From positions 62,001-126,000 of the forward strand of contig NZ_FOHI01000006.1 of the NCBI RefSeq assembly GCF_900111585.1: a DNA stretch of 64,000 bases. Reading direction: 5' to 3'. The first letter of the stretch is position 1. Every line of letters starts with the position of its first letter. The notes beneath the pieces are model-generated. The model had not been told where the DNA came from. It was given only the letters and a program-made list of their open reading frames with translations, and did no database searches. Made by a program: the position numbers and the translations under genes. Positions 1 through 64,000 of this stretch are shown piece after piece. The DNA is from Nitrosospira multiformis (GTDB taxonomy: Bacteria; Pseudomonadota; Gammaproteobacteria; Burkholderiales; Nitrosomonadaceae).

Positions 1-2
1 AT

Positions 3-1121
3 AAGGAGGCAAAAATGTCGCGCGGCAAGCCGCTGGCGGTGGGCCCCACGGCACGCTTATCGTCGGGCATGACGTGGCAAAAACTCGCCGGAATGGCGCC
101 TGAAGAGATAAAGAGCAAAAACGCATTTCCATATCCAGCCCTTCCGCATCCCAAGCAATCCACGGGGGGTCAGGTGTTTCCCCAAATGCAGATCGACATG
201 TTTCCCAGGCTGCAACGATTTGATGTCGATTTCGATTTACCTGAAGCATTCTTGCCGGAGTTTCCACCAGCGATATTCCTCCAGAATCGGCCTGAGTTAG
301 GGGATGTGTCGCGGGGAGAGGTGGTTTCCATCAATAATTTTCATAGGTTATTTAAAGACATCTTGACCCCCGTCCAGCTCAACGGGTTGCAGATGCTACT
401 CACGCCACTGCCTCAGGAAGAATTCAATCCGACGGACGATCGTAAAAGTACCGAACCGAGTCTTGGAGTAACTTGCCTCGATTGCCACATCAACGGCCAC
501 ACGACCGGGCAATTTCATCTGAGTCCCGATATCCGCCCGGAAGAACGCCGATTCCGTCTCGACACGGTAAGCCTGCGCGGTATGTATAACCAGCAGATAC
601 ACGGTTCGAAACGTAGCCTGCGTTCAGTGGAAGACTTCACAGAGTTCGAATTCCGTACCGCTTATTTCAATGGCGATCCGATCCGTGCAATGAAAAAAGG
701 CTTTCCCGTATTTGACCGGATTCATGTAAGTCATATGGCACAGCTTCAGAACATGTTCGATTTTCCGCCCGCACCAAAACTCAAGAGTGACGGGAGACTT
801 GATCCAGCCAAAGCCACGGAAAAGGAAATGCGCGGGGAGAAACTCTTCTTCGGAAAGGGGCAATGCGCAAGCTGCCACCAGCCTCCCACATTCCTGGATC
901 ATCAGATGCACGATCTGAAGCTCGAACGCTTCCTGAATGAACCAGGAGATGGACCGATAAAGACTTTCACACTGCGGGGTATCAAGGACAGCCCCCCGTA
1001 CCTGCATGATGGCCGTTTGCTGACCCTTGAAGATACAGTCGAGTTTTTCAATCTGGTACTGGGGCTCAAGCTTACGGATGAGGAGAAGTCCGACCTGGTC
1101 GCGTATATGCGTCAACTGTAA
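3..1121 (+). CDS. Di-haem c-type cytochrome, MauG / cytochrome c peroxidase-like (5' end probably outside the window)
   Basis: Two haem-binding CXXCH motifs are visible, CLDCH and CASCH (residues 154-158 and 284-288 counted from the ATG at 15). The C-terminus carries the YLHDGRLLTLEDTVEFFN signature typical of bacterial di-haem peroxidases and MauG-like proteins, where a conserved segment lies near the second haem. Such proteins are periplasmic and act in peroxide reduction or cofactor maturation; the substrate here is unknown. The frame is open to the left edge. An ATG at 15 has an AAGGAGG Shine-Dalgarno-like sequence 5 nt upstream, but a protein starting there would have no signal peptide, which a c-type cytochrome needs. 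I therefore think the true start lies upstream and the apparent ribosome site is coincidental coding sequence, but cannot prove it. Confidence 0.75.
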   Translation, partial: KEAKMSRGKPLAVGPTARLSSGMTWQKLAGMAPEEIKSKNAFPYPALPHPKQSTGGQVFPQMQIDMFPRLQRFDVDFDLPEAFLPEFPPAIFLQNRPELGDVSRGEVVSINNFHRLFKDILTPVQLNGLQMLLTPLPQEEFNPTDDRKSTEPSLGVTCLDCHINGHTTGQFHLSPDIRPEERRFRLDTVSLRGMYNQQIHGSKRSLRSVEDFTEFEFRTAYFNGDPIRAMKKGFPVFDRIHVSHMAQLQNMFDFPPAPKLKSDGRLDPAKATEKEMRGEKLFFGKGQCASCHQPPTFLDHQMHDLKLERFLNEPGDGPIKTFTLRGIKDSPPYLHDGRLLTLEDTVEFFNLVLGLKLTDEEKSDLVAYMRQL

Positions 1122-1124
1122 TTG

Positions 1125-1142
1125 ATGCTCCCAAGGGAGCAT
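1125..1142. other. Short perfect inverted repeat after the cytochrome gene
   Basis: ATGCTCCC at 1125-1132 and GGGAGCAT at 1135-1142 form an 8-bp perfect stem around AA, starting 3 nt after the cytochrome stop codon. No long T-tract follows (ATCTTTCG), so it is a weak terminator candidate at best. It could equally be an operator or an mRNA 3'-end hairpin ahead of galU. Confidence 0.45.
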
Positions 1143-1221
1143 ATCTTTCGAGTTTCGCACTTTTGTAACGTCATCAGTGTATATATAGATGATATAGATG
1201 AAGTTTTAGGGGAGATCACTC

Positions 1222-2256
1222 ATGAGCATTACTGCCACACCTGTAATAAATCGAAAAGATGTGCTTTCGTTGACTGCTGGACCCGCTGTTCGCAAATCCC
1301 CGCGAGCCGTGCGCAAGGCTGTGTTTCCCGTAGCTGGACTTGGCACCCGCTTCCTGCCCGCGACCAAGGCAGTAGCCAAAGAAATGCTGCCCATAGTGGA
1401 CAAGCCGTTGATCCAGTATGCGGTGGAAGAAGCGGCTGCGGCAGGTATCGAAGAAATCATTTTCATCACCCATCGGAGCAAGCGCGCCATTGAAGATCAT
1501 CTGCACCGGGCCGTGGAACTGGAAAGCGAATTGGCCTCCCAGGGAAAACATGCTTCGCTGAAAATGCTGCGACAGTTGACGCCGGGTGGCATTCATTTCA
1601 GCTTTGTCCGGCAGGAGGAGCCGCGGGGTTTGGGGCATGCAATTTACTGCGCCCGACATCTCGTGGGCAACGAACCGTTTGCCGTACTGCTTCCGGATGA
1701 TTTGATCGATGGAGATCCTCCTGTGCTCGCCCAGATGGTGTCCCAGTATGAACAAGTCCAAAGTAGCCTCATAGCGGTGCGTCAGGTTACGCGCGAACAG
1801 ACGCGGCGGTATGGAATCGTGGATGCTTTTGATGCAGATGCAGAGAACGATACCCTGAAAATCAGAGGAGTAGTGGAAAAGCCTTCTCCTGACGCTGCGC
1901 CATCCACGATGGCTATCGTAGGTCGTTACGTTTTGTCACCCGCCATCTTTGACTGCATCAGCAATCTCAACCCGGGAACAGGGGGGGAAATTCAGCTTAC
2001 CGACGGAATCTCCCGTCTTCTCAAGCTGGAATCTGTCCTGGCCTACCGTTACCAAGGGAAGCATTATGATTGCGGCAGCAAGGCAGGCTTCCTGGAGGCA
2101 ACCATCGCCTATGGTTTGCAGCACCCGGAAGTGGCGATGGAGTTCAGGGAAACCTTATTAAGGGTAGGACAGGAACTCATTCAGGAGTTTCAACATGATC
2201 CGGAACCTGTCGCCACTGTTGCGGACGAACCCATATTGAAGGCGGCTCAGGCATGA
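1222..2256 (+). CDS. galU: UTP-glucose-1-phosphate uridylyltransferase
   Basis: GalU makes UDP-glucose from UTP and glucose-1-phosphate for exopolysaccharide, lipopolysaccharide and sugar-nucleotide synthesis in the cytoplasm. The nucleotidyltransferase signature GLGTRFLPATKAVAKEM follows an N-terminal extension of about 30 residues, and the family's EKP motif (VVEKPSPD) and the IQLTDGI segment are present. The 344-residue length is longer than the roughly 300 of many GalU proteins because of extensions at both ends. The ATG at 1222 is preceded by GGGGAG at a suitable distance. A start nearer the conserved core is possible, but no better ribosome site is seen. It converges with psd, about 200 bp apart. 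Confidence 0.93.
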   Translation: MSITATPVINRKDVLSLTAGPAVRKSPRAVRKAVFPVAGLGTRFLPATKAVAKEMLPIVDKPLIQYAVEEAAAAGIEEIIFITHRSKRAIEDHLHRAVELESELASQGKHASLKMLRQLTPGGIHFSFVRQEEPRGLGHAIYCARHLVGNEPFAVLLPDDLIDGDPPVLAQMVSQYEQVQSSLIAVRQVTREQTRRYGIVDAFDADAENDTLKIRGVVEKPSPDAAPSTMAIVGRYVLSPAIFDCISNLNPGTGGEIQLTDGISRLLKLESVLAYRYQGKHYDCGSKAGFLEATIAYGLQHPEVAMEFRETLLRVGQELIQEFQHDPEPVATVADEPILKAAQA

Positions 2257-2461
2257 GCGGTTGCCTGAGAGAGTGACGATTCTTCAAAGATTGACCTTCC
2301 TCCTGACTCGCTCGACTCCATTCCGGGTCGTGCGGGCCATCGTGGAGATCAAGGAGGCTCATTACTTCCTGTATTTTCTTAGAGCACTTCTTTCAGTCCG
2401 CCTGCCCGTCGTCTCTGCGAGCAAGAGGAAAATGAGGAAAGTTTTTCTTTCTCTTTTCTCT

Positions 2462-3331
2462 TTATTTGGCAGGATCAGCTTTGGCCGCCATCGTTTCCCC
2501 GAACCGTATGGTTCGGCCGGGAGCCCAGGTAGGATTAAACGCTATTTCGTTTTTCGGGAATAACATTACCACTGTTGATCCCAATTGGAATCTGCCCATT
2601 TCATCCCCTTTTCTGAGCACCAGATCCGCGGAATCATACCGCCACTCGCGCACATCGCGCGCCCCTTCCGAATCCCGCGGGTTGACCACTCCATGCCATA
2701 CGGTGGCTACACTCCCGACAATAGTGGCGCCCACCAGCACTAAAGCAAATGGTCCGAATTCCGATTCAAATATGCAAATCACCCGCTCATTGCGGGCAAA
2801 CAACCCCGGGACGCCACGGACCGTTTTCGCGTTCACGGAGAACAGATCCCCCGGAACATAGATCATTCGGCTCACACGTGCATCTACAGGCATGTGGACC
2901 CGGTGATAATCCCTCGGGCTCAGATACAGTGTGGCAAAGTTGCCCCCATAGAATTTTTCTGCCAGCCGGGTATCCCCTCCCAGCAGGGCGGCAGCGGAAT
3001 AATTGTGTCCCTTGGCTTGAAATATCTGGTCGCCGGAAATGACACCGAGCTGGCTTACGACGCCGTCGGCTGGACAAACATAATCCGCGTCAGATATCGG
3101 ACGGCTTTCCAAAAGCAGCGGGCGGGTAAAAAACTCGTTGAAGGTTCGATAGCTGCGAATATCCGGGTTAACCGCTTCATTCATATTCACCCCGTAGCGC
3201 CAGACAAACCAGCGGATAAGAAGCGTGGTGAGATCACCGGCATCGGCATTGGCAATACGTCCCGCCAGCAGTGTCAGCGCATGTTTAGGCAATAAGTACT
3301 GAGGAAATACAGAAAGAGAAGCTGTCTGCAT
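2462..3331 (-). CDS. psd: Phosphatidylserine decarboxylase proenzyme
   Basis: Psd converts phosphatidylserine to phosphatidylethanolamine at the inner membrane. The proenzyme cleaves itself at an LGST site to create the pyruvoyl cofactor; here [10 protein letters not shown] lies about 40 residues from the C-terminus, as expected. Other family blocks are FNEFFTRPL near residue 65, [11 protein letters not shown], and the [10 protein letters not shown] segment with the conserved histidines. At 289 residues the length fits the bacterial family. No strong Shine-Dalgarno is seen before the ATG at 3331, but no alternative start looks better. The Atm1-type ABC exporter lies 130 bp upstream on the same strand, so the two may be co-transcribed. 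Confidence 0.93.
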
Positions 3332-3461
3332 GGCAATTTTTGAGATAGAAATAGAGGCTATTATAGTGTATTAAGCGATCAATCTTCGTAAGTCGATTTT
3401 ACTCCAGATTCGCGTCAACCAGATGTCATAATGTCCTTTCCGCCCGGATGCGAACCCCCTA

Positions 3462-5282
3462 TTATAGCCTGTGTCCCAGGCCGCCGCTTACAAGTTGAAG
3501 TCTGGTTTGTTCTTCCTGTTGCTGTAGTTCCCACATATAAGTATAGGCTCCATTCATCGACAGGAGTTCCCGGTGAGTACCGCGCTCGACGATGCGACCA
3601 TGATCCATCACCAGAATCTGATCGGAATCGACGATAGTGGATAAACGATGGGCAATCGTCAGCGTGGTGCGATTGGCAGCGATACGGCGCATCTCCCCCT
3701 GAATGCTTTTTTCCGACTTTGAATCCAGGGCAGAGGTGGCCTCATCAAAGATAAGGATTCCGGGATTTTTCAAGACCGCGCGAGCTATCGCTACCCGCTG
3801 CTTTTCACCGCCGGAAAGTTTCAATCCTCTTTCCCCCACGACCGTCTGGTACTTGTCCGGCAGACTCTCGATGAAATCGTGAAGATGAGCGGATCTTGCG
3901 GCTTCAAATACCTCCTCCGGGCTCGCCTCAGGATTGCCGTAGGAAATATTGTAATAAATGGTATCGTTGAACAGGACGCTGTCTTGCGGAACAATACCTA
4001 TCGCCGCTCTCAGGCTGCTCTGGGAAACATCCCTGATATCCTGTCCATTTATCAGGATGCGCCCGCTGCTGACATCGTAAAAGCGAAAGAGTAACCGTGC
4101 GAGGGTGGACTTGCCTGATCCACTATGACCCACTACTGCGATGCTGGAGCCTGCGGGAATGTCAAAGCTGACATCAAACAGAATCTGGCGGTTCGGCTCA
4201 TAACTGAAATTTACTGCTTCGAAGCGTACGGGTGCGTTTCCGGCAATAAGGGTTGCTGCACCTGGTTTATCCTGGATCTCTTCATTCTCCGCCAGTAAAT
4301 TGAACATCTTTTCCATGTCCGCCAGAGAATGCTTGATTTCCCGGTAAACGAATCCAAGAAAATGCAGTGGCATATAGAGTTGGAGCATGTAGGCATTGAC
4401 GAGCACCAGGTCTCCCAACGACATGGAACCCTGAATCACGCCGTCGGCGGCAAGCCACAGCAGCGCAGTTATTCCTATTGCTATGATGGCGCTCTGTGCC
4501 GAGTTGAGTACGGCCAAAGAAGTCTGGTTACGAACCGCCGCAATTTCCCATTTTTGCATGTGCTCATCGTAGCGCCGCGCTTCCCAGGATTCATTGCCGA
4601 AATACTTGACTGTTTCGTAGTTCAGAAGGCTATCAATTGCCTGAGTATTGGCTTTTGAATCCATGTCATTCATGGTTCTCCGAAAAATCATTCGCCATTC
4701 AGTCACGATGAGCGTGAGCGCAATGTAGGCTGCCAGCGTGCCAAGGATGATCACGGAAAACCAGATGCTGTACCCGGAGATGAGGATGATTGCAACTAGA
4801 CTGATTTCCAGCAGAGTCGGGAGGATGTTGAACAGCATGAAATTGAGGAGAAACGAAATACCGCGGGTTCCCCGCTCAATATCCCGCGACATTCCTCCCG
4901 TCTGCCTTTGCAGGTGAAAGCGCAGCGACAGTGCATGCAAATGGCTGAATACCTTGATTGCCACGCGGCGAATGGCGCGCTGGGTTACCTTGGCGAACAC
5001 GGCGTCACGCAACTCTCCGAAGAGTGTGCTGCAGAGACGCAGGAGACCATACGCTAACAGCAACAGAATCGGCAAGACCAGCAGGGCGCGGGGACGGTCA
5101 AGCGCGTCTATAATTTCCTTCAGTACCAGCGGTATTGCCACGTTGGCAAGCTTGGCCATGAACATCAATACCACTGCCGCCATTACCCTGCCTTTGAATT
5201 CCCATAAATAGGGCAGCAGCGTACGGACGGTCTTCCAGTCGTTCCGGTTGGTGGGCGGCTTTTCCAGACGGGTAGGGCGCAT
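3462..5282 (-). CDS. ABC transporter, fused permease/ATPase, Atm1/HMT1 type
   Basis: A 606-residue half-transporter: an N-terminal six-helix exporter domain (about residues 25-320) followed by an ATPase domain. Walker A is GHSGSGKST, the signature is LSGGEKQ, Walker B is ILIFDEATSALD, and the H-loop is TIAHRLSTI. The permease carries motifs typical of the Atm1/HMT1 branch (LNYETVKYFGNE and the NxxQ-type helix region). Members export glutathione-linked metal or sulphur compounds, or peptides, from the cytoplasm as homodimers. Context does not fix the substrate: psd is downstream and the cbb terminator upstream. Assignment to the Atm1-like family is confident; the transported compound is unknown. 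Confidence 0.88.
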   Translation of the reverse strand: MRPTRLEKPPTNRNDWKTVRTLLPYLWEFKGRVMAAVVLMFMAKLANVAIPLVLKEIIDALDRPRALLVLPILLLLAYGLLRLCSTLFGELRDAVFAKVTQRAIRRVAIKVFSHLHALSLRFHLQRQTGGMSRDIERGTRGISFLLNFMLFNILPTLLEISLVAIILISGYSIWFSVIILGTLAAYIALTLIVTEWRMIFRRTMNDMDSKANTQAIDSLLNYETVKYFGNESWEARRYDEHMQKWEIAAVRNQTSLAVLNSAQSAIIAIGITALLWLAADGVIQGSMSLGDLVLVNAYMLQLYMPLHFLGFVYREIKHSLADMEKMFNLLAENEEIQDKPGAATLIAGNAPVRFEAVNFSYEPNRQILFDVSFDIPAGSSIAVVGHSGSGKSTLARLLFRFYDVSSGRILINGQDIRDVSQSSLRAAIGIVPQDSVLFNDTIYYNISYGNPEASPEEVFEAARSAHLHDFIESLPDKYQTVVGERGLKLSGGEKQRVAIARAVLKNPGILIFDEATSALDSKSEKSIQGEMRRIAANRTTLTIAHRLSTIVDSDQILVMDHGRIVERGTHRELLSMNGAYTYMWELQQQEEQTRLQLVSGGLGHRL

Positions 5283-5352
5283 CGTTGAATTCCAGGTAAT
5301 GAGGGTGGTTCAGAAGGAGTATAACGCGCCCTTATGTTAAGGCAGGGCAGAT

Positions 5353-5382
5353 AAAAAAAGGCGCCCAATCGGGCGCCTTTTT
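5353..5382 (-). terminator. Rho-independent terminator of the cbb operon (bidirectional in form)
   Basis: GGCGCCC-AATC-GGGCGCC forms a 7-bp GC-only stem with a 4-nt loop, flanked by seven A on the left and five T on the right. Read on the minus strand it follows cbbX by about 75 nt and ends in seven U, ideal for ending the cbbL-cbbS-cbbX transcript before the ABC transporter gene. It would also work on the plus strand. Confidence 0.9.
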
Positions 5383-5455
5383 GATCAATGCTGCAATGAT
5401 AAACTACTGAATTTATAATATCGACAGATTCATGAGAGCGGCGTAGGAAGCGCTT

Positions 5456-6418
5456 TTATGTCGATTCCCCGGATAATTCCTGGCTTGCGCCCTCATCTCC
5501 ATCCAGGTCGACAGCGCCTTCCAGGAATACACGGCTTGCCCGGATATCCTCCGCTTCGATGGTGATCAGATCGGTGCGTGACAGGTTTTTCTTTGCTCCT
5601 TCGAACAAACGGTTGGCTTGACGCAGCCTTGCGCGATCGAGGGCATTGCGTACGGAACGCGCATTGGCAAAATGCTCCATTTTCATCCTCAAGCGGATGT
5701 ATTCGCCAAAGGTCTTTTCCGCTTCTGCACTGAAACGGTAATTCTGTGCTGCCAGCATAAGCTTGGCGATGGCCACCAGTTCATCCGGAGAATAGTCGGG
5801 AAAATCGATGTGGTGAGCTATCCGCGACCGCATGCCGGGATTGCTGCGGAAGAATTTGTCCATGCGGTCCTTGTAACCGGCGAGGATGACAACCAGATCC
5901 TCCCGGTTGTTTTCCATCACCTGCAGCAGGATTTCGATCGACTCAGCCCCATAATCGCGTTCATTCTCGGGTTTGTAGAGGTAATAGGCCTCGTCGATGA
6001 ACAGCACGCCGCCCATGGCCTTCTTTATAACTTCCTTGGTTTTGGGCGCGGTATGACCGATATATTGGCCCACCAGATCGTCGCGGGTAACGGAAACAAG
6101 ATGTCCTTCACGCACATAGCCCAGGCGGTGCAGGATCTCGGACATACGCTGCGCCACCGTGGTTTTTCCGGTGCCCGGATTGCCAGTGAACGACATGTGC
6201 AGACTGGGCGCACCGGCGGTAAGGTCCAGTTTCTTGCGGACACGATCCACCAGCAATAGGGCAGCGGTTTCGCGGATGCGGGTTTTCACTGGTTTCAAGC
6301 CAATCAGCTCGCGATCAAGCTTATCCAGTACTTCCTTGATGTTGGATGCTTGAAACTCGGCTTCCAGATCAATGGAACCGGTATCAGAAGGGGGAATTTC
6401 TTTCAGTTGTGTTGTCAC
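5456..6418 (-). CDS. cbbX: Red-type RuBisCO activase CbbX (AAA+ ATPase)
   Basis: CbbX is the hexameric AAA+ motor that remodels red-type RuBisCO and removes inhibitory sugar phosphates, acting on the extended C-terminus of CbbL. Walker A is [14 protein letters not shown], Walker B is [13 protein letters not shown], and there are arginine-rich segments after the sensor region ([16 protein letters not shown]). These match CbbX rather than the green-type CbbQ activases. The frame is open to a TTG at 6433, but the GTG at 6418 has GGTGGA 6 nt upstream and gives a start ([10 protein letters not shown]) closer to the family, so I chose it (320 residues). It is the third gene of cbbL-cbbS-cbbX, 185 bp after cbbS, with a hairpin in between. 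Confidence 0.93.
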
Positions 6419-6572
6419 GTTTAATCCACCCAAAAGGAAATAAAATATTAGGACCCGTACCTCGGTTATTGGTTTACCGGAAAGCGGCCTTCCATGGGAT
6501 TATCAGGAAAATCAGGTCGATTGAGGCAGCAGGCCGGTTAAAGCGCCCGCTGCCCTGTCCGAAGTTGGCTAT

Positions 6573-6594
6573 CCCCTTCCGGGGAAGGAAGGGG
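6573..6594 (-). other. Intercistronic hairpin between cbbS and cbbX
   Basis: CCCCTTCC at 6573-6580 and GGAAGGGG at 6587-6594 are exact inverted repeats with a 6-nt loop, 10 nt after the cbbS stop codon. There is no U-tract, so full termination is unlikely. Position suggests partial termination or 3'-end stabilisation of the cbbLS message, allowing RuBisCO to exceed CbbX; that is inference. Confidence 0.6.
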
Positions 6595-6603
6595 AGGAAG
6601 TCA

Positions 6604-7038
6604 TCAGTACCGCTCGGATTCCGGCTTCTCGGTGGCGTAGGAGTGGACGGTGTAACGAATGTTACGGCCTTCCGTTTCCTGACGGACCAGGCCGAAGCCA
6701 GGCTCGTTCTTCGGACGGTTGACGATGTAGGACATAGCCGGGCTCTCCACACCGCGCGATGAGTCGAAAGCTGTGACACGGATGTAGTGGTTCGGATAGG
6801 TCTTCCGGCAATCGTTGATCTCCTGCAGGATACCGGCGGGGTCCTTCAGGTCGAACATCGGGTTGCCGAACATTTCCCAATACGTGTTGCGGGGATGTGG
6901 ATCATCGGTATATTCAATCCCGATGGCCCAGTTGTTCTTCAGCGCGTATTTGATTTGCGCCGAAATCTGCTTGTCCGTCAGCGGGGGCAGAAAGGAAAAT
7001 TGCCCTTGCGTGAGACGGTTTTGAAAATTGGTCATCAT
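6604..7038 (-). CDS. cbbS: RuBisCO small subunit, red type (form IC/ID)
   Basis: The small subunit caps the L8S8 RuBisCO holoenzyme. The conserved [12 protein letters not shown] block (about residues 52-63) and the [19 protein letters not shown] segment are present. At 144 residues it has the longer C-terminal tail of red-type subunits. Two ATG codons are adjacent at the start (7038 and 7035). An AAGGAG lies about 10 nt before the first, and either could be used. It follows cbbL by 23 bp and is clearly in the same operon. Confidence 0.95.
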
Positions 7039-7061
7039 GATGTGGTTTCTCCTTGATACGA

Positions 7062-8672
<1,611 letters not shown>

Positions 8673-9608
8673 ATGCTGCATATTACGCTGCGGCAGTTAA
8701 AGGTCTTTGAATCGGTTGCCCGTCATCTGAGTTTTTCGCGCGCGGCAGAGTATTTGCATCTTACCCAGCCGGCAGTCTCCATGCAGATCAAGCAACTGGA
8801 AGACACTATTGAACTCCCGTTGTTCGAGCAAATGGGCAAGAAAATCTATCTGACCGACGCGGGACGCGAACTTTATCATTACAGCCGTGCCATCTCCCAG
8901 CAACTGGCAGACATGGAACTGGCGCTTGATGAACTGAAAGGGCTGGAACGGGGCAGGCTCAATATTTCAGTGGTCAGCACCGCCAACTATTTTGCTCCAC
9001 ATTTGCTGGCAAAGTTCTGCCAGCGCTACCCGCATATCACCGTCAGCCTCAACGTATCCAATCGGGAAATAGTGCTCAAGCAACTGTCCGACAACGTGAT
9101 CGATCTTGCCATCATGGGTCAGCCCCCGGAAGGGCTGGATATTGCAACCGAATCATTCATGGAGAATCCCCTGGTTGTCATCGCTCCGCCGGAGCATCCG
9201 TTATGCAAGGTGCGGAAGATTCCCGTCAAGCGACTGGAGCAGGAAACATTTCTCGTGCGGGAACCGGGATCCGGCACACGCAGCGCGATGGAACGTTTTT
9301 TTGCATCGCACCATATTTCGCTGAGCAGGGGAATGGAAACGGACACCAGCGAGGCGATCAAACAGGCGGTCCAGGCGGGTATGGGCCTAGGCATCACCTC
9401 GCTGCACACGGTGGAACTGGAACTGGAAACGAAACGGCTGAAGATTCTCGATGTCGAGGATTTTCCCATTATGCGCTACTGGCATATCGTTCATCGAAAG
9501 CACAAGCGGCTCTCCAGCGTTGCGCAGGCATTCCAGGAATTTCTGCTGAAAGAGGCTCGCGGATTGATGCCGATGTCACACAAAAGGGCGGCCGAAGCCT
9601 GGTTATAG
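8673..9608 (+). CDS. cbbR: LysR-family regulator of the Calvin cycle operon, CbbR
   Basis: A 311-residue LysR-type regulator: an N-terminal winged helix-turn-helix (HITLRQLKVFESVARHLS, then AAEYLHLTQPAVSMQIKQLE, residues about 3-62) and a periplasmic-binding-protein-like effector domain (about 90-295). In autotrophs CbbR sits divergent to cbbL and activates it in response to Calvin-cycle or redox metabolites. The arrangement here is exactly that, 141 bp from the cbbL start. The ATG at 8673 follows a GAGG-type ribosome site. The function assignment rests mainly on the position beside cbbL. Confidence 0.92.
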   Translation: MLHITLRQLKVFESVARHLSFSRAAEYLHLTQPAVSMQIKQLEDTIELPLFEQMGKKIYLTDAGRELYHYSRAISQQLADMELALDELKGLERGRLNISVVSTANYFAPHLLAKFCQRYPHITVSLNVSNREIVLKQLSDNVIDLAIMGQPPEGLDIATESFMENPLVVIAPPEHPLCKVRKIPVKRLEQETFLVREPGSGTRSAMERFFASHHISLSRGMETDTSEAIKQAVQAGMGLGITSLHTVELELETKRLKILDVEDFPIMRYWHIVHRKHKRLSSVAQAFQEFLLKEARGLMPMSHKRAAEAWL

Positions 9609-9672
9609 CTTTCTCCCCGTGGGCGTTCCAGCACCGGATGCTGCCGGTAGGAATGTTACCTGTTCAGGATGT

Positions 9673-12600
9673 TCACTCGTTTTCGACGGTGGAAGGAGGC
9701 TTACCCGACGTGGTGGGTGACGCTCCAACTTCTGGCTGCCTGCGCCGATATGTCATTTTTCTTATCACTACGAAAAAGAGAGGTACGAAAAAGATGGCAA
9801 GAAAGGTCGCAGCCAGCATTCCCCCGAAAACACCCGTCCCGATGGAATTCCGACTAGCGGCACCTGCGCCGGAAGCGATCACCAGCGGAAACACACCCAA
9901 GATAAAAGCCATAGAGGTCATGATAATGGGACGGAAACGAAGCCGTGCGGCCTCCATCGCCGCGTCGAGCAGAGGCTCTCCGTTTGCATATCGCTGATTG
10001 GCGAATTCCACGATCAAGATCGCGTTCTTTGCGGACAATCCGATCAATGTCACCAGCCCGATCTGGAAATAGATGTCGTTGGTCAATTCACGAACCCAGA
10101 TAGCCAGTAATGCGCCTAAAATTCCGAACGGGATTGCAAGAATCACTGCAAGCGGAACTGACCAGCTCTCGTAAAGGGCGGCCAGCACCAGAAAGACCAT
10201 GAGCAAGGCGAAGGCGAATACCAGAACCGATTTCCCTCCTGCCTGGCGCTCCTGAAAGGATATTCCGCTCCAGTCGATCGTATAACCTTTTGGCGTCAAT
10301 ATCTCATCTGCGATCTGTTCCAGCGCATCCAGGGCCTGCCCCGAGCTGTAGCCGGGGGCGGCGCCACCCAGTACGAGTGCGGAATTGAATCCGTTGAAGT
10401 GGGTGACGGGATCAGGCCCGCTGGTGAATTCGGTGGTGATCACCGAATTGAGTGGGATCATGACGTGGCCTTTGTCGTTCTGTGCACGCACGTAAACCTT
10501 CTCGATGTCGTCCGGGTTCGAGCGGTACTCCGGCAGAGCCTCTGTCTGGACGCGATAGATGCGCCCATATTTCACGAAGTCGTTGACATAAAGGTTACCG
10601 AAATAAGCCTGCATACTGTCGAAGACTTCAGAAATCGGCACGCCCAGGGCTTTGGCGCGTTCCCGGTCCACGCGCGCGTAAAGCCGGGGCGCACTTACGC
10701 GAAAATTGGTGCTGGCAGCGGCGATAGCAGGATGCTCCACAGCCTTGGCAATGAACTGCTGAGTAATCTCGGCAAACTCCGCGAAATCGCCTCCGCTCGG
10801 ATCCTGCACTTGCAGGGTGAAGCCTCCAGTGGAGCCCAATCCTTGGATGGATGGGGCATTGAAGGCAAGAATCAGCGCTTCCGGTATCTTTGCAAACTCC
10901 TGGAAGGCGGATGCGATAAGGCCGGTGACATGTTCCCCGGCACTCCTGCGCGTGTCCCAGGGCTGGAGCGGAACGAACATCGTCGCCTGGTTCGCTCCCC
11001 GCGTGCCAAACACGAAGTTCTGTCCGGCCAGCACATCCGTTGAGTGTACCGCGGGAATCGACAGGAAGTATTGTTCGATCTTGCGCAATACATCAATCGT
11101 GCGTTCCCTGGAGGCTCCGTCCGGCAACTGGACAACGGTAATGAAATAGCCCTGATCTTCTTCCGGGAGAAAACTGCCGGGGATCGTTCTGAACAGGCCA
11201 AGGAGGACAAATATCATCACGGCAAAAATGCAGAGAGCGATCATGGATCGTTTCAATACCATCCCGACACCGTTTGTATAGCGTGTCTGCATCCAGTCAA
11301 ACGACCGGTTGAACAGCTTCCAGTGCTTTGCGGGCTCACCATGCCCCGGTTTGAGAATAAGCGCACAGAGCGCGGGACTCAGGGTAAGCGCCACGAAGCC
11401 CGATAGCGCAACGGACAGGGCGATGGTAATCGCAAACTGTTTGTACAGTTCACCGGTGATTCCACCCAGAAAAGCGACTGGAACAAACACCGCGCCCAGC
11501 ACCAGGACGATGGCAATGACGGGACCCGCCACTTCATCCATGGCGATCCTGGCCGCCTCCTTGGGCGGCAACCCCTCCCGCATATGTCGCTCGACATTTT
11601 CCACCACGACGATCGCATCATCCACCACGATCCCGATGGCAAGCACCAGGCCGAACAGAGTCAGGGTGTTGATTGAAAACCCAAGCGCTGCCATCCCGGC
11701 CAGGGTTCCGATCAGTGAAATAGGAACCGCGACCGCTGGAATGATCGTCGCCCTCCAGCTTTGCAGAAAAACAAAAACGACCAGTATGACCAGGAGCGTT
11801 GCTTCGACCAGTGTCTTCAGGACCTCCTTGATGGAAACATCGACGAATGTGGTGGTGTCATAGGGTATGTCATAGGAGACACCCGTTGGGAAACTGCGCG
11901 CGAGCTTGTCCATTTCCTGGCGCACCCGGTGAACTGTATCGAGCGCGTTGGCACCGGGGGCAAGAAAGGTCAGAATAAAGGTGTTGGGCTTTCCATTCCA
12001 CCTCCCTTCGAGATCATACGACTGCGCACCCAGTTCTACTCTCGCTACATCCTTCATTCGCACCATGGAACCGTCGGGATACGCCCTTACGATCATATCC
12101 TCGAATTCCTTCACTTCGGTCATGCGGCCCTGGGTAATGACCGGGATGGTAAGCTCCGTTCCCTTGGGCGAAGGCTCCCGTCCTATCCTGCCGGCGGGAA
12201 AATCCCGATTCTGCTCGCGTACCACGGCCGCAATATCGGTGGGAGTGAGGTCCAGTTGCGCCATGCGGACCGGATCCAGGATCAGCCGCATGGAGTAATT
12301 CTGGCCGCCGAAGATAATGGCATCCCCTACGCCCGGAAGACGCTTGACGTTGTCAAGAACCCGCAGCAGCGCGTAGTTCGAGAGGTAAATGGTATCGTGC
12401 CGCGGGTCGGAAGAACTCAAGGCAATGACCGCCAGAAGATCAGGCGATGTTTTTTTCACGGTGATACCCTGGCGTACGACTTCGTCCGGAAGTTGCGGTT
12501 CGGCAAGGCGTTGCCGATTCTGCGTCTGGACCTGCGCGATATCCACGTCCGTTCCGATCTCGAACGTGAGCTTCATGGTCATATGCCCGTCGTTCGAGCT

Positions 12601-12846
12601 GGTGGATTCGTAATAAAGAAGATTATCGATCCCCGGAAGCTGGACCTCGATGGGGCGCGCGACGGATTCCGCAACGACTTCCGCGCTCGCCCCGGGGTAA
12701 TCGGCGTCGATCTGCACCACGGGCGGAGTGATTTGCGGAAACTGCGCGATCGGCAGGCTTCTCAGCGCAACGAGCCCCACCACCACAATAATGATGGACA
12801 GGACGGACGCGAAAATTGGACGATCAATAAAAAAGCGGGAGCTCAT
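9673..12846 (-). CDS. RND multidrug efflux pump, inner-membrane subunit (HAE1 family), pump 1
   Basis: A 1057-residue proton-driven exporter of the AcrB/MexB type, with 12 predicted transmembrane helices and two large periplasmic loops. The TM4 proton-relay pair DD (residues 409-410, in GIVVDDAIVVVENVER) and the N-terminal FFIDRPIFASVLSI signature are intact. It traps hydrophobic or amphiphilic compounds and passes them to an adaptor and outer-membrane channel. The start overlaps the stop of the upstream adaptor gene by 4 nt (ATGA), so translation is probably coupled. It is the last gene of a five-gene operon and converges with cbbR. The specific substrate cannot be read from sequence. Confidence 0.94.
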   Translation of the reverse strand: MSSRFFIDRPIFASVLSIIIVVVGLVALRSLPIAQFPQITPPVVQIDADYPGASAEVVAESVARPIEVQLPGIDNLLYYESTSSNDGHMTMKLTFEIGTDVDIAQVQTQNRQRLAEPQLPDEVVRQGITVKKTSPDLLAVIALSSSDPRHDTIYLSNYALLRVLDNVKRLPGVGDAIIFGGQNYSMRLILDPVRMAQLDLTPTDIAAVVREQNRDFPAGRIGREPSPKGTELTIPVITQGRMTEVKEFEDMIVRAYPDGSMVRMKDVARVELGAQSYDLEGRWNGKPNTFILTFLAPGANALDTVHRVRQEMDKLARSFPTGVSYDIPYDTTTFVDVSIKEVLKTLVEATLLVILVVFVFLQSWRATIIPAVAVPISLIGTLAGMAALGFSINTLTLFGLVLAIGIVVDDAIVVVENVERHMREGLPPKEAARIAMDEVAGPVIAIVLVLGAVFVPVAFLGGITGELYKQFAITIALSVALSGFVALTLSPALCALILKPGHGEPAKHWKLFNRSFDWMQTRYTNGVGMVLKRSMIALCIFAVMIFVLLGLFRTIPGSFLPEEDQGYFITVVQLPDGASRERTIDVLRKIEQYFLSIPAVHSTDVLAGQNFVFGTRGANQATMFVPLQPWDTRRSAGEHVTGLIASAFQEFAKIPEALILAFNAPSIQGLGSTGGFTLQVQDPSGGDFAEFAEITQQFIAKAVEHPAIAAASTNFRVSAPRLYARVDRERAKALGVPISEVFDSMQAYFGNLYVNDFVKYGRIYRVQTEALPEYRSNPDDIEKVYVRAQNDKGHVMIPLNSVITTEFTSGPDPVTHFNGFNSALVLGGAAPGYSSGQALDALEQIADEILTPKGYTIDWSGISFQERQAGGKSVLVFAFALLMVFLVLAALYESWSVPLAVILAIPFGILGALLAIWVRELTNDIYFQIGLVTLIGLSAKNAILIVEFANQRYANGEPLLDAAMEAARLRFRPIIMTSMAFILGVFPLVIASGAGAASRNSIGTGVFGGMLAATFLAIFFVPLFFVVIRKMTYRRRQPEVGASPTTSGKPPSTVENE

Positions 12847-14078
12847 GACGATTTCCCGCCCGCTTCACTCTCGGGCTCGCTGTGACTCGTGGGATGATCC
12901 TCCTTGTAGGGAATGGCCTTCACCGGGTTTCCAGGCTGAATCCGATGCAATCCTTCCACGACCACTTGCTCGCCTGGGCGAAGGCCGTTTTCGATCAACC
13001 AGTCTTTGCCATGCCAGGAACTTGCCGTGACGGGTCGAGATTGCGCCTTGCTCTCGGCATCGACGATATAGACGAAGGAACCCTGGGGTCCCAGTTGCAC
13101 AGCCCGTTGCGGAACCAGGATCGCATCTGTCCGGATATAACCCTTGACACGGACATGAACGAATTGCCCCGGATAAAAATAGGATTGTCCGGGAGAAAAA
13201 CCTCCTTCCGGATTCGGAAACGTGAATCTTCCCTCCAGGGTGCCGGTTTCCGGTCGTATGGATACGTCGGAGAAATCGAGCACGCCTTCCTGCGGGTACA
13301 CGCTTCCATCGGAAAAGGTGATTACGCCCCGCAACTGGAAAATATCCGGCCTTTGCACTTTCTTCTCCGCCAGCTCACGCCGCCTCCTGAGAAGATAGCT
13401 TTCAGGAACATTGACATTGACGTACATGGGATCGAGCTGGTCGATGGTGGTCAGCAGGGTTGTCTGGGCGGATACCAGGCGGCCCTCATAGAAATGGCTG
13501 CGTCCTATCCGTCCGTTTACCGGGGCTGTGATGATCGTATTATCCAGATCGAATTTTGCCCTGATCAGGTCGCTTTGTGCTGCCTCCAGTCCTGCTTTGG
13601 CTGCCAGTGTTTCCGCGACTGCGTCATCGACACTCTTGCGGCTGACAGCCTGTTCCTCGAGCAGCGGTTTTACGCGCGCTTCTTCCTGCTCTGCCTGAAC
13701 GACGCGGGCCTGGGCCTGCGCGACTCTCGCCTTTCCGCTGAAATAGGCCGCCTCGAAGGGCACCGGATCGATCAGGTAAAGCTTGTTGCCCTTCTTGACA
13801 TTCGTCCCCTCGGTAAAAAAAACTTTCTTGATTATTCCCGTCACCTGCGGGCGAATCTCGACGGGACGAAAAGCCTGGGTTTGCCCGATAAACTCAGGCT
13901 CGTCGGGAACAGTCTGCGTGGTGACGGTAATCACTTCCACTTCGGGGACAGCCGGGGCCGGAACAGGCGGCGTTTTTTTGCAGCCGGAGAAAGAGGTCAG
14001 GATAAGGGCTGCGCCTATAGCGATGACAGCGGCGGCAGATGGGCGATTGAAAGGGGACCATGGGTGGGACAGATTCAT
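12843..14078 (-). CDS. RND efflux periplasmic adaptor (membrane fusion protein), pump 1
   Basis: This lipoprotein adaptor bridges the pump 1 inner-membrane protein and the outer-membrane channel. The N-terminal hydrophobic segment ends in a lipobox-like FSGC (Cys33). A lipoyl/barrel-sandwich half (FRPVEIRPQVTGIIKKVF), a long alpha-hairpin (about residues 110-180) and the second lipoyl half (ITAPVNGRIG) follow, then the beta-barrel domains: the classic HlyD/AcrA order. The 411-residue length is usual. It is 127 bp downstream of the channel gene and its stop overlaps the pump 1 start by 4 nt. Confidence 0.92.
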   Translation of the reverse strand: MNLSHPWSPFNRPSAAAVIAIGAALILTSFSGCKKTPPVPAPAVPEVEVITVTTQTVPDEPEFIGQTQAFRPVEIRPQVTGIIKKVFFTEGTNVKKGNKLYLIDPVPFEAAYFSGKARVAQAQARVVQAEQEEARVKPLLEEQAVSRKSVDDAVAETLAAKAGLEAAQSDLIRAKFDLDNTIITAPVNGRIGRSHFYEGRLVSAQTTLLTTIDQLDPMYVNVNVPESYLLRRRRELAEKKVQRPDIFQLRGVITFSDGSVYPQEGVLDFSDVSIRPETGTLEGRFTFPNPEGGFSPGQSYFYPGQFVHVRVKGYIRTDAILVPQRAVQLGPQGSFVYIVDAESKAQSRPVTASSWHGKDWLIENGLRPGEQVVVEGLHRIQPGNPVKAIPYKEDHPTSHSEPESEAGGKSS

Positions 14079-14184
14079 GTACGCATCTCCTGCGGGCTGC
14101 CCTGAAAACCGAGGAGTAGCGATCCGCTGGTTAAGTGAGGGTGATGATAAGCAGTATTTTTATGGCAGGTCAGTTTTCAGATCT

Positions 14185-14215
14185 GCCGGTCTGACCCCTA
14201 TGTCGTCAGACCGGC
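14185..14215 (-). other. Inverted repeat spanning the stop codon of the efflux outer-membrane gene
   Basis: GCCGGTCTGA at 14185-14194 and TCAGACCGGC at 14206-14215 are exact 10-bp inverted repeats with an 11-nt loop. The stop codon of the channel gene (14208-14206) lies inside one arm. A second, imperfect dyad (GGCAGGTCAG ... CAGATCTGCC, 14164-14187) sits beside it. There is no U-tract. It could be an intra-operon attenuator or processing site separating the first three genes from the last two. Confidence 0.55.
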
Positions 14216-15630
14216 GTCCATCCGCCACCGAGCGCTTTGTATAGCTGGACCACGGATATCAGATGGAGGCGGTGCGTTGCCGCAAGGGCGAATTCTGCAT
14301 CGAACAGATTCCGTTTGGCCAGTAGCACATCCACGTAACTGGTAATACCCCCTTTGTAGCGCAGATCAGCGATATACAGAGCCGAGCGCAGTGCATCCAC
14401 TTGCTGTTCCTGCGCCTTGCGCTGTTCATTGGCGGTGCTTACCGCCACCAGGGCATCCTCAACTTCCCTGAATGCGAGCAGGATGGTTTGTTCGTACTGG
14501 GCAAGCATCTGCCTGGCTTGTGCTTCCACGGCACGCTGTTCCATTCCCAGAGCCTGCGCGTTGATCAATGGAACAGCCAGACCCAGTCCGCCTACCCCGA
14601 ATTCGCTTCCGGAAAGGAGGAGATTGGACAGCGCCGGACTTGCCACACCCAGGAAACCGGTAATATTAAGCTTGGGAAATCGCGCCGCCTGGGCTGCGCC
14701 AATCCGGGCGGTTGCTGCTGCAAGGGTTTGTTCCGCCTGCAGGATATCGGGGCGTCGCTGCAGCAGTTCGGAAGGAAGTCCGGCTGGCACCTCTGGTATC
14801 AGCAACTGCTCCGTGAGGGAGCGTCCTCGCTCTATCGAAACCGGATTTCTCCCCAGCAATACACTCAGTTCGTTTTCCTTCTGGGCAGTCAGCCGTTGCA
14901 GTTCTGCCACCCGGGTGGCAGCATTCGCGCGCTCAGCTTCGAACTGATCTAGATCCAGCCTGGAGATGACCCCTCCCCGCAGTTGGGCTCGCGCAAGTGC
15001 CACCGACTCCTCCCATGAGTGCAGAGCATTGCGCGCAATATTCATCTGCATATCGAATTGCAGGAGATCGAAATACGCCTGCGCTACTGAACTTACCAGG
15101 GTCAGAACCACAGCGCGCCGATTTTCTTCCCGCGCCATCAAGTCAGCCAGGGCGGCTTCGTTTGAACGGCGGATGCGACCCCAGATATCGATTTCCCAAT
15201 TCAGGGTTGTCTGACCGAAATAGCTGTAAGGCGTGGGAAATCCAGGGAATTTGAATCCTCCAAGGGTTCCGAAAGCAGGTGCATTGGCATTTGCGTCCAT
15301 TTTCGGGAGGAAATCCATGCGTGCGGTAGCAAGGCGTGCCTCCAGTTCTTCAACGCTTGCTACCGCCTGCTTGAGGTCCTTGTTCTGGGCCAATGCGAGA
15401 CGGATGAGCTGTTGCAGCTGATTATCATGCAGCAATTCCCACCAGGACAGGTTCGCAATGGACTGCCCCTCCGTTTGCGCCATACGAAACTTTTCGGATG
15501 TTTCGACATGAGGGCGAATATAGTCAGGCCCCATTGCGCAGGATGCAAGGAGCAGAGTGGAGAGCAACAACCCCATCCTGCTCCGCAGGCGTTCTCTCAT
15601 GCCACGATGGCTCGTCACGATGTTTCTCAT
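14206..15630 (-). CDS. Outer-membrane efflux channel lipoprotein (NodT/OprM type)
   Basis: A 474-residue TolC-like trimeric channel subunit. The signal sequence ends in a lipobox (LLASC, Cys31), followed by MGPDYIRP, a start typical of NodT-family lipoproteins. Two repeated alpha-helical hairpins with the LQAEQTLAAATARIGAAQAARFPKL-type pattern form the periplasmic barrel. It is the only outer-membrane channel in this operon, so both RND pumps probably share it. The ATG overlaps the stop of the upstream pump 2 gene by 4 nt. Confidence 0.92.
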   Translation of the reverse strand: MRNIVTSHRGMRERLRSRMGLLLSTLLLASCAMGPDYIRPHVETSEKFRMAQTEGQSIANLSWWELLHDNQLQQLIRLALAQNKDLKQAVASVEELEARLATARMDFLPKMDANANAPAFGTLGGFKFPGFPTPYSYFGQTTLNWEIDIWGRIRRSNEAALADLMAREENRRAVVLTLVSSVAQAYFDLLQFDMQMNIARNALHSWEESVALARAQLRGGVISRLDLDQFEAERANAATRVAELQRLTAQKENELSVLLGRNPVSIERGRSLTEQLLIPEVPAGLPSELLQRRPDILQAEQTLAAATARIGAAQAARFPKLNITGFLGVASPALSNLLLSGSEFGVGGLGLAVPLINAQALGMEQRAVEAQARQMLAQYEQTILLAFREVEDALVAVSTANEQRKAQEQQVDALRSALYIADLRYKGGITSYVDVLLAKRNLFDAEFALAATHRLHLISVVQLYKALGGGWTPV

Positions 15631-18600
15631 GATGTTTCCTGCGACAGGTTTTCGACTGGCTTACCTTTATTCTTGCGTGAAAGCCAGGTAAAAAACAAGG
15701 GAATAAATATTGTGGCAACAAAAGTGGCAAGCAGCATTCCCCCAAACACGCCGGTTCCCATGGAGCGACGCGCGGCAGCGCCTGCTCCCGTTGCGATCAA
15801 TAGTGGCACGATACCCAGCACAAAAGCCATGGACGTCATGACGATGGGCCGGAAACGCAAACGCGCAGCCTCGACCGCCGCCTGTGCCACAGGCAGACCT
15901 TCAGCCATTTTCTGCGTAGCAAACTCGACGATCAGAATGGCATTTTTTGCAGCCAGGCCGATGAGCGTGATCAGGCCGATCTGAAAATAGATATCGTTCG
16001 GCATGCCTCGGGTCAAAACGGCAAGCAGGGCCCCCGCAAGAGCAAAAGGCACCGCCATGATAACGGCGAGCGGCAGGGCCCAGGTTTCGAACTGGGCAGC
16101 AAGAATGAGAAATACCATTATGATCGCGAAGCTGAAGGCAAAAATTGCGGCTGAACCGGTCCGCTTTTCCTGATAAGCCTGTCCCGTCCACGCAATCTGG
16201 TAGTCATCAGGCAAATTTTTTGCCGCAATCTCCTCTACAAGCCGGATAGCGTCGCCTGAACTCACACCAGGCGCACCGCCTCCCAGAATCTTTGCGGCAA
16301 GGAGGCCGTTGTAGCGTTCGAGCTGCTCCGCGCCCACAATGGTGCTGAGTTTGCTGAGGGCGGACATGGGTACCATCGCGCCGGATTGTGAGCGTACATA
16401 CACCCTGCCGAGATCCTCGGGATGCATCCGGTATTGCGGTTCTGCCTGCATTTGCACCCGGTAGGTACGACCGGAGTAATTGAAATCGTTGATATACAGC
16501 GACCCCATCGTACTTTGCAGCGTGGCGTAAATGTCCGCGATTCTCACTTGCTGAGAAATCGCTTTTTCCTCATCCACTTCAACGAAGAATTGCGGCACGG
16601 TGGGACGGAAAAAGGTATTGATGCCGGCCAACCTCGGTTCCTGGTTCAGTGCAGCGATAAGATTGTTCACCACTGTGGATAATTGAACCGGATTAGCGCC
16701 TCCACGGCTTTGCACATAGACTTCGAAGCCGCCTGCGGTTCCCAGCCCGCGGATGGTGGGCGGGTTGAAGGAGATCGCGATTCCATCCGGCTGCTGCATT
16801 CCGATACCCATCAGCTTCTGGATGATGTCCTCCGCTGTTGCGTTCCGCTCCGACCAGTCCTTGAATGCGACGAACATGGTAGCAGAACTGGTTTTATTTC
16901 CGCCACCGATCAGGTCGAAGCCGTTTACAACGAATTGATGGGCCACGGCTGGATCATCCGCAATGCTCGCGCGTACCGCTTCCGCGGTTTTTGTCGTTCT
17001 GGCTAGTGTGGCGCCATCCGGCAGAATGGTTGCGGTGACAACATAGCCCTGATCTTCCGGTGGCACGAAACTCTCCGGTACTGTTTTGAACAGATAGGCC
17101 GATAAGACAATGATACTTAGGAATACGAAGGCACCGATAACCTTATGCCGCAGCGTGATATTGACCATGCGGATGTAAAAATTCGTCACCCGCTGAAAAC
17201 CGCTGTTGAACGCAAGAAAGAACCGGGATTCACCGTGGGTATGCTTGAGCAGAATAGCGCACAAGGCAGGTGTCAAGGTCAGTGCCACCAGGCCGGAAAT
17301 GGTTACCGCCACGGCGACGGTAACTGCGAACTGGCGATACAGTTCGCCTGCGATTCCCCCCATGAATGCAACCGGCACAAATACGGCGCACAGTACCAGG
17401 ACAATCGCAACCACCGCGCTTGCAACCTGTTCCATGGAACGGATGGCGGCTTTCAGCGGCGACAGCTTCTCTTCGTCCATCAGCCGCTCGATATTTTCCA
17501 ATACGACGATTGCATCATCCACCACAATGCCGATGGAAAGCACCATGGCGAAAAGCGTAAGCGTGTTGATGGAGAAGCCGAATACCCACAATCCGGCGAA
17601 AGTGCCCACGAGGGAAATGGGCACGGCAATAATGGGAATCAGCGTGGCGCGCCAGCTTTGCAGGAATAGATAAACAACCAGCAGAACAAGCACCATCGCT
17701 TCGCCGAGCGTCTTGACCACCTCCCACATCGAAGCTTTGACGAACAGACTTGTATCGTACGGCACCACATAGTCCATTCCCTCCGGAAAGTGTTTCTTCA
17801 GCTCTTCCATTTTGGCGACTAGCGCGTTTTTCGTGTCGAGCGCATTCGCACCGGGTTGCAGGAAGACGGGAATGCCGGCGCCGGGCTGACCATTCAAGGC
17901 CGTGCGAACATCGTAGCTTTGTGCCCCCAGCTCAATACGGGCGACATCCTTGAGGTAGAGGACCCCGCGCGGACCGTCCGCCCGCAAAATGATGTCACCG
18001 AACTGTTCAGGTGTTATCAGCCGACCTCTTGCATTTACGGTGTAAATCAGTTGCTGATCAGGCGGAGCCGGTTCCTGACCGATCTTGCCGGCAGCATATT
18101 GGGCGTTCTGCGCCTGGATAGCGGCAGTGATGTCCGTGGTAGTCACGCCCAGTTGGGCCATACGATCAGGATGCAGCCAGATGCGCATGGAGTAATCCTG
18201 GCCGCCAAAGACAGTGGCATCACCGACTCCATCCGTACGCCTCAGCTCGTCCATTATGTTGAGCGTGGCATAGTTGCTGAGATAGAGCGGATCATATTTG
18301 CCTTTCTCGGTCGAGATCAGCATGAAAACTATCAGGATGTCGTTGGAGCGCTTCTCAATTTTCAGGCCGGTGCGGCGCACTTCATCCGGCAGTCGTGGTA
18401 GCGCGACATTTACGCGGTTACTGATATTGAAAGTAGCCTGATCAACGTCCGTGCCGACCTCGAACGTTGCAGTAATGGTCAGCGTTCCGCTGGAGTCGGC
18501 GCTTGAGCTGAAATACAAAAGGTCCTGGACACCGCTCAATTGCTCTTCGATGGGGGCGGCCACTGTTTTGGTTAAGGTTTCAGCGCTGGCGCCAGGATAG

Positions 18601-18743
18601 GTCGCGGTTATCAGCACCGTAGGCGGCGCGATCTCCGGATATTGCGCAATGGGGAGCTGCAATGCGGCGGCGAGTCCGGAAAGAACGATGATAATGGAGA
18701 TAACCGACGCAAATATTGGTCGCAGAATAAAAAATCTGGTCAT
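15627..18743 (-). CDS. RND multidrug efflux pump, inner-membrane subunit (HAE1 family), pump 2
   Basis: A 1038-residue AcrB-type proton antiporter. The N-terminus (FFILRPIFASVISI), the TM4 aspartate pair at residues 409-410 (GIVVDDAIVVLENIER) and the C-terminal conserved block near TM11 (RLRFRPIVMTSMAFVLG) are present. It is clearly homologous to pump 1 of the same operon but not a recent copy, because the periplasmic loops differ widely; different substrate ranges are therefore likely (inference). It lies 34 bp after its adaptor gene and overlaps the channel gene by 4 nt. Confidence 0.94.
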   Translation of the reverse strand: MTRFFILRPIFASVISIIIVLSGLAAALQLPIAQYPEIAPPTVLITATYPGASAETLTKTVAAPIEEQLSGVQDLLYFSSSADSSGTLTITATFEVGTDVDQATFNISNRVNVALPRLPDEVRRTGLKIEKRSNDILIVFMLISTEKGKYDPLYLSNYATLNIMDELRRTDGVGDATVFGGQDYSMRIWLHPDRMAQLGVTTTDITAAIQAQNAQYAAGKIGQEPAPPDQQLIYTVNARGRLITPEQFGDIILRADGPRGVLYLKDVARIELGAQSYDVRTALNGQPGAGIPVFLQPGANALDTKNALVAKMEELKKHFPEGMDYVVPYDTSLFVKASMWEVVKTLGEAMVLVLLVVYLFLQSWRATLIPIIAVPISLVGTFAGLWVFGFSINTLTLFAMVLSIGIVVDDAIVVLENIERLMDEEKLSPLKAAIRSMEQVASAVVAIVLVLCAVFVPVAFMGGIAGELYRQFAVTVAVAVTISGLVALTLTPALCAILLKHTHGESRFFLAFNSGFQRVTNFYIRMVNITLRHKVIGAFVFLSIIVLSAYLFKTVPESFVPPEDQGYVVTATILPDGATLARTTKTAEAVRASIADDPAVAHQFVVNGFDLIGGGNKTSSATMFVAFKDWSERNATAEDIIQKLMGIGMQQPDGIAISFNPPTIRGLGTAGGFEVYVQSRGGANPVQLSTVVNNLIAALNQEPRLAGINTFFRPTVPQFFVEVDEEKAISQQVRIADIYATLQSTMGSLYINDFNYSGRTYRVQMQAEPQYRMHPEDLGRVYVRSQSGAMVPMSALSKLSTIVGAEQLERYNGLLAAKILGGGAPGVSSGDAIRLVEEIAAKNLPDDYQIAWTGQAYQEKRTGSAAIFAFSFAIIMVFLILAAQFETWALPLAVIMAVPFALAGALLAVLTRGMPNDIYFQIGLITLIGLAAKNAILIVEFATQKMAEGLPVAQAAVEAARLRFRPIVMTSMAFVLGIVPLLIATGAGAAARRSMGTGVFGGMLLATFVATIFIPLFFTWLSRKNKGKPVENLSQETS

Positions 18744-18777
18744 GATTTATCCGGTGGTTTTCCGCCCGGTTTTTTGC

Positions 18778-20019
18778 TCAAACGGCTTTGCCGGAACCGG
18801 AATCAGACTGGGCAGGAGGTGTTCCCGGCGCTTCTCCGGGCGCGTGAGGGGTAACGGGCGAGCCGGGGCGAAGCTTGATGATGTTATCGACAATGACTTT
18901 ATCGCCGGCTTTGAGTCCGTCAAGAATTACCCAGTCCGTACCCATCCACTTCCCGGTAACCACTGGCTTGGGAGTCGCTTCGTTTTTCTCGTTGATCACA
19001 TACACTGACTGACCGCGGTCAGACGTTTGTATTGCATTCTGCGGGACGAGGAATACACCGTCACGCTGGCCAACGACCACTTTCGCCCTGACAAACTGTC
19101 CCGGCAGCAATTGCTGTTCCGCATTTTCGAACGTGGCGCGCAGTTGCTGCGTGCCCAGCAGCGGGTCGATCTGGCTGGCGGCGAAATTCAACTCCCCTTT
19201 CTTTTCGTATTCCGAGCCGTCCGGCAATATCAAGGTCACTTGTTTTACTTTTTTCTCGTTCAGGGGGCCGCCGAGCTGCATCAGCTCGTTATTCGACAGG
19301 CTGAAACGCACCCAGATCGGCGACAATTGCACCAGCGTGGTTAAAAGACTGCTGTTGGCTTCCACCAGGGCGCCTTCCGAAAACTGGAAGCGGCCCGAAA
19401 TGCCGTTGACCGGGGCGGTTACGGAGGTATAGGAGAGACTGAGTTCCGCATCGCGCACGCGCACTTCGGCCTGCTGCAAGGCGGCGTGCGCAATCGCGTT
19501 ATCGGAGACCGCATTATCATATTCGCGCTGGCTGATTGCCTGCGTATCCAGCAGGTCTTTCAGGCGTTTTTCTTCGCGTTCGGTCTGAATGATGCGGGCT
19601 TTCTGTTCTGCCAGTTGCGCCTTCGCCTGCGCAAGCGCATATCGGTAAGGTACAGGATCAATCAGAAACAGAGGTTGACCCGCTTTTACCTCTGCGCCTT
19701 CCTCATACAGGCGTTTGAGCAGAATACCCCCCACCCGGGGACGTATTTCGACCTCCTTGGCGCCTTCGGTCTGGGCCACGGCTTCGGCACTGATCGGTAC
19801 GCTGGTAGGCTGCACCTCGATTACACTTACGGGAAGGGCCGGTGGATGAGGGGGTGTTTCTGGCTTCTTGCCACAGCCGGACACCGTAACGCTCAGGACG
19901 ACGCTTGCAACAACACTTACGGCAAGCCGCGCGGTAGCGTACAGTAGGTCGGGCGTTTTTATTTGGCTGCACATTAACGAGTTGCCGGGTTTGTTTTTAT
20001 AATCCTGCGTGGCTGTCAT
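18778..20019 (-). CDS. RND efflux periplasmic adaptor (membrane fusion protein), pump 2
   Basis: The first gene of the five-gene efflux operon: a 413-residue AcrA/MexA-type adaptor with a lipobox (VSGC, Cys49), a split lipoyl domain (EIRPRVGGILLKRLYEEG and TSVTAPVNGISGRF), an alpha-hairpin between them, and a C-terminal barrel. The long 48-residue leader suggests the true start might be an internal codon such as Met16, which would give a normal signal peptide. The operator-like palindrome lies only about 30 bp upstream of the ATG at 20019, so a repressor bound there would block this promoter. Confidence 0.92.
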   Translation of the reverse strand: MTATQDYKNKPGNSLMCSQIKTPDLLYATARLAVSVVASVVLSVTVSGCGKKPETPPHPPALPVSVIEVQPTSVPISAEAVAQTEGAKEVEIRPRVGGILLKRLYEEGAEVKAGQPLFLIDPVPYRYALAQAKAQLAEQKARIIQTEREEKRLKDLLDTQAISQREYDNAVSDNAIAHAALQQAEVRVRDAELSLSYTSVTAPVNGISGRFQFSEGALVEANSSLLTTLVQLSPIWVRFSLSNNELMQLGGPLNEKKVKQVTLILPDGSEYEKKGELNFAASQIDPLLGTQQLRATFENAEQQLLPGQFVRAKVVVGQRDGVFLVPQNAIQTSDRGQSVYVINEKNEATPKPVVTGKWMGTDWVILDGLKAGDKVIVDNIIKLRPGSPVTPHAPGEAPGTPPAQSDSGSGKAV

Positions 20020-20050
20020 CCATGCTCCGTGCAGCTAAATTTGGAACTTG

Positions 20051-20070
20051 CATACATACGTGTATGTATG
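20051..20070. promoter_or_regulatory. TetR/AcrR-type operator palindrome
   Basis: CATACATAC and GTATGTATG are exact 9-bp inverted arms separated by GT. The element lies between the divergent adaptor gene (start 20019) and tetR gene (start 20115). The half-site CATACAT resembles the one I recall for the E. coli AcrR operator upstream of acrAB. It is very probably the binding site of the neighbouring TetR regulator. Confidence 0.82.
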
Positions 20071-20114
20071 TAAATTATAAACCAACCTTCACAGATGTAA
20101 AGAGCGATTCGTAC

Positions 20115-20738
20115 ATGGCCCGAAAAACCAAGGAAAATGCGGAATTGACACGGCAGCGCCTTATAGATGCGGCGCGCCAGGTTTTTCTGGAGCGAGGCGT
20201 CGCCCGCACTACCATGGAGCATATCGCGCGCGAGGCCGGCGTCACAAGGGGAGCGGTCTACTGGCATTTCAACAATAAAATCGAGCTGATTCAGGCCATG
20301 CGCGAGCAGGTATTCCTGCCTCTCATCGATCGCATGGACGATACTTTGCTGGTTGAAGGCGTGGACGATCCTCTCGCCTGTATCGAAAATTTCCTGTGCG
20401 GCACGATCCAGGTTCTGATGGATAGCAAGGAGACCCGCCAGACATACGAAATCATGATGATCAAGTGCGAATACGTGGATGAGTTCGCCATGGTCTTGCA
20501 GCAGATTTTATTCAACTGCGCCCGCATTTCCGAGAAGCTGAAGCTGGTTTACGAACGCGCCAGGGTTCAGGAATTACTGCATTCATCTCACGATCCCGTG
20601 CAACTGGCCATTGATACCCATCTGTTCTTTATCGGGTTGCTGCACATGTGGGTGAAGGATACGGAGGGAAATCAGTTCCGGCATCAGGCAATTGAGCTGG
20701 TAGAGGCGCATATGAGACTGCGTCGCATTCCCTTCTGA
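20115..20738 (+). CDS. TetR-family efflux repressor (AcrR/TtgR-like)
   Basis: A 207-residue TetR regulator. The N-terminal helix-turn-helix is visible (RQRLIDAARQVFLERG, then TTMEHIAREAGVTRGAVYWHF, about residues 10-55), followed by an all-helical ligand domain with the AcrR-like end VEAHMRLRR. The GAVYWHF recognition helix is shared by AcrR, MexR-type TtgR and relatives. The frame stays open to 20022, but translation from there would run through the operator palindrome; the ATG at 20115 gives a standard TetR N-terminus and is preferred. It probably represses both itself and the divergent double-pump operon. Confidence 0.9.
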   Translation: MARKTKENAELTRQRLIDAARQVFLERGVARTTMEHIAREAGVTRGAVYWHFNNKIELIQAMREQVFLPLIDRMDDTLLVEGVDDPLACIENFLCGTIQVLMDSKETRQTYEIMMIKCEYVDEFAMVLQQILFNCARISEKLKLVYERARVQELLHSSHDPVQLAIDTHLFFIGLLHMWVKDTEGNQFRHQAIELVEAHMRLRRIPF

Positions 20739-20981
20739 ACGGACTGTTCCCTATCCCTGAATCGAATGGAAGGAAGCCCTGCAGTAGGTCCGATTTCGTC
20801 GGACAATACGATACGAGGGTTCATTGCGGAACTCCGCTACTGCAATTCAAGTTGCTCTTGCTCCGTTTGTTCCAGGACGGGCTGCTGTCAGTTCAACCCT
20901 GTCCGCGGAAGTGATCAAATTTGCACGAGTGGCAATGTGTCCATTGCCGATGATTTTCTTTCGATTCCTCCCGCCGTTGAT

Positions 20982-21010
20982 TCTATCGATACCGATTTGA
21001 TATCGATAGA
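20982..21010. other. 10-bp inverted repeat upstream of iscR
   Basis: TCTATCGATA at 20982-20991 and TATCGATAGA at 21001-21010 are exact inverted repeats around a 9-nt spacer. No T-tract follows, so a terminator for tetR is unlikely. It lies about 43 bp before the first IscR-type site and might bind a second regulator. Confidence 0.5.
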
Positions 21011-21052
21011 GGATTCATTTCAAGATTGTATATCTTCAGAAATGATGTCCAT

Positions 21053-21077
21053 ATAGTTGACTAAATCAATCAGGTAT
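21053..21077 (+). promoter_or_regulatory. IscR type 1 operator, upstream copy
   Basis: The 25-bp element begins ATAGTTGACT, continues AAATCAATC and ends AGGTAT. It matches the E. coli type 1 IscR consensus (ATASYYGACT, RWWWY, AGTC, RRSTAT as I recall it) with one clear deviation, AATC for AGTC. It is followed 28 bp on by a second copy. Confidence 0.78.
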
Positions 21078-21080
21078 CTT

Positions 21081-21105
21081 ATAGTTGACTAAATCAGTCA
21101 TCTAT
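21081..21105 (+). promoter_or_regulatory. IscR type 1 operator, downstream copy
   Basis: The element begins ATAGTTGACT, continues AAATCAGTC and ends ATCTAT, an almost perfect type 1 IscR site, about 80 bp before the iscR start codon. With the first copy it forms a tandem pair, implying autoregulation of the whole Fe-S operon by Fe-S-loaded IscR. Confidence 0.85.
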
Positions 21106-21183
21106 TGAACTTCTGCTGACTGAGATATTTCTGAACCTATCTACTTAATCCGTGAATCCATCGAGAGCAAAGAGGAGTTCATC

Positions 21184-21702
21184 ATGAGGCTAACAACCAA
21201 AGGACGGTTTGCAGTAACGGCGTTGCTCGATCTTGCGCTGCAACGTCAGACGCGTCCTGTGACACTTGCGGAAATCAGCCAGCGCCAGCAAATTTCGCTA
21301 TCTTATCTTGAGCAATTGTTCGCCAAACTGCGTTCCCGCGGACTTGTCGATAGTGTAAGAGGTCCGGGTGGCGGCTATTGCCTTGCGAAAGACATGGGGC
21401 AAGTGTCGGTTGCCGAGATCATTCTTGCGGTTGACGAGCCTATCGATTCAACCCAGTGCAATGGAAAGGAGAATTGCCACAATGACAGGAAATGCATGAC
21501 GCACGACTTGTGGACAAAGCTCAACGAACTGATTTTCGACCATCTTGGCGCAGTCACGCTGAAACAACTGGTCGATGAGCAGAGGGAAAGAGAGGAAAAG
21601 CGGAAGGCAAGAGAGGCGGGTGTGGTGCAGATGCTGGATATGCGGAAGGTTGCGCCTGAAAAGGTCATGCCCGACCGGAGCCGCACTGCAGTTTCTGCCT
21701 GA
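21184..21702 (+). CDS. iscR: Fe-S cluster-sensing regulator IscR (Rrf2 family)
   Basis: A 172-residue Rrf2-family regulator. The winged helix-turn-helix (MRLTTKGRFAVTALLDLA, then LAEISQRQQISLSYLEQLF) is followed by three cysteines at residues 92, 98 and 104, the same numbers and spacing as the [2Fe-2S] ligands of E. coli IscR. A conserved His (His107) follows. IscR represses Fe-S assembly genes when loaded with a cluster. Two matching operators lie directly upstream, and the gene opens an operon running through sufU and nfu, so autoregulation is very likely. The C-terminal 35 residues are rich in charged residues, as in other IscR proteins. Confidence 0.95.
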   Translation: MRLTTKGRFAVTALLDLALQRQTRPVTLAEISQRQQISLSYLEQLFAKLRSRGLVDSVRGPGGGYCLAKDMGQVSVAEIILAVDEPIDSTQCNGKENCHNDRKCMTHDLWTKLNELIFDHLGAVTLKQLVDEQREREEKRKAREAGVVQMLDMRKVAPEKVMPDRSRTAVSA

Positions 21703-21769
21703 CTTCAGTTTTGAATGCCGAACGCTTACTTTCGTTGTCATAATCGCATGGAGTAGACGGAGAATGGCG

Positions 21770-22114
21770 ATGGCAATAACACTGACTGAAAACGCGGCGA
21801 AACAGATCCAGAAGCAGCTTGCGAAGCGAGGCAAGGGATTGGCCCTGCGGGTCGGGGTCAAGAAGGTGGGGTGTTCCGGATTTGCCTATACCTACGCTTA
21901 TGCAGATGAGCTGCGCGAGAGTGATCGAATGTTCGAGTCCTGTAACGCTCATGTAGTGGTTGATGTCGACTTTCTGCCGTTTCTTGATGGTTCACGAATT
22001 GACTTTGTCAGAGAAGGACTGAACGAATCATTCAGGTTTGAGAATCCAAACGTCGATAATACCTGCGGCTGTGGTGAAAGCTTCAGTGTGAAAGAAGAGC
22101 CGGTCAAGGTCTAG
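21770..22114 (+). CDS. A-type Fe-S carrier protein (IscA/SufA family)
   Basis: A-type carriers receive Fe-S clusters from the scaffold and pass them to target proteins. The three family cysteines are present: VGCSGFAY near residue 35 and CGCG near residue 100. Two ATG codons lie 6 nt apart (21764 and 21770). GGAGA lies immediately before the first and 6 nt before the second, so I chose 21770, giving MAITLTENAAKQ and 114 residues. It lies between iscR and sufB, so it may be called iscA by sequence or sufA by position; I leave the symbol open. Confidence 0.9.
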   Translation: MAITLTENAAKQIQKQLAKRGKGLALRVGVKKVGCSGFAYTYAYADELRESDRMFESCNAHVVVDVDFLPFLDGSRIDFVREGLNESFRFENPNVDNTCGCGESFSVKEEPVKV

Positions 22115-22224
22115 CCCTTGGAAGTGGGTGCCGGAAACCGGATAACAGGAGCGGCAGTATTCGTAGCAAAGGAGTTGTCCTCTATTATTAAAAGAAAAGA
22201 CATTCCGATATTGGAGCGAATCTC

Positions 22225-23661
22225 ATGAGTGCAGTACTACAGAATCTGGTCAATCAGCCATACAAACACGGTTTCGTTACCGAAATCGAGTCCGATATCG
22301 CGCCAAAAGGCCTTAACGAAGATATTATCCGGCTCATTTCGACCAAGAAAAACGAACCTGCCTGGCTTCTCGACTTTAGGCTCAAAGCCTATCAGCAATG
22401 GCTCAAGATGGAAGAGCCGAAATGGCCCAATGTCAAGTATCGGCAGATCGATTTTCAGGCGATCAGCTACTACGCTGCGCCCAAGCCGAAAAAGAAGCTC
22501 AACAGCATGGATGAGGTCGATCCTGAGTTGCTTCGCACCTTCGAGAAACTGGGGGTGCCCATGCATGAGCGCGCGGCCCTGGCCGGCGTGGCGGTGGACG
22601 TGATTTTTGACAGCGTATCCGTGGCCACCACCTACAAGCAGAAGCTCGCGGAGGTCGGAATCATTTTCTGCTCCATTTCCGAAGCCGTGCATGCTTATCC
22701 TGAACTGGTGAAGCAGTATCTCGGTACGGTGGTGCCCGTGGGTGACAACTACTATGCAGCACTCAACTCAGCCGTTTTTACGGACGGCACCTTCTGCTTC
22801 ATCCCGAAAGGCGTCAAGTGCCCGATGGATCTGTCGACCTACTTCCGCATCAATACGGAAGAGTCCGGACAATTCGAGCGCACTCTGATCGTTGCCGAGG
22901 AAGGGTCGTCCGTGTCGTATCTCGAAGGGTGCACGGCCCCAAGGTTCGATACCAATCAATTGCATGCCGCGGTGGTCGAACTGATCGCACTCGACAACGC
23001 CGATATCAAATATTCGACGGTACAGAACTGGTATGCGGGCGACGAGAAGGGGGTGGGCGGCATATATAATTTCGTAACCAAGCGGGGTCTGGCGAAAGGC
23101 GCCAATTCGCGCATCTCGTGGACGCAGGTCGAAACGGGATCCGCCATAACCTGGAAATATCCGTCATGCATACTGCAGGGGGAAAATTCCGTGGGCGAAT
23201 TTTATTCGGTAGCGGTAACCAACAACTATCAGCAGGCAGATACCGGCACCAAGATGATCCATATCGGGAAAAACACCCGCAGCACCATCGTCAGCAAGGG
23301 TATTTCAGCCGGGCATTCCAATAACAGCTACCGCGGACTGGTCAGGATTGCTCCCACTGCCAGCGGCGCGCGCAACTATTCACAATGCGATTCGATGCTG
23401 ATCGGAGACCAATGCGGGGCGCATACCTTTCCCTACATTCAAGTGCGTAACCAGAATGCCAAGGTCGAGCATGAAGCATCAACGTCAAAAATCGGCGAAG
23501 ATCAACTGTTCTACTTTGCACAGCGCGGCATCGGCAATGAGGAAGCGGTTTCCATGATTATCAACGGTTTCTGTAAAGATGTATTTCAGCAACTGCCGAT
23601 GGAATTTGCGGTCGAAGCGACAAAACTGCTTGGATTCAAGCTGGAGGGAAGTGTTGGATGA
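22225..23661 (+). CDS. sufB: Fe-S cluster assembly scaffold subunit SufB
   Basis: SufB is the scaffold core of the SufBC2D complex on which clusters are built in the cytoplasm. At 478 residues it has the normal length. Typical blocks are seen: PEWMLDFR-like [32 protein letters not shown] with the functional cysteine, and the C-terminal FYFAQRGIG-like [14 protein letters not shown] segment. It begins 110 bp after the A-type carrier, with GGAGCGA upstream of the ATG, and its stop overlaps the sufC start by 4 nt. Confidence 0.96.
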
Positions 23662-24446
23662 TTCATCAGGATAGCAAAACGATTCTGGAAGTAAGCGGAC
23701 TGCGAGCGGCAGTCGAGGGTGTAGAGATACTCAAAGGCGTTGACCTCATCGTTAAAAGTGGTGAGGTGCATGCCATCATGGGAACGAACGGCTCGGGCAA
23801 GAGCACCTTTGCCAAGGTGCTTGCCGGGCACAGCGCCTATCAGGTTACCGGAGGATCGGTATTGTTTGAAGGGCAGAATCTGTTCGATTTAGAACCGGAA
23901 GAACGGGCGCGTGCAGGCGTATTTCTTGCCTTTCAGTATCCGATCGAGATACCCGGTGTTTCCAACAGCCATTTCCTGCGCCTTGCCTACAATACCCTGC
24001 AGTCGCAGCGTGGAAAGGACGAACTCGATCCGCTGGAATTCGAGGATTTTGTGCGCGAGAAAATGAAATTGCTGGAAATGAATCCCAATTTCCTGGATCG
24101 AGGCGTCAACGAAGGTTTTTCGGGCGGTGAGAAGAAGCGCAACGAGATGTTGCAGATGGCACTGCTGGAACCACGACTGGCTATCCTGGATGAGACGGAT
24201 TCCGGTCTCGACATCGATGCCCTCCGAATCGTTACCAATGGGGTAAACAAACTTGCAAACAAGGACAACGCAATCATTCTGGTAACCCATTATCAGCGCA
24301 TGCTCAACTATATCGAACCGGATTACGTGCATGTAATGCGCGGCGGACGCATCGTTAAAACGGGCGGCAAAGAGCTTGCGCTCGATCTCGAAACGCGAGG
24401 TTATGACTGGGTAGGGGTTGAGCGGCGTGTCCCGGCAAGCGCATGA
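23658..24446 (+). CDS. sufC: Fe-S assembly ATPase SufC
   Basis: A 262-residue ABC-type ATPase that drives conformational change in SufBC2D. Walker A is GTNGSGKST, the signature is FSGGEKKR, Walker B is [12 protein letters not shown] and the switch histidine is VTHYQRML. The [14 protein letters not shown] and [12 protein letters not shown] blocks are diagnostic of SufC rather than transport ATPases. The start and stop each overlap the neighbours by 4 nt. Confidence 0.96.
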
Positions 24447-25765
24447 GCATGAGCCTCGTGAATAGCAACAGTTATCTCGAAAGCCTGCTTCGAGGACAAC
24501 CGCGGCTGCCGCCCAGCCCTCTCGCCTGGTTTAACCAACTGCGGGCAAATGCAGTCGACCATGCGGGAAGGTTGAAGCTGCCCACGACACGGGATGAGGA
24601 GTGGCGTTTTACTGACCTTTCCCCACTCGTTCGCCAATCGTTCCAGCCCGCTCTTGCTGCACCGGCGTTGCAGGCCGCAGATGTCGAGCGTTTTTCCCTT
24701 GCGGAAGCTGCTATCAGGCTCGTATTTGTCGATGGCAAATACATGCCGCAACTTTCTACGCCGGCAGAACGCCTCGGAAACCGCGGCTTGATTGTCACCA
24801 ATCTGTCATCGGCGATAACAGCGAATGCAGAGGCAATAGAGCCGCATCTGGGTCAGTATGCGCGCTTCGAGGATAATCTGTTTGCGGCGCTTAATACCGC
24901 ATTCCTGCACGATGGTGCGTTGGTCATGGTACCGCGGGGTGCAGCGATCGATACGCCTGTACACGTGTTGCTCATTGCAACGCAACCGGAAGTGGCAAGT
25001 CATCCGCGCTGTCTTTTCATCGCTGAAGCGGGAAGCGAAATTACCATCCTCGAGGATTACGTCAGCCTGAATGACGCAATCTATGTGACCAATGCCGTGA
25101 CCGAGATCGCTGTGGGAGATAATGCGCAGATCAGTCACATCCGGGTACAGCGCGACAGCACCGAAGCGTTTCATATCGGGAATTGTGCCGTTTCGCTAGG
25201 GCATGCCGGCCGCTACCGCTCTGTGAGCGTAGCGCTGGGGGCGCGGATTTCACGTTACGATCTGAATACAGTGCTCGATGCGGAGGGTGCTGAGTGCGCT
25301 ATCGACGGGCTGGCATTGATCAATGGCCGACAGCTTGCCGATACACACAGTTCCATAGATCATGCCAAACCGAACTGTACCAGTCGTCAATTGCATAAAT
25401 GCATTGCTGACGGTAGCGCGCATGCCGTGTTCAATGGCAAGATCATGGTTCGCCCGGGTGCACAGAATACGGATTCCGCGCAATCCAGCCGCAACCTCTT
25501 GTTGAATGCGAAGGCGCGTATCGATACCAAGCCGCAGCTCGAAATATTTGCGGATGACGTGAAGTGCGCACACGGAGCAACGGTGGGGCAACTCGATAGC
25601 GAGGAGTTGTTTTATCTCAAGAGCCGCGGCCTGTCCGGAGCTGCGGCGCGAAATCTGCTGACTTATGCGTTTGGTGCCGAGATCATTGATCGCATTCCCA
25701 TCGCATCGCTCAAATACCGGCTTGAACGGACAGTGCTGGAACAAACCAAGAAAACTGAGCCATGA
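24443..25765 (+). CDS. sufD: Fe-S cluster assembly subunit SufD
   Basis: SufD pairs with SufB in the SufBC2D scaffold and supports iron entry. It is a 440-residue right-handed beta-helix protein. The family segments [10 protein letters not shown], the GAR..RYDLN region and [20 protein letters not shown] near the C-terminus are present, the last including the conserved His. Two in-frame ATG codons lie at the start (24443 and 24449); the first is used here because it gives a 4-nt overlap with sufC. Directly followed by sufS with another 4-nt overlap. Confidence 0.95.
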
Positions 25766-27021
25766 AAATCATAGATTCCACGCTGCAACCCCAGATTGAT
25801 TCGACGCTCGACGTCGCGCGTGTGCGTGCCGATTTTCCGATTCTGAAGCTTCAGGTCGAAGGAAAGCCGCTGGTCTACCTCGATAATGCAGCCTCCAGCC
25901 AGATGCCGCAGCCGGTGATCGACCGCCTGGTGCGTTACCAGACAAGCCAGCACGCAAATATCAATCGCGGAGTGCATTATTTATCCGAGACTGCGACGGC
26001 AGAATATGAGGCGGTGCGCCGTAAATTGCAGCGCTTCATCAATGCGCGTGAAGACAGAGAGGTAATCTTTACCAGCGGAACGACAGATTCCATCAACCTC
26101 GTGATGCACGGGTATGGACGCAAATTCATCGGTGCCGGCGATGAAATCATCCTGACCACCTTGGAACATCATTCGAATATCGTTCCGTGGCAGATGCTGG
26201 CGGAAGAAAAAGGGGCAAGGATACGTGTCGTGCCCATCAACGATGCCGGTGAACTTCTCATCGATGAATACGAGAAGCTTTTCAACGAGCGCACGAAGTT
26301 TGTCGGTGTGATGCACGTATCGAATGCTTTGGGGACGGTCAACCCGATCAGGGAAATGATCGCCTTCGCGCATGCCCGCGGCGTTCCGGTGCTGGTGGAT
26401 GGCGCGCAGGCTGCGCCGCATATGAAAGTGGATGTCCAGGATCTCGACTGCGATTTCTATGCATTTTCGGGACACAAGATGTGTGGTCCGACAGGCATCG
26501 GTATTCTGTACGGAAAAGCGGAATTTCTGGAGCGCATGCAGCCGTTCAAAGGCGGCGGCGACATGATTCTGTCGGTGACATTCGAAAGAACCACCTACAA
26601 TTCCATTCCACACAAATTCGAAGCAGGAACTCCCCCCATTGCAGCCGCTATCGGGCTTGGCGCTGCCGTCGACTATTTATCGAATGTCGGTATCGATGCC
26701 ATCGCCGCGTACGAGGTTGAATTGCTCACCTACGCAACCGAACAGATGCGCCAGATACCCGGAGTGCGCATCATAGGCACAGCAGCGAAAAAAACCGCGG
26801 TGCTGTCTTTCGAGATGGCGGGTGTGCATCCGCATGATGTCGGTACGCTTTTGAATCAGGAAGGCGTTGCCGTTCGCACCGGCCATCACTGCGTGCAACC
26901 TGTGATGCTGCGCCTCAAGGTGCCTGCCACCACACGCGCTTCGTTTGCGTTTTATAATACAATGGCTGAGGTAGATACTTTCATCGCTGGCATTCGTACT
27001 GTGCAAAAGATATTTATTTAA
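25762..27021 (+). CDS. sufS: Cysteine desulfurase SufS (group II, PLP-dependent)
   Basis: SufS removes sulphur from L-cysteine and hands it on for Fe-S assembly. The PLP lysine is Lys239 in FSGHKMCGPTG and the persulfide cysteine is Cys377 in RTGHHCVQP, the RxGHHC form that marks group II desulfurases. TLEHHSNIVPWQ with the catalytic His is also present. The length of 419 residues is normal. The downstream gene is a SufU-type protein, not SufE, so SufU is the probable sulphur acceptor. The stop codon overlaps the sufU start by one base (TAATG). Confidence 0.96.
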   Translation: MKIIDSTLQPQIDSTLDVARVRADFPILKLQVEGKPLVYLDNAASSQMPQPVIDRLVRYQTSQHANINRGVHYLSETATAEYEAVRRKLQRFINAREDREVIFTSGTTDSINLVMHGYGRKFIGAGDEIILTTLEHHSNIVPWQMLAEEKGARIRVVPINDAGELLIDEYEKLFNERTKFVGVMHVSNALGTVNPIREMIAFAHARGVPVLVDGAQAAPHMKVDVQDLDCDFYAFSGHKMCGPTGIGILYGKAEFLERMQPFKGGGDMILSVTFERTTYNSIPHKFEAGTPPIAAAIGLGAAVDYLSNVGIDAIAAYEVELLTYATEQMRQIPGVRIIGTAAKKTAVLSFEMAGVHPHDVGTLLNQEGVAVRTGHHCVQPVMLRLKVPATTRASFAFYNTMAEVDTFIAGIRTVQKIFI

Positions 27022-27503
27022 TGACTACGAAATCTCTTTATCAAGAAGTCATTCTCGACCACAACAGGAAACCCCGCAATTACGGCAAGCTGGACAAGGC
27101 AAGCCACCACGCGGTCGGGCACAATCCGCTTTGTGGCGATCATCTCGATATCGATCTGAACCTTGAAGGGGAACATATCGAAGGTATTGCGTTCCATGGT
27201 GAGTCGTGTGCGATCTGCAAGGCATCTGCATCCATGATGACCACTGTTGTAAAAGGCAAGAGCCTTGCAGACGCGGAGATGCTGATCAAGGAATTCCGTG
27301 ACATGGCCACGGGCACGCTGGATCTTGCCCACCCTCACCATCTGGGAAGGCTTACCGTATTTGCCGGCGTACGTGACCTGCCTACCCGCGTCAAATGCGC
27401 GATTCTCCCATGGCACACGCTTCACGCAGCGCTCAATTCCGTCAGCACCACCTCAACCGAAGCAGAGGATGATCCCATGCACGCCGCAATAGGGGACGCC
27501 TGA
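27021..27503 (+). CDS. sufU: SufU-type sulphur-transfer / scaffold protein
   Basis: A 160-residue protein of the IscU fold. Three cysteine sites are visible: NPLCGDHLDI, SCAICKAS and RVKCAILPWHTL. The insertion before the last cysteine (LGRLTVFAGVRDLPTRVKCAILPW) is the feature that separates SufU from classical IscU. In organisms where SufU has been studied, such as Bacillus, it accepts sulphur from SufS with bound zinc. The C-terminal tail of about 30 residues after LPWHTLHAAL is low in conserved features. Position immediately after sufS fits the SufS-SufU pair. Confidence 0.9.
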   Translation: MTTKSLYQEVILDHNRKPRNYGKLDKASHHAVGHNPLCGDHLDIDLNLEGEHIEGIAFHGESCAICKASASMMTTVVKGKSLADAEMLIKEFRDMATGTLDLAHPHHLGRLTVFAGVRDLPTRVKCAILPWHTLHAALNSVSTTSTEAEDDPMHAAIGDA

Positions 27504-27525
27504 GCTTTTCGTCAAGGTACCAGAA

Positions 27526-28086
27526 ATGCCGAAGATAGTTGAAATAGAGGGAACCCCCAATCGAAATGCGTTGAAATTCATCCTCAAGGAGCCGCTGACC
27601 TGGGGGGTAACACGTTCGTATGATAATGCCGAGCAGGCGAAAGGTGATCCGCTTGCCGAAGCGCTGTTTGACATCGATCATGTCACCAATGTGTTTTATG
27701 TGGATCGGTGGATCACGGTAACCCAGGATGGCGCGGCTGACTGGCAAGACCTGGCGCGCGAAGTAGCAGATCCTATTCGTGCCGCGCCGGCGGCAGATAC
27801 CCAGACAGCCGCTACAGTTGCAGCCGCAAGTGCGGAAATTGCAAATTTAAGTCCTGAGGACCAGCAACGGCTCAAGCTGATCAATGAGATACTCGATGAG
27901 GAGATCCGCCCCTATCTCCAGAATGATGGAGGCGATCTCCATGTGCTTGGCCTTGAAGGCAACCGGCTGAGTGTTCACTACCAAGGCGCTTGCGGCACCT
28001 GTCCGAGTTCGATTACCGGAACATTGCGGGGCATCCAGAACATGCTGAGGTCGATAGAGCCTGATCTGGAAGTTGTTGCGGTCTGA
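27526..28086 (+). CDS. Nfu-type Fe-S scaffold/carrier protein
   Basis: A 186-residue two-domain protein: an N-terminal Nfu_N-like domain (TPNRNALKFILKEPLTWGVTR, about residues 10-90), an Ala/Thr-rich linker (about 88-108) and a NifU C-terminal domain with the cluster-binding CGTCPSS motif (CXXC). This is the mitochondrial-Nfu1-like architecture rather than the E. coli NfuA type. It lies 22 bp after sufU and closes the Fe-S operon; it probably delivers clusters to target proteins. Confidence 0.9.
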   Translation: MPKIVEIEGTPNRNALKFILKEPLTWGVTRSYDNAEQAKGDPLAEALFDIDHVTNVFYVDRWITVTQDGAADWQDLAREVADPIRAAPAADTQTAATVAAASAEIANLSPEDQQRLKLINEILDEEIRPYLQNDGGDLHVLGLEGNRLSVHYQGACGTCPSSITGTLRGIQNMLRSIEPDLEVVAV

Positions 28087-28326
28087 TATCCGCGGCGACA
28101 TGCTCCGATACGCATCACGAACCCAGCTTCGGCCTGATGCCACTGTAATCAACCTTCCACGGAAGGAAGCTTTTCCACTTCTCGAGTCTTTCGCGGTGTT
28201 CATGTTCCTGGCACCGCGTTAGCGACCTGTCGTCCGCTTCAGTATATTTCAGTATATAGTATGCTTTTTGTACGGCGCTCAGTTCACAGCAACTGAACGC
28301 ATGGGCTGTTTCCATTCGAAAAGCAT

Positions 28327-28740
28327 ATGCTCTGGGTAAAATCTTTTCATATCGTCTTCGTGGTAGCCTGGTTCGCCGGGCTATTTTATTTGCCGCGGCT
28401 CTTTGTCTATCACGCCATGACTACGGATTCCGCAGGCATGGAGCGGTTCAAAATCATGGAAAGAAAGCTCTATTATGGGATCATGACCCCCAGCGCGGTG
28501 CTGGCGGTCGTCCTGGGCCTGTGGCTCTGGCTGGGCTATGGCATTACGGGAGCCTGGCTGCATGCGAAGCTCGCTCTGGTGGTATTGCTGATTGCATATC
28601 ACGGATACTGCGGCAGGCTACTGGCCGATTTCAAACGTGACCGCAATCGGCATGGCCATGTTTATTACCGCTGGTTCAATGAAGTACCGGTACTTATCTT
28701 GATCGCTGTCGTGATACTCGTGGTGGTGAAACCATGGTGA
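28327..28740 (+). CDS. hemJ: Protoporphyrinogen IX oxidase, HemJ type
   Basis: A 137-residue membrane protein with four predicted helices, matching the HemJ (formerly UPF0093) family, which oxidises protoporphyrinogen IX to protoporphyrin IX in many bacteria lacking HemY or HemG. The N-terminal [20 protein letters not shown], with the conserved His and Arg, and the WLHAKLALV segment with the conserved Lys are present. It lies in the same direction as aroB, dgt and hemE. No riboswitch or clear promoter was seen in the 240-bp gap before it. Confidence 0.93.
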
Positions 28741-28840
28741 GCTAAGCGTAGGGATAATTGCCAGGGTTATCCAAAAGAACCGCTTGGACGCTGTTTATCG
28801 AAGCGTTCGGGCAGATCGCGCCTCCTTTCCCTTCACAATA

Positions 28841-29941
28841 ATGCAAACAGTCACTGTTAATCTTGTCTCCACGCCAGCCCAACGCGGTTATCCGATCCAT
28901 ATCGGTGCAAACATCCTGGCTCAGCCCGAACTCATCCTGGATTACCTCGGCCAGAAGCGGGTGGCCATTGTCACAAATACTACGGTGGGGCCTTTATATC
29001 TCGACAAATTTCGTGCGGATCTTTCAGTTCACGGGATAGTTTCAGTTCCAATCGTTCTTCCGGACGGTGAGGAATACAAGAACTGGGAAACTCTCAACCT
29101 CATTTTCGATGCTCTCCTGACCCATCGCTGCGAACGCAATACACCCGTCATCGCCCTTGGCGGAGGAGTTGTGGGAGACCTGGCCGGTTTCGCCGCCGCC
29201 ACCTATTTACGAGGTGTGCCGTTCATTCAGGTACCCACCACACTTCTGGCGCAAGTCGATTCCTCAGTTGGCGGTAAGACCGGGATCAACCATCCGCTGG
29301 GCAAAAACATGATCGGGGCGTTTTATCAACCCCAGGCGGTCATGGCGGATACGTCCACGCTCGATACATTGCCCGATAGGGAACTGCGCGCCGGCATAGC
29401 CGAGGTCATCAAGTATGGCCTTATTCGCGATCCGGCATTCTTTGACTGGCTTGAATCTCATGTTGATGCCCTGCTGGAACGTGACAATTCGATGCTTATA
29501 GAAGCAATAGAAAGGAGTTGTCAGCATAAAGCCGAAGTTGTGGAGGCAGACGAGCGCGAGAGCGGCATGCGTGCCTTGTTGAACCTGGGACATACTTTTG
29601 GACATGCAATCGAGAATGCCATGGGTTACGGCAACTGGCTTCACGGGGAAGCAGTGGCTGCGGGAACGATGCTGGCAGCCGAGGTATCACGACGTATGGG
29701 TATGATAGATGAGGGGGAGGTGGAGCGAATCCGGAATCTCTATGTGAAGGCCGGGCTGCCGGTGATTGCTCCGAATCTGGGTCCGGAAAAATATTTGCGT
29801 CTGATGGGACTGGACAAGAAAGTACAAGGCGGGAAAATGCGTTTCATACTGCTCGAGAATATTGGGCGGGCGGCGGTGCATGCGGATGTGCCGGCCGCGA
29901 TACTGACCGAAGTTCTGACGGAATGTACGGCTGATGCATGA
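28841..29941 (+). CDS. aroB: 3-dehydroquinate synthase
   Basis: AroB makes 3-dehydroquinate from DAHP in the shikimate pathway, using NAD and a divalent metal. The [19 protein letters not shown] and [18 protein letters not shown] blocks (cofactor and substrate sites) and the metal-ligand histidine segments [10 protein letters not shown] and WLHGEAVA are present. The open frame reaches a TTG at 28784, but the ATG at 28841 gives a normal N-terminus (MQTVTVNL) and is chosen; neither has a strong Shine-Dalgarno. The 3' end overlaps dgt by 8 nt. AroB followed by dgt is a common betaproteobacterial order. Confidence 0.95.
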
Positions 29942-31055
29942 GCTGGCATCCTATGCGGTATCGCCTGCCAATTCCCGCGGTCGCCGCATTGCGGAAGAAC
30001 CCTCTCCCGGTCGCACGCCTTTTCAGCGCGATCGCGATCGCATCATTCATTCCACCGCTTTTCGCAGGCTTGAGTACAAGACCCAGGTTTTCGTCAATCA
30101 TGAAGGGGACTTGTTCCGCACGCGCTTGACGCACAGTCTCGAAGTGGCGCAGATCGGCCGCTCCGTAGCCCGGAATTTGCGCCTGAACGAGGATCTGGTT
30201 GAGGCTATCGCGCTGGCGCATGATCTCGGCCATACCGCCTTCGGTCATGCCGGGCAGGACGCGCTGAACGAGTGCATGAAGGAATATGGCGGCTTTGAGC
30301 ATAATCTGCAATCCCTGCGGGTGGTGGATGTGCTGGAAGAGCACTATGGCGCATTCGACGGGTTGAATCTGTGCTTTGAAACCCGCGAAGGCATTCTCAA
30401 GCATTGTTCAAAGAAAAATGCGCTGGAGCTGGGGGACGTTGGTGAGCGCTTCCTCACGAATCGTCGGCCTTCGCTGGAAGCGCAAGTCGCCAATCTCGCT
30501 GACGAGATTGCTTACAACAATCATGACGTGGACGATGGCTTGAGATCCGGTCTCGTCACGCAGCAGCAACTTGAGGAAGTTGGCATATTTGTGCGTCATC
30601 TGGCAATGGCCAGACAGCAATACCCGAAAATCTCCGGCAGGCGGCTGGTCCATGAAACCGTGCGGCGGATGATCAATACGCTGGCGGGAGATTTGATCAG
30701 ACAAAGCGCAGTGAATATCGAGCAGGCGCGTCCCGCCACGCTGGACCAAATCCGGACTGCTCCGCCGCTGATCGGATTCAGCAGGGAAATCGCGCAGGAG
30801 CAACAGGAGCTCAAAAAGTTTCTGCGGGAGCATCTTTACCGGCACTACAAGGTATCGCGCATGAGCGCAAAGGCACGGCACATCATCCGCCAGCTCTTTG
30901 ACGCATTCGATTCGGATATCCGGTTGCTGCCTCCGGAATTCCAGTCCAGATATCAGCAGGACAAGCATCAGGCCATTGCCGACTATATCGCGGGCATGAC
31001 AGATCGTTATGCCATCCGTGAATACCGGCGTCTTTTCGTTGTCGAGGAAAGCTGA
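29934..31055 (+). CDS. dgt: Deoxyguanosinetriphosphate triphosphohydrolase-like protein
   Basis: A 373-residue HD-domain phosphohydrolase of the dGTPase-like type 2 family, which hydrolyses dNTPs to nucleosides and triphosphate. The HD metal site is visible as [30 protein letters not shown] and a later Asp in [13 protein letters not shown]. The N-terminal [22 protein letters not shown] block is typical. The ATG at 29934 lies within the end of aroB (8-nt overlap), so the two are probably translated from one message. Substrate preference cannot be told from sequence. Confidence 0.92.
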
Positions 31056-31248
31056 CAGATCATTCCCATTGTTGACCTTTTCGCGAATGACGTGTGCCTC
31101 GTTGGCCATTCATGGTAAGATGAAGGGTTGAAGGGGGCCTAACGGTTCCGGGGACTTGGCAGTCTCCAAGGCATACATTTCCACTGGTAGCTCTACAGGT
31201 AGTTTGAGCATCCGGCTTTTACTGATTTTTGCGATTGATCGGGTCTGA

Positions 31249-32346
31249 ATGACAAGATTGAAGAACGATACCCTGCTCAGGGCCCTGCTGAGGCAACCCA
31301 CTGAATACACGCCGGTTTGGCTCATGCGGCAGGCAGGGCGTTATCTCTCCGAATATAATCAGACGAGGGCTCGTGCGGGCAATTTTCTCGCGCTCTGCAA
31401 GAATCCTGACTTCGCCACCGAAGTTACAATGCAACCTCTCGCGCGATTTCCTTTGGATGCGGCCATCCTGTTTTCGGATATTCTGACGATTCCTGATGCG
31501 ATGGGATTGGGACTATATTTTGCGGAAGGAGAGGGCCCCAGGTTCGAGCGCCCCTTGCGCGAAGAGTGGGAGATCCGGGCCCTTACCGTCCCAGATCCTG
31601 CTGTTCATTTGCGCTACGTCATGGACGCGGTTTCGCAGATACGCAAGACTCTGGATAATCGGGTTCCACTGATCGGGTTCTCCGGCAGTCCGTTTACGCT
31701 TGCCTGCTATATGGTGGAAGGGGCCGGCGGGACTGATTTCCGGCAAATAAAAACCATGCTGTACCGCCGCCCTGATTTGCTGCATCACATTCTCGATATC
31801 AATGCGCAGGCTGTCACCGCTTATCTGAACGCTCAAATCGAGTCCGGCGCGCAGGCAGTAATGATTTTTGATACGTGGGGTGGAGCGCTTTCCCACGCCG
31901 CTTATCAGCAATTTTCGCTGCGCTACATGACCCAGATACTGGCCGGGTTGAGGCGGTATCAGGGGGCTGAGCGTATTCCGAGCATTGTTTTTACCAAGGG
32001 CGGGGGGCTATGGCTCGAGAGTATCGCGGACAGCGGGTGTGATGCAGTGGGACTGGACTGGACCGTGAATATCGGAGAGGCCCGGCAGCGCGTGGGCCAC
32101 AAAGTCGCTTTGCAGGGCAACCTTGATCCTGCCGTGTTATTCGCTGAACCGGGGGTAATTGCTGCCGAAGTGGAGCAAATTCTTGCGAGTTTTGGCGAAG
32201 GCAGTGGGCACATCTTCAACCTGGGACATGGCATATCGCAGTTTACGCCGCCCGAAAATGCGCTTACGCTGGTCGAAGCAGTTCACAGCCTCAGCCGGAG
32301 ATTTCATCGTGCGGATGCCGAGGGAAACAGCAGTTTCGGCAGCTAG
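31249..32346 (+). CDS. hemE: Uroporphyrinogen decarboxylase
   Basis: HemE decarboxylates uroporphyrinogen III to coproporphyrinogen III in haem synthesis. The N-terminal signature [15 protein letters not shown] (PVWxMRQAGRYxPEY, here with Ser for Pro), [14 protein letters not shown] with the catalytic Asp, and [16 protein letters not shown] are present. The 365-residue length fits. The gap of about 190 bp to dgt shows no clear terminator, so the gene might be read from its own promoter or from the aroB-dgt message. Ammonia oxidisers make very large amounts of c-type cytochromes, so demand for this pathway would be high. Confidence 0.95.
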
Positions 32347-32426
32347 CGGATAAACAGAATTTTTTCACTTCGAATCTACATGATATTTTGATATTTCTGC
32401 AGGTCTGATTGTTTGGAACTCTTCAC

Positions 32427-33110
32427 GTGCGCATACTTATTATTGAAGATGATCGGGCAATAGCCAGTAATCTATACGACTTTCTCGAAGCTCGCGGTCA
32501 CAGTGTCGATGCGGCGGCTGATGGGATTACAGGGTTGCATCTTGCGGTTACACAGCAGTTTGATGGCATTTTGCTCGATCTGGGATTACCGGGTGCGGAT
32601 GGTATAACACTGTGCCGGAAGCTTCGTCAGGAAGCGCATCTCGATACTCCGGTCCTGATGCTGACGGCGCGCGACACGCTGGAAGACAAGCTGAAAGGTT
32701 TCGATTGTGGGGCGGATGACTATCTGGTCAAACCCTTCGCCTTGAAAGAAGTTGAAGCGCGACTGGTTGCCATGCACAAACGTCGAAAGGGCAAGGTAAC
32801 CAGTCGAACGCTGGAAACGGAGGATCTTTCCTTCGATCCGAAAACCCTCACAATCCGCTTCGCGGGCGCGAACGTCAAATTGCCGCCGAAATGCATTGGC
32901 TTGCTTGCAGTCATCATGAGCGAGCCTGGCCGCGTTTTCAGCCGCAGGGAGCTCGAATCGGAAGTATGGGGGGATGTGCAGGAAACCAGCGATACTCTCC
33001 GAAGTCACATGCACGAGCTTCGCCGCGCACTGACGCGCGCGGGTGGCTATGATCCAATCGAAACCGTTCACGGTCTCGGCTATCGGCTTTCCACGCGTGC
33101 CCGTAATTAG
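32427..33110 (+). CDS. Two-component response regulator, OmpR/PhoB family
   Basis: The receiver domain (about residues 1-115) has the acidic pair EDD, the phospho-acceptor Asp in GILLDLGLPGADG, the conserved Thr in MLTARD and Lys in YLVKPF. The C-terminal winged helix (about 130-225) matches OmpR/PhoB regulators, with recognition-helix segment TLRSHMHELRRALTRAG. The frame extends to a TTG at 32409, but the GTG at 32427 gives the standard VRILIIEDD start and is preferred. Its end overlaps the sensor kinase gene. The signal is unknown. Confidence 0.88.
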   Translation: MRILIIEDDRAIASNLYDFLEARGHSVDAAADGITGLHLAVTQQFDGILLDLGLPGADGITLCRKLRQEAHLDTPVLMLTARDTLEDKLKGFDCGADDYLVKPFALKEVEARLVAMHKRRKGKVTSRTLETEDLSFDPKTLTIRFAGANVKLPPKCIGLLAVIMSEPGRVFSRRELESEVWGDVQETSDTLRSHMHELRRALTRAGGYDPIETVHGLGYRLSTRARN

Positions 33111-34365
33111 GCGTGGGCTTCGCCTTCGTGTTGCACTCGCGTTTGCGATATTCTGTATTGTCGTTGTCGGAACGCTGGGTGTCAGCCTGTATATCGCTTC
33201 CGATGACATCGAAGAAGCTCATATCGAGCAGATCATCGAAACCGAGATGGATTACCTGCTCCAGCGCTATCGCGAGCATGCGGACTTCGTGCCGCAGGAA
33301 GGTTCCAATCTCGAAAAATACATCATCCACGATCCCTCCGAAGAATCTCGCCTTCCTTCCTATCTGCAGGGACTGAGTTACAGGCGGCACAAGGTTTTTC
33401 GCGGCCCGGAGGAAGTCCGGGTCGCGGTGCATCACGTGGACGGAGTCAAGTTTCTTGTCGCCTATGAAATAGGTCTGCACGAAGCGCGGCAACGGGAATT
33501 GAAACTGCTCATCGTCCTGTCGCTCATTTCCGTCGTAGGTGTCGCAGTCGTGGTGGGATATCTGCTGGCCGGAGTGCTGGTCAAGCAGGTGACTGATCTC
33601 GCCGAGCAGGTGAGGCATCTCGCGCCGGGTGACATCCAGGGGGAAACGCTTACCCAGCCCGGGCAGGATGAGGAAGTGGCGCAGCTCGCGCGCGCGCTGG
33701 ATGACTATCAAAGCCGCATAACCCGCATGCTGCGCAGGGAACAGGAGTTTACCGCCAATATAAGCCATGAGCTGCGCACACCGATTACAACTATCCTGAC
33801 AAGCTGTGAGCTGCTGGTCGCGGAACCGAATTTCTCGGAAAGAGCGCGCATGCGGATCGGCATGATCGAAAGCGCCGCAACCCGGATGGGCGAGCAGTTG
33901 CAAGCCCTGTTATTTCTTGCGCGCGAGCAGTCGCTCGGGGTAATGGAACCCGTGGACCTGGCCGAGTGTGTCTACGATGCGGCAGAATCGATATGCGGGG
34001 AGATCTATCGAAAGCATCTTACATTCGAAGTCACGGTGGAACCGAAAGCCATGCTGACGCTGAATCGGCAGGCGATTCACACGGCTCTTGTGAATCTGCT
34101 GCGCAATGCGGTGCAATATACCAATAGCGGTTTCATACGGGTAAATTTCAAAGGCAACCGTCTTTCGATTTCCGATTCCGGTATAGGTATTGAGCCTTCC
34201 TATCTACCCCTCCTGTATGAACGCTTCTTCCGCGGTTCAACGCAAGGTGAAGGTCTGGGCATAGGGCTTGCCATCGTCAAGCGCATCTGCGACTACTATG
34301 GATGGAGCATAGAAGTCGAAAGCATGCCGGGACAAGGTGCGACCTTCCATATTGTATTTCCCTGA
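33097..34365 (+). CDS. Two-component sensor histidine kinase
   Basis: An inner-membrane sensor: TM1 (about residues 10-32), a periplasmic domain of about 100 residues, TM2 (about 138-160), a HAMP-like segment, then HisKA with the phospho-acceptor His in ISHELRTPITTIL and an HATPase_c domain (N box LVNLLRNAVQYT, G1 ISDSGIGI, G2 GLGIGLAIVKRI). The frame is open to 33043, but the GTG at 33097 puts the start 14 nt inside the regulator's 3' end and directly before the first membrane helix, so it is preferred. It is 390 bp upstream of dabA, so control of the carbon-uptake genes is possible but unproven. Confidence 0.87.
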   Translation: MPVIRRGLRLRVALAFAIFCIVVVGTLGVSLYIASDDIEEAHIEQIIETEMDYLLQRYREHADFVPQEGSNLEKYIIHDPSEESRLPSYLQGLSYRRHKVFRGPEEVRVAVHHVDGVKFLVAYEIGLHEARQRELKLLIVLSLISVVGVAVVVGYLLAGVLVKQVTDLAEQVRHLAPGDIQGETLTQPGQDEEVAQLARALDDYQSRITRMLRREQEFTANISHELRTPITTILTSCELLVAEPNFSERARMRIGMIESAATRMGEQLQALLFLAREQSLGVMEPVDLAECVYDAAESICGEIYRKHLTFEVTVEPKAMLTLNRQAIHTALVNLLRNAVQYTNSGFIRVNFKGNRLSISDSGIGIEPSYLPLLYERFFRGSTQGEGLGIGLAIVKRICDYYGWSIEVESMPGQGATFHIVFP

Positions 34366-34754
34366 CCCTCATTTTTCCTGGAGAGAAGCATTTCCCCGCA
34401 GGTTTCCCCTGACTGCCCGACATAGCGGAAGCTCTACAGTTCTCGCTATTCGATCTTCTGCAAAATCCGCGCTTTGCGGACTATTTCCACCACTTTCTCC
34501 TTCCTGAAGACGCCACTTTTTAGTGATCGGACCGCCGGGATGCCTGCCTCACCCGGTAAGGGTGCTCGTTTAAACTCTGTTTATCAGGGTATTTATCTTC
34601 ACGAATTCTTCACAGGGCGTGTGTTAATTTGATATCTGAGTAAATACCTGAGTAAATTCCTCTGTTATTTTAAGTCAATGAATCGAGTTTATTTTAGTTA
34701 AAGGGAATCCTATCAACAGGTCAGAAGGCGTTACGAAGAAGAGGAGTAAAAATT
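34366..34754 (+). promoter_or_regulatory. Gap upstream of dabA with a tandem CTGAGTAAAT repeat
   Basis: No gene is seen in this 389-bp gap. CTGAGTAAAT occurs twice with a 12-nt period (34636-34645 and 34648-34657), about 100 bp before the dabA start in an AT-rich stretch, a likely regulator half-site pair. The dabA ATG is preceded by a GAGGAG-type site. Confidence 0.5.
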
Positions 34755-37502
34755 ATGCCAGCAGCAATAGACAAAGATGAAAATATTCAGAAAGAGGGAA
34801 AGAGGATCGAGTTGGTGAAGGATTCTCCAAAACAGTTTGCAGCTTCCGGTGCCGCCGCGGTAAGCGCACCGACTAACTCGGATAAACGAGCGGATGTCAG
34901 TCCGCTGCACGCGGAGCGGACTGGAGTCCAGGCGCAGGAAGTCTCCGTTTCTTCCTTCAATGAAGAGGAAGTGATCCATGACCTGCAGCACTATCTGCCC
35001 TCGCAGGCTCCGCTGAAAGATTTTATTCATCATAATACATTACACGCATTCCAGAACTATCCCTTCCATGAGGGAACGCGTCGCGCAAAAAAAATATTCG
35101 GATATTTTCCCTCTCTTCAACTTCGTGAATATAGAGACCTGTATGAAGCCGGGCGTATCCGCAAGGATATTCTTGAGCGGGTCATCTCCGAGCAGAAGGG
35201 CGCACAGTATCTTGAGGATTGGATGCAGCGGCTGCTTGAGAAGGAATATGACGACTCCGTTTCCCCCCGAATAGGCAAACTGAGGGCGAACTGGAAGCGT
35301 CATTATCCTATTGACCTGGATCTGATGGTTCACCCGCTTCTGTTCAGAATCCTGTGCAGCTACCTCGATCAGGGAATTTCAATATGGGGTTTCCCAATAG
35401 GGCACAAGGGTTTTCTTGCGGCCATGAAGGAAATGGAAGAAAAAAGCTTCGCCAGTTTCTTCAAGACAAAGAGAGCTAAAAAGCTTTTGGTGTCTGGAAA
35501 CTGCAAGATGGAGGATCTGCTGAAGCTCCTGGTGGGGGATGAAACCCTCTATGCGCAGTATCTGTTTGACCAGCAGTTTGCGCACCCGGGTTGGTCGGGC
35601 ATGGTAGCTTCCGTCGAGGCCCAGCCCGCCTCTCTCCTGAACCCGAAGAACATTACCGTTCATGACCTGGTTGTCTTCGAGCTTCTGCTTGAGATTGACG
35701 CGCTCGATTCCTATTTCGGAGAAAGTTGGCAACCCATTGCCCGCATTCTGGAAGAGCGGCCTGAACCGTTGTTCGACGATGTGCCCGAGACTGAGGTCGA
35801 TACGGTTTTTTCCCTTTGGCACGATGCTTTTGAGTGGACGTACTACGACCAGGTGCTGACTGGAATAGCTTTGCAGGACAAGACCTGGGAAAGAAAGATC
35901 GAAAACAGAAGTTTCCAGACGTACTTCTGCATCGATGACCGGTTGACATCGTTCCGCCGGTACCTCGAGCAACTGGATCCGGATTGCGAAACGTTTACCA
36001 CCGCCGGATTTTTTAACGTCGAACTGTATTATCAACCCGAGAACGGCAAGTTTTACACGAAATGCTGTCCCGCGCCGGTCTTCCCCAAATTCCTCGTCAA
36101 GGAAATCGGTAACAAGCAGAAGATAAAGAAGGAAGTACATTTTTCCAAGCTCACCCATTCGCTTTTCCAGGGCTGGTTTATTTCCCAAACCATCGGGTTC
36201 GTGTCGGCCCTGAGATTGGCCTTGAATGTATTCAAGCCGGGCGCGATGCCTGCCATGGCCTCATCTTATTCCCACGTGGACAAGAACGCGCGGCTAACCA
36301 TCGAAAACAAGGACCCGAACGACAAGGAAAACGGTTTGCAGATCGGGTTTACGATTGACGAGATGGTCCAGCGCGTTCAGGGTGTCCTGACCAGCACGGG
36401 GTTAAACGGGGTAGATAAAACCTTTGCTCCCATCGTTTACATGATTGGGCACGGCGCGTCCAGCGTAAACAATCCTCACTATACCGCCTATGACTGTGGC
36501 GCATGCGGCGGCCGGCCCGGATCGGTGAATGCCAGGACGTTCTGTTACATGGCCAACCATCCCAAGGTAAGGGAAGCACTCAAAGAGCGGGGCGTCGTTA
36601 TTCCACCCACTACCCAGTTCCTCCCGGGGCTGCACGACACCACGCGTGACGAAGTTGCCTTCTTCGATGAAGAGATTCTCTCCGAGGAAAACGCCGGAAA
36701 ACACAGGAGGAATACGCTCGTCATCAATGAAGCGCTCGATCTCCACGCGAAGGAGCGGTCCAGAAGATTGGTATCCATTGATACCAAAATGAGTCCCAAG
36801 GAGATTCACGAGGAAATTCGCAGGAGATCCGTTTCGCTGTTCGAACCCCGGCCGGAGCTCAATCATGCGACCAATGCGGTAAGTATTATCGGCAGACGGA
36901 GTATTACGGAAAACCTCTTCCTGGACAGGCGGGCGTCCACGAGCACCTATGACTACCGCACTGATCCTGAAGGTAAGTTCCTCACCATGTCCATGGGCCC
37001 CATTGCGTTGGTTATGGGCGGTATCGACCTCGAGTATTTTTTCTCCCGGACCGACAATCACAAAATGGGTGCCGGAACGAAACTGCCGCACAACGTCATG
37101 GGTCTGATCGGGGTGGCCAACGGCGCGGATGGCGATTTGAGGACAGGGCTTCCCAGCCAGATGATCGAGATCCACGATCCCGTCCGTCTCCTAGTCATCA
37201 TCGAACATTATCCCGATGTGGCATTGAAGGTGATCAAGTCGCAGACGGCAAACTATTCGTTTTATGAAAACTACTGGGTGCACTGCGTGGTCGTGCATCC
37301 GGACACCGGTGAGCTTTGGTTGTACAAGGACGGTAGTTTCTCGAAGATTTACAAGCCCCTGTTAAACGATCTGGAAACCGTATCGGATCTGAGCGCATTG
37401 ATGGAACGGGCTAAGAAAGCGGAATCGATCGAAACCCTGGATGCGGTTCAAGAGAATTTACCTGTCTACTTTATCGAGAAGAAGGAGAGAGTGAAAAAAT
37501 GA
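34755..37502 (+). CDS. dabA: Inorganic carbon transporter subunit DabA (DUF2309/UPF0753)
   Basis: DabA is the carbonic-anhydrase-like cytoplasmic subunit of the DAB complex, thought to turn CO2 into bicarbonate in one direction using the ion gradient handled by DabB. The zinc-site residues expected from the characterised Halothiobacillus protein are all present: Cys392 and Asp394 in FCIDDRLTSFRR, and His566 and Cys581 in IGHGASSVNN...YDCGACGG, with the same 15-residue His-to-Cys spacing. The 915-residue length includes a charged N-terminal extension of about 65 residues that I do not associate with the family core. The dabB start overlaps the stop codon by 4 nt. Confidence 0.93.
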   Translation: MPAAIDKDENIQKEGKRIELVKDSPKQFAASGAAAVSAPTNSDKRADVSPLHAERTGVQAQEVSVSSFNEEEVIHDLQHYLPSQAPLKDFIHHNTLHAFQNYPFHEGTRRAKKIFGYFPSLQLREYRDLYEAGRIRKDILERVISEQKGAQYLEDWMQRLLEKEYDDSVSPRIGKLRANWKRHYPIDLDLMVHPLLFRILCSYLDQGISIWGFPIGHKGFLAAMKEMEEKSFASFFKTKRAKKLLVSGNCKMEDLLKLLVGDETLYAQYLFDQQFAHPGWSGMVASVEAQPASLLNPKNITVHDLVVFELLLEIDALDSYFGESWQPIARILEERPEPLFDDVPETEVDTVFSLWHDAFEWTYYDQVLTGIALQDKTWERKIENRSFQTYFCIDDRLTSFRRYLEQLDPDCETFTTAGFFNVELYYQPENGKFYTKCCPAPVFPKFLVKEIGNKQKIKKEVHFSKLTHSLFQGWFISQTIGFVSALRLALNVFKPGAMPAMASSYSHVDKNARLTIENKDPNDKENGLQIGFTIDEMVQRVQGVLTSTGLNGVDKTFAPIVYMIGHGASSVNNPHYTAYDCGACGGRPGSVNARTFCYMANHPKVREALKERGVVIPPTTQFLPGLHDTTRDEVAFFDEEILSEENAGKHRRNTLVINEALDLHAKERSRRLVSIDTKMSPKEIHEEIRRRSVSLFEPRPELNHATNAVSIIGRRSITENLFLDRRASTSTYDYRTDPEGKFLTMSMGPIALVMGGIDLEYFFSRTDNHKMGAGTKLPHNVMGLIGVANGADGDLRTGLPSQMIEIHDPVRLLVIIEHYPDVALKVIKSQTANYSFYENYWVHCVVVHPDTGELWLYKDGSFSKIYKPLLNDLETVSDLSALMERAKKAESIETLDAVQENLPVYFIEKKERVKK

Positions 37503-39391
37503 CGATGCCGCTGCTAACCTCGCTGCTTGGGTTATTCATAATCATCCCGTTGATCGGGTTTGCGCTCACCATGCTCGTGCCGAAAAAGAATGAGGATGCC
37601 ATTTCCTGGATAGCCTACTCCACTGTCGGTTCGCACATGGTTTTGGCCTGGATATTCCTGGTCCTCTGGCTGTTCGGCGGATACCCGACGCTCGAGACAA
37701 TTGAGCTTATCCTGTATAACACGGAAAGTTACAAGTTTTTCATTTCATTCTATTTCGACAAAATTACCGCGGTTTATCTATTCGTCGGTTCCTTCCTCTG
37801 CTTTCTGGTTACCGTCTACTCCAGATGGTACCTTCATCGTGAAAGGGGCTATAAGCGGTTTTTCAACACCATCCTGTTCTTTTTCATCGGCTACAACATC
37901 ATCATTTTCTCCGGTAATTTCGAGACGCTCTTCATCGGTTGGGAAGTTCTGGGAATCACGTCCTTCCTCCTGATCGGGTTCTACAGGGAGCGGTATCTGC
38001 CGGTAAAAAATGCGCTCAAGGTATTCACGGTGTTTCGCGTGGCGGATATGGGTTTGATTCTGGTCATCTGGATGAGTCATCATCTGTGGCACGAAAACAT
38101 CACCTTCTCCAAGCTCATGCATCCGGAACTGGTTGCACAGACTCTTGAGGGCAACACGACATTGGGGATTTTGATCGGGTTGATGCTCCTGCTGGCGGCC
38201 GCTGTGAAATCGGGTCAGCTCCCGTTCTCTTCCTGGGTGCCCAGAGCACTGGAGGGTCCGACCCCGTCGAGTGCAATCTTTTACGGATCGCTCTCGGTTC
38301 ATCTGGGCGTCTTCCTTTTGCTGAGAACGTTCCCATTCTGGGAAAATCAGCTCGTTGTGGTAGTGCCTGTCATTCTTCTTGGCGTGGCGACCGCCGTAGT
38401 CGCGACCCTTATTTCACGCGTACAGTCCTCGATCAAGACGCAGATTGCCTACTCTTCGGTGGCGCAGATCGGCATCATTTTCGTGGAAGTGGCGTTAGGG
38501 TTTTATGATCTTGCCTTGATCCATTTGGCAGGAAATGCATTCTTGCGGACGTATCAGCTTCTGGTTTCGCCATCGGCCGTGACCTTCCTGCTCCGCGATC
38601 AGTTCTACAACTTTGTTCCAAGGGAATACATCGACAAGCACTCCACATCCAAGCAAATCGAGTATGCGGCCTATATGCTGAGCGTGAAGGAGTTCAATCT
38701 CGATTCCTTCATGTATTTCTTCTTCTGGGATCCCGTGAAATGGATCGGCAGGAAGCTGAACCTGGTGTTATCCGGAACTGGCGGTTTCGTTATCGCTACC
38801 ACACTTTTCCTCGTCGGCCTCGCCTGCCTGTACTACGAGCAGTCTTTACCGGTGGGGGTCCAGCAATTCCTGCCGACACTATTTGCCTTCATCGCCCTGA
38901 TCGTCGTGCTGAAGTCTTTCTCGGAAAGAATGAGTCCCCAGTTGAGCTGGTACTTCGTCATCATGAATCATCTCTGGATCGCGCTCGCCATCTCGTTTTA
39001 CGACGAAGTGACGACCCGGGAGATCGTTATTTATATAAGTGGCATCCTCCTTTCAGGTCTTGTGGGATATGCGTGTCTAGCACAACTGAAGTCACTCGAG
39101 CGGAAGGTGGATCTGAAGGAACCTCAGGGTCAGGGTCATGTCTATGAATACCCTACCCAGGCTTTCATTTTCCTGCTTGCGTGTCTGGGCTTGATGGGTT
39201 TTCCTATTACCCCATCATTCTTGGGAATAGACCTGATCTTCACCCATATTCACACAGACCAGGTCGTATTTGCATTTATTCTCGCACTGAGTTTCATCAT
39301 CGTCGGTCTCTCCCTGGTCAGAATATATTCGCGGATTTATCTTGGACCTCATGTTAAAACTTACCATGCCGTCCCCTTCAAAAACTCGTGA
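37499..39391 (+). CDS. dabB: Inorganic carbon transporter subunit DabB (NuoL/MrpA-like membrane protein)
   Basis: A 630-residue polytopic membrane protein of the proton-conducting antiporter family (relatives NuoL and MrpA), with roughly 14-16 predicted helices. Conserved features are the GWEVLGITSFLLIGFY block with the key Glu, the broken-helix Lys region (AAAVKSGQLPFSSWVPRALEG) and the HLAGNAF segment. With DabA it forms the DAB inorganic-carbon pump, the membrane part conducting H+ or Na+. A Complex I subunit is excluded by the 4-nt overlap with dabA and the absence of other nuo genes. Confidence 0.9.
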   Translation: MTMPLLTSLLGLFIIIPLIGFALTMLVPKKNEDAISWIAYSTVGSHMVLAWIFLVLWLFGGYPTLETIELILYNTESYKFFISFYFDKITAVYLFVGSFLCFLVTVYSRWYLHRERGYKRFFNTILFFFIGYNIIIFSGNFETLFIGWEVLGITSFLLIGFYRERYLPVKNALKVFTVFRVADMGLILVIWMSHHLWHENITFSKLMHPELVAQTLEGNTTLGILIGLMLLLAAAVKSGQLPFSSWVPRALEGPTPSSAIFYGSLSVHLGVFLLLRTFPFWENQLVVVVPVILLGVATAVVATLISRVQSSIKTQIAYSSVAQIGIIFVEVALGFYDLALIHLAGNAFLRTYQLLVSPSAVTFLLRDQFYNFVPREYIDKHSTSKQIEYAAYMLSVKEFNLDSFMYFFFWDPVKWIGRKLNLVLSGTGGFVIATTLFLVGLACLYYEQSLPVGVQQFLPTLFAFIALIVVLKSFSERMSPQLSWYFVIMNHLWIALAISFYDEVTTREIVIYISGILLSGLVGYACLAQLKSLERKVDLKEPQGQGHVYEYPTQAFIFLLACLGLMGFPITPSFLGIDLIFTHIHTDQVVFAFILALSFIIVGLSLVRIYSRIYLGPHVKTYHAVPFKNS

Positions 39392-40053
39392 AAGTGAAAT
39401 TATGATATGAAAGTGGGAGTCCACAGACAGATCTGATGAAAGGCGCCGGCTTAAACCCAGGGAATCAGAAGCCATGCGAAAGAAATCCCGGAATAAAGTC
39501 GGCGCTCAACCAGGGTCTGAAAAGGGGTCTGAAAAGGAGTGTTATCAGGAAATAAGAAGGTACCTGAGTAATGAATAATAAGTGAACGCCTCAGAAGGTT
39601 TCGGAAGATGTATCCGATCTCGCGCGAGGGAGTAATAGAGGCGTAGACAAATTCATTTCTGACCGACTTCAGCACACACAACTACGCCTCATCAGAGGTA
39701 ATAAAAGACAAAGTATGCGAAGCCTTACACTTCGAAAGAAAAAAGATGCGGGGGTGTAGAGGGGGAAAAGGGAAATGCGGGGTGGTATTCCGTATTTTGA
39801 GCAACTCCTCTAAAAGAGGGATGGGATAAAGGATGAATTATATCACAAATGTGAAGACGCATGGCGCAGGACACGAAAACTTGGTTGAGATGAACACACA
39901 CATGTTTTATAGACGAAAAATACCGCGCATGAAGCTCTTCAAACCCTCTGGATAGCCTGCTGCTGAGAAACTTGGCAGGCGAATGGAAATTAATGGAAAT
40001 ATGAGACTTTTTTATTCAGGATATTAAAATCCAATTAACAGGAGTTATCACTG
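39392..40053. other. Long gap between dabB and the SulP gene
   Basis: This 662-bp purine-rich gap has no recognisable gene. It holds a 12-nt exact tandem duplication (39513-39536), inside a possible 34-codon ORF (39474-39578, MRKKSRNKVG start) with only a weak ribosome site, and a small dyad CCTCT-AAA-AGAGG near 39806. A promoter for the SulP gene is expected near 40000-40040 but I cannot place it firmly. Confidence 0.45.
39513..39536 (+). repeat. Tandem duplication of a 12-bp unit
   Basis: GGGTCTGAAAAG occurs twice in exact head-to-tail order, followed by GAG. In the possible small ORF from 39474 it would encode GSEK twice. Probably a recent slippage event in non-coding sequence. Confidence 0.8.
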
Positions 40054-41706
40054 ATGAGTTCAGCTACTGCTTCTACCACTAAACTGACAGTACCGAAAGA
40101 CGGTCTGTCCGGGATGTTGGAGAACTTCCGGTACGATTTTATGGCCGGCTTCTTTGTCTTCCTACTGGCTCTGCCGCTTAGTCTAGGTATCGCCAAAGCT
40201 GGTGATTTTCCGCCCGCAATGGGTGTGCTTACCGCCATGATTGGCGGGCTGGTAGTCGCGTTCTTTGCCGGTTCACAACTAACCATCAAAGGCCCGGCAG
40301 CGGGCTTGATTACCATTGTCGCAGGTTGTGTTGCCGAAGTCGGCGGCGGTCCGGAAGGGTGGAAAATGGCCCTGGGCGTCATGGTCGTCGCGGGCGCGCT
40401 GCAAGTCGTTATCGGCTTTATGAGGGCAGGTTCGCTTAGCGATTTCTTTCCGTTATCCGCGGTGCATGGAATGCTGGCTGCGATCGGGCTTATCATTATT
40501 TCGAAGCAGGCGCACATCCTTCTCGGAATAGACCCAGCGACACTGGCGGGAATGGGACCTGTGAAGCTTTATGCGCATATTCCCCATTCCATCATGAATC
40601 CAAACGTGCCTGTGGCAATAGTCGGGATACTCAGTCTGGTCGTCCTGTTTGGATTGCCCAAGATAAAAAGCCCTTTAGTAAAGAAAATTCCAGCTCCAAT
40701 GGTTGTATTGCTGATAGCTATCCCCGCTGCTATGGCTCTGGATTTCAAGGGAACGCAACCCGCTCATATCCTCGTGCATATCGGTGATTTCTGGAAGGAA
40801 ATTGCTTTTAACGCCGATTTCTCGCAAATTGGAACAGGGGCGTTCTGGAAATACGTGATCATGTTCCTGCTGGTGGGAAGTCTGGAGTCCTGTCTTACCG
40901 TCAAAGCAGTTGACAGCCTGGATCCCTGGAGGCGCCAATCCAATTTCAACAAGGACTTGATCGCCGTCGGTGCCGGCAACACACTCGCCGCTGTAGTGGG
41001 TGGATCCCCAATGATATCGGAAGTGGCACGTAGTTCAGCCAACGTCGGTTTTGGTGCACGCACGCGCTGGGCCAATTTCTTCCATGGCCTCTGCCTGTTT
41101 GTCTCGATGCTGTTCCTGATCCCCGTGATCGAGATGATTCCGAATGCCGCACTGGCAGCCATGCTGATTTTCGTCGGCTACCGGCTGGCCTCGCCGCACG
41201 AGTTTTTCAAGACCTACAAGATTGGCAGCGAGCAGTTGACGATCTTCCTGGTTACGATTGCGGTGACGGTCGCCACTGACCTGTTGATGGGTATCGGGGC
41301 AGGTATTCTCGTCAAATTCGTCTTCCATATCGTAAATGGCGCATCGCTCGGCAACCTTTTCTCGGCGCGCTATCAACTGAAGCAGACGGGAAATCAGTAC
41401 TATATGAACGTTCAGGATGCCGCAATATTTTCCAACCTGATCGGCTTCAAGAAGGTACTGGCCAAGTTTGAACCCAAAAAGGAAGTCGTTCTTGATTTCA
41501 GCCAGGCAACGCTGGTCGATCATACCTTCATGGAATTCCTGGAGCATTTCGAGGAGCAATATGTCGAAAAAGGAGGAGCGGTGACGGTGACAGGTTTCGA
41601 GCGCTTCCAACCTTTCTCTGCTCATCCACTCGCGGGAAGAAAGGCGAAGAAGGAAAAAGTCAGTGCTACCACGCCCTCGCTTGATGGTAGCCCATCGAGG
41701 GAGTGA
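40054..41706 (+). CDS. SulP-family inorganic anion transporter (possible bicarbonate transporter)
   Basis: A 550-residue SLC26/SulP membrane transporter: about 12-14 hydrophobic segments starting with the signature FVFLLALPLSLGIAKAGDFPP and QLTIKGPAAGL, and a cytoplasmic STAS-like domain at the C-terminus (VVLDFSQATLVDHTFMEFL). Family members move sulphate, bicarbonate, nitrate or dicarboxylates. The neighbouring dabAB and the cbb operon in the same window make bicarbonate a reasonable guess, but sequence alone cannot settle it. The ATG follows AGGAG. A strong terminator lies 36 nt after the stop. Confidence 0.88.
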   Translation: MSSATASTTKLTVPKDGLSGMLENFRYDFMAGFFVFLLALPLSLGIAKAGDFPPAMGVLTAMIGGLVVAFFAGSQLTIKGPAAGLITIVAGCVAEVGGGPEGWKMALGVMVVAGALQVVIGFMRAGSLSDFFPLSAVHGMLAAIGLIIISKQAHILLGIDPATLAGMGPVKLYAHIPHSIMNPNVPVAIVGILSLVVLFGLPKIKSPLVKKIPAPMVVLLIAIPAAMALDFKGTQPAHILVHIGDFWKEIAFNADFSQIGTGAFWKYVIMFLLVGSLESCLTVKAVDSLDPWRRQSNFNKDLIAVGAGNTLAAVVGGSPMISEVARSSANVGFGARTRWANFFHGLCLFVSMLFLIPVIEMIPNAALAAMLIFVGYRLASPHEFFKTYKIGSEQLTIFLVTIAVTVATDLLMGIGAGILVKFVFHIVNGASLGNLFSARYQLKQTGNQYYMNVQDAAIFSNLIGFKKVLAKFEPKKEVVLDFSQATLVDHTFMEFLEHFEEQYVEKGGAVTVTGFERFQPFSAHPLAGRKAKKEKVSATTPSLDGSPSRE

Positions 41707-41741
41707 TGCCTGACCAGCAGGCTTCGTAATAAAAGTAATAG

Positions 41742-41783
41742 AAGCACGATGGACCGGAAATACGGTCCCTCGTGCTTTTTTTT
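41742..41783 (+). terminator. Rho-independent terminator after the SulP gene
   Basis: AAGCACGA at 41742-41749 pairs with TCGTGCTT, and GGACCG with CGGTCC, giving a 15-bp stem with one mismatch and a GAAATA loop, followed by a run of eight T. It ends transcription from the SulP gene before the convergent rsgA gene. Confidence 0.92.
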
Positions 41784-41877
41784 GGCTTATGGAAAAGAAC
41801 GTATCGCAGCTTTTATGATACGCAATGCCCTGTTTCGTACCGCCTGTATCGAACGGAAGTAAGTGGATTGGAAACCG

Positions 41878-42819
41878 CTACTGGATTTTCGTCCGGGAGG
41901 AAAAAGACGGAATGCGATTCGTGCTTAACGAAGTGATGAGTTTATGGTAGAGGTCAATGCGGCGTACGCTCACCTTGTTCTCCCGCATCGCATCCACCAA
42001 TGCGCACCCTGGTTCGCCTGAATGGCGGCAGTTATTGAACTTGCATTTGCCGATGTAGGGACGAAATTCCCTGAATCCCCAGGCGATATCTTCAATGCTC
42101 AGATGCTGCAAGCCGAACTGCTGAATTCCCGGAGAATCTATGATTCGGGCATTCCTGTCGAGATGATAAAGCCGCGCATGAGTTGTCGTGTGGCGCCCTG
42201 CGTCGAGGGTGGCGGAAATGTCGGCAGTGGCACGCTCAGCGTCAGGAACAAGCGCATTGATGATGGTGGATTTTCCCATACCGGACTGACCGACCAGTAC
42301 GCTGAGATGGTCTTCCAGATAGGGCAGCAGGGGTTTTACGTCGTTTCTGGCGCTGATGTGCAACAGAGTATAGTCGAGCTCTCGGTAGAGTGAGAGTCCG
42401 TTCAAGGCAACTCTGCTAGGGTCTACCAGGTCTGTCTTGTTGAGTACGATCAGAACACTGAGCCGTTGGCTTTCGGCGGCAACCAGGCAGCGATTTATCA
42501 GCTCCTCGCTGAAGCTTGGGACTGGCGCCACTACAATGATTACCTGGGTGGCATTGGCTGCAATGAGTTTCTCGCGGGAGAGATCACTACGATATAAAAG
42601 GGCGCTACGCGGTAAAATCCTTTCGATAACCCCCTGCTCAGGCCCCGTTTGATAGATTTCAACCCGATCGCCGCATGCCCCCCCCCTTTTTTTTCCGCGT
42701 AACACGCATATGAGCGTCGAGTCATCCGCAGTTTTAACGAGGAAATGCCTGCCGAAGGCCGCTACGATTTCTCCATGAAGGGGAGATGAGGTAACTGATG
42801 GGCGCCCAGGCAATCTCAA
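41878..42819 (-). CDS. rsgA: Ribosome small-subunit biogenesis GTPase RsgA
   Basis: RsgA (YjeQ) checks late maturation of the 30S subunit. The circular permutation is visible: an N-terminal OB-fold region, then NKTD (G4), then the P-loop GQSGMGKSTIINAL (G1), then the DSPGIQQF region (G3). The C-terminal zinc-binding cysteines and histidine (CKFNNCRHSGEPGC) are intact. The 313-residue length fits. Its start overlaps the stop of the pterin dehydratase gene by 4 nt. Confidence 0.95.
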   Translation of the reverse strand: MRLPGRPSVTSSPLHGEIVAAFGRHFLVKTADDSTLICVLRGKKRGGACGDRVEIYQTGPEQGVIERILPRSALLYRSDLSREKLIAANATQVIIVVAPVPSFSEELINRCLVAAESQRLSVLIVLNKTDLVDPSRVALNGLSLYRELDYTLLHISARNDVKPLLPYLEDHLSVLVGQSGMGKSTIINALVPDAERATADISATLDAGRHTTTHARLYHLDRNARIIDSPGIQQFGLQHLSIEDIAWGFREFRPYIGKCKFNNCRHSGEPGCALVDAMRENKVSVRRIDLYHKLITSLSTNRIPSFSSRTKIQ

Positions 42820-43157
42820 ATTTGAAAAAGGGTGTCAATTTTCGCGGCGCAAATAAAGTCATTCTCCGACAAACCACCGATAGCATGGGTTGTGTATTCC
42901 ACCTCACATTTGTTGTAACCGACAGTAATGTCGGGATGATGATCCTCCCGGTGTGATATCCATGCTACAGCGTTAACGAATGCCATTGTTTGATAGTAGT
43001 TCTTGAAGCTGAATTCCTTGCGAATCGTTTTTCCAAAATAATTCCAGCCATCGAGCTGCCGCATCAGCTGAGTTATTTCCTCCTGTGACAAAGGAGGCAT
43101 CGCTCCTTCACAAGGCTTGCATTGTTTTGTAGCGAGATCATTGACAGTGGTATCCAT
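42816..43157 (-). CDS. phhB: Pterin-4a-carbinolamine dehydratase (PCD/DCoH family)
   Basis: A 113-residue PCD-fold protein. The family motif [E/D]-x-x-H-H-P is seen as REDHHPDITVGYNKCEVEYTTH, with the active-site histidines, after the W..F..F..Y..A helix. It recycles oxidised pterin cofactor or acts in related pterin salvage. No phenylalanine hydroxylase gene is nearby, as is common for bacterial PCDs outside the phh operon, so the symbol is by family only. The ATG has CAGGAG 6 nt upstream. Confidence 0.9.
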   Translation of the reverse strand: MDTTVNDLATKQCKPCEGAMPPLSQEEITQLMRQLDGWNYFGKTIRKEFSFKNYYQTMAFVNAVAWISHREDHHPDITVGYNKCEVEYTTHAIGGLSENDFICAAKIDTLFQI

Positions 43158-43188
43158 TCGTGCTCCTGCTGATCAATATAGAACAAAG

Positions 43189-44445
43189 TTAATTATGCGC
43201 CAGACTTCTCAACCGCGCTATCCTCAGTGCGGCGGGCGGGTGCGAATCATAAAATGCCGAGTGCAGGGGATCCGGCGTGAGTGTCGATGCATTGTCCTGA
43301 TAAAGTTTCAGGAGCGCGCGCACGAGGTCGGCTGTGGAAGCATTGTGGGCGGCATACTCATCCGCTTCAAACTCGTGTTTGCGCGAGTACAGGCTCGCCA
43401 GTGGCTGAAACAGGAAAGTGAACACAGGCATTATCAGGAAAAACAGCAACAACGCCATCGCCGTGGAGGGCACTGTTGCAACCGAGACACCCAATCCCTG
43501 GTAAAACCAGTCCTGTTGCATCAGGTAGCCGAGCCCCCAGAGAAACAACAGACTCATGGCGAATGTCCAGACAATGCGCTTTATGACATGGTGACGCCTG
43601 AAATGTCCTAACTCGTGCGCCAACACTGCTTCAATTTCCTGTGCATCCAGCCGGGACAGCAGGGTATCGAAGAAGACAATCCTTTTTGTTTTGCCGAATC
43701 CTGTGAAATAGGCGTTGCCATGATTGCTGCGGCGCGATCCATCCATCACGAAAAGACCGCTGGACTTGAAGCCGCATTTCCGCATCAGCTCTTCAATCCG
43801 CGTCTTCAAGGAAACATCGTTCAGCGGAGTGAATTTGTTGAAGATAGGGGCGATCCAGGTAGGGAAGATCGCCAGTACCAGCAAGTTGAAGATCATCCAT
43901 GCCAGCCAGGCATAAAACCACCAGTATTCACCCATCCTTTCCATCAACCACAGGACGGCAAGCAGCAGCGGCATGCCCAGCACAATTCCCAGGGTAAACC
44001 GCTTTGCCAGATCAAGGAAGAACATGCGCGGCTTCATTTTGTTGAACCCGAACTGCTCTTCTATCACGAAGGTGCGATAGTAACTCAGGGGTACGCTCAC
44101 TACGCTCGCCAGGAACATGACACTCGCGATAAGCGCCACCCCCTGCATCAATGGATCGCTCGTCCAGTTGGATACAGCGGTATGGAGAGCGTTCAGCCCG
44201 CCTCCGAGGGTGAGTATCAACAGCAGCACAACATCAAGCAGGATGCTGGCGTATCCGAGACGGGTTTTCGCACAAGTATAGTCAGCTGCTTTCTGGTGCG
44301 CCTTCAATGATATCTGTGATGAAAAATCCTGCGGAACCTGATCGCGATGTGAAATGACGTGCTCGATGTGCCGTTTCGCCAGCCACATTCGCATAATAAA
44401 AGTGACGGTCAGGACGGCAAGAAAAATGATAGTGAAAATAGGCAT
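43189..44445 (-). CDS. Ste24-like M48 zinc metalloprotease, membrane-bound
   Basis: A protein of about 418 residues with six or seven hydrophobic segments and a zinc-protease motif HELGH near residue 278 (LAHELGHFRRHHV); the third zinc ligand is probably Glu in EFEADEYAA. The domain order (membrane N-terminus, HELGH, more helices) matches CAAX-protease-1/Ste24 relatives, which in bacteria act in membrane-protein quality control. The frame opens with TTG at 44451, two codons before the ATG at 44445; the ATG is used here. No Shine-Dalgarno is obvious. It lies 31 bp upstream of phhB's partner side and is divergent from orn. Confidence 0.9.
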   Translation of the reverse strand: MPIFTIIFLAVLTVTFIMRMWLAKRHIEHVISHRDQVPQDFSSQISLKAHQKAADYTCAKTRLGYASILLDVVLLLILTLGGGLNALHTAVSNWTSDPLMQGVALIASVMFLASVVSVPLSYYRTFVIEEQFGFNKMKPRMFFLDLAKRFTLGIVLGMPLLLAVLWLMERMGEYWWFYAWLAWMIFNLLVLAIFPTWIAPIFNKFTPLNDVSLKTRIEELMRKCGFKSSGLFVMDGSRRSNHGNAYFTGFGKTKRIVFFDTLLSRLDAQEIEAVLAHELGHFRRHHVIKRIVWTFAMSLLFLWGLGYLMQQDWFYQGLGVSVATVPSTAMALLLFFLIMPVFTFLFQPLASLYSRKHEFEADEYAAHNASTADLVRALLKLYQDNASTLTPDPLHSAFYDSHPPAALRIARLRSLAHN

Positions 44446-44553
44446 GTGCAAATGGGAGTTGTACTGCCCCCAAATCAGGATTTACGGTTGAAGGATGACT
44501 GATCAATAGTGATATGACACAATTACATGTCGAAAATTCAGGGCGATTCAATT

Positions 44554-45108
44554 ATGACACAAGACAATGGCCGCCTCATCTGGATCGATATGGAAATGAG
44601 CGGGCTCAGCCCGGATAGAGACCGCATACTCGAAATCGCTCTGGTCGTAACAGATTCACAGTTGGATGTTCTTGCGGAAGCTCCGGTGCTGGTCTTGTCG
44701 CAATCTGAATCGGTGCTCGAGGGAATGGATAGCTGGAATAAATCCACGCATGCAAAATCGGGTCTGGTGGAAAAGGTGCGGGCATCCGGGCTTACGGAAG
44801 CCGAAGTGGAAGTCCGTATGATTGCTTTTCTTCAAGAACATATTTCTGCTGGAGTTTCGCCAATGTGCGGCAATTCGATCTGCCAGGATCGGCGTTTTCT
44901 GGCACGCTGGATGCCGCGGCTGGAAGCCTATTTCCATTACCGGAACCTCGACGTAAGCACCTTGAAGGAACTGGCAAAACGCTGGAAACCAGAAATTCTG
45001 GCCGGTGTGACGAAACAGTGCAAGCATGAAGCGCTGTCGGATATATACGACTCCATTGCGGAGCTGAAATATTACCGTGAACATTTCATGCAGGCGGTAG
45101 AGCCATGA
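44554..45108 (+). CDS. orn: Oligoribonuclease
   Basis: Orn degrades 2-5 nt RNA fragments (and pGpG) in the cytoplasm and is essential in many Proteobacteria. The DEDD exonuclease motifs are visible: WIDMEMSGL (Asp, Glu), [12 protein letters not shown] (Asp), and [11 protein letters not shown] (His, Asp). The frame also has an ATG at 44527; the one at 44554 gives the usual start ([10 protein letters not shown]), with AGGG about 10 nt upstream, so I chose it (184 residues). Divergent from the M48 protease. Confidence 0.94.
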
Positions 45109-45189
45109 GCCCGGTCGATATAAAAAAATCCCGGGACTAGGCCAGCTATTTCCGTACCTCATTTTTCAACTTCTCAGGGAAGATTGAGC

Positions 45190-47748
45190 ATGTCGAAAGG
45201 CACCTTGTTTACCATTGCTGTCACCCCGAAGATACCACCCCGGCTGGCACGTCTCGAAGACCTTGCCAACGATCTGTGGTACAGCTGGGATCGAGCCACG
45301 CGCTCGCTGTTCTCACGCCTCGATCCGAATCTGTGGGGAGCCGTCGGACATAATCCGAAGGCTTTCCTCAAGCGTGTGGATGAAACGCTACTGCTCAAGG
45401 CAGCCGAAGATCAGGTTTTCCTGGCCAATTACAATAGCATAGTGTCCGCTTATGACTACTATCATTCGGAGACGTTGTGGAATGGCATTGATGCGAGCCT
45501 GAACCCGAGCGACAAGATCGCCTATTTCTGTTTCGAATTCGGTTTTCATGAGAGTTTCCCGATTTATTCGGGAGGGCTTGGCATTCTGGCAGGTGATCAC
45601 TGCAAGGCAGCCAGCGACTTGCGCTTGCCATTGATCGGCATCGGCTTGCTCTACCGTCAGGGATATTTTTTCCAGACGATCGATAACCAGGGGAATCAGC
45701 AGGTCATTTACGCTGATTCGGATTTTTCGGATTTGCCTGTTGCGCCAGTCCTGCGGCAGGATGGATCCGAAGTACGAATAGAAGTGGAGTTGTTGCAACG
45801 CCCGGTGGCGATAAAGGTCTGGCGGGCAAAAATAGGACATGTCAGTCTGTATCTGCTGGACACGGATCTCCCTGAAAACTCACCGGGAGATCGCGACATC
45901 ACGCATCAGCTCTATGGGGGCGACAGAGTGATGCGCATCGAGCAGGAGATCGTGCTTGGCGTGGGCGGGATCCGCGCGCTACGAGAAATGGGCATCGAGC
46001 CTACGATATGGCACATCAATGAAGGACACGCGGCTTTCATGATGCTGGAGCGCATTCGCGGCCACGTACAGCAAGGCCTGGATTTTCGCGCAGCGCTCGA
46101 AGCTGTAGCCGCTAGCACCGTATTTACGACCCATACAGCAGTGCCGGCCGGACACGATCATTTCAGCGATGATATGATCAACGCCTATTTTGAGCCGTTC
46201 TATCGTGATCTCAAAATTACACGCGAGGACTTTATCGCGCTTGGCCGTGTCCCGGGTAGTGATGATTTCAACATGACCGATCTCGCCATTCGGGCCTCAC
46301 GCTATCAGAATGGTGTAAGCAAGATCCACGGGAATGTGTCTGCGCGCATCTGCAAGGATGTGTGGCCGCAGATCGAGCCGGAAGAAAATCCGATGTCATA
46401 CATCACGAACGGGGTGCATGTTCCCACGTTTCTCGCGCAGGAATGGGCCGACCTGTTCGACCGCTACCTGGGATACGAGTGGCGCAATAACATGTGCGAT
46501 ACGGAATACTGGTCGCGCATCGATACCATTCCTGATCATTTGTTCTGGAGTGTTCGCCAAACTCTGAAATCACAAATGTTCTATGGCATACGCGCGCGCC
46601 TCACCACGCAGAATACCCGCAATCATGGTTCTGAAGCACATCTTGACCGGCTTCTGCGCTTCACCGATCCTATCAACCCGAACATTCTGACACTTGGCTT
46701 TGGTCGGCGCTTCGCCACCTATAAGCGCGCGACCCTGCTATTCGAGGATCTCGATTGGTTACGCAGAATCATGCTCGACCAGGAACAACCGGTGATGATC
46801 CTCTTTGCCGGAAAAGCGCATCCTGCCGACGTGCCTGGACAGGATCTGATCCGGAGAGTGAGTGAAGTTGCGCGAATGCCCGAATTCGAGGGTCAGATTC
46901 TCCTGGTCGAAGACTATGATCTCCGCCTTGCCCGTCGTCTCGTGGCCGGTGTGGACGTATGGATCAATAGTCCCGTGTATCCGTTGGAGGCAAGCGGAAC
47001 CTCGGGCATGAAGGCAGGCATAAACGGAACCATCAATCTGAGCGTCCTCGATGGGTGGTGGGGGGAAGGCTATGACGGAAAGAATGGCTGGGCTATCAAG
47101 CCGGGACCCGAGAATATGGATGCAATGCGTCGCGACAAGGAGGAAAGCAAGGATTTTTATGAAACGCTGCAGGATCATGTAGTCCCCCTTTACTATAACC
47201 GCGATAAGCTGGGCTATTCTTCGGGCTGGGTAAAGATGGCCAAGAACTCGATGAAGTCGCTGCTGCCGCGTTACAACGCCACCCGCATGATGACCGAATA
47301 CACTACGAAGTTTTACCTCCCGGCAAAAAAGCAGGGCGCGCTTTATGCGGCGGATGACTTCAGCAACGCAAGAAAGATAGCCACCTGGAAAGCGTTCGTA
47401 AGAAAGGCGTGGGCAGGCGTTACGATCCGGCGCCTGGATACGCCTTTCAGCCAGATCAGCTTCGGCGAGGCAGTGGATTTTCGTGTCGCAGTGAGGCTGA
47501 ACGGGTTACATCCGGAGGATGTGGTGGTCGAACTGCTGATTTGTCGTCGATTGAAAAAGACTACGCTATGCTCGTTCAAGCATGTCCGCTTCCAGTTCAG
47601 GGGTATCGAGGAAGAATCAGCGGAGCACCTGTTCGAACTGGATCATACGCCCGATTTGTGCGGCAAGCTGGACTACTATATCCGGATTTATCCGTATCAT
47701 GCTTTGTTGACTCATCCATTCGAAATGGGCATGATGGTGTGGCTCTAG
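45190..47748 (+). CDS. glgP: Alpha-glucan (glycogen) phosphorylase, with N-terminal DUF3417
   Basis: GlgP releases glucose-1-phosphate from glycogen with phosphate and PLP. The N-terminal DUF3417-like part (LARLEDLANDLWYSWDRATR) and the FCFEFGFHESFPIYSGGLGIL block mark the 'alternative' phosphorylase group rather than the E. coli GlgP/MalP group. The PLP region is PLEASGTSGMKAGING. The frame starts at TTG 45184, but the ATG at 45190 with AGGGA upstream is chosen (852 residues). It converges with glgA, 78 bp apart. Confidence 0.93.
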   Translation: MSKGTLFTIAVTPKIPPRLARLEDLANDLWYSWDRATRSLFSRLDPNLWGAVGHNPKAFLKRVDETLLLKAAEDQVFLANYNSIVSAYDYYHSETLWNGIDASLNPSDKIAYFCFEFGFHESFPIYSGGLGILAGDHCKAASDLRLPLIGIGLLYRQGYFFQTIDNQGNQQVIYADSDFSDLPVAPVLRQDGSEVRIEVELLQRPVAIKVWRAKIGHVSLYLLDTDLPENSPGDRDITHQLYGGDRVMRIEQEIVLGVGGIRALREMGIEPTIWHINEGHAAFMMLERIRGHVQQGLDFRAALEAVAASTVFTTHTAVPAGHDHFSDDMINAYFEPFYRDLKITREDFIALGRVPGSDDFNMTDLAIRASRYQNGVSKIHGNVSARICKDVWPQIEPEENPMSYITNGVHVPTFLAQEWADLFDRYLGYEWRNNMCDTEYWSRIDTIPDHLFWSVRQTLKSQMFYGIRARLTTQNTRNHGSEAHLDRLLRFTDPINPNILTLGFGRRFATYKRATLLFEDLDWLRRIMLDQEQPVMILFAGKAHPADVPGQDLIRRVSEVARMPEFEGQILLVEDYDLRLARRLVAGVDVWINSPVYPLEASGTSGMKAGINGTINLSVLDGWWGEGYDGKNGWAIKPGPENMDAMRRDKEESKDFYETLQDHVVPLYYNRDKLGYSSGWVKMAKNSMKSLLPRYNATRMMTEYTTKFYLPAKKQGALYAADDFSNARKIATWKAFVRKAWAGVTIRRLDTPFSQISFGEAVDFRVAVRLNGLHPEDVVVELLICRRLKKTTLCSFKHVRFQFRGIEEESAEHLFELDHTPDLCGKLDYYIRIYPYHALLTHPFEMGMMVWL

Positions 47749-47826
47749 GTTTCCTTCATCTGCCTCTGTCTTCTTCTTCTCTACCTGCCTCTGTCCGTCG
47801 TGCAGATATGGTGCTTGCGTTGGCGC

Positions 47827-49317
47827 CTATCGTTTCTGGTTGAGCAGCGACAGGTAGATTTTCTGGTAGTCGGCTGCGCTGGCACGCCAACTGAAATCCT
47901 GCGTCATACCGTTTCGAATCAAACGACGCCACACCGGTTTGTCACGATACGCCGCAACAGTCCTCTCCAATGCGCTCAGAAAGGCCGCGGGCGTCAGTTC
48001 ATGAAATACGAAACCTGTGGCGGTTCCATCAGCCAGGCTCTCCGGCGTGTAGTCAACGACAGTATCGAGCAAGCCGCCCGTTCCATGAACGAGGGGAGGA
48101 GTGCCATAGCACTGGCTGTACATCTGATTCAGGCCGCAGGGTTCAAATCTGGATGGCATCAGGAAGCTGTCAGTCCCTGCCTCTATCAGATGCGCCAGTT
48201 TTTCGTCAAAACCGATACGTACCGCCATTTTTCCGGGATGATTTCTTGCCATCCGCATCAGTTCCTGCTCCAGCGTCGCTTCGCCACTCCCCAAAATAAC
48301 GAGTTGCCCCGGTATGTCAATCAGTTGTGTGACGATCCGCAAAAGCAGATCATAGCCTTTCTGATAAGTGAGGCGGCTCACTGCGCCAAACAGCGGAACA
48401 TCAGGATCGACGGTAAGCCCTAGTTGCTGTTGGAGCACTGTCTTGTTGATGACTTTGCCGGACAGATCATCCATCGAATAGTTTTGCTCAAGATGGGGAT
48501 CATTGACGGGATTCCACTCATCGGAGATACCGTTCACGATCCCCGTGATGCGCTCGCGCCGCAGGGAGAGCAGTCCTTCCATGCCAAAACCGAGAGGCGG
48601 AACCTGAATCTCCCTCGCATAAGTAGGACTTACAGTGACGATGTGGTCGCAATAATAGAGTCCGGCTTTGAGGAAGGACATGCCTCCATAATATTCCACC
48701 CCTTCGACATGGAAGCTCGACTGAGGCAGTCCCAGTTGAGATACAGTCTCGGGGGAAAATACCCCTTGAAAAGCGAGGTTATGAATCACCATCAGAGACG
48801 CTGCCTTTGTTCCCTTATGGAAATGGAGGTAGGCAGGTACCAGACCGCTTTGCCAGTCATTGCAATGAACAATGTCCGGATGCCAGTCCAGAGGACTGGC
48901 GTCGCTTGCCAGAATGGCGCCGATTTTTGAGAGAAGACCAAAGCGTATCGCATTATCGGGCCAGTTGTGCCCCTCGGGGTTGGTGTAGGGGCCTCCGTCA
49001 CGCCAGTAGAGTTCCGGGCAATCAATAACGAACAGGGGAACATTGCCAGAGGCGCCAAATGGCAACCTTGCCGATAGTAGTGTCGCTGCCGGAAATGAGG
49101 ATTGAGCGGCAAATTCCGCTATCTTCTGCTTGTTTTTCAATCCGTTGAGTATCTGGGGATAACCCGGAATGAGTATGCGCACGTCCACTCCGAGCTCATT
49201 CAAGGCGGTGGGCAAGGCAGCACTCACTTCACCCAGCCCTCCGGTTTTGTTAAGAGGGTGAATCTCGGGTGTGATGAATAGAACGTCGAGGTGCGGATGT
49301 GATTGTGCAGGAGTCAT
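47827..49317 (-). CDS. glgA: Glycogen synthase (ADP-glucose, GT5)
   Basis: GlgA extends alpha-1,4-glucan chains from ADP-glucose, supplied here by GlgC. The substrate-binding KTGGL motif is NKTGGLGEV (about residues 24-32), and the C-terminal half carries the retaining glycosyltransferase EX7E-type region (SRFEPCGLNQMYSQCYGT) and GGLLDTV. The 496-residue length matches the family. It lies about 190 bp downstream of glgB on the same strand and probably belongs with it. Confidence 0.95.
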   Translation of the reverse strand: MTPAQSHPHLDVLFITPEIHPLNKTGGLGEVSAALPTALNELGVDVRILIPGYPQILNGLKNKQKIAEFAAQSSFPAATLLSARLPFGASGNVPLFVIDCPELYWRDGGPYTNPEGHNWPDNAIRFGLLSKIGAILASDASPLDWHPDIVHCNDWQSGLVPAYLHFHKGTKAASLMVIHNLAFQGVFSPETVSQLGLPQSSFHVEGVEYYGGMSFLKAGLYYCDHIVTVSPTYAREIQVPPLGFGMEGLLSLRRERITGIVNGISDEWNPVNDPHLEQNYSMDDLSGKVINKTVLQQQLGLTVDPDVPLFGAVSRLTYQKGYDLLLRIVTQLIDIPGQLVILGSGEATLEQELMRMARNHPGKMAVRIGFDEKLAHLIEAGTDSFLMPSRFEPCGLNQMYSQCYGTPPLVHGTGGLLDTVVDYTPESLADGTATGFVFHELTPAAFLSALERTVAAYRDKPVWRRLIRNGMTQDFSWRASAADYQKIYLSLLNQKR

Positions 49318-49509
49318 GACTTTTTCCGTTTACTGTTCATTGTCATATGGGAGCTGGAGTTAACCTGAGCGGGGAGCATAGGCATAACGCCATGTGGCGC
49401 CCGCATGCTGAGGACCATTATTGATTATTGCCGCAGCATTACCAAGGAAACCCTAAACTTCAGTGGTTCCCAAGGCTATGGACTTGTTCCGGAGGATCAA
49501 CCTGCTCCC

Positions 49510-51750
49510 TTATCCGTCGGTGCTGGTTGCAGGCAGATCAGTATGAACGAAAATGAGCCCAGCAAGCGGGGGCAGGGTGATAACAATTGAATCCGCCCGT
49601 TCCATGGAAGGCTGGCCGGTTGTGGGGATACTTCCCATGTTACCGAGATCGCTGCCGCCATAGTAACGAGAATCGCTGTTGAAGATTTCCTGATAGCTTC
49701 CCGCTGCGGGCACACCGATGCGGTAACGGCTGCGTGGAACCGGCGTAAAATTGAGTACCACCAGAGCAAACGAACCGTTCCGTGCAAAACGCAGATAACT
49801 GATCACGGAGTTGTCCGCGTCGTGACAATCCACCCACGAAAAGCCTTCCGGCTCAAAATCACGTTGATACAGTGCGGCAACGGAACTGTACAGTTGGTTG
49901 AGGTCACGCACTGCCATTTTTACTCCCTGATGCCAGCCATTGCTCAACTGATACCAGTCGAGTTCGCGCGATGAATTCCACTCCCGCCCCTGGGCAAATT
50001 CATTCCCCATGAAATTGAGTTTTTTCCCGGGATATGTCATCTGATAGGTAAACAGCAGGCGCAGGTTGGCGAATTGTTGCCATGCATCTCCGGGCATCTT
50101 GCCCAGGAGCGAACCTTTGCCGTGAACGACCTCATCATGGGAGAACGGCAGCACAAAGTTTTCGCTGTATGCGTATAACTGGCCGAACGTCAACTGCTCA
50201 TGATGGAAACGCCGGTAGACCGGATCATTGCGCATATACACCAGGGTGTCGTTCATCCAGCCCATGTTCCACTTCATGGAAAAACCCAGCCCGCCGACGT
50301 AAGTTGGGCGGGATACACCCGGCCATGCAGTGGATTCCTCGGCAAGTGTCAGCGCCCCTGGAAATTCCTGATGCACCATGATGTTCAGTTCACGCAGAAA
50401 ATCGATGGCTTCCAGATTCTCCCTGCCACCATATCTGTTGGGCAGCCATTCGCCCGGAAGTCGCGAATAGTCGAGATAGAGCATGGAAGCGACAGCATCG
50501 ACACGCAGCCCGTCAAGATGAAATTCCGATAGCCAGTAGTGGGCGCTGGAAAGGAGAAACGATTTCACCTCATTGCGCCCGTAGTTGAAAATGTGCGTGC
50601 CCCAGTCCTGATGCAGGCCCATGCGAGGATCCTCATGTTCATATAGGGCACTCCCATCGAATCGGGCTAGGGCGAAAGCATCCTGCGGAAAGTGTGCGGG
50701 GACCCAATCCAGGATTACCCCGATTCCCTCCTGATGACAGGCGTTGATGAAAAATTTCAGATCATCCGATGTGCCGTAGCGGCTGGTTGCGGCAAAATAG
50801 CCCGTCGTCTGATAACCCCAGGATTCATCCAGGGGGTGCTCCGAAATAGGGAGCAACTCGATATGCGTATATCCCATTTCCCGCACATACGGGATCAAGT
50901 GACCGGCAAGTTCCCGGTATGAATAAAAACTTCCATTCGCGTGCCGTTTCCATGACCCGGCGTGAACTTCATAAATATTGAGCGGAGTGGCAAGCCAATC
51001 CCATACTGCGCGCTGGGCCATCCACCGCGCGTCGTCCCACGTCATCTTGCTGTCGGGTGGGGTACGGGCAGCAGTGCCGGGACGTACTTCATAATGGCGC
51101 GCATAAGGATCCGTTTTGAGAAGGATCGCGCCGGTATCCCGATTCCGGATTTCATATTTATAAAATGAATCCGTCGGCACACTGGGGATAAACAATTCCC
51201 ATACTCCGCTCGGACCATGGGAGGCCATGGGGTGGATACGTCCATCCCAGCGGTTAAAGCTTCCCACCACACTGACGCGTTCCGCATTCGGTGCCCAGAC
51301 GGAAAAACGAACTCCGGCAACCCCTTCCATTTCCACCAAATGAGAACCGAGCGTCCTGTAAGCCTGATGCAAGCGGCCCTCGTTGAACAGATACAGGTCA
51401 TGTTCCGAAACTTGTGGAGGGAACGCATAGGCATCATAAGTATCATACACATATGCTGGTGCTTCGAAGGAAGCCTCTTCGATGCGTAGCTGATAAGGCC
51501 GAGGCAGCGGTATAAGTCCCCACCATTCAAAAACTCCGGCAGGATGGGCTCTTGTCATGTTTTCGAAACCGCCATCTGTATTGATCCAGATGCTTGCAGC
51601 ATGAGGATGGAAGGCGCGCACGACCCAATGCCCATGTTCGGCATGGGCGCCAAGGAAGCTGAAAGGATCGTGTAGGCGCCCGGCCAGCAGGGCATGCAGC
51701 CGAGGATCTCGCTTGATGGAGGGACGCTGTATTGTAGGATATGCTCGCAT
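49510..51750 (-). CDS. glgB: 1,4-alpha-glucan branching enzyme (GH13)
   Basis: GlgB adds alpha-1,6 branches to glycogen. An N-terminal CBM48-type region ([27 protein letters not shown]) precedes the GH13 barrel. Catalytic residues are Asp in [15 protein letters not shown], Glu in [14 protein letters not shown] and the HD of [12 protein letters not shown]. The frame extends upstream to 51918 with a low-quality, Arg/Ser-rich sequence; the ATG at 51750 begins [10 protein letters not shown] and leads into the normal domain, so I chose it (746 residues). The bases before that ATG lack a good Shine-Dalgarno but include TATAAT, so a very short leader is conceivable. Confidence 0.93.
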
Positions 51751-51814
51751 GGATCGATTATAGCGTGGATAGTCCGGGTAGCGATGGCGGTAACTGCATA
51801 CGAGCAGGACCGAT

Positions 51815-52039
51815 TTACACGATGGGCGCGAGATTTTTGCCAAGAAACTGCGAGAGCAGAGCTTGGAAGCAACGCTGCGGTTCACGCGGGGCGTCATCAG
51901 GAAGGTCGAACGCAACATTGCCTGTCATATGGCAAAGGGCAGACAGAATATGTTCAAGTTCGCGCTCCGTCATGATGCGCTGGAGCAGGTCTTGCGTGGC
52001 TGGCGCCATGTTTCGTTGCCCGCTCTCCCGCATGTGCAC
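51815..52039 (-). CDS. Small unknown protein upstream of glgB
   Basis: A 74-residue frame that I do not recognise. The centre is amphipathic and helix-prone ([20 protein letters not shown]), which looks more like a real protein than random reading. An internal ATG (Met11) gives a 64-residue version. No strong ribosome site is seen. It would lie 64 bp upstream of glgB and about 90 bp downstream of the other small ORF, as part of the same minus-strand transcript. It overlaps only the rejected N-terminal extension of glgB. Confidence 0.45.
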
Positions 52040-52128
52040 AGTGCGTTCCGTGGCTGTAGGAGTTTCCCAAACTGGACTGCGTCAAGCCGAGCAGTTGCCG
52101 GCCTTCGCGGGTTTGAGGTCATCTCCTT

Positions 52129-52350
52129 TTAATGGTCAGTACATAAATAGGAGAGAACATTGTCGTCCTGCTCTAGCATTTCTTCCAGGTGTGCCGCGTT
52201 CTCTTCTTCCACGTCGATAAACGCCAGATCATGTTTACCGTTATAGCGCTGGACTGCATCTCGCCAAGAGCCGTCGCATGCAAGGGCGAGTGCGTTTACT
52301 GCAAACGACCTCTGATTGTTGGCGAAGATGATTTTGTAGCTTCTGGCCAC
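52129..52350 (-). CDS. Small unknown protein between glgB and glgC
   Basis: A 73-residue frame starting with GTG at 52350, with GAGGAG 7 nt upstream, a strong ribosome site that argues for real translation. The sequence (MARSYKIIFANNQRSFAVNA at the start; an acidic helix EEENAAHLEEMLEQDD) is compact with no signal peptide or membrane segment. I do not recognise a family. It is divergent from glgC across about 380 bp and could be the first gene of the glgB-glgA transcript. A small cytoplasmic regulatory or structural role is possible but unsupported. Confidence 0.65.
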   Translation of the reverse strand: MARSYKIIFANNQRSFAVNALALACDGSWRDAVQRYNGKHDLAFIDVEEENAAHLEEMLEQDDNVLSYLCTDH

Positions 52351-52728
52351 TTTGCTTCTCCTCTTGATTTGGCTTGGTTAATCGGTTACTGCATGATTCA
52401 CACTACACAGGAACATTGTTCCTGTTCCCAAGAGGGAAAGAGGGATATTTTTAGGAGCGGAGAGATGTCCAAAATCCTCGCGCTAACAGCTTATCGCGCG
52501 TCCCCGCACAATAATTTTTTTCGCTATTTTAGCCCGTTCCGCAATGACTTTGGCAACCTCAGGCTTTGGCCTGAGTGGGCAGTCCATAAGAGGAGCAGGC
52601 GGGGAAGAAACAGCCCCGGCCAGACAAGGCCTCTGCGCTTCCTTCAATTTAGCTGCAGAAAACTGCTGCAACTGCAGTAATATAATGGTAAAAGAGTCGC
52701 CCATGCGACAATTCAAGGGAGGTCCTGA
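52351..52728 (+). promoter_or_regulatory. Promoter and leader region between the small ORF and glgC
   Basis: No gene is seen in this 378-bp divergent gap. A 7-bp hairpin (CTCAGGC-TTTG-GCCTGAG) lies at 52558-52575, and two CTGCAG copies flank 52653-52678. A TATAAT at 52681-52686 is a good -10 candidate, giving a leader of roughly 36 nt before the glgC ATG, which has AAGGGAGG upstream. Confidence 0.6.
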
Positions 52729-54006
52729 ATGAAATTGCCGGCTGACTTGCGCTCTTATAGCCAGATCACACGTAATTCAATAGCAATGATACTGGCGGGC
52801 GGCCGTGGCACCCGACTGCGGCAGTTGACCGACTGGCGGGCGAAACCTGCGGTTCCTTTCGGGGGCAAGTTCCGCATCATCGATTTCCCTCTTTCAAATT
52901 GCGTGAATTCCGGTATTCGCCGCATTGGTGTCGCAACGCAATACAAGGCGCAAAGCCTGATCAGCCATATCCAGCAGGGATGGGGATTTCTTGACGGACG
53001 GTTTCAGGAATTCATCGAACTGTTGCCGGCACAACAGAGAACCGAAGAAAGCTGGTACCAGGGAACAGCGGATGCCGTATACCAGAATATCGACATCCTA
53101 CGGAGTCATAATCCGGATTACGTGCTGATTCTGGGTGGCGATCACGTTTACAAAATGGATTATGCCAAATTACTGGCCGATCACATTGCGAAATCCGCCG
53201 AGATGACCATTGCCTGTATCGATCTTCCTCTGGAGGAGGCGAGTGCTTTCGGAGTCATGAGTGTAACCAAGGACGGAAGGGTGACAGATTTCACCGAAAA
53301 GCCTTCAGTTCCCACAGCGGTTCCAGGTCGTTCGGGTTATGCACTTGTCAGCATGGGAATATACGTTTTCAAGGCTGATTTTCTTTTCGATCAGTTGATA
53401 CGTGATCACGACGATCCGAACTCGTCGCATGATTTCGGCAAGGATTTGATCCCGCATCTTGTTCCACGGAGCCGTGTGTTCACCCACCGCTTCTCGGACA
53501 GTTGCGTGAACATGGTTTCTGGCGTACCGTATTGGCGCGATGTGGGCACAGTCGAGGCGTATTGGGAAGCCAATCTCGACCTGGTTCAGGTGACGCCCGA
53601 TCTGAATCTGTATGATCAGGACTGGCCCATCTGGACGCATCAGGAGCAGCTACCTCCGGCCAAATTTGTCTTTGATAATGATGATCGGCGGGGGCAGGCG
53701 CTGGATTCCATGGTTTCCGGGGGTTGCATTATCAGCGGGGCAACCGTGCGCCGCTCGCTATTGTTTTCCAATGTGCAGGTACGAAGTTACAGCATGCTTG
53801 AAGACTCGGTGATATTGCCGAACGTGGATGTAGGTCGAAATGCACGGTTGAGGCGGGTAGTGGTCGACAAGAACTGCATCATTCCTCCCGGTCTGGAGGT
53901 GGGATTTGATCCAGTGGAAGACAGAAAGCATTTTTATGTGACGGAAACGGGTGTTACGCTTGTCACTCCGGAAATGCTGGGGCAAAAGATACATTACGTA
54001 AGATAA
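52729..54006 (+). CDS. glgC: Glucose-1-phosphate adenylyltransferase (ADP-glucose pyrophosphorylase)
   Basis: GlgC makes ADP-glucose, the committed donor for bacterial glycogen. The nucleotide-binding GGRGTRLRQLTDWRAKPAVPFGGK (glycine-rich loop with the family's Lys/Arg regulatory region), the GDHVYKMDY segment and the C-terminal left-handed beta-helix repeats are present. The 425-residue length is standard. It is followed 44 bp later by a GH57 enzyme. Confidence 0.96.
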   Translation: MKLPADLRSYSQITRNSIAMILAGGRGTRLRQLTDWRAKPAVPFGGKFRIIDFPLSNCVNSGIRRIGVATQYKAQSLISHIQQGWGFLDGRFQEFIELLPAQQRTEESWYQGTADAVYQNIDILRSHNPDYVLILGGDHVYKMDYAKLLADHIAKSAEMTIACIDLPLEEASAFGVMSVTKDGRVTDFTEKPSVPTAVPGRSGYALVSMGIYVFKADFLFDQLIRDHDDPNSSHDFGKDLIPHLVPRSRVFTHRFSDSCVNMVSGVPYWRDVGTVEAYWEANLDLVQVTPDLNLYDQDWPIWTHQEQLPPAKFVFDNDDRRGQALDSMVSGGCIISGATVRRSLLFSNVQVRSYSMLEDSVILPNVDVGRNARLRRVVVDKNCIIPPGLEVGFDPVEDRKHFYVTETGVTLVTPEMLGQKIHYVR

Positions 54007-54050
54007 TAGAAACGGATCTGGATAAGGTTGATCAAACAGGTGTGCGAGAT

Positions 54051-55751
54051 ATGCAACCAGTACAATTAGTCTTGCTGTGGCACATGCATCAGCCGGATTA
54101 TCGCAATTACGAGACCGGCGAATTCATGCTCCCATGGGTATACCTGCACGCGATCAAGGATTACAGCGATATGGCTGCTCACCTTGAGGCCCACCCCCGT
54201 ATGAAGGCGGTGATCAATTTCGTGCCGGTATTGCTGGATCAGCTCGAGGACTATGCTACCCAGTTTGCTTCTGGAGAGATCCGGGATCCGCTGTTGCGGT
54301 TGCTGGCCATCCCCAGCTTGGACGACGTTTCCGAAGAAGATCGGTTACGCGCCTTCGACAGCTGTTTTCGCAGCAATCATCTGACCATGATGCAGCCGTA
54401 TCCTGCGTACAAGCGTCTGTACGACATCCATGAAATGTTGAGGGAATACGGGGACGGGGAATTGACCTATCTTTCCGGCCAGTATCTTGCGGATCTGCTG
54501 GTTTGGTATCACCTCGCCTGGACGGGTGAAAGTGTGCGGCGAAGCAGTGAGGTGGTGATCCAATTGATGACCCAGGCGAAGGGTTTCAGCTATGCAGATC
54601 GGATGCAATTGCTCGATGTGATTGGAGAAGTTGTGCAAGGCTTGATTCCTCGTTATCGCAAGCTGGTGGAATCGGGGCAGATCGAGCTTTCCACCACCCC
54701 GCATTACCATCCGCTCGCACCCTTGCTGATCGATTTTTCATCCGCTCGCGAGAGCATGCCGGGTTCAGCTCTGCCGACCGAACCGGTTTATCCCGGCGGG
54801 CGAAGTCGCGTCGCATCCCAACTGGTTTCCGCCATTGAAAGCCATGCCGCGCGTTTTGGCGCAAGCCCCGAGGGAGTATGGCCTGCGGAAGGAGCGGTAT
54901 CAGCACCGCTACTTGAGATACTGGGTGAAAAAGGTTGTCAGTGGTGCGCCAGTGGGGAAGGGGTGCTGGCGAACAGTTTGCGTCATTCCTATCCGGGCGA
55001 GCCTCTGCCGGAGAGGAGTCGCTTTCTTTACCGGCCATATCGGGTTGACGGAAAAGCAGGCGATGTCATTTGCTTCTTCCGGGACGAGAAATTGTCGGAC
55101 ATGATCGGTTTCGAATATGCCAAGTGGTTTGGGCGGGACGCTGCCGAGCATCTGGCGCGATCTCTGGAGGAGATCGGGCATAGCGCATTGCCGGGAGAGA
55201 AACCGGTCGTGAGCGTGATTCTCGACGGTGAAAATGCCTGGGAATACTATCCCTACAATGGATATTATTTCCTCAATGATCTGTACGAAATTCTGGAAAA
55301 TCATCCTTCCATCCATTCCACGACCTATCGCGACTATATCGCGTCCGAGAAAGGGACGGAAGCGGCGCGCCTGCCGGTTCTGACCGCGGGCAGCTGGGTG
55401 TATGGAACTTTCTCCACCTGGATCGGGGATCGGGACAAGAACCGTGCGTGGGATCTGCTGAGCGCCGCCAAGCACAGCTATGATCTTGTCATGCAAAGCG
55501 GGCGCCTGACTCCTGACGAAAGAAGGAAAGCGGAGCGGCAGCTTGCATCCTGCGAAAGCTCCGACTGGTTCTGGTGGTTGGGGGACTATAATCCGCCTTA
55601 TGCGGTATCGAGCTTCGACCAGTTATTCCGCGACAATCTTGCCAATCTTTATGTCCTGCTGAAATTGCCTGTGCCCATCTCTGTCACTGAGCCAATCAGC
55701 CACGGAGGAGGGGTGCATGAAACGAGTGGTGCAATGCGGCGTGCTTCCTAA
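54051..55751 (+). CDS. Glycoside hydrolase family 57 protein (alpha-amylase / glucan branching type)
   Basis: GH57 enzymes act on alpha-glucans by a retaining mechanism. The conserved regions are seen: region 1 WHMHQPDYR at the N-terminus, the nucleophile Glu in VWPAEGAV (about residue 280), and the acid/base Asp in ILDGENAWEYY (about 383), followed by SDWFWWLGDYN. Such proteins in glg clusters hydrolyse or branch glycogen; the exact activity cannot be read from motifs. The frame also opens with GTG at 54042, but the ATG at 54051 is chosen. Its 3' end overlaps a possible small downstream ORF. Confidence 0.9.
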   Translation: MQPVQLVLLWHMHQPDYRNYETGEFMLPWVYLHAIKDYSDMAAHLEAHPRMKAVINFVPVLLDQLEDYATQFASGEIRDPLLRLLAIPSLDDVSEEDRLRAFDSCFRSNHLTMMQPYPAYKRLYDIHEMLREYGDGELTYLSGQYLADLLVWYHLAWTGESVRRSSEVVIQLMTQAKGFSYADRMQLLDVIGEVVQGLIPRYRKLVESGQIELSTTPHYHPLAPLLIDFSSARESMPGSALPTEPVYPGGRSRVASQLVSAIESHAARFGASPEGVWPAEGAVSAPLLEILGEKGCQWCASGEGVLANSLRHSYPGEPLPERSRFLYRPYRVDGKAGDVICFFRDEKLSDMIGFEYAKWFGRDAAEHLARSLEEIGHSALPGEKPVVSVILDGENAWEYYPYNGYYFLNDLYEILENHPSIHSTTYRDYIASEKGTEAARLPVLTAGSWVYGTFSTWIGDRDKNRAWDLLSAAKHSYDLVMQSGRLTPDERRKAERQLASCESSDWFWWLGDYNPPYAVSSFDQLFRDNLANLYVLLKLPVPISVTEPISHGGGVHETSGAMRRAS

Positions 55752-55878
55752 AGCCCTGCTTTTATTCCTTGTTTCTATTCCTGCTGGGAAGCAAAGCTTG
55801 GGAAGTTTTTTTCTGAAGCGCGGCGCGATGCCAATCCATTTCCCGCTTTTAGGATTTATGCTCTACGCGTCAGCCTGA
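55717..55878 (+). CDS. Possible small ORF overlapping the end of the GH57 gene
   Basis: A 53-codon frame starts with ATG at 55717, 4 nt after a strong GGAGGAGGGG ribosome site, in another frame of the last 35 nt of the GH57 gene. It reads MKRVVQCGVLPKALLLFLVS at the N-terminus, with a hydrophobic segment (ALLLFLVSIPAG) that resembles a short membrane anchor. The arrangement is what one expects of a translationally coupled next gene, but the product is unknown and may be the remnant of a lost gene (for example a glucan-modifying enzyme). Confidence 0.35.
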   Translation: MKRVVQCGVLPKALLLFLVSIPAGKQSLGSFFLKRGAMPIHFPLLGFMLYASA

Positions 55879-56071
55879 GCAATACTCAAATCTTCTCACT
55901 CAGAGAGAGAAAGGGCTATCCGGGCAGAAAAAGGCGTTGCCGGAGTCTGCGCCGCTCATAAAATGCGCCTTACCTTCCTCTTCTATATGCTCGGTTTATC
56001 GTCAGGTTCCTATGAGCAAAAGTCAGGGTTTGCAGGGGATCCTGCAGTGGCCTTAAATAACTCCGCAGACT

Positions 56072-56485
56072 TCAGCAATGCTCGGTTTTTGTCGGAGGGG
56101 CGCAGAATGTATCTTCCGCGAGCTGTATTGCCATTCCTCGATATGATTCGGCTTCTCTGATATGGGCCTTTGCGGCATTGTCATATTTGCGTGCCAAGGC
56201 ATGAGCATGCCCTTGTAGATCTTGAGCTTGCCTTCCGTAGAGATAGCTTTTGGCCTTGTACTGCTCAAGCAGCCGTTTTTGCTCCTGCGCTTTGGTTTGC
56301 ATTTCCTTTGCTGCATCCTCGTGGTTCCTTGCTCTGGCCTCATAATCATTCAGGGTTACAACACTATGAACCTTCTTGGCATCCGAATCCTCCGTCACCT
56401 CTGCAAATGAAACCGCTGTCGTCAGCAAGGCGGCCGCCATAGCAAAAATATATGAAATAGCAACGAGCTTTCCTTTTTTCATCAC
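56072..56485 (-). CDS. Secreted coiled-coil protein of unknown function
   Basis: A 137-residue protein with a classical signal peptide (two Met, KKGK, a hydrophobic stretch, cleavage after VSFA near residue 28). The mature part is a long charged helix rich in Ala, Glu, Lys, Gln and Tyr (about 50-125), with the pattern EARARNHEDAAKEMQ, suggesting a coiled coil. The end has two cysteines (FCAPP...EHC). The ATG (two adjacent) has AGAGGGGA upstream. It resembles small periplasmic helical-bundle proteins but I cannot name a family. The convergent neighbour is the GH57 gene and the gene on the other side diverges. Confidence 0.75.
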   Translation of the reverse strand: MMKKGKLVAISYIFAMAAALLTTAVSFAEVTEDSDAKKVHSVVTLNDYEARARNHEDAAKEMQTKAQEQKRLLEQYKAKSYLYGRQAQDLQGHAHALARKYDNAAKAHIREAESYRGMAIQLAEDTFCAPPTKTEHC

Positions 56486-57102
56486 TGTTCCCCTCTCGGC
56501 AGTTAGTCAATTGTGATTTTTTTGTGATGTTTTTGTTATTTTAAAGTGAAGACATCTTTTCGCCCATCAAGTTCCTCCAAGTAATTTTTTCTCAATGGGG
56601 GAATTCGAGGTCTGTTGTTGTCCTGTTTGGAGTGATGACAACAGGGGACAGGGAGAGCCAGAAAGATAGCCTGACGATTAAAAATCCACAAAGGAACTGT
56701 ATAGCCAAAACAAAATAACCTTTCATAAGTCATTCACAAAGCCATCTCCGCGTTTCCGCCACTACCTTCTCCTGCTCAGCAATCGTCCACTGCAGGAGCA
56801 GACGCTAGTCAGTAACACACCCTTCCTTTTCCTTCTCCACACCCGGTATTGAGATAACACCGACGCTAGGATTATTTTTTCTCCAATTTATCCCACTTTT
56901 AACACTTTTTTATGGATTTTATTGCATATCCCCCCCACTTTTTTTATTAATTTATACATTTTTCACTTTTTTTTCACATTTTATCAACTTATACTTCACA
57001 TGAACTTAACAATTTCTTAACAAATGTTAAGTTCATGGACCAAATGCTGAAGGACGAATTCAACATCACTCGATTACTTAAGAGAAAGGGAAGGGGAATA
57101 GA
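56486..57102 (+). promoter_or_regulatory. Long AT-rich divergent regulatory region
   Basis: This 617-bp gap has no convincing gene; a 65-codon frame at 56536-56733 has no recognisable product. From about 56860 it becomes very AT-rich, with four CACTTTT-type tracts (56894, 56903, 56936, 56964). A 12-bp inverted repeat at 56999-57037 lies about 65 bp before the start of the next gene, so this is very likely a promoter and operator region for it. Confidence 0.6.
56999..57037. other. Perfect 12-bp inverted repeat upstream of the OMP-like gene
   Basis: CATGAACTTAAC (56999-57010) and GTTAAGTTCATG (57026-57037) are exact 12-bp inverted arms, with a 15-nt spacer that holds another CTTAACAA. CTTAACAA thus occurs twice directly (57005 and 57016) and once inverted. 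No terminator tail follows. Most simply a regulator-binding cluster. Confidence 0.8.
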
Positions 57103-58224
57103 ATGTCAGCAAAATTCAAGTCAAACGAAGGATGGAGGAAAAGCTCAACAAGGGAAGTAAAGAGTAAGTGCCTGGGTCTGCTTCTGCTTCTTGGAGGAAG
57201 TTGCACCTCATCCGCAGCACTTTTAGAAACCGATGCTGAACTGAAGAAGAAGCTGGAAATCTTGGAAGCGAGAATTGCGGAGCTGGAAGAACGGCTGGAA
57301 AGGACAGGGGGGCAAAAAGAAGACGCCAGCCCCAATTTCACTCTGGAAAAAAAAGACATCGGGATGGCAGCAGCTACGGGTTCATCTAACCCGGCAGCTC
57401 CAGCACATGGCGAAATTGGAGATAAGCTACCTGTCGTAAAGACCAAGGTTGCGGATGTAAAGCCCTTTCTGGATGAAAACGGCTGGCAGGAGGGCGGGAG
57501 CAAGGGCCACGGCTTTGACCGCAAGAAATTCCACGGGGGCGTGACTTTGAAGCAGGATGCGTTCTTTGGTTTTCAGACCATCCTTGATGCGGGTTATGAG
57601 ATCACCGACAACATCGATTTCACTTTCTACAGTTGGCTGTGGACGAGTCCCAACTTTGGCCGCAGCCGGGTAGTTGCAGGGCCGGATGGCATGCAGGTCG
57701 ATGCGGGTGGCAACGGGTTGTGGACGGAAGTCGGCATGGGGTTGAACTTCCGATTTTTCGACGATGCGCTGAGCATCAATCCCCAGATCGGCGTTCTCAA
57801 CGGCGCTCTGCTATCCAGCCGGATCGTCGGCCGGGGTATCCGGGCGGCCGAAGGTGTGGTGCCCAACATCACCATCAACTACGACGACGATTACTTCACC
57901 GGTCAGGGATACTTTGCCTACTACGCGGCCATTCGCGATGAACGGGCGCGGGACTTCATCCATAATTGGGTGAGCCTTGGGGTCAAGCCAGCGCTGTTCA
58001 ATCTCAAGAATTTTCCCGTCAACTCCGTTGGAGTTCATTGGGAGCACCTGCGGTTTCACGTCGATCGCATCGACGGAGCTCCTGGAACGCTCTACAACTG
58101 GATAGGACCCTATGTCGAGCTTGCGCTGCCCATGCATCTTGCCTTGCGCTTTGCTGCCGGAGCTGATCTGAAAGGAGAGGTGGCTAATGAGTTTTACCAG
58201 GCCAGTATAAAAATGCATTTCTAG
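57103..58224 (+). CDS. Outer-membrane-like protein with N-terminal coiled coil, unknown function
   Basis: A 373-residue protein: a basic n-region and hydrophobic segment (LGLLLLLGGSC, about residues 24-34; LGGSC is a weak lipobox), then a short coiled coil (ELKKKLEILEARIAELEERL, about 46-65), a Pro/Ala linker and a beta-rich domain (about 150-373) ending in aromatic-alternating strands and a terminal Phe (KMHF). The terminal Phe and repeated Y/F strands suggest an outer-membrane beta-barrel, and the coiled coil could trimerise it or touch the cell wall. I cannot name a family. GGGGA lies 5 nt before the ATG. The preceding gap carries the 12-bp inverted repeat. Confidence 0.75.
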   Translation: MSAKFKSNEGWRKSSTREVKSKCLGLLLLLGGSCTSSAALLETDAELKKKLEILEARIAELEERLERTGGQKEDASPNFTLEKKDIGMAAATGSSNPAAPAHGEIGDKLPVVKTKVADVKPFLDENGWQEGGSKGHGFDRKKFHGGVTLKQDAFFGFQTILDAGYEITDNIDFTFYSWLWTSPNFGRSRVVAGPDGMQVDAGGNGLWTEVGMGLNFRFFDDALSINPQIGVLNGALLSSRIVGRGIRAAEGVVPNITINYDDDYFTGQGYFAYYAAIRDERARDFIHNWVSLGVKPALFNLKNFPVNSVGVHWEHLRFHVDRIDGAPGTLYNWIGPYVELALPMHLALRFAAGADLKGEVANEFYQASIKMHF

Positions 58225-58425
58225 TATGTTGGAGGTATGCGATGCATGATCCGATGCAATCAGGACGATTGGACCTGGGGTAAGGAAAGTTGCTGGGCAT
58301 TACAGTTTTCTCAAGACGCAGCAGGCACCTGAAACGGATGGAATTTCAGATGTACAGAGAGTCAGTCCCGTCCGGAGCCGAAGGCGGGACTGGCCTGCAA
58401 TCAGGCCATTGTCTGGAGTGGAAAC
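58225..58425. other. Gap between two unknown genes
   Basis: I see no gene, strong hairpin or T-tract terminator in these 201 bases. A GGAG site near its end serves the next gene. Confidence 0.4.
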
Positions 58426-59211
58426 ATGGTCGTTTATTCCATAAATGTACAGGGAGTTCACTTGGCAGGTAAAACTCCACCATCAATACCCAAATCGATA
58501 GATCATATGACGAGCGCGGAGCTGCGAGCAGTAATAGTAGAACTGCGTCCTCCGGCAGTCAGTGAACTAGTAGAATGTGACCATGAGGTGTTGGCCGCTC
58601 GTCATGCGCGGAATGCTTTGCTGGCAAGATTGCGTCAGGTTCGATTAAGGCGCGCGAGAATGGAGCGCCAGTTGTGTCGATGGCGATCAGCGCACCCATT
58701 ACAAGCCCATCTTCATGAACTTGGGCTTATGTCGTTCCGGTTTCTGGAGAGATGGAAGGTAATCAAGGAAACTATCGAAAGAGTAGCGCAAAAGCTCGCT
58801 GAAAAAGCTGATCAGGTGCAGGAGCATGCGAGAAATGTGGAGAGAGCCGTAGAGGTGAGGATTATTATGGAGCAAGCTCCTCTCAGGCAGTATATATCGG
58901 ATCTCGAACGTCTGGAACGGCAGAAAATCATGCAGGAACTGGTCGAACGATGGCAGACTCATGAGTTTGATAACGCCCTGACAGTTTTCAAGATGCTTGC
59001 ACTCAAACGTGAAATGAAAGCTTTTGGTTATGACGATAGCGGCGTTCACTGGCAGGCACTGCCAGAATCATTCCGCAAAATCATTGACAATTTCAACTGC
59101 TTACCCCGAGGGGCGAGATCTGTAGCTTTGGAGCGGATGAGATCAACGGCCCAACTCGATGGAAAAGATGCACGAAGGCTCATGCGCGAGATGGGACTGA
59201 GTTGGGACTAG
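58426..59211 (+). CDS. Alpha-helical protein resembling a helical region of plasmid relaxases
   Basis: A 261-residue, almost wholly helical, strongly charged protein (Arg, Glu and Leu rich) without signal or membrane segments. The pattern TSAELRAVIVELRPPAVSE, then RWRSAHPLQAHLHELGLM (about residues 85-102) and a coiled coil from about 105 to 150 resemble, from memory, the helical C-terminal portion of conjugative relaxases (TraI/MobA relatives of plasmids and integrative elements). The relaxase catalytic Tyr and His domain is absent, so it would be a fragment or a free-standing relative. GGAG 7 nt before the ATG at 58426 supports translation. Its neighbours are unrelated genes. Confidence 0.55.
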   Translation: MVVYSINVQGVHLAGKTPPSIPKSIDHMTSAELRAVIVELRPPAVSELVECDHEVLAARHARNALLARLRQVRLRRARMERQLCRWRSAHPLQAHLHELGLMSFRFLERWKVIKETIERVAQKLAEKADQVQEHARNVERAVEVRIIMEQAPLRQYISDLERLERQKIMQELVERWQTHEFDNALTVFKMLALKREMKAFGYDDSGVHWQALPESFRKIIDNFNCLPRGARSVALERMRSTAQLDGKDARRLMREMGLSWD

Positions 59212-59733
59212 CTTGTGCATAGATGCTGACCGTTGCTTCATCCGTAGTAGCCGCGATGTCATCTGACAGTTATCCGATTTGAGAGGTGCGATATATCGAA
59301 TCAAATCTGAACTTCTACAACTTATACCTGCATAAGCTACAACTTCAACCGTCCCGTTCTGAAGTCAAGCACATTGAGCATAGAACCCTTCCTTCCCTGG
59401 CGAGCTTTTTTCGCGACTACTGACCGGTAGCAATTTGCCATGATGGCGATACTCTTACGTTGGACGCCACCGCATCGCGTTCGAATATCGAGCAAGTACT
59501 TTATCGTGTACCCGTAGCCACTTGGACAAAAGTGCGCTCCGACATATTCGCGCTCATCCGCTTGGTCGAATTGCAGACTCTCCCGAGTCCGGCACAGTTC
59601 AGTGACAGGGCAGGGTGCGCCACAGGTCTTAAACCCATGATTGCAGTATGGTTCGGGGTCTTGGGGTTATAGTGGTGTTCATAAAATTTCTGGTAAAATT
59701 GCGGATTCTCCAAGAGCTCAGCAAGGATCTGTC
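59212..59733 (+). other. Gap before the ferredoxin gene
   Basis: In these 522 bases I see no reliable gene, tRNA or terminator. A likely promoter element ATAAAAT near 59682 and AAGGA 7 nt before the fdxA start serve the ferredoxin gene. Confidence 0.4.
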
Positions 59734-60057
59734 ATGACTTATGTAGTAACTGAAAGTTGTATCAAATGCAAATACACGGATTGCGTGGATGTGTGTCCAG
59801 TGGATTGCTTTCGGGAGGGGCCCAATTTTCTGGTGATTGATCCTGACGAGTGCATCGACTGCACCTTGTGTGTGGCTGAGTGCCCGGTAGAAGCTATTTA
59901 CTCTGAAGACGATGTGCCGGGAAGTCAGCAACATTTCATCGCACTCAATGCTGAATTATCCAAATCCTGGAAACCTATCATCGAGAAAAAGGATGCGCTG
60001 CCTGAGGCCGACGATTGGGCAAAGGTGACGGAAAAGCTGGAAGAGCTGGAACGCTGA
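59734..60057 (+). CDS. fdxA: 7Fe ferredoxin FdxA ([3Fe-4S][4Fe-4S])
   Basis: A 107-residue ferredoxin closely matching Azotobacter ferredoxin I in layout: [17 protein letters not shown] (cysteines at residues 9, 12, 17, 21 and 25) followed by [12 protein letters not shown] (40, 43, 46, 50), and a long C-terminal helix ending in KLEELER. It carries electrons at low potential in the cytoplasm. The frame is open upstream to 59641, but the ATG at 59734 with AAGGA upstream gives the standard start (MTYVVTESC). It lies 25 bp before an AddB-like nuclease gene in the same direction. Confidence 0.95.
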
Positions 60058-60082
60058 TTCAATAGCGGTAGTTTGCCGCGGC

Positions 60083-62875
60083 ATGTCTGCCATTCCTCAT
60101 TCTCTACAAATTCCTTTCCCCGAAGTTGTTGTAAATCGTATCGCCGGATTGAAAGCCGGCGATACGGTTGTGACTCCCAACAGGCGGCTCGCCATCACCC
60201 TCAGGCGCGAGTTCGATCGAATCCAGGCAGCGCAAGGAATTTCTGCTTGGGTTTCAGCCGACATTCTGCCAGTTTCCGCATTTATCGAGCGCATTTACGA
60301 AGATGCGCTTTATTCCATTCATGCATCTCATCTACCCCAGCTGCTTACATCTGCACAGGAGCAGTTCTTGTGGGAGGAGGTTGTCGTCCAATCGGCTGCT
60401 CCCGTCTTGCTCTCGGTGGCAGAAACCGCACGGTTGGCCCGGGAGGCGTGGATGCTTGCCCATGAGTGGCAGTTGATCCCCCGGCTCGGGAAATTCGTGT
60501 TGAACGAGGATTGCAGAGCATTCAGCGCCTGGTCGCACCGCTATGAAAATGTCACCCGCAAGGCTCGCCAGATCGACCGTGCACGTCTTTGCACGCTTGT
60601 AACCGGGTTGTGTGGTTCCTCTGGTATCGCGATACCGCAACGTCTGATTTGTTATGGTTTCGACAGCGTGACGCCCCAGTGGGCTGCGCTGCTGGCAAAG
60701 CTTGAGGAAGCGGGTTGCGAGGTCGATGAGGTGAGAGGAACCGGTCCGTCCGCGCAGCGGTTCGAAATGCCATACTCCGCAAACCGGGCTGTGCACCGGG
60801 TGGAATGTGACGTCAGCAATGACGAGATTTATCATGCCGCGGTGTGGGCGCGGGCCCGAATCGAGAGGGATAGCGCCGCTCGCGTCGGCATAGTGGTTCC
60901 GCCGCTTTCGGAGTATCGGAGTAGTCTCGTACGAATCTTCAGCTCCGTGATGGATCCGGATGTCCGTCAAGCCCTTCCCGGCGCACAACGGCACATGCCA
61001 TTCAACATATCCCTGGGTGTTGCGCTGAGTTCGTACCCGCTGGTACATGCTGCATTCCTTGTGCTTGAGCTCATCCAGGGAGAAATCGAGTTCGAGCGTG
61101 CAAGCCTCTTGTTACGATCTCCCTTCCTGGCGGGGGCGGAGACCGAAATGCTTCCTCGCGCGCGGCTTGATGCAAAATTGCGCAAGCATGCCGAGCCTGT
61201 GATCACACTCGAACGCCTGCTTGTACTGGTAAAGCGTGAAAACAATGCGAATTGTCCAATCCTGGTGAAGCTGTTGTGGGCCTGCGAAAAGTTCCGCAGA
61301 AAAATGTCGACAGACGTGCAGCGTCCTTCCGCGCTGGCAAGAGCAATTTCCGATATCCTGCGGCTCGTCGGATTTCCAGGTGAAAGAACTCCTGACTCTT
61401 CAGAGTATCAGACGCTCAAAAAATGGCAGGACGTCCTCGCGGGTTTAGCCCTTCTTGATAACGTTACCACCGGCATGAGCTATCGCCAGGCTATCTCGCA
61501 TCTGCGCGGGATGGCTGCCGATACCTTGTTTCAGCCAGAGACGCCGGACGTTCCCATCCAGATACTCGGCGTCTTTGAAGCTGGTGGGATGATGTTCGAT
61601 CATCTCTGGGTGATGGGATTGTCGGATGAGGCCTGGCCGTTGCAACCACGCCCGAATCCGTTCCTGCCGATCGAGCTGCAGCGCGCCGAAAGGCTGCCCC
61701 TGGGCTCGCCGGCAGCCACTCTCGAACTTGCGTCCCGTTTTACGGATGGATGGCTGGCTGCATCGAAGGAAGTTGTTCTGAGTCACGCCCGCCATATCGG
61801 AAGCAGCGATACGCGTGAGCTGGCGCCAAGTCCGTTGATCGCACATATTGCTGCCAGCGATATCAGGCTTTTCGGCCTGCTTCCGGATTATGTGAAACAT
61901 CGCGATCTGATCCATCGGGGACGCCGACTTGAGGGAATAAAGGATGAACCGGCGCCCGGGATAGTCTCTGGCAAAGGAGGAGAGGGCAGAGCTCGCGGCG
62001 GGGTGGCGGTGATAAAAGACCAAGCCGCCTGTCCATTCCGCGCGTTGGCGCTACATCGTTTGCATGCGGAAGGCTTGAAGACGCCTCATCCTGGACTTGA
62101 TGCGGGAGAGCGCGGCACGCTGGTTCACGAGATGCTTGCCCAGGTATGGAGTCAGATCAAGAATAAGAGCGCACTCGACGCTTTGGCTGAGGACGAGTTG
62201 AGAACGCTACTGACCAGTGCCGCGGGGGAAGTCATTGCACGCATGAGCGCGAGGCATTCACATACTTTGTCAGAACGTCTTGCCCGGATCGAGCAGCGGC
62301 GGCTGGCAAGATTGGCCCGAGAATGGCTCGAAGAAGAGAGGAAGCGAAGCGATTTCACTGTAGTTTCCACCGAGGCCAGAAAGAGCATCGAAATCGCTGG
62401 ACTCGCATTGAACACCCGGTTGGATCGCGTGGATGAACTCGCCGATGGTCGCCGGATTGTCATCGACTACAAAACACGGGCGCCTTCCGTGAACGCGATG
62501 CTGGGGGAGCGCCCGGACGAGCCTCAACTGCCGCTCTATCTTGTGGCCGCTGAGGTGGACGCTGCCGCCATTGCCTTTGCGCAAGTCAGGGCCGGGGAAA
62601 TGCGGTACACAGCGCTTGCCCGCGACAACGATCTTTTACCCGACGTAAAGGGGTTCGCGGAATCACGCCACATCGATCGATATGGCTCGTGGGAAGCGCT
62701 CGTCGCAGCGTGGTTTGAGGCTCTTGTAAGCGTCGTTACCGATTTTTCCAGCGGTCATTCGCAAGTCGACCCCAAGAAATATCCACAGACCTGCCGCACA
62801 TGCGATGTTCAGCCCTTATGCCGAATTTACGAGCGCGTAGCCACGGATTTCACCGCGCAAGGGGAGGAAGAATGA
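60083..62875 (+). CDS. AddB-like nuclease/helicase-related DNA repair protein (PD-(D/E)XK)
   Basis: A 930-residue protein with a C-terminal PD-(D/E)XK nuclease domain (DRVDELADGRRIVIDYKTR: Asp and Glu/Lys catalytic residues near 790-800). A cysteine cluster fits an AddB-type [4Fe-4S] site: one Cys in ACPFRAL (about residue 650) and three in CRTCDVQPLC (about 905-915). The N-terminal half is an inactivated helicase-like fold. Together with the downstream AddA/UvrD-like gene it would form a double-strand-break end-processing enzyme. The ATG lies at 60083, 25 bp after fdxA. Confidence 0.88.
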   Translation: MSAIPHSLQIPFPEVVVNRIAGLKAGDTVVTPNRRLAITLRREFDRIQAAQGISAWVSADILPVSAFIERIYEDALYSIHASHLPQLLTSAQEQFLWEEVVVQSAAPVLLSVAETARLAREAWMLAHEWQLIPRLGKFVLNEDCRAFSAWSHRYENVTRKARQIDRARLCTLVTGLCGSSGIAIPQRLICYGFDSVTPQWAALLAKLEEAGCEVDEVRGTGPSAQRFEMPYSANRAVHRVECDVSNDEIYHAAVWARARIERDSAARVGIVVPPLSEYRSSLVRIFSSVMDPDVRQALPGAQRHMPFNISLGVALSSYPLVHAAFLVLELIQGEIEFERASLLLRSPFLAGAETEMLPRARLDAKLRKHAEPVITLERLLVLVKRENNANCPILVKLLWACEKFRRKMSTDVQRPSALARAISDILRLVGFPGERTPDSSEYQTLKKWQDVLAGLALLDNVTTGMSYRQAISHLRGMAADTLFQPETPDVPIQILGVFEAGGMMFDHLWVMGLSDEAWPLQPRPNPFLPIELQRAERLPLGSPAATLELASRFTDGWLAASKEVVLSHARHIGSSDTRELAPSPLIAHIAASDIRLFGLLPDYVKHRDLIHRGRRLEGIKDEPAPGIVSGKGGEGRARGGVAVIKDQAACPFRALALHRLHAEGLKTPHPGLDAGERGTLVHEMLAQVWSQIKNKSALDALAEDELRTLLTSAAGEVIARMSARHSHTLSERLARIEQRRLARLAREWLEEERKRSDFTVVSTEARKSIEIAGLALNTRLDRVDELADGRRIVIDYKTRAPSVNAMLGERPDEPQLPLYLVAAEVDAAAIAFAQVRAGEMRYTALARDNDLLPDVKGFAESRHIDRYGSWEALVAAWFEALVSVVTDFSSGHSQVDPKKYPQTCRTCDVQPLCRIYERVATDFTAQGEEE

Positions 62876-64000
62876 GTAATGTGCTTCCGCTGCGGCAGAA
62901 TGCATCGAGTGTTCCGCCGGATGAGGCGGAACGGCGCCAAGCGCTCGATCCTGCCTGCTCATTCATTGTGCAGGCCCCGGCCGGCTCCGGTAAAACCGGA
63001 CTTCTGATTCAACGCTACCTCAAACTGCTGGCTTGCGTCGAAGAACCGGAGGAGGTGGTGGCGATTACATTCACGCGCAAGGCTGCTGCCGAGATGCGCC
63101 AGAGGCTGGTGGCCGCGCTGGCCTCCGCCCAAAAAGCGGCTCCCTCATCCGGAGCCCAGGAAGCCGAACAGGAAAGCGAACATGAAAAAACGACGCGAAC
63201 ACTGGCTTATGCGGTGCTGCGACGGGATGCGGAGGCGTGCTGGCGCCTTGCTGACCATCCTGCTCGGCTACGCATTCAAACATTCGATTCGCTGTGCGCA
63301 TCCCTTACCCGGCAGATGCCAGTGCTCTCCGGATTCGGAGGGCAGCCGGAAACGGTGGATGACGCCTCCGATCTATATCTCGAGGCAGCGCGCGCCACCC
63401 TTGCTCTGCTCGATGGCGACGATGCGGTTGCCGACGATGTCGAGTGTTTGCTGGAGCACCTCGATAATGATATCGGACGTATAGAAAAACTGCTTGTAGA
63501 AATACTGGCCCTTCGGGACCACTGGTTGCGGCACCTTCATGTCAGAGAGCGGTACGAGTTGGAAGCGGCATTAAGGAATGCGCGCCGGCAGGCATTACGG
63601 CGCTTGCGGGCATTATGGGCATCCCATCCTCCTGTCGCACAGGCTGAACTGCTCGCGTTGGCGAGATATGCGGGCAGCAATCTGGCCAATGGCGCGAGCC
63701 TGTTGGTTGAATACGAGCGCCTCAGTGCGCTCGACACCCTGCCTGGTTGTGAGGAGCAGGATGTTTTCTGCTGGTGTGCCATTTCGGAACTGCTCCTCAC
63801 GAAAGGAGGAGATTGGCGCAAGCAGCATACCGTCAGGGAAGGTTTTCCACCCGCTGCACCTGGTATCAAAGCCGAAAAAGAAATTGCAAAGTCCTGGAAA
63901 GACCGGGCGCTACGATTGATTTCCCAGTTGGCCGCAAATGATGAGGGTTCGCTTCGCCAGTCGCTGCACGATATTCGCCTGCTGCCACCGCCTGCGTACA
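62872..64000 (+). CDS. UvrD/AddA-like helicase, N-terminal part (runs off the window)
   Basis: The start codon overlaps the AddB-like gene's stop by 4 nt, with GGGGAGGAAG just before it. The 376 visible codons contain the SF1 helicase Walker A (APAGSGKTGLLIQRYL, about residues 38-53), motif Ia (VAITFTRKAAAEM) and the Ib-like IQTFDSLCASLTRQ. This matches the AddA/RecB type helicase paired with AddB-like nucleases. The rest, including the motor C-terminal domain and any nuclease, lies to the right of the window. No in-frame stop was seen up to 64000 in the part checked. Confidence 0.9.
   Translation, partial: MSNVLPLRQNASSVPPDEAERRQALDPACSFIVQAPAGSGKTGLLIQRYLKLLACVEEPEEVVAITFTRKAAAEMRQRLVAALASAQKAAPSSGAQEAEQESEHEKTTRTLAYAVLRRDAEACWRLADHPARLRIQTFDSLCASLTRQMPVLSGFGGQPETVDDASDLYLEAARATLALLDGDDAVADDVECLLEHLDNDIGRIEKLLVEILALRDHWLRHLHVRERYELEAALRNARRQALRRLRALWASHPPVAQAELLALARYAGSNLANGASLLVEYERLSALDTLPGCEEQDVFCWCAISELLLTKGGDWRKQHTVREGFPPAAPGIKAEKEIAKSWKDRALRLISQLAANDEGSLRQSLHDIRLLPPPAY

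Follow-up and report, generated by a model that had tools for sequence, protein, structure and literature searches.

Do the three unnamed genes that lie between housekeeping genes in this Nitrosospira genome form a module, and if so, what might that module do? The DNA analyzed here (the window) is a stretch of 64,000 nucleotides from a 3.2 Mb genome of Nitrosospira type, whose closest named relative found was N. multiformis ATCC 25196. The latter is taken to be genome G004 of our sample, and G019 is Nitrosovibrio Nv17. The original prediction, made from the sequence of the window, had described the locus as an accessory-looking island of three open reading frames, and all three are present where it placed them. 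The genes and the boundaries of the region are as follows.

Gene A, 56072-56485, minus strand: 136-137 residues, a signal peptide followed by a helical/coiled-coil region with a C-terminal Cys-x8-Cys, from an unnamed multi-copy family.
Gene B, 57103-58224, plus strand: 373 residues, a DUF6733 protein (Pfam PF20507, E = 2.8e-55; AlphaFold2 model; fold search).
Gene C, 58426-59211, plus strand: 261 residues, the C-terminal half of a MobQ relaxase, with the relaxase-homologous part at 58498-59202.
Accessory island, 55806-59508, no strand: delimited by blastn against the empty sites of G008 and G007, with occupancy scored over 23 genomes.
Segment with B and C, 56847-59572, no strand: 2726 bp, missing from G004.

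The flanking genes are of housekeeping type, as had been claimed, and include glgC, a GH57 protein gene, the ferredoxin gene fdxA, and a gene for a TIGR03623 DNA-repair protein. The long AT-rich gaps that had also been claimed proved half right: GC drops to 0.39 in the gap between A and B (~56486-57102) versus ~0.55 around it, but is ~0.48 in the gap 3' of C. Because A, B, and C are conserved elsewhere, and B and C are under purifying selection, we treat them as genes rather than chance open reading frames.

We next compared synteny across relatives and found the island present or absent within colinear DNA, with exact gaps. The region is therefore a lineage-specific accessory island, as predicted. 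It measures 3.7 kb between the GH57 gene and fdxA, and among the 23 genomes this interval is empty, holds A only, or holds A, B, and C, depending on the strain. In G005, G007, G008, G014, and G019, the GH57 gene adjoins fdxA with nothing recognizable in between; blastn places the positions equivalent to 55805 and 59509 only ~6 bp apart in G008, and G007 is similar. G004 keeps A without B and C. Its missing piece is exactly 56847-59572, and both flanks are colinear at 90-95% identity. The rightmost ~65 bp of that piece are ancestral flank that G007 and G008 still have, which favors a deletion in G004 over a second insertion in the window genome. The G005 site also looks like a deletion, with ~100 bp of the left edge of the island retained and ~40 bp of the right flank gone. 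Judging from these junctions, G004 and G005 probably each lost DNA here. A search for repeats connecting the two B+C junctions, direct or inverted and at least 9 bp long, found none, and thus no transposon ends were seen there.

B and C are inherited and relocated together. C lies immediately 3' of B in 10 of 10 Nitrosospira-type B copies, which come from nine genomes, and the pair occupies at least four chromosomal sites among them. A pair stands next to hisG in seven genomes, including the window genome, and in most of these the lpd/2-oxoglutarate dehydrogenase genes lie on its other side. In 11 other genomes, hisG directly or almost directly adjoins lpd. In G004, the region 3' of the hisG pair is rearranged. 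G001 and Nitrosovibrio Nv17 carry the pair at sites other than hisG. Neighbors at the inspected B sites are GH57/fdxA, hisGDC/lpd, 5'-nucleotidase, and GGDEF/EAL genes, and A is not adjacent at the other B sites inspected. In the trees of both B and C, the window copy groups with that of Nv17 (support 96/94 and 100/100) and not with the second copy of its own genome, a pattern consistent with horizontal transfer or with an ancient duplication followed by many losses. DNA similarity between the window and Nv17 spans 56989-59212, covering the upstream array (described below), B, and C. The dN/dS of B is 0.05-0.18. We consider the island and the B+C pairing solid. The undescribed module that had been suspected here thus holds for B and C, which are adjacent at several unrelated sites; A is not constantly beside them but shares with B its type of operator.

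Profile searches with each protein placed only B in a family. B covers positions 27-243 of the 243 positions of PF20507 at 187.9 bits, versus a curated cut-off of 27, and so belongs to DUF6733; neither A nor C had a significant family in Pfam, NCBIfam, or PHROGs. DUF6733 has no assigned function, and no mention of it was found in the literature searched. None of the three proteins matched a solved structure by sequence; the top hits were weak (E = 0.07-1) and mostly coiled coils. The structure prediction suggested for the 373-residue protein was also made. The AlphaFold2 model of B (mean pLDDT 62.6, with low confidence in the linker) has a signal peptide, a coiled coil at residues 41-68, a disordered linker, and a 12-strand barrel at residues 143-373. 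Compared with DUF6733, B has an additional signal peptide, coiled coil, and linker ahead of the barrel. The coiled coil weakly resembles designed trimeric coils (E = 0.07). Fold matches to the barrel (residues 141-373) are outer-membrane channels, namely GalP/KdgM, COG4313, and FapF; these have the same 12-strand barrel but only 9-13% identity to B, and no common operon context was seen. The same barrel was also found in distant relatives of B, in one Cytophagales and one Kapaibacterium record. The envelope-linked, coiled-coil character attributed to A and B is borne out by sequence for both and by the model for B, and the modeled fold suggests that B is an outer-membrane channel.

Gene C derives from a relaxase. 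Residues 25-259 align to residues 317-551 of a 566-residue MobA/MobL relaxase with 38% identity (E = 4e-47), which covers the C-terminal helical region of MobQ-type relaxases. The relaxases matched sit on small plasmids, such as plasmid 3 of N. multiformis (NC_007617). Unlike them, C is chromosomal, is paired with B, and has no PF03389 domain, the N-terminal nuclease domain with the HxH metal-binding motif: the profile gave no match to C even at E up to 10, but does match a full-length relative of C. No trace of the N-terminal 320 residues of the relaxase was seen within the window. Free-standing C copies form a single clade separate from the relaxases, which fits one capture event. The protein is predicted to be all-helical, and a fold search returned generic helical proteins only (best E = 0.13). 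Between the window and Nv17, C is full length with a dN/dS of 0.08. The hisG-site copies of C lack the last ~60 residues and evolve faster (dN/dS 0.24-0.69), and one has a stop, so C may be dispensable there. The original prediction of a relaxase fragment thus had the origin right, but within this lineage C is a conserved gene that stands alone and not debris.

Gene A, whose signal peptide was judged by eye, belongs to a large family of helical, exported proteins that is specific to this lineage. Homologues are present in 95 of 120 Nitrosomonadaceae genomes, at up to 24 copies per genome, and in 2 of 398 genomes of a phylum-wide sample, both Nitrosomonadaceae. The C-terminal Cys-x8-Cys is common to the closest orthologues, except that of G020. 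SmbP, a small metal-binding protein with histidine-rich repeats, is a conceivable relative of A, as a lead only. Lipoprotein-like relatives of A are also carried by methanotroph plasmids (Methylomonas, Methylobacter), with heavy-metal RND efflux genes beside them in five of five plasmid records and merT/merP additionally present at two, both from one strain. This placement makes a metal-linked role plausible for the ancestral form of the family. The window genome has a weak A-like fragment 3' of a CusA gene. For A of the window itself, which has neither the HPMDM motif nor the lipobox seen in the metal-linked relatives, such a role is only a lead.

The feature that connects A to B lies upstream of the genes.

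Array upstream of A, 56512-56550, minus strand: TTCACT-ATAACA-ATCACA-ATCACA in 11-bp steps, the first unit 68 bp before the ATG.
Array upstream of B, 56951-57022, plus strand: phased TTCACA-N5 repeats, strongest at 56973-57022.
Perfect 13-bp inverted repeat CATGAACTTAACA...TGTTAAGTTCATG, 56999-57037, no strand: overlaps the B array and is found in the window copy only.

The A array scores 19 of 24, a score reached by 0 of 1,000 dinucleotide shuffles, and works with period 11 alone; the B array scores 20 of 24, equaled by 1 of 1,000 shuffles. Control open reading frames of the window score 16 or less, except one at 20, which is taken to be B itself. A search of the window allowing up to three mismatches gave three pattern matches, all upstream of B, versus 0.02 expected. 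Repeats of cTTCACA in one orientation and 11-bp register precede 10 of 10 Nitrosospira-type B copies, with as many as eight consecutive units and a total of about a dozen in G020. Arrays also precede the closest orthologues of A (scores 18-23), and some A paralogues have none. Palindromes of the CRP/FNR type were rejected for the array, as the repeats upstream of B are unidirectional and there are no 11-bp pairs on the reverse strand.

Genome-wide, the pattern far exceeds a reversed-pattern control. We counted 545 matches versus 17 across the family, with overlapping triplets of one array counted more than once in real and control searches alike. By genus, the counts were 142 versus 5 in 23 genomes of the window's genus, 391 versus 8 in 85 genomes of a second genus (that of N. 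europaea), 12 versus 2 in a third, and 0 versus 2 in a fourth, which has small genomes. Matches are rare, at 0-15 per genome. The spacing of exact TTCACA pairs has maxima at 11, 22, and 33 bp, with AT-rich DNA between the repeats. Of 59 array sites inspected, four are inside an open reading frame, versus 64% of random positions, and 27 are followed within 450 bp by the start of a gene pointing the same way, versus 16% of random positions; some arrays therefore have no clear target. The array common to A and B is solid as a sequence feature and a putative regulatory one.

Candidate members of the regulon were found through pattern matches only, and the list is incomplete. Among the genes that follow arrays are divergent amoC, nitrosocyanin (TIGR03096), BBP2 porins, SulP transporters, small His-rich secreted proteins, and members of the A family; those of the second genus include DabB-DabA, a RoxA-like cytochrome c, and an FMN oxidoreductase. 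Array-linked amoC (AmoC equivalog) occurs in G000, G005, G007, and G017. We call these copies "orphan" since no amoA was recognized in the flank read, by a simple peptide-string test that matched amoA at no amoC copy. The other amoC copies with upstream DNA read have no array. We judge the phased repeat array common to the island and ammonia-oxidation genes to be the main clue to this locus, and no description of such an array or operator was found in the part of the ammonia-oxidizer literature that was searched.

Response regulators of the PhoB type bind 11-nt direct repeats head to tail, and the most conserved core of the PHO box is CTGTCAT in E. coli and GTTCACC in S. coelicolor (PMC4415409). 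The array likewise has direct repeats of 11 nt running head to tail, each with a ~7-nt conserved core, and its cTTCACA may be set beside the S. coelicolor core (PMC4415409). It fits PhoB-type sites by geometry and partly by sequence, and by this analogy it is probably an operator of an OmpR/PhoB-family response regulator. Unlike PHO boxes, the arrays here reach eight units in a row, and no phosphate (pst/pho) gene was recognized among the 59 inspected sites. Phosphate may still be the signal, although the inspected targets do not support it.

Taken together, we lean, by a little more than even chances, toward an envelope module that has spread horizontally and is coregulated by a response regulator of the OmpR/PhoB type. 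Regulator monomers would bind the array head to tail on the 11-bp repeats. In response to a signal, the regulator would switch on genes for outer-membrane and periplasmic proteins, along with those for orphan AmoC, nitrosocyanin, porins, and carbon uptake. B would form a channel in the outer membrane, probably as a trimer that its coiled coil holds together, and A would be a periplasmic helper; the lipoprotein relatives of A beside CusA/CzcA pumps point to metal handling. C would have been captured once from a MobQ plasmid relaxase and may work in the cytoplasm without nicking activity, traveling with B. That C serves B in a binding or adaptor role is a guess, and the functions given here for all three genes are inferred. 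Counting against this reading are the diversity of the targets, the A paralogues without an array, the arrays without a clear target, the lack of the HPMDM motif and lipobox in A of the window, the possible dispensability of C at the hisG site, and the modest mean pLDDT of the B model.

The diversity of targets also suits an account in which A, B, and C are unrelated accessory genes gathered at a permissive site, with the array a common family promoter element that implies no joint function. A and B+C have been gained or lost separately in some strains, as with A alone in G004, and A is absent beside B at the other sites inspected. Yet B and C are never apart in Nitrosospira-type genomes, an A relative adjoins a fragment of C in G001, and arrays as rare as 0-15 matches per genome precede both A and B of one small island. 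We consider this account unlikely, though it deserves more weight than the two that follow.

The relaxase ancestry of C raises the idea that B+C is a fossil of a mobilizable plasmid, with C as debris, B as cargo, and both being lost. The truncated hisG-site copies, the one stop, and the resolvase gene beside the C fragment in G001 are consistent with this, but a full-length C under a dN/dS of 0.08, a relaxase N-terminal domain that has left no trace in the window, a C downstream of every Nitrosospira-type B, and DUF6733 on no plasmid record or viral contig that we found make such decay rather improbable. B could also be a FapF-like polypeptide exporter with a secreted protein such as A as its cargo. 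FapF entries head the Foldseek list (E ~3e-6), B shows the FapF order of coiled coil, linker (modeled at low confidence), and 12-strand barrel, and A and B have a common operator type. However, in VIA-align the GalP/KdgM type of oligosaccharide porin scores slightly above FapF (Z = 17.4 and 16.5, versus 15.9), no fap genes were recognized near B at the inspected sites, and fold likeness is no proof of function. Coiled coils ahead of porin barrels are common. We therefore give the exporter quite a small chance.

Returning to the coregulated envelope module, it is possible, and we suggest it tentatively, that phased TTCACA-N5 operator arrays mark a global regulon, so far undescribed, in the ammonia oxidizers of the Nitrosomonadaceae, and that this island is a horizontally spread piece of it that includes a domesticated relaxase tail. 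If true, the regulon couples orphan AmoC, nitrosocyanin, porins, inorganic-carbon uptake, and the periplasmic metal-linked coiled-coil proteins of nitrifiers and methanotrophs. It would also provide a testable context for three unnamed protein groups, namely the A family, DUF6733, and the free-standing relaxase tails. A family-wide operator would give a handle on what ammonia oxidizers sense and how they respond.

A phased array of the same kind as those at A (the exported helical protein) and B (the DUF6733 barrel), with TTCACA repeats in an 11-bp period, lies at G000:C15:4835-4873 (L194), ~185 bp upstream of the nitrosocyanin gene. The array also precedes a divergent amoC in the same genome (G000:C13:155707-156540; L196, L233), at a distance of ~300 bp, and likewise at three further loci (L234, L235, and L238). 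The array-to-amoC distance is 210 bp in G017, as opposed to ~300 bp in the others. No amoA was found beside the array-bearing divergent amoC in the flanks read, and the phased array is absent from the other amoC copies read.

In several genomes, arrays are followed by small, His-rich secreted proteins (L195, L198, L210, L217, and L232), none of which has a Pfam match. A perfect inverted repeat of 13 bp, at 56999-57037 of the window, overlaps the B array and is confined to the window copy. Two long arrays ~860 bp apart were also seen in G056 (G056:C15:34261-35225, L278), with no gene starting in the same direction just downstream. This pair may have arisen by duplication of a promoter, or may belong to a small RNA gene.

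The phased array is absent from eight small genomes of genus g4 in the same family (G025, G028, G031, G034, G037, G040, G043, and G046). No A-family gene was found in the g4 genomes covered by the A search, which were at least seven of the eight.

Beyond the family, A-family lipoprotein-like genes on methane-oxidizer plasmids carry the HPMDM motif and adjoin CusA/CzcA-type RND efflux genes in all five records (L283-L287). In G001, an array-bearing A-family gene has a resolvase gene on one side and a C fragment on the other, C being the free-standing C-terminal half of a MobQ relaxase (L065:8441-10349). The order there is C-A, whereas that of the window is A-B-C; C-A is what a circular permutation of the window's order would give.
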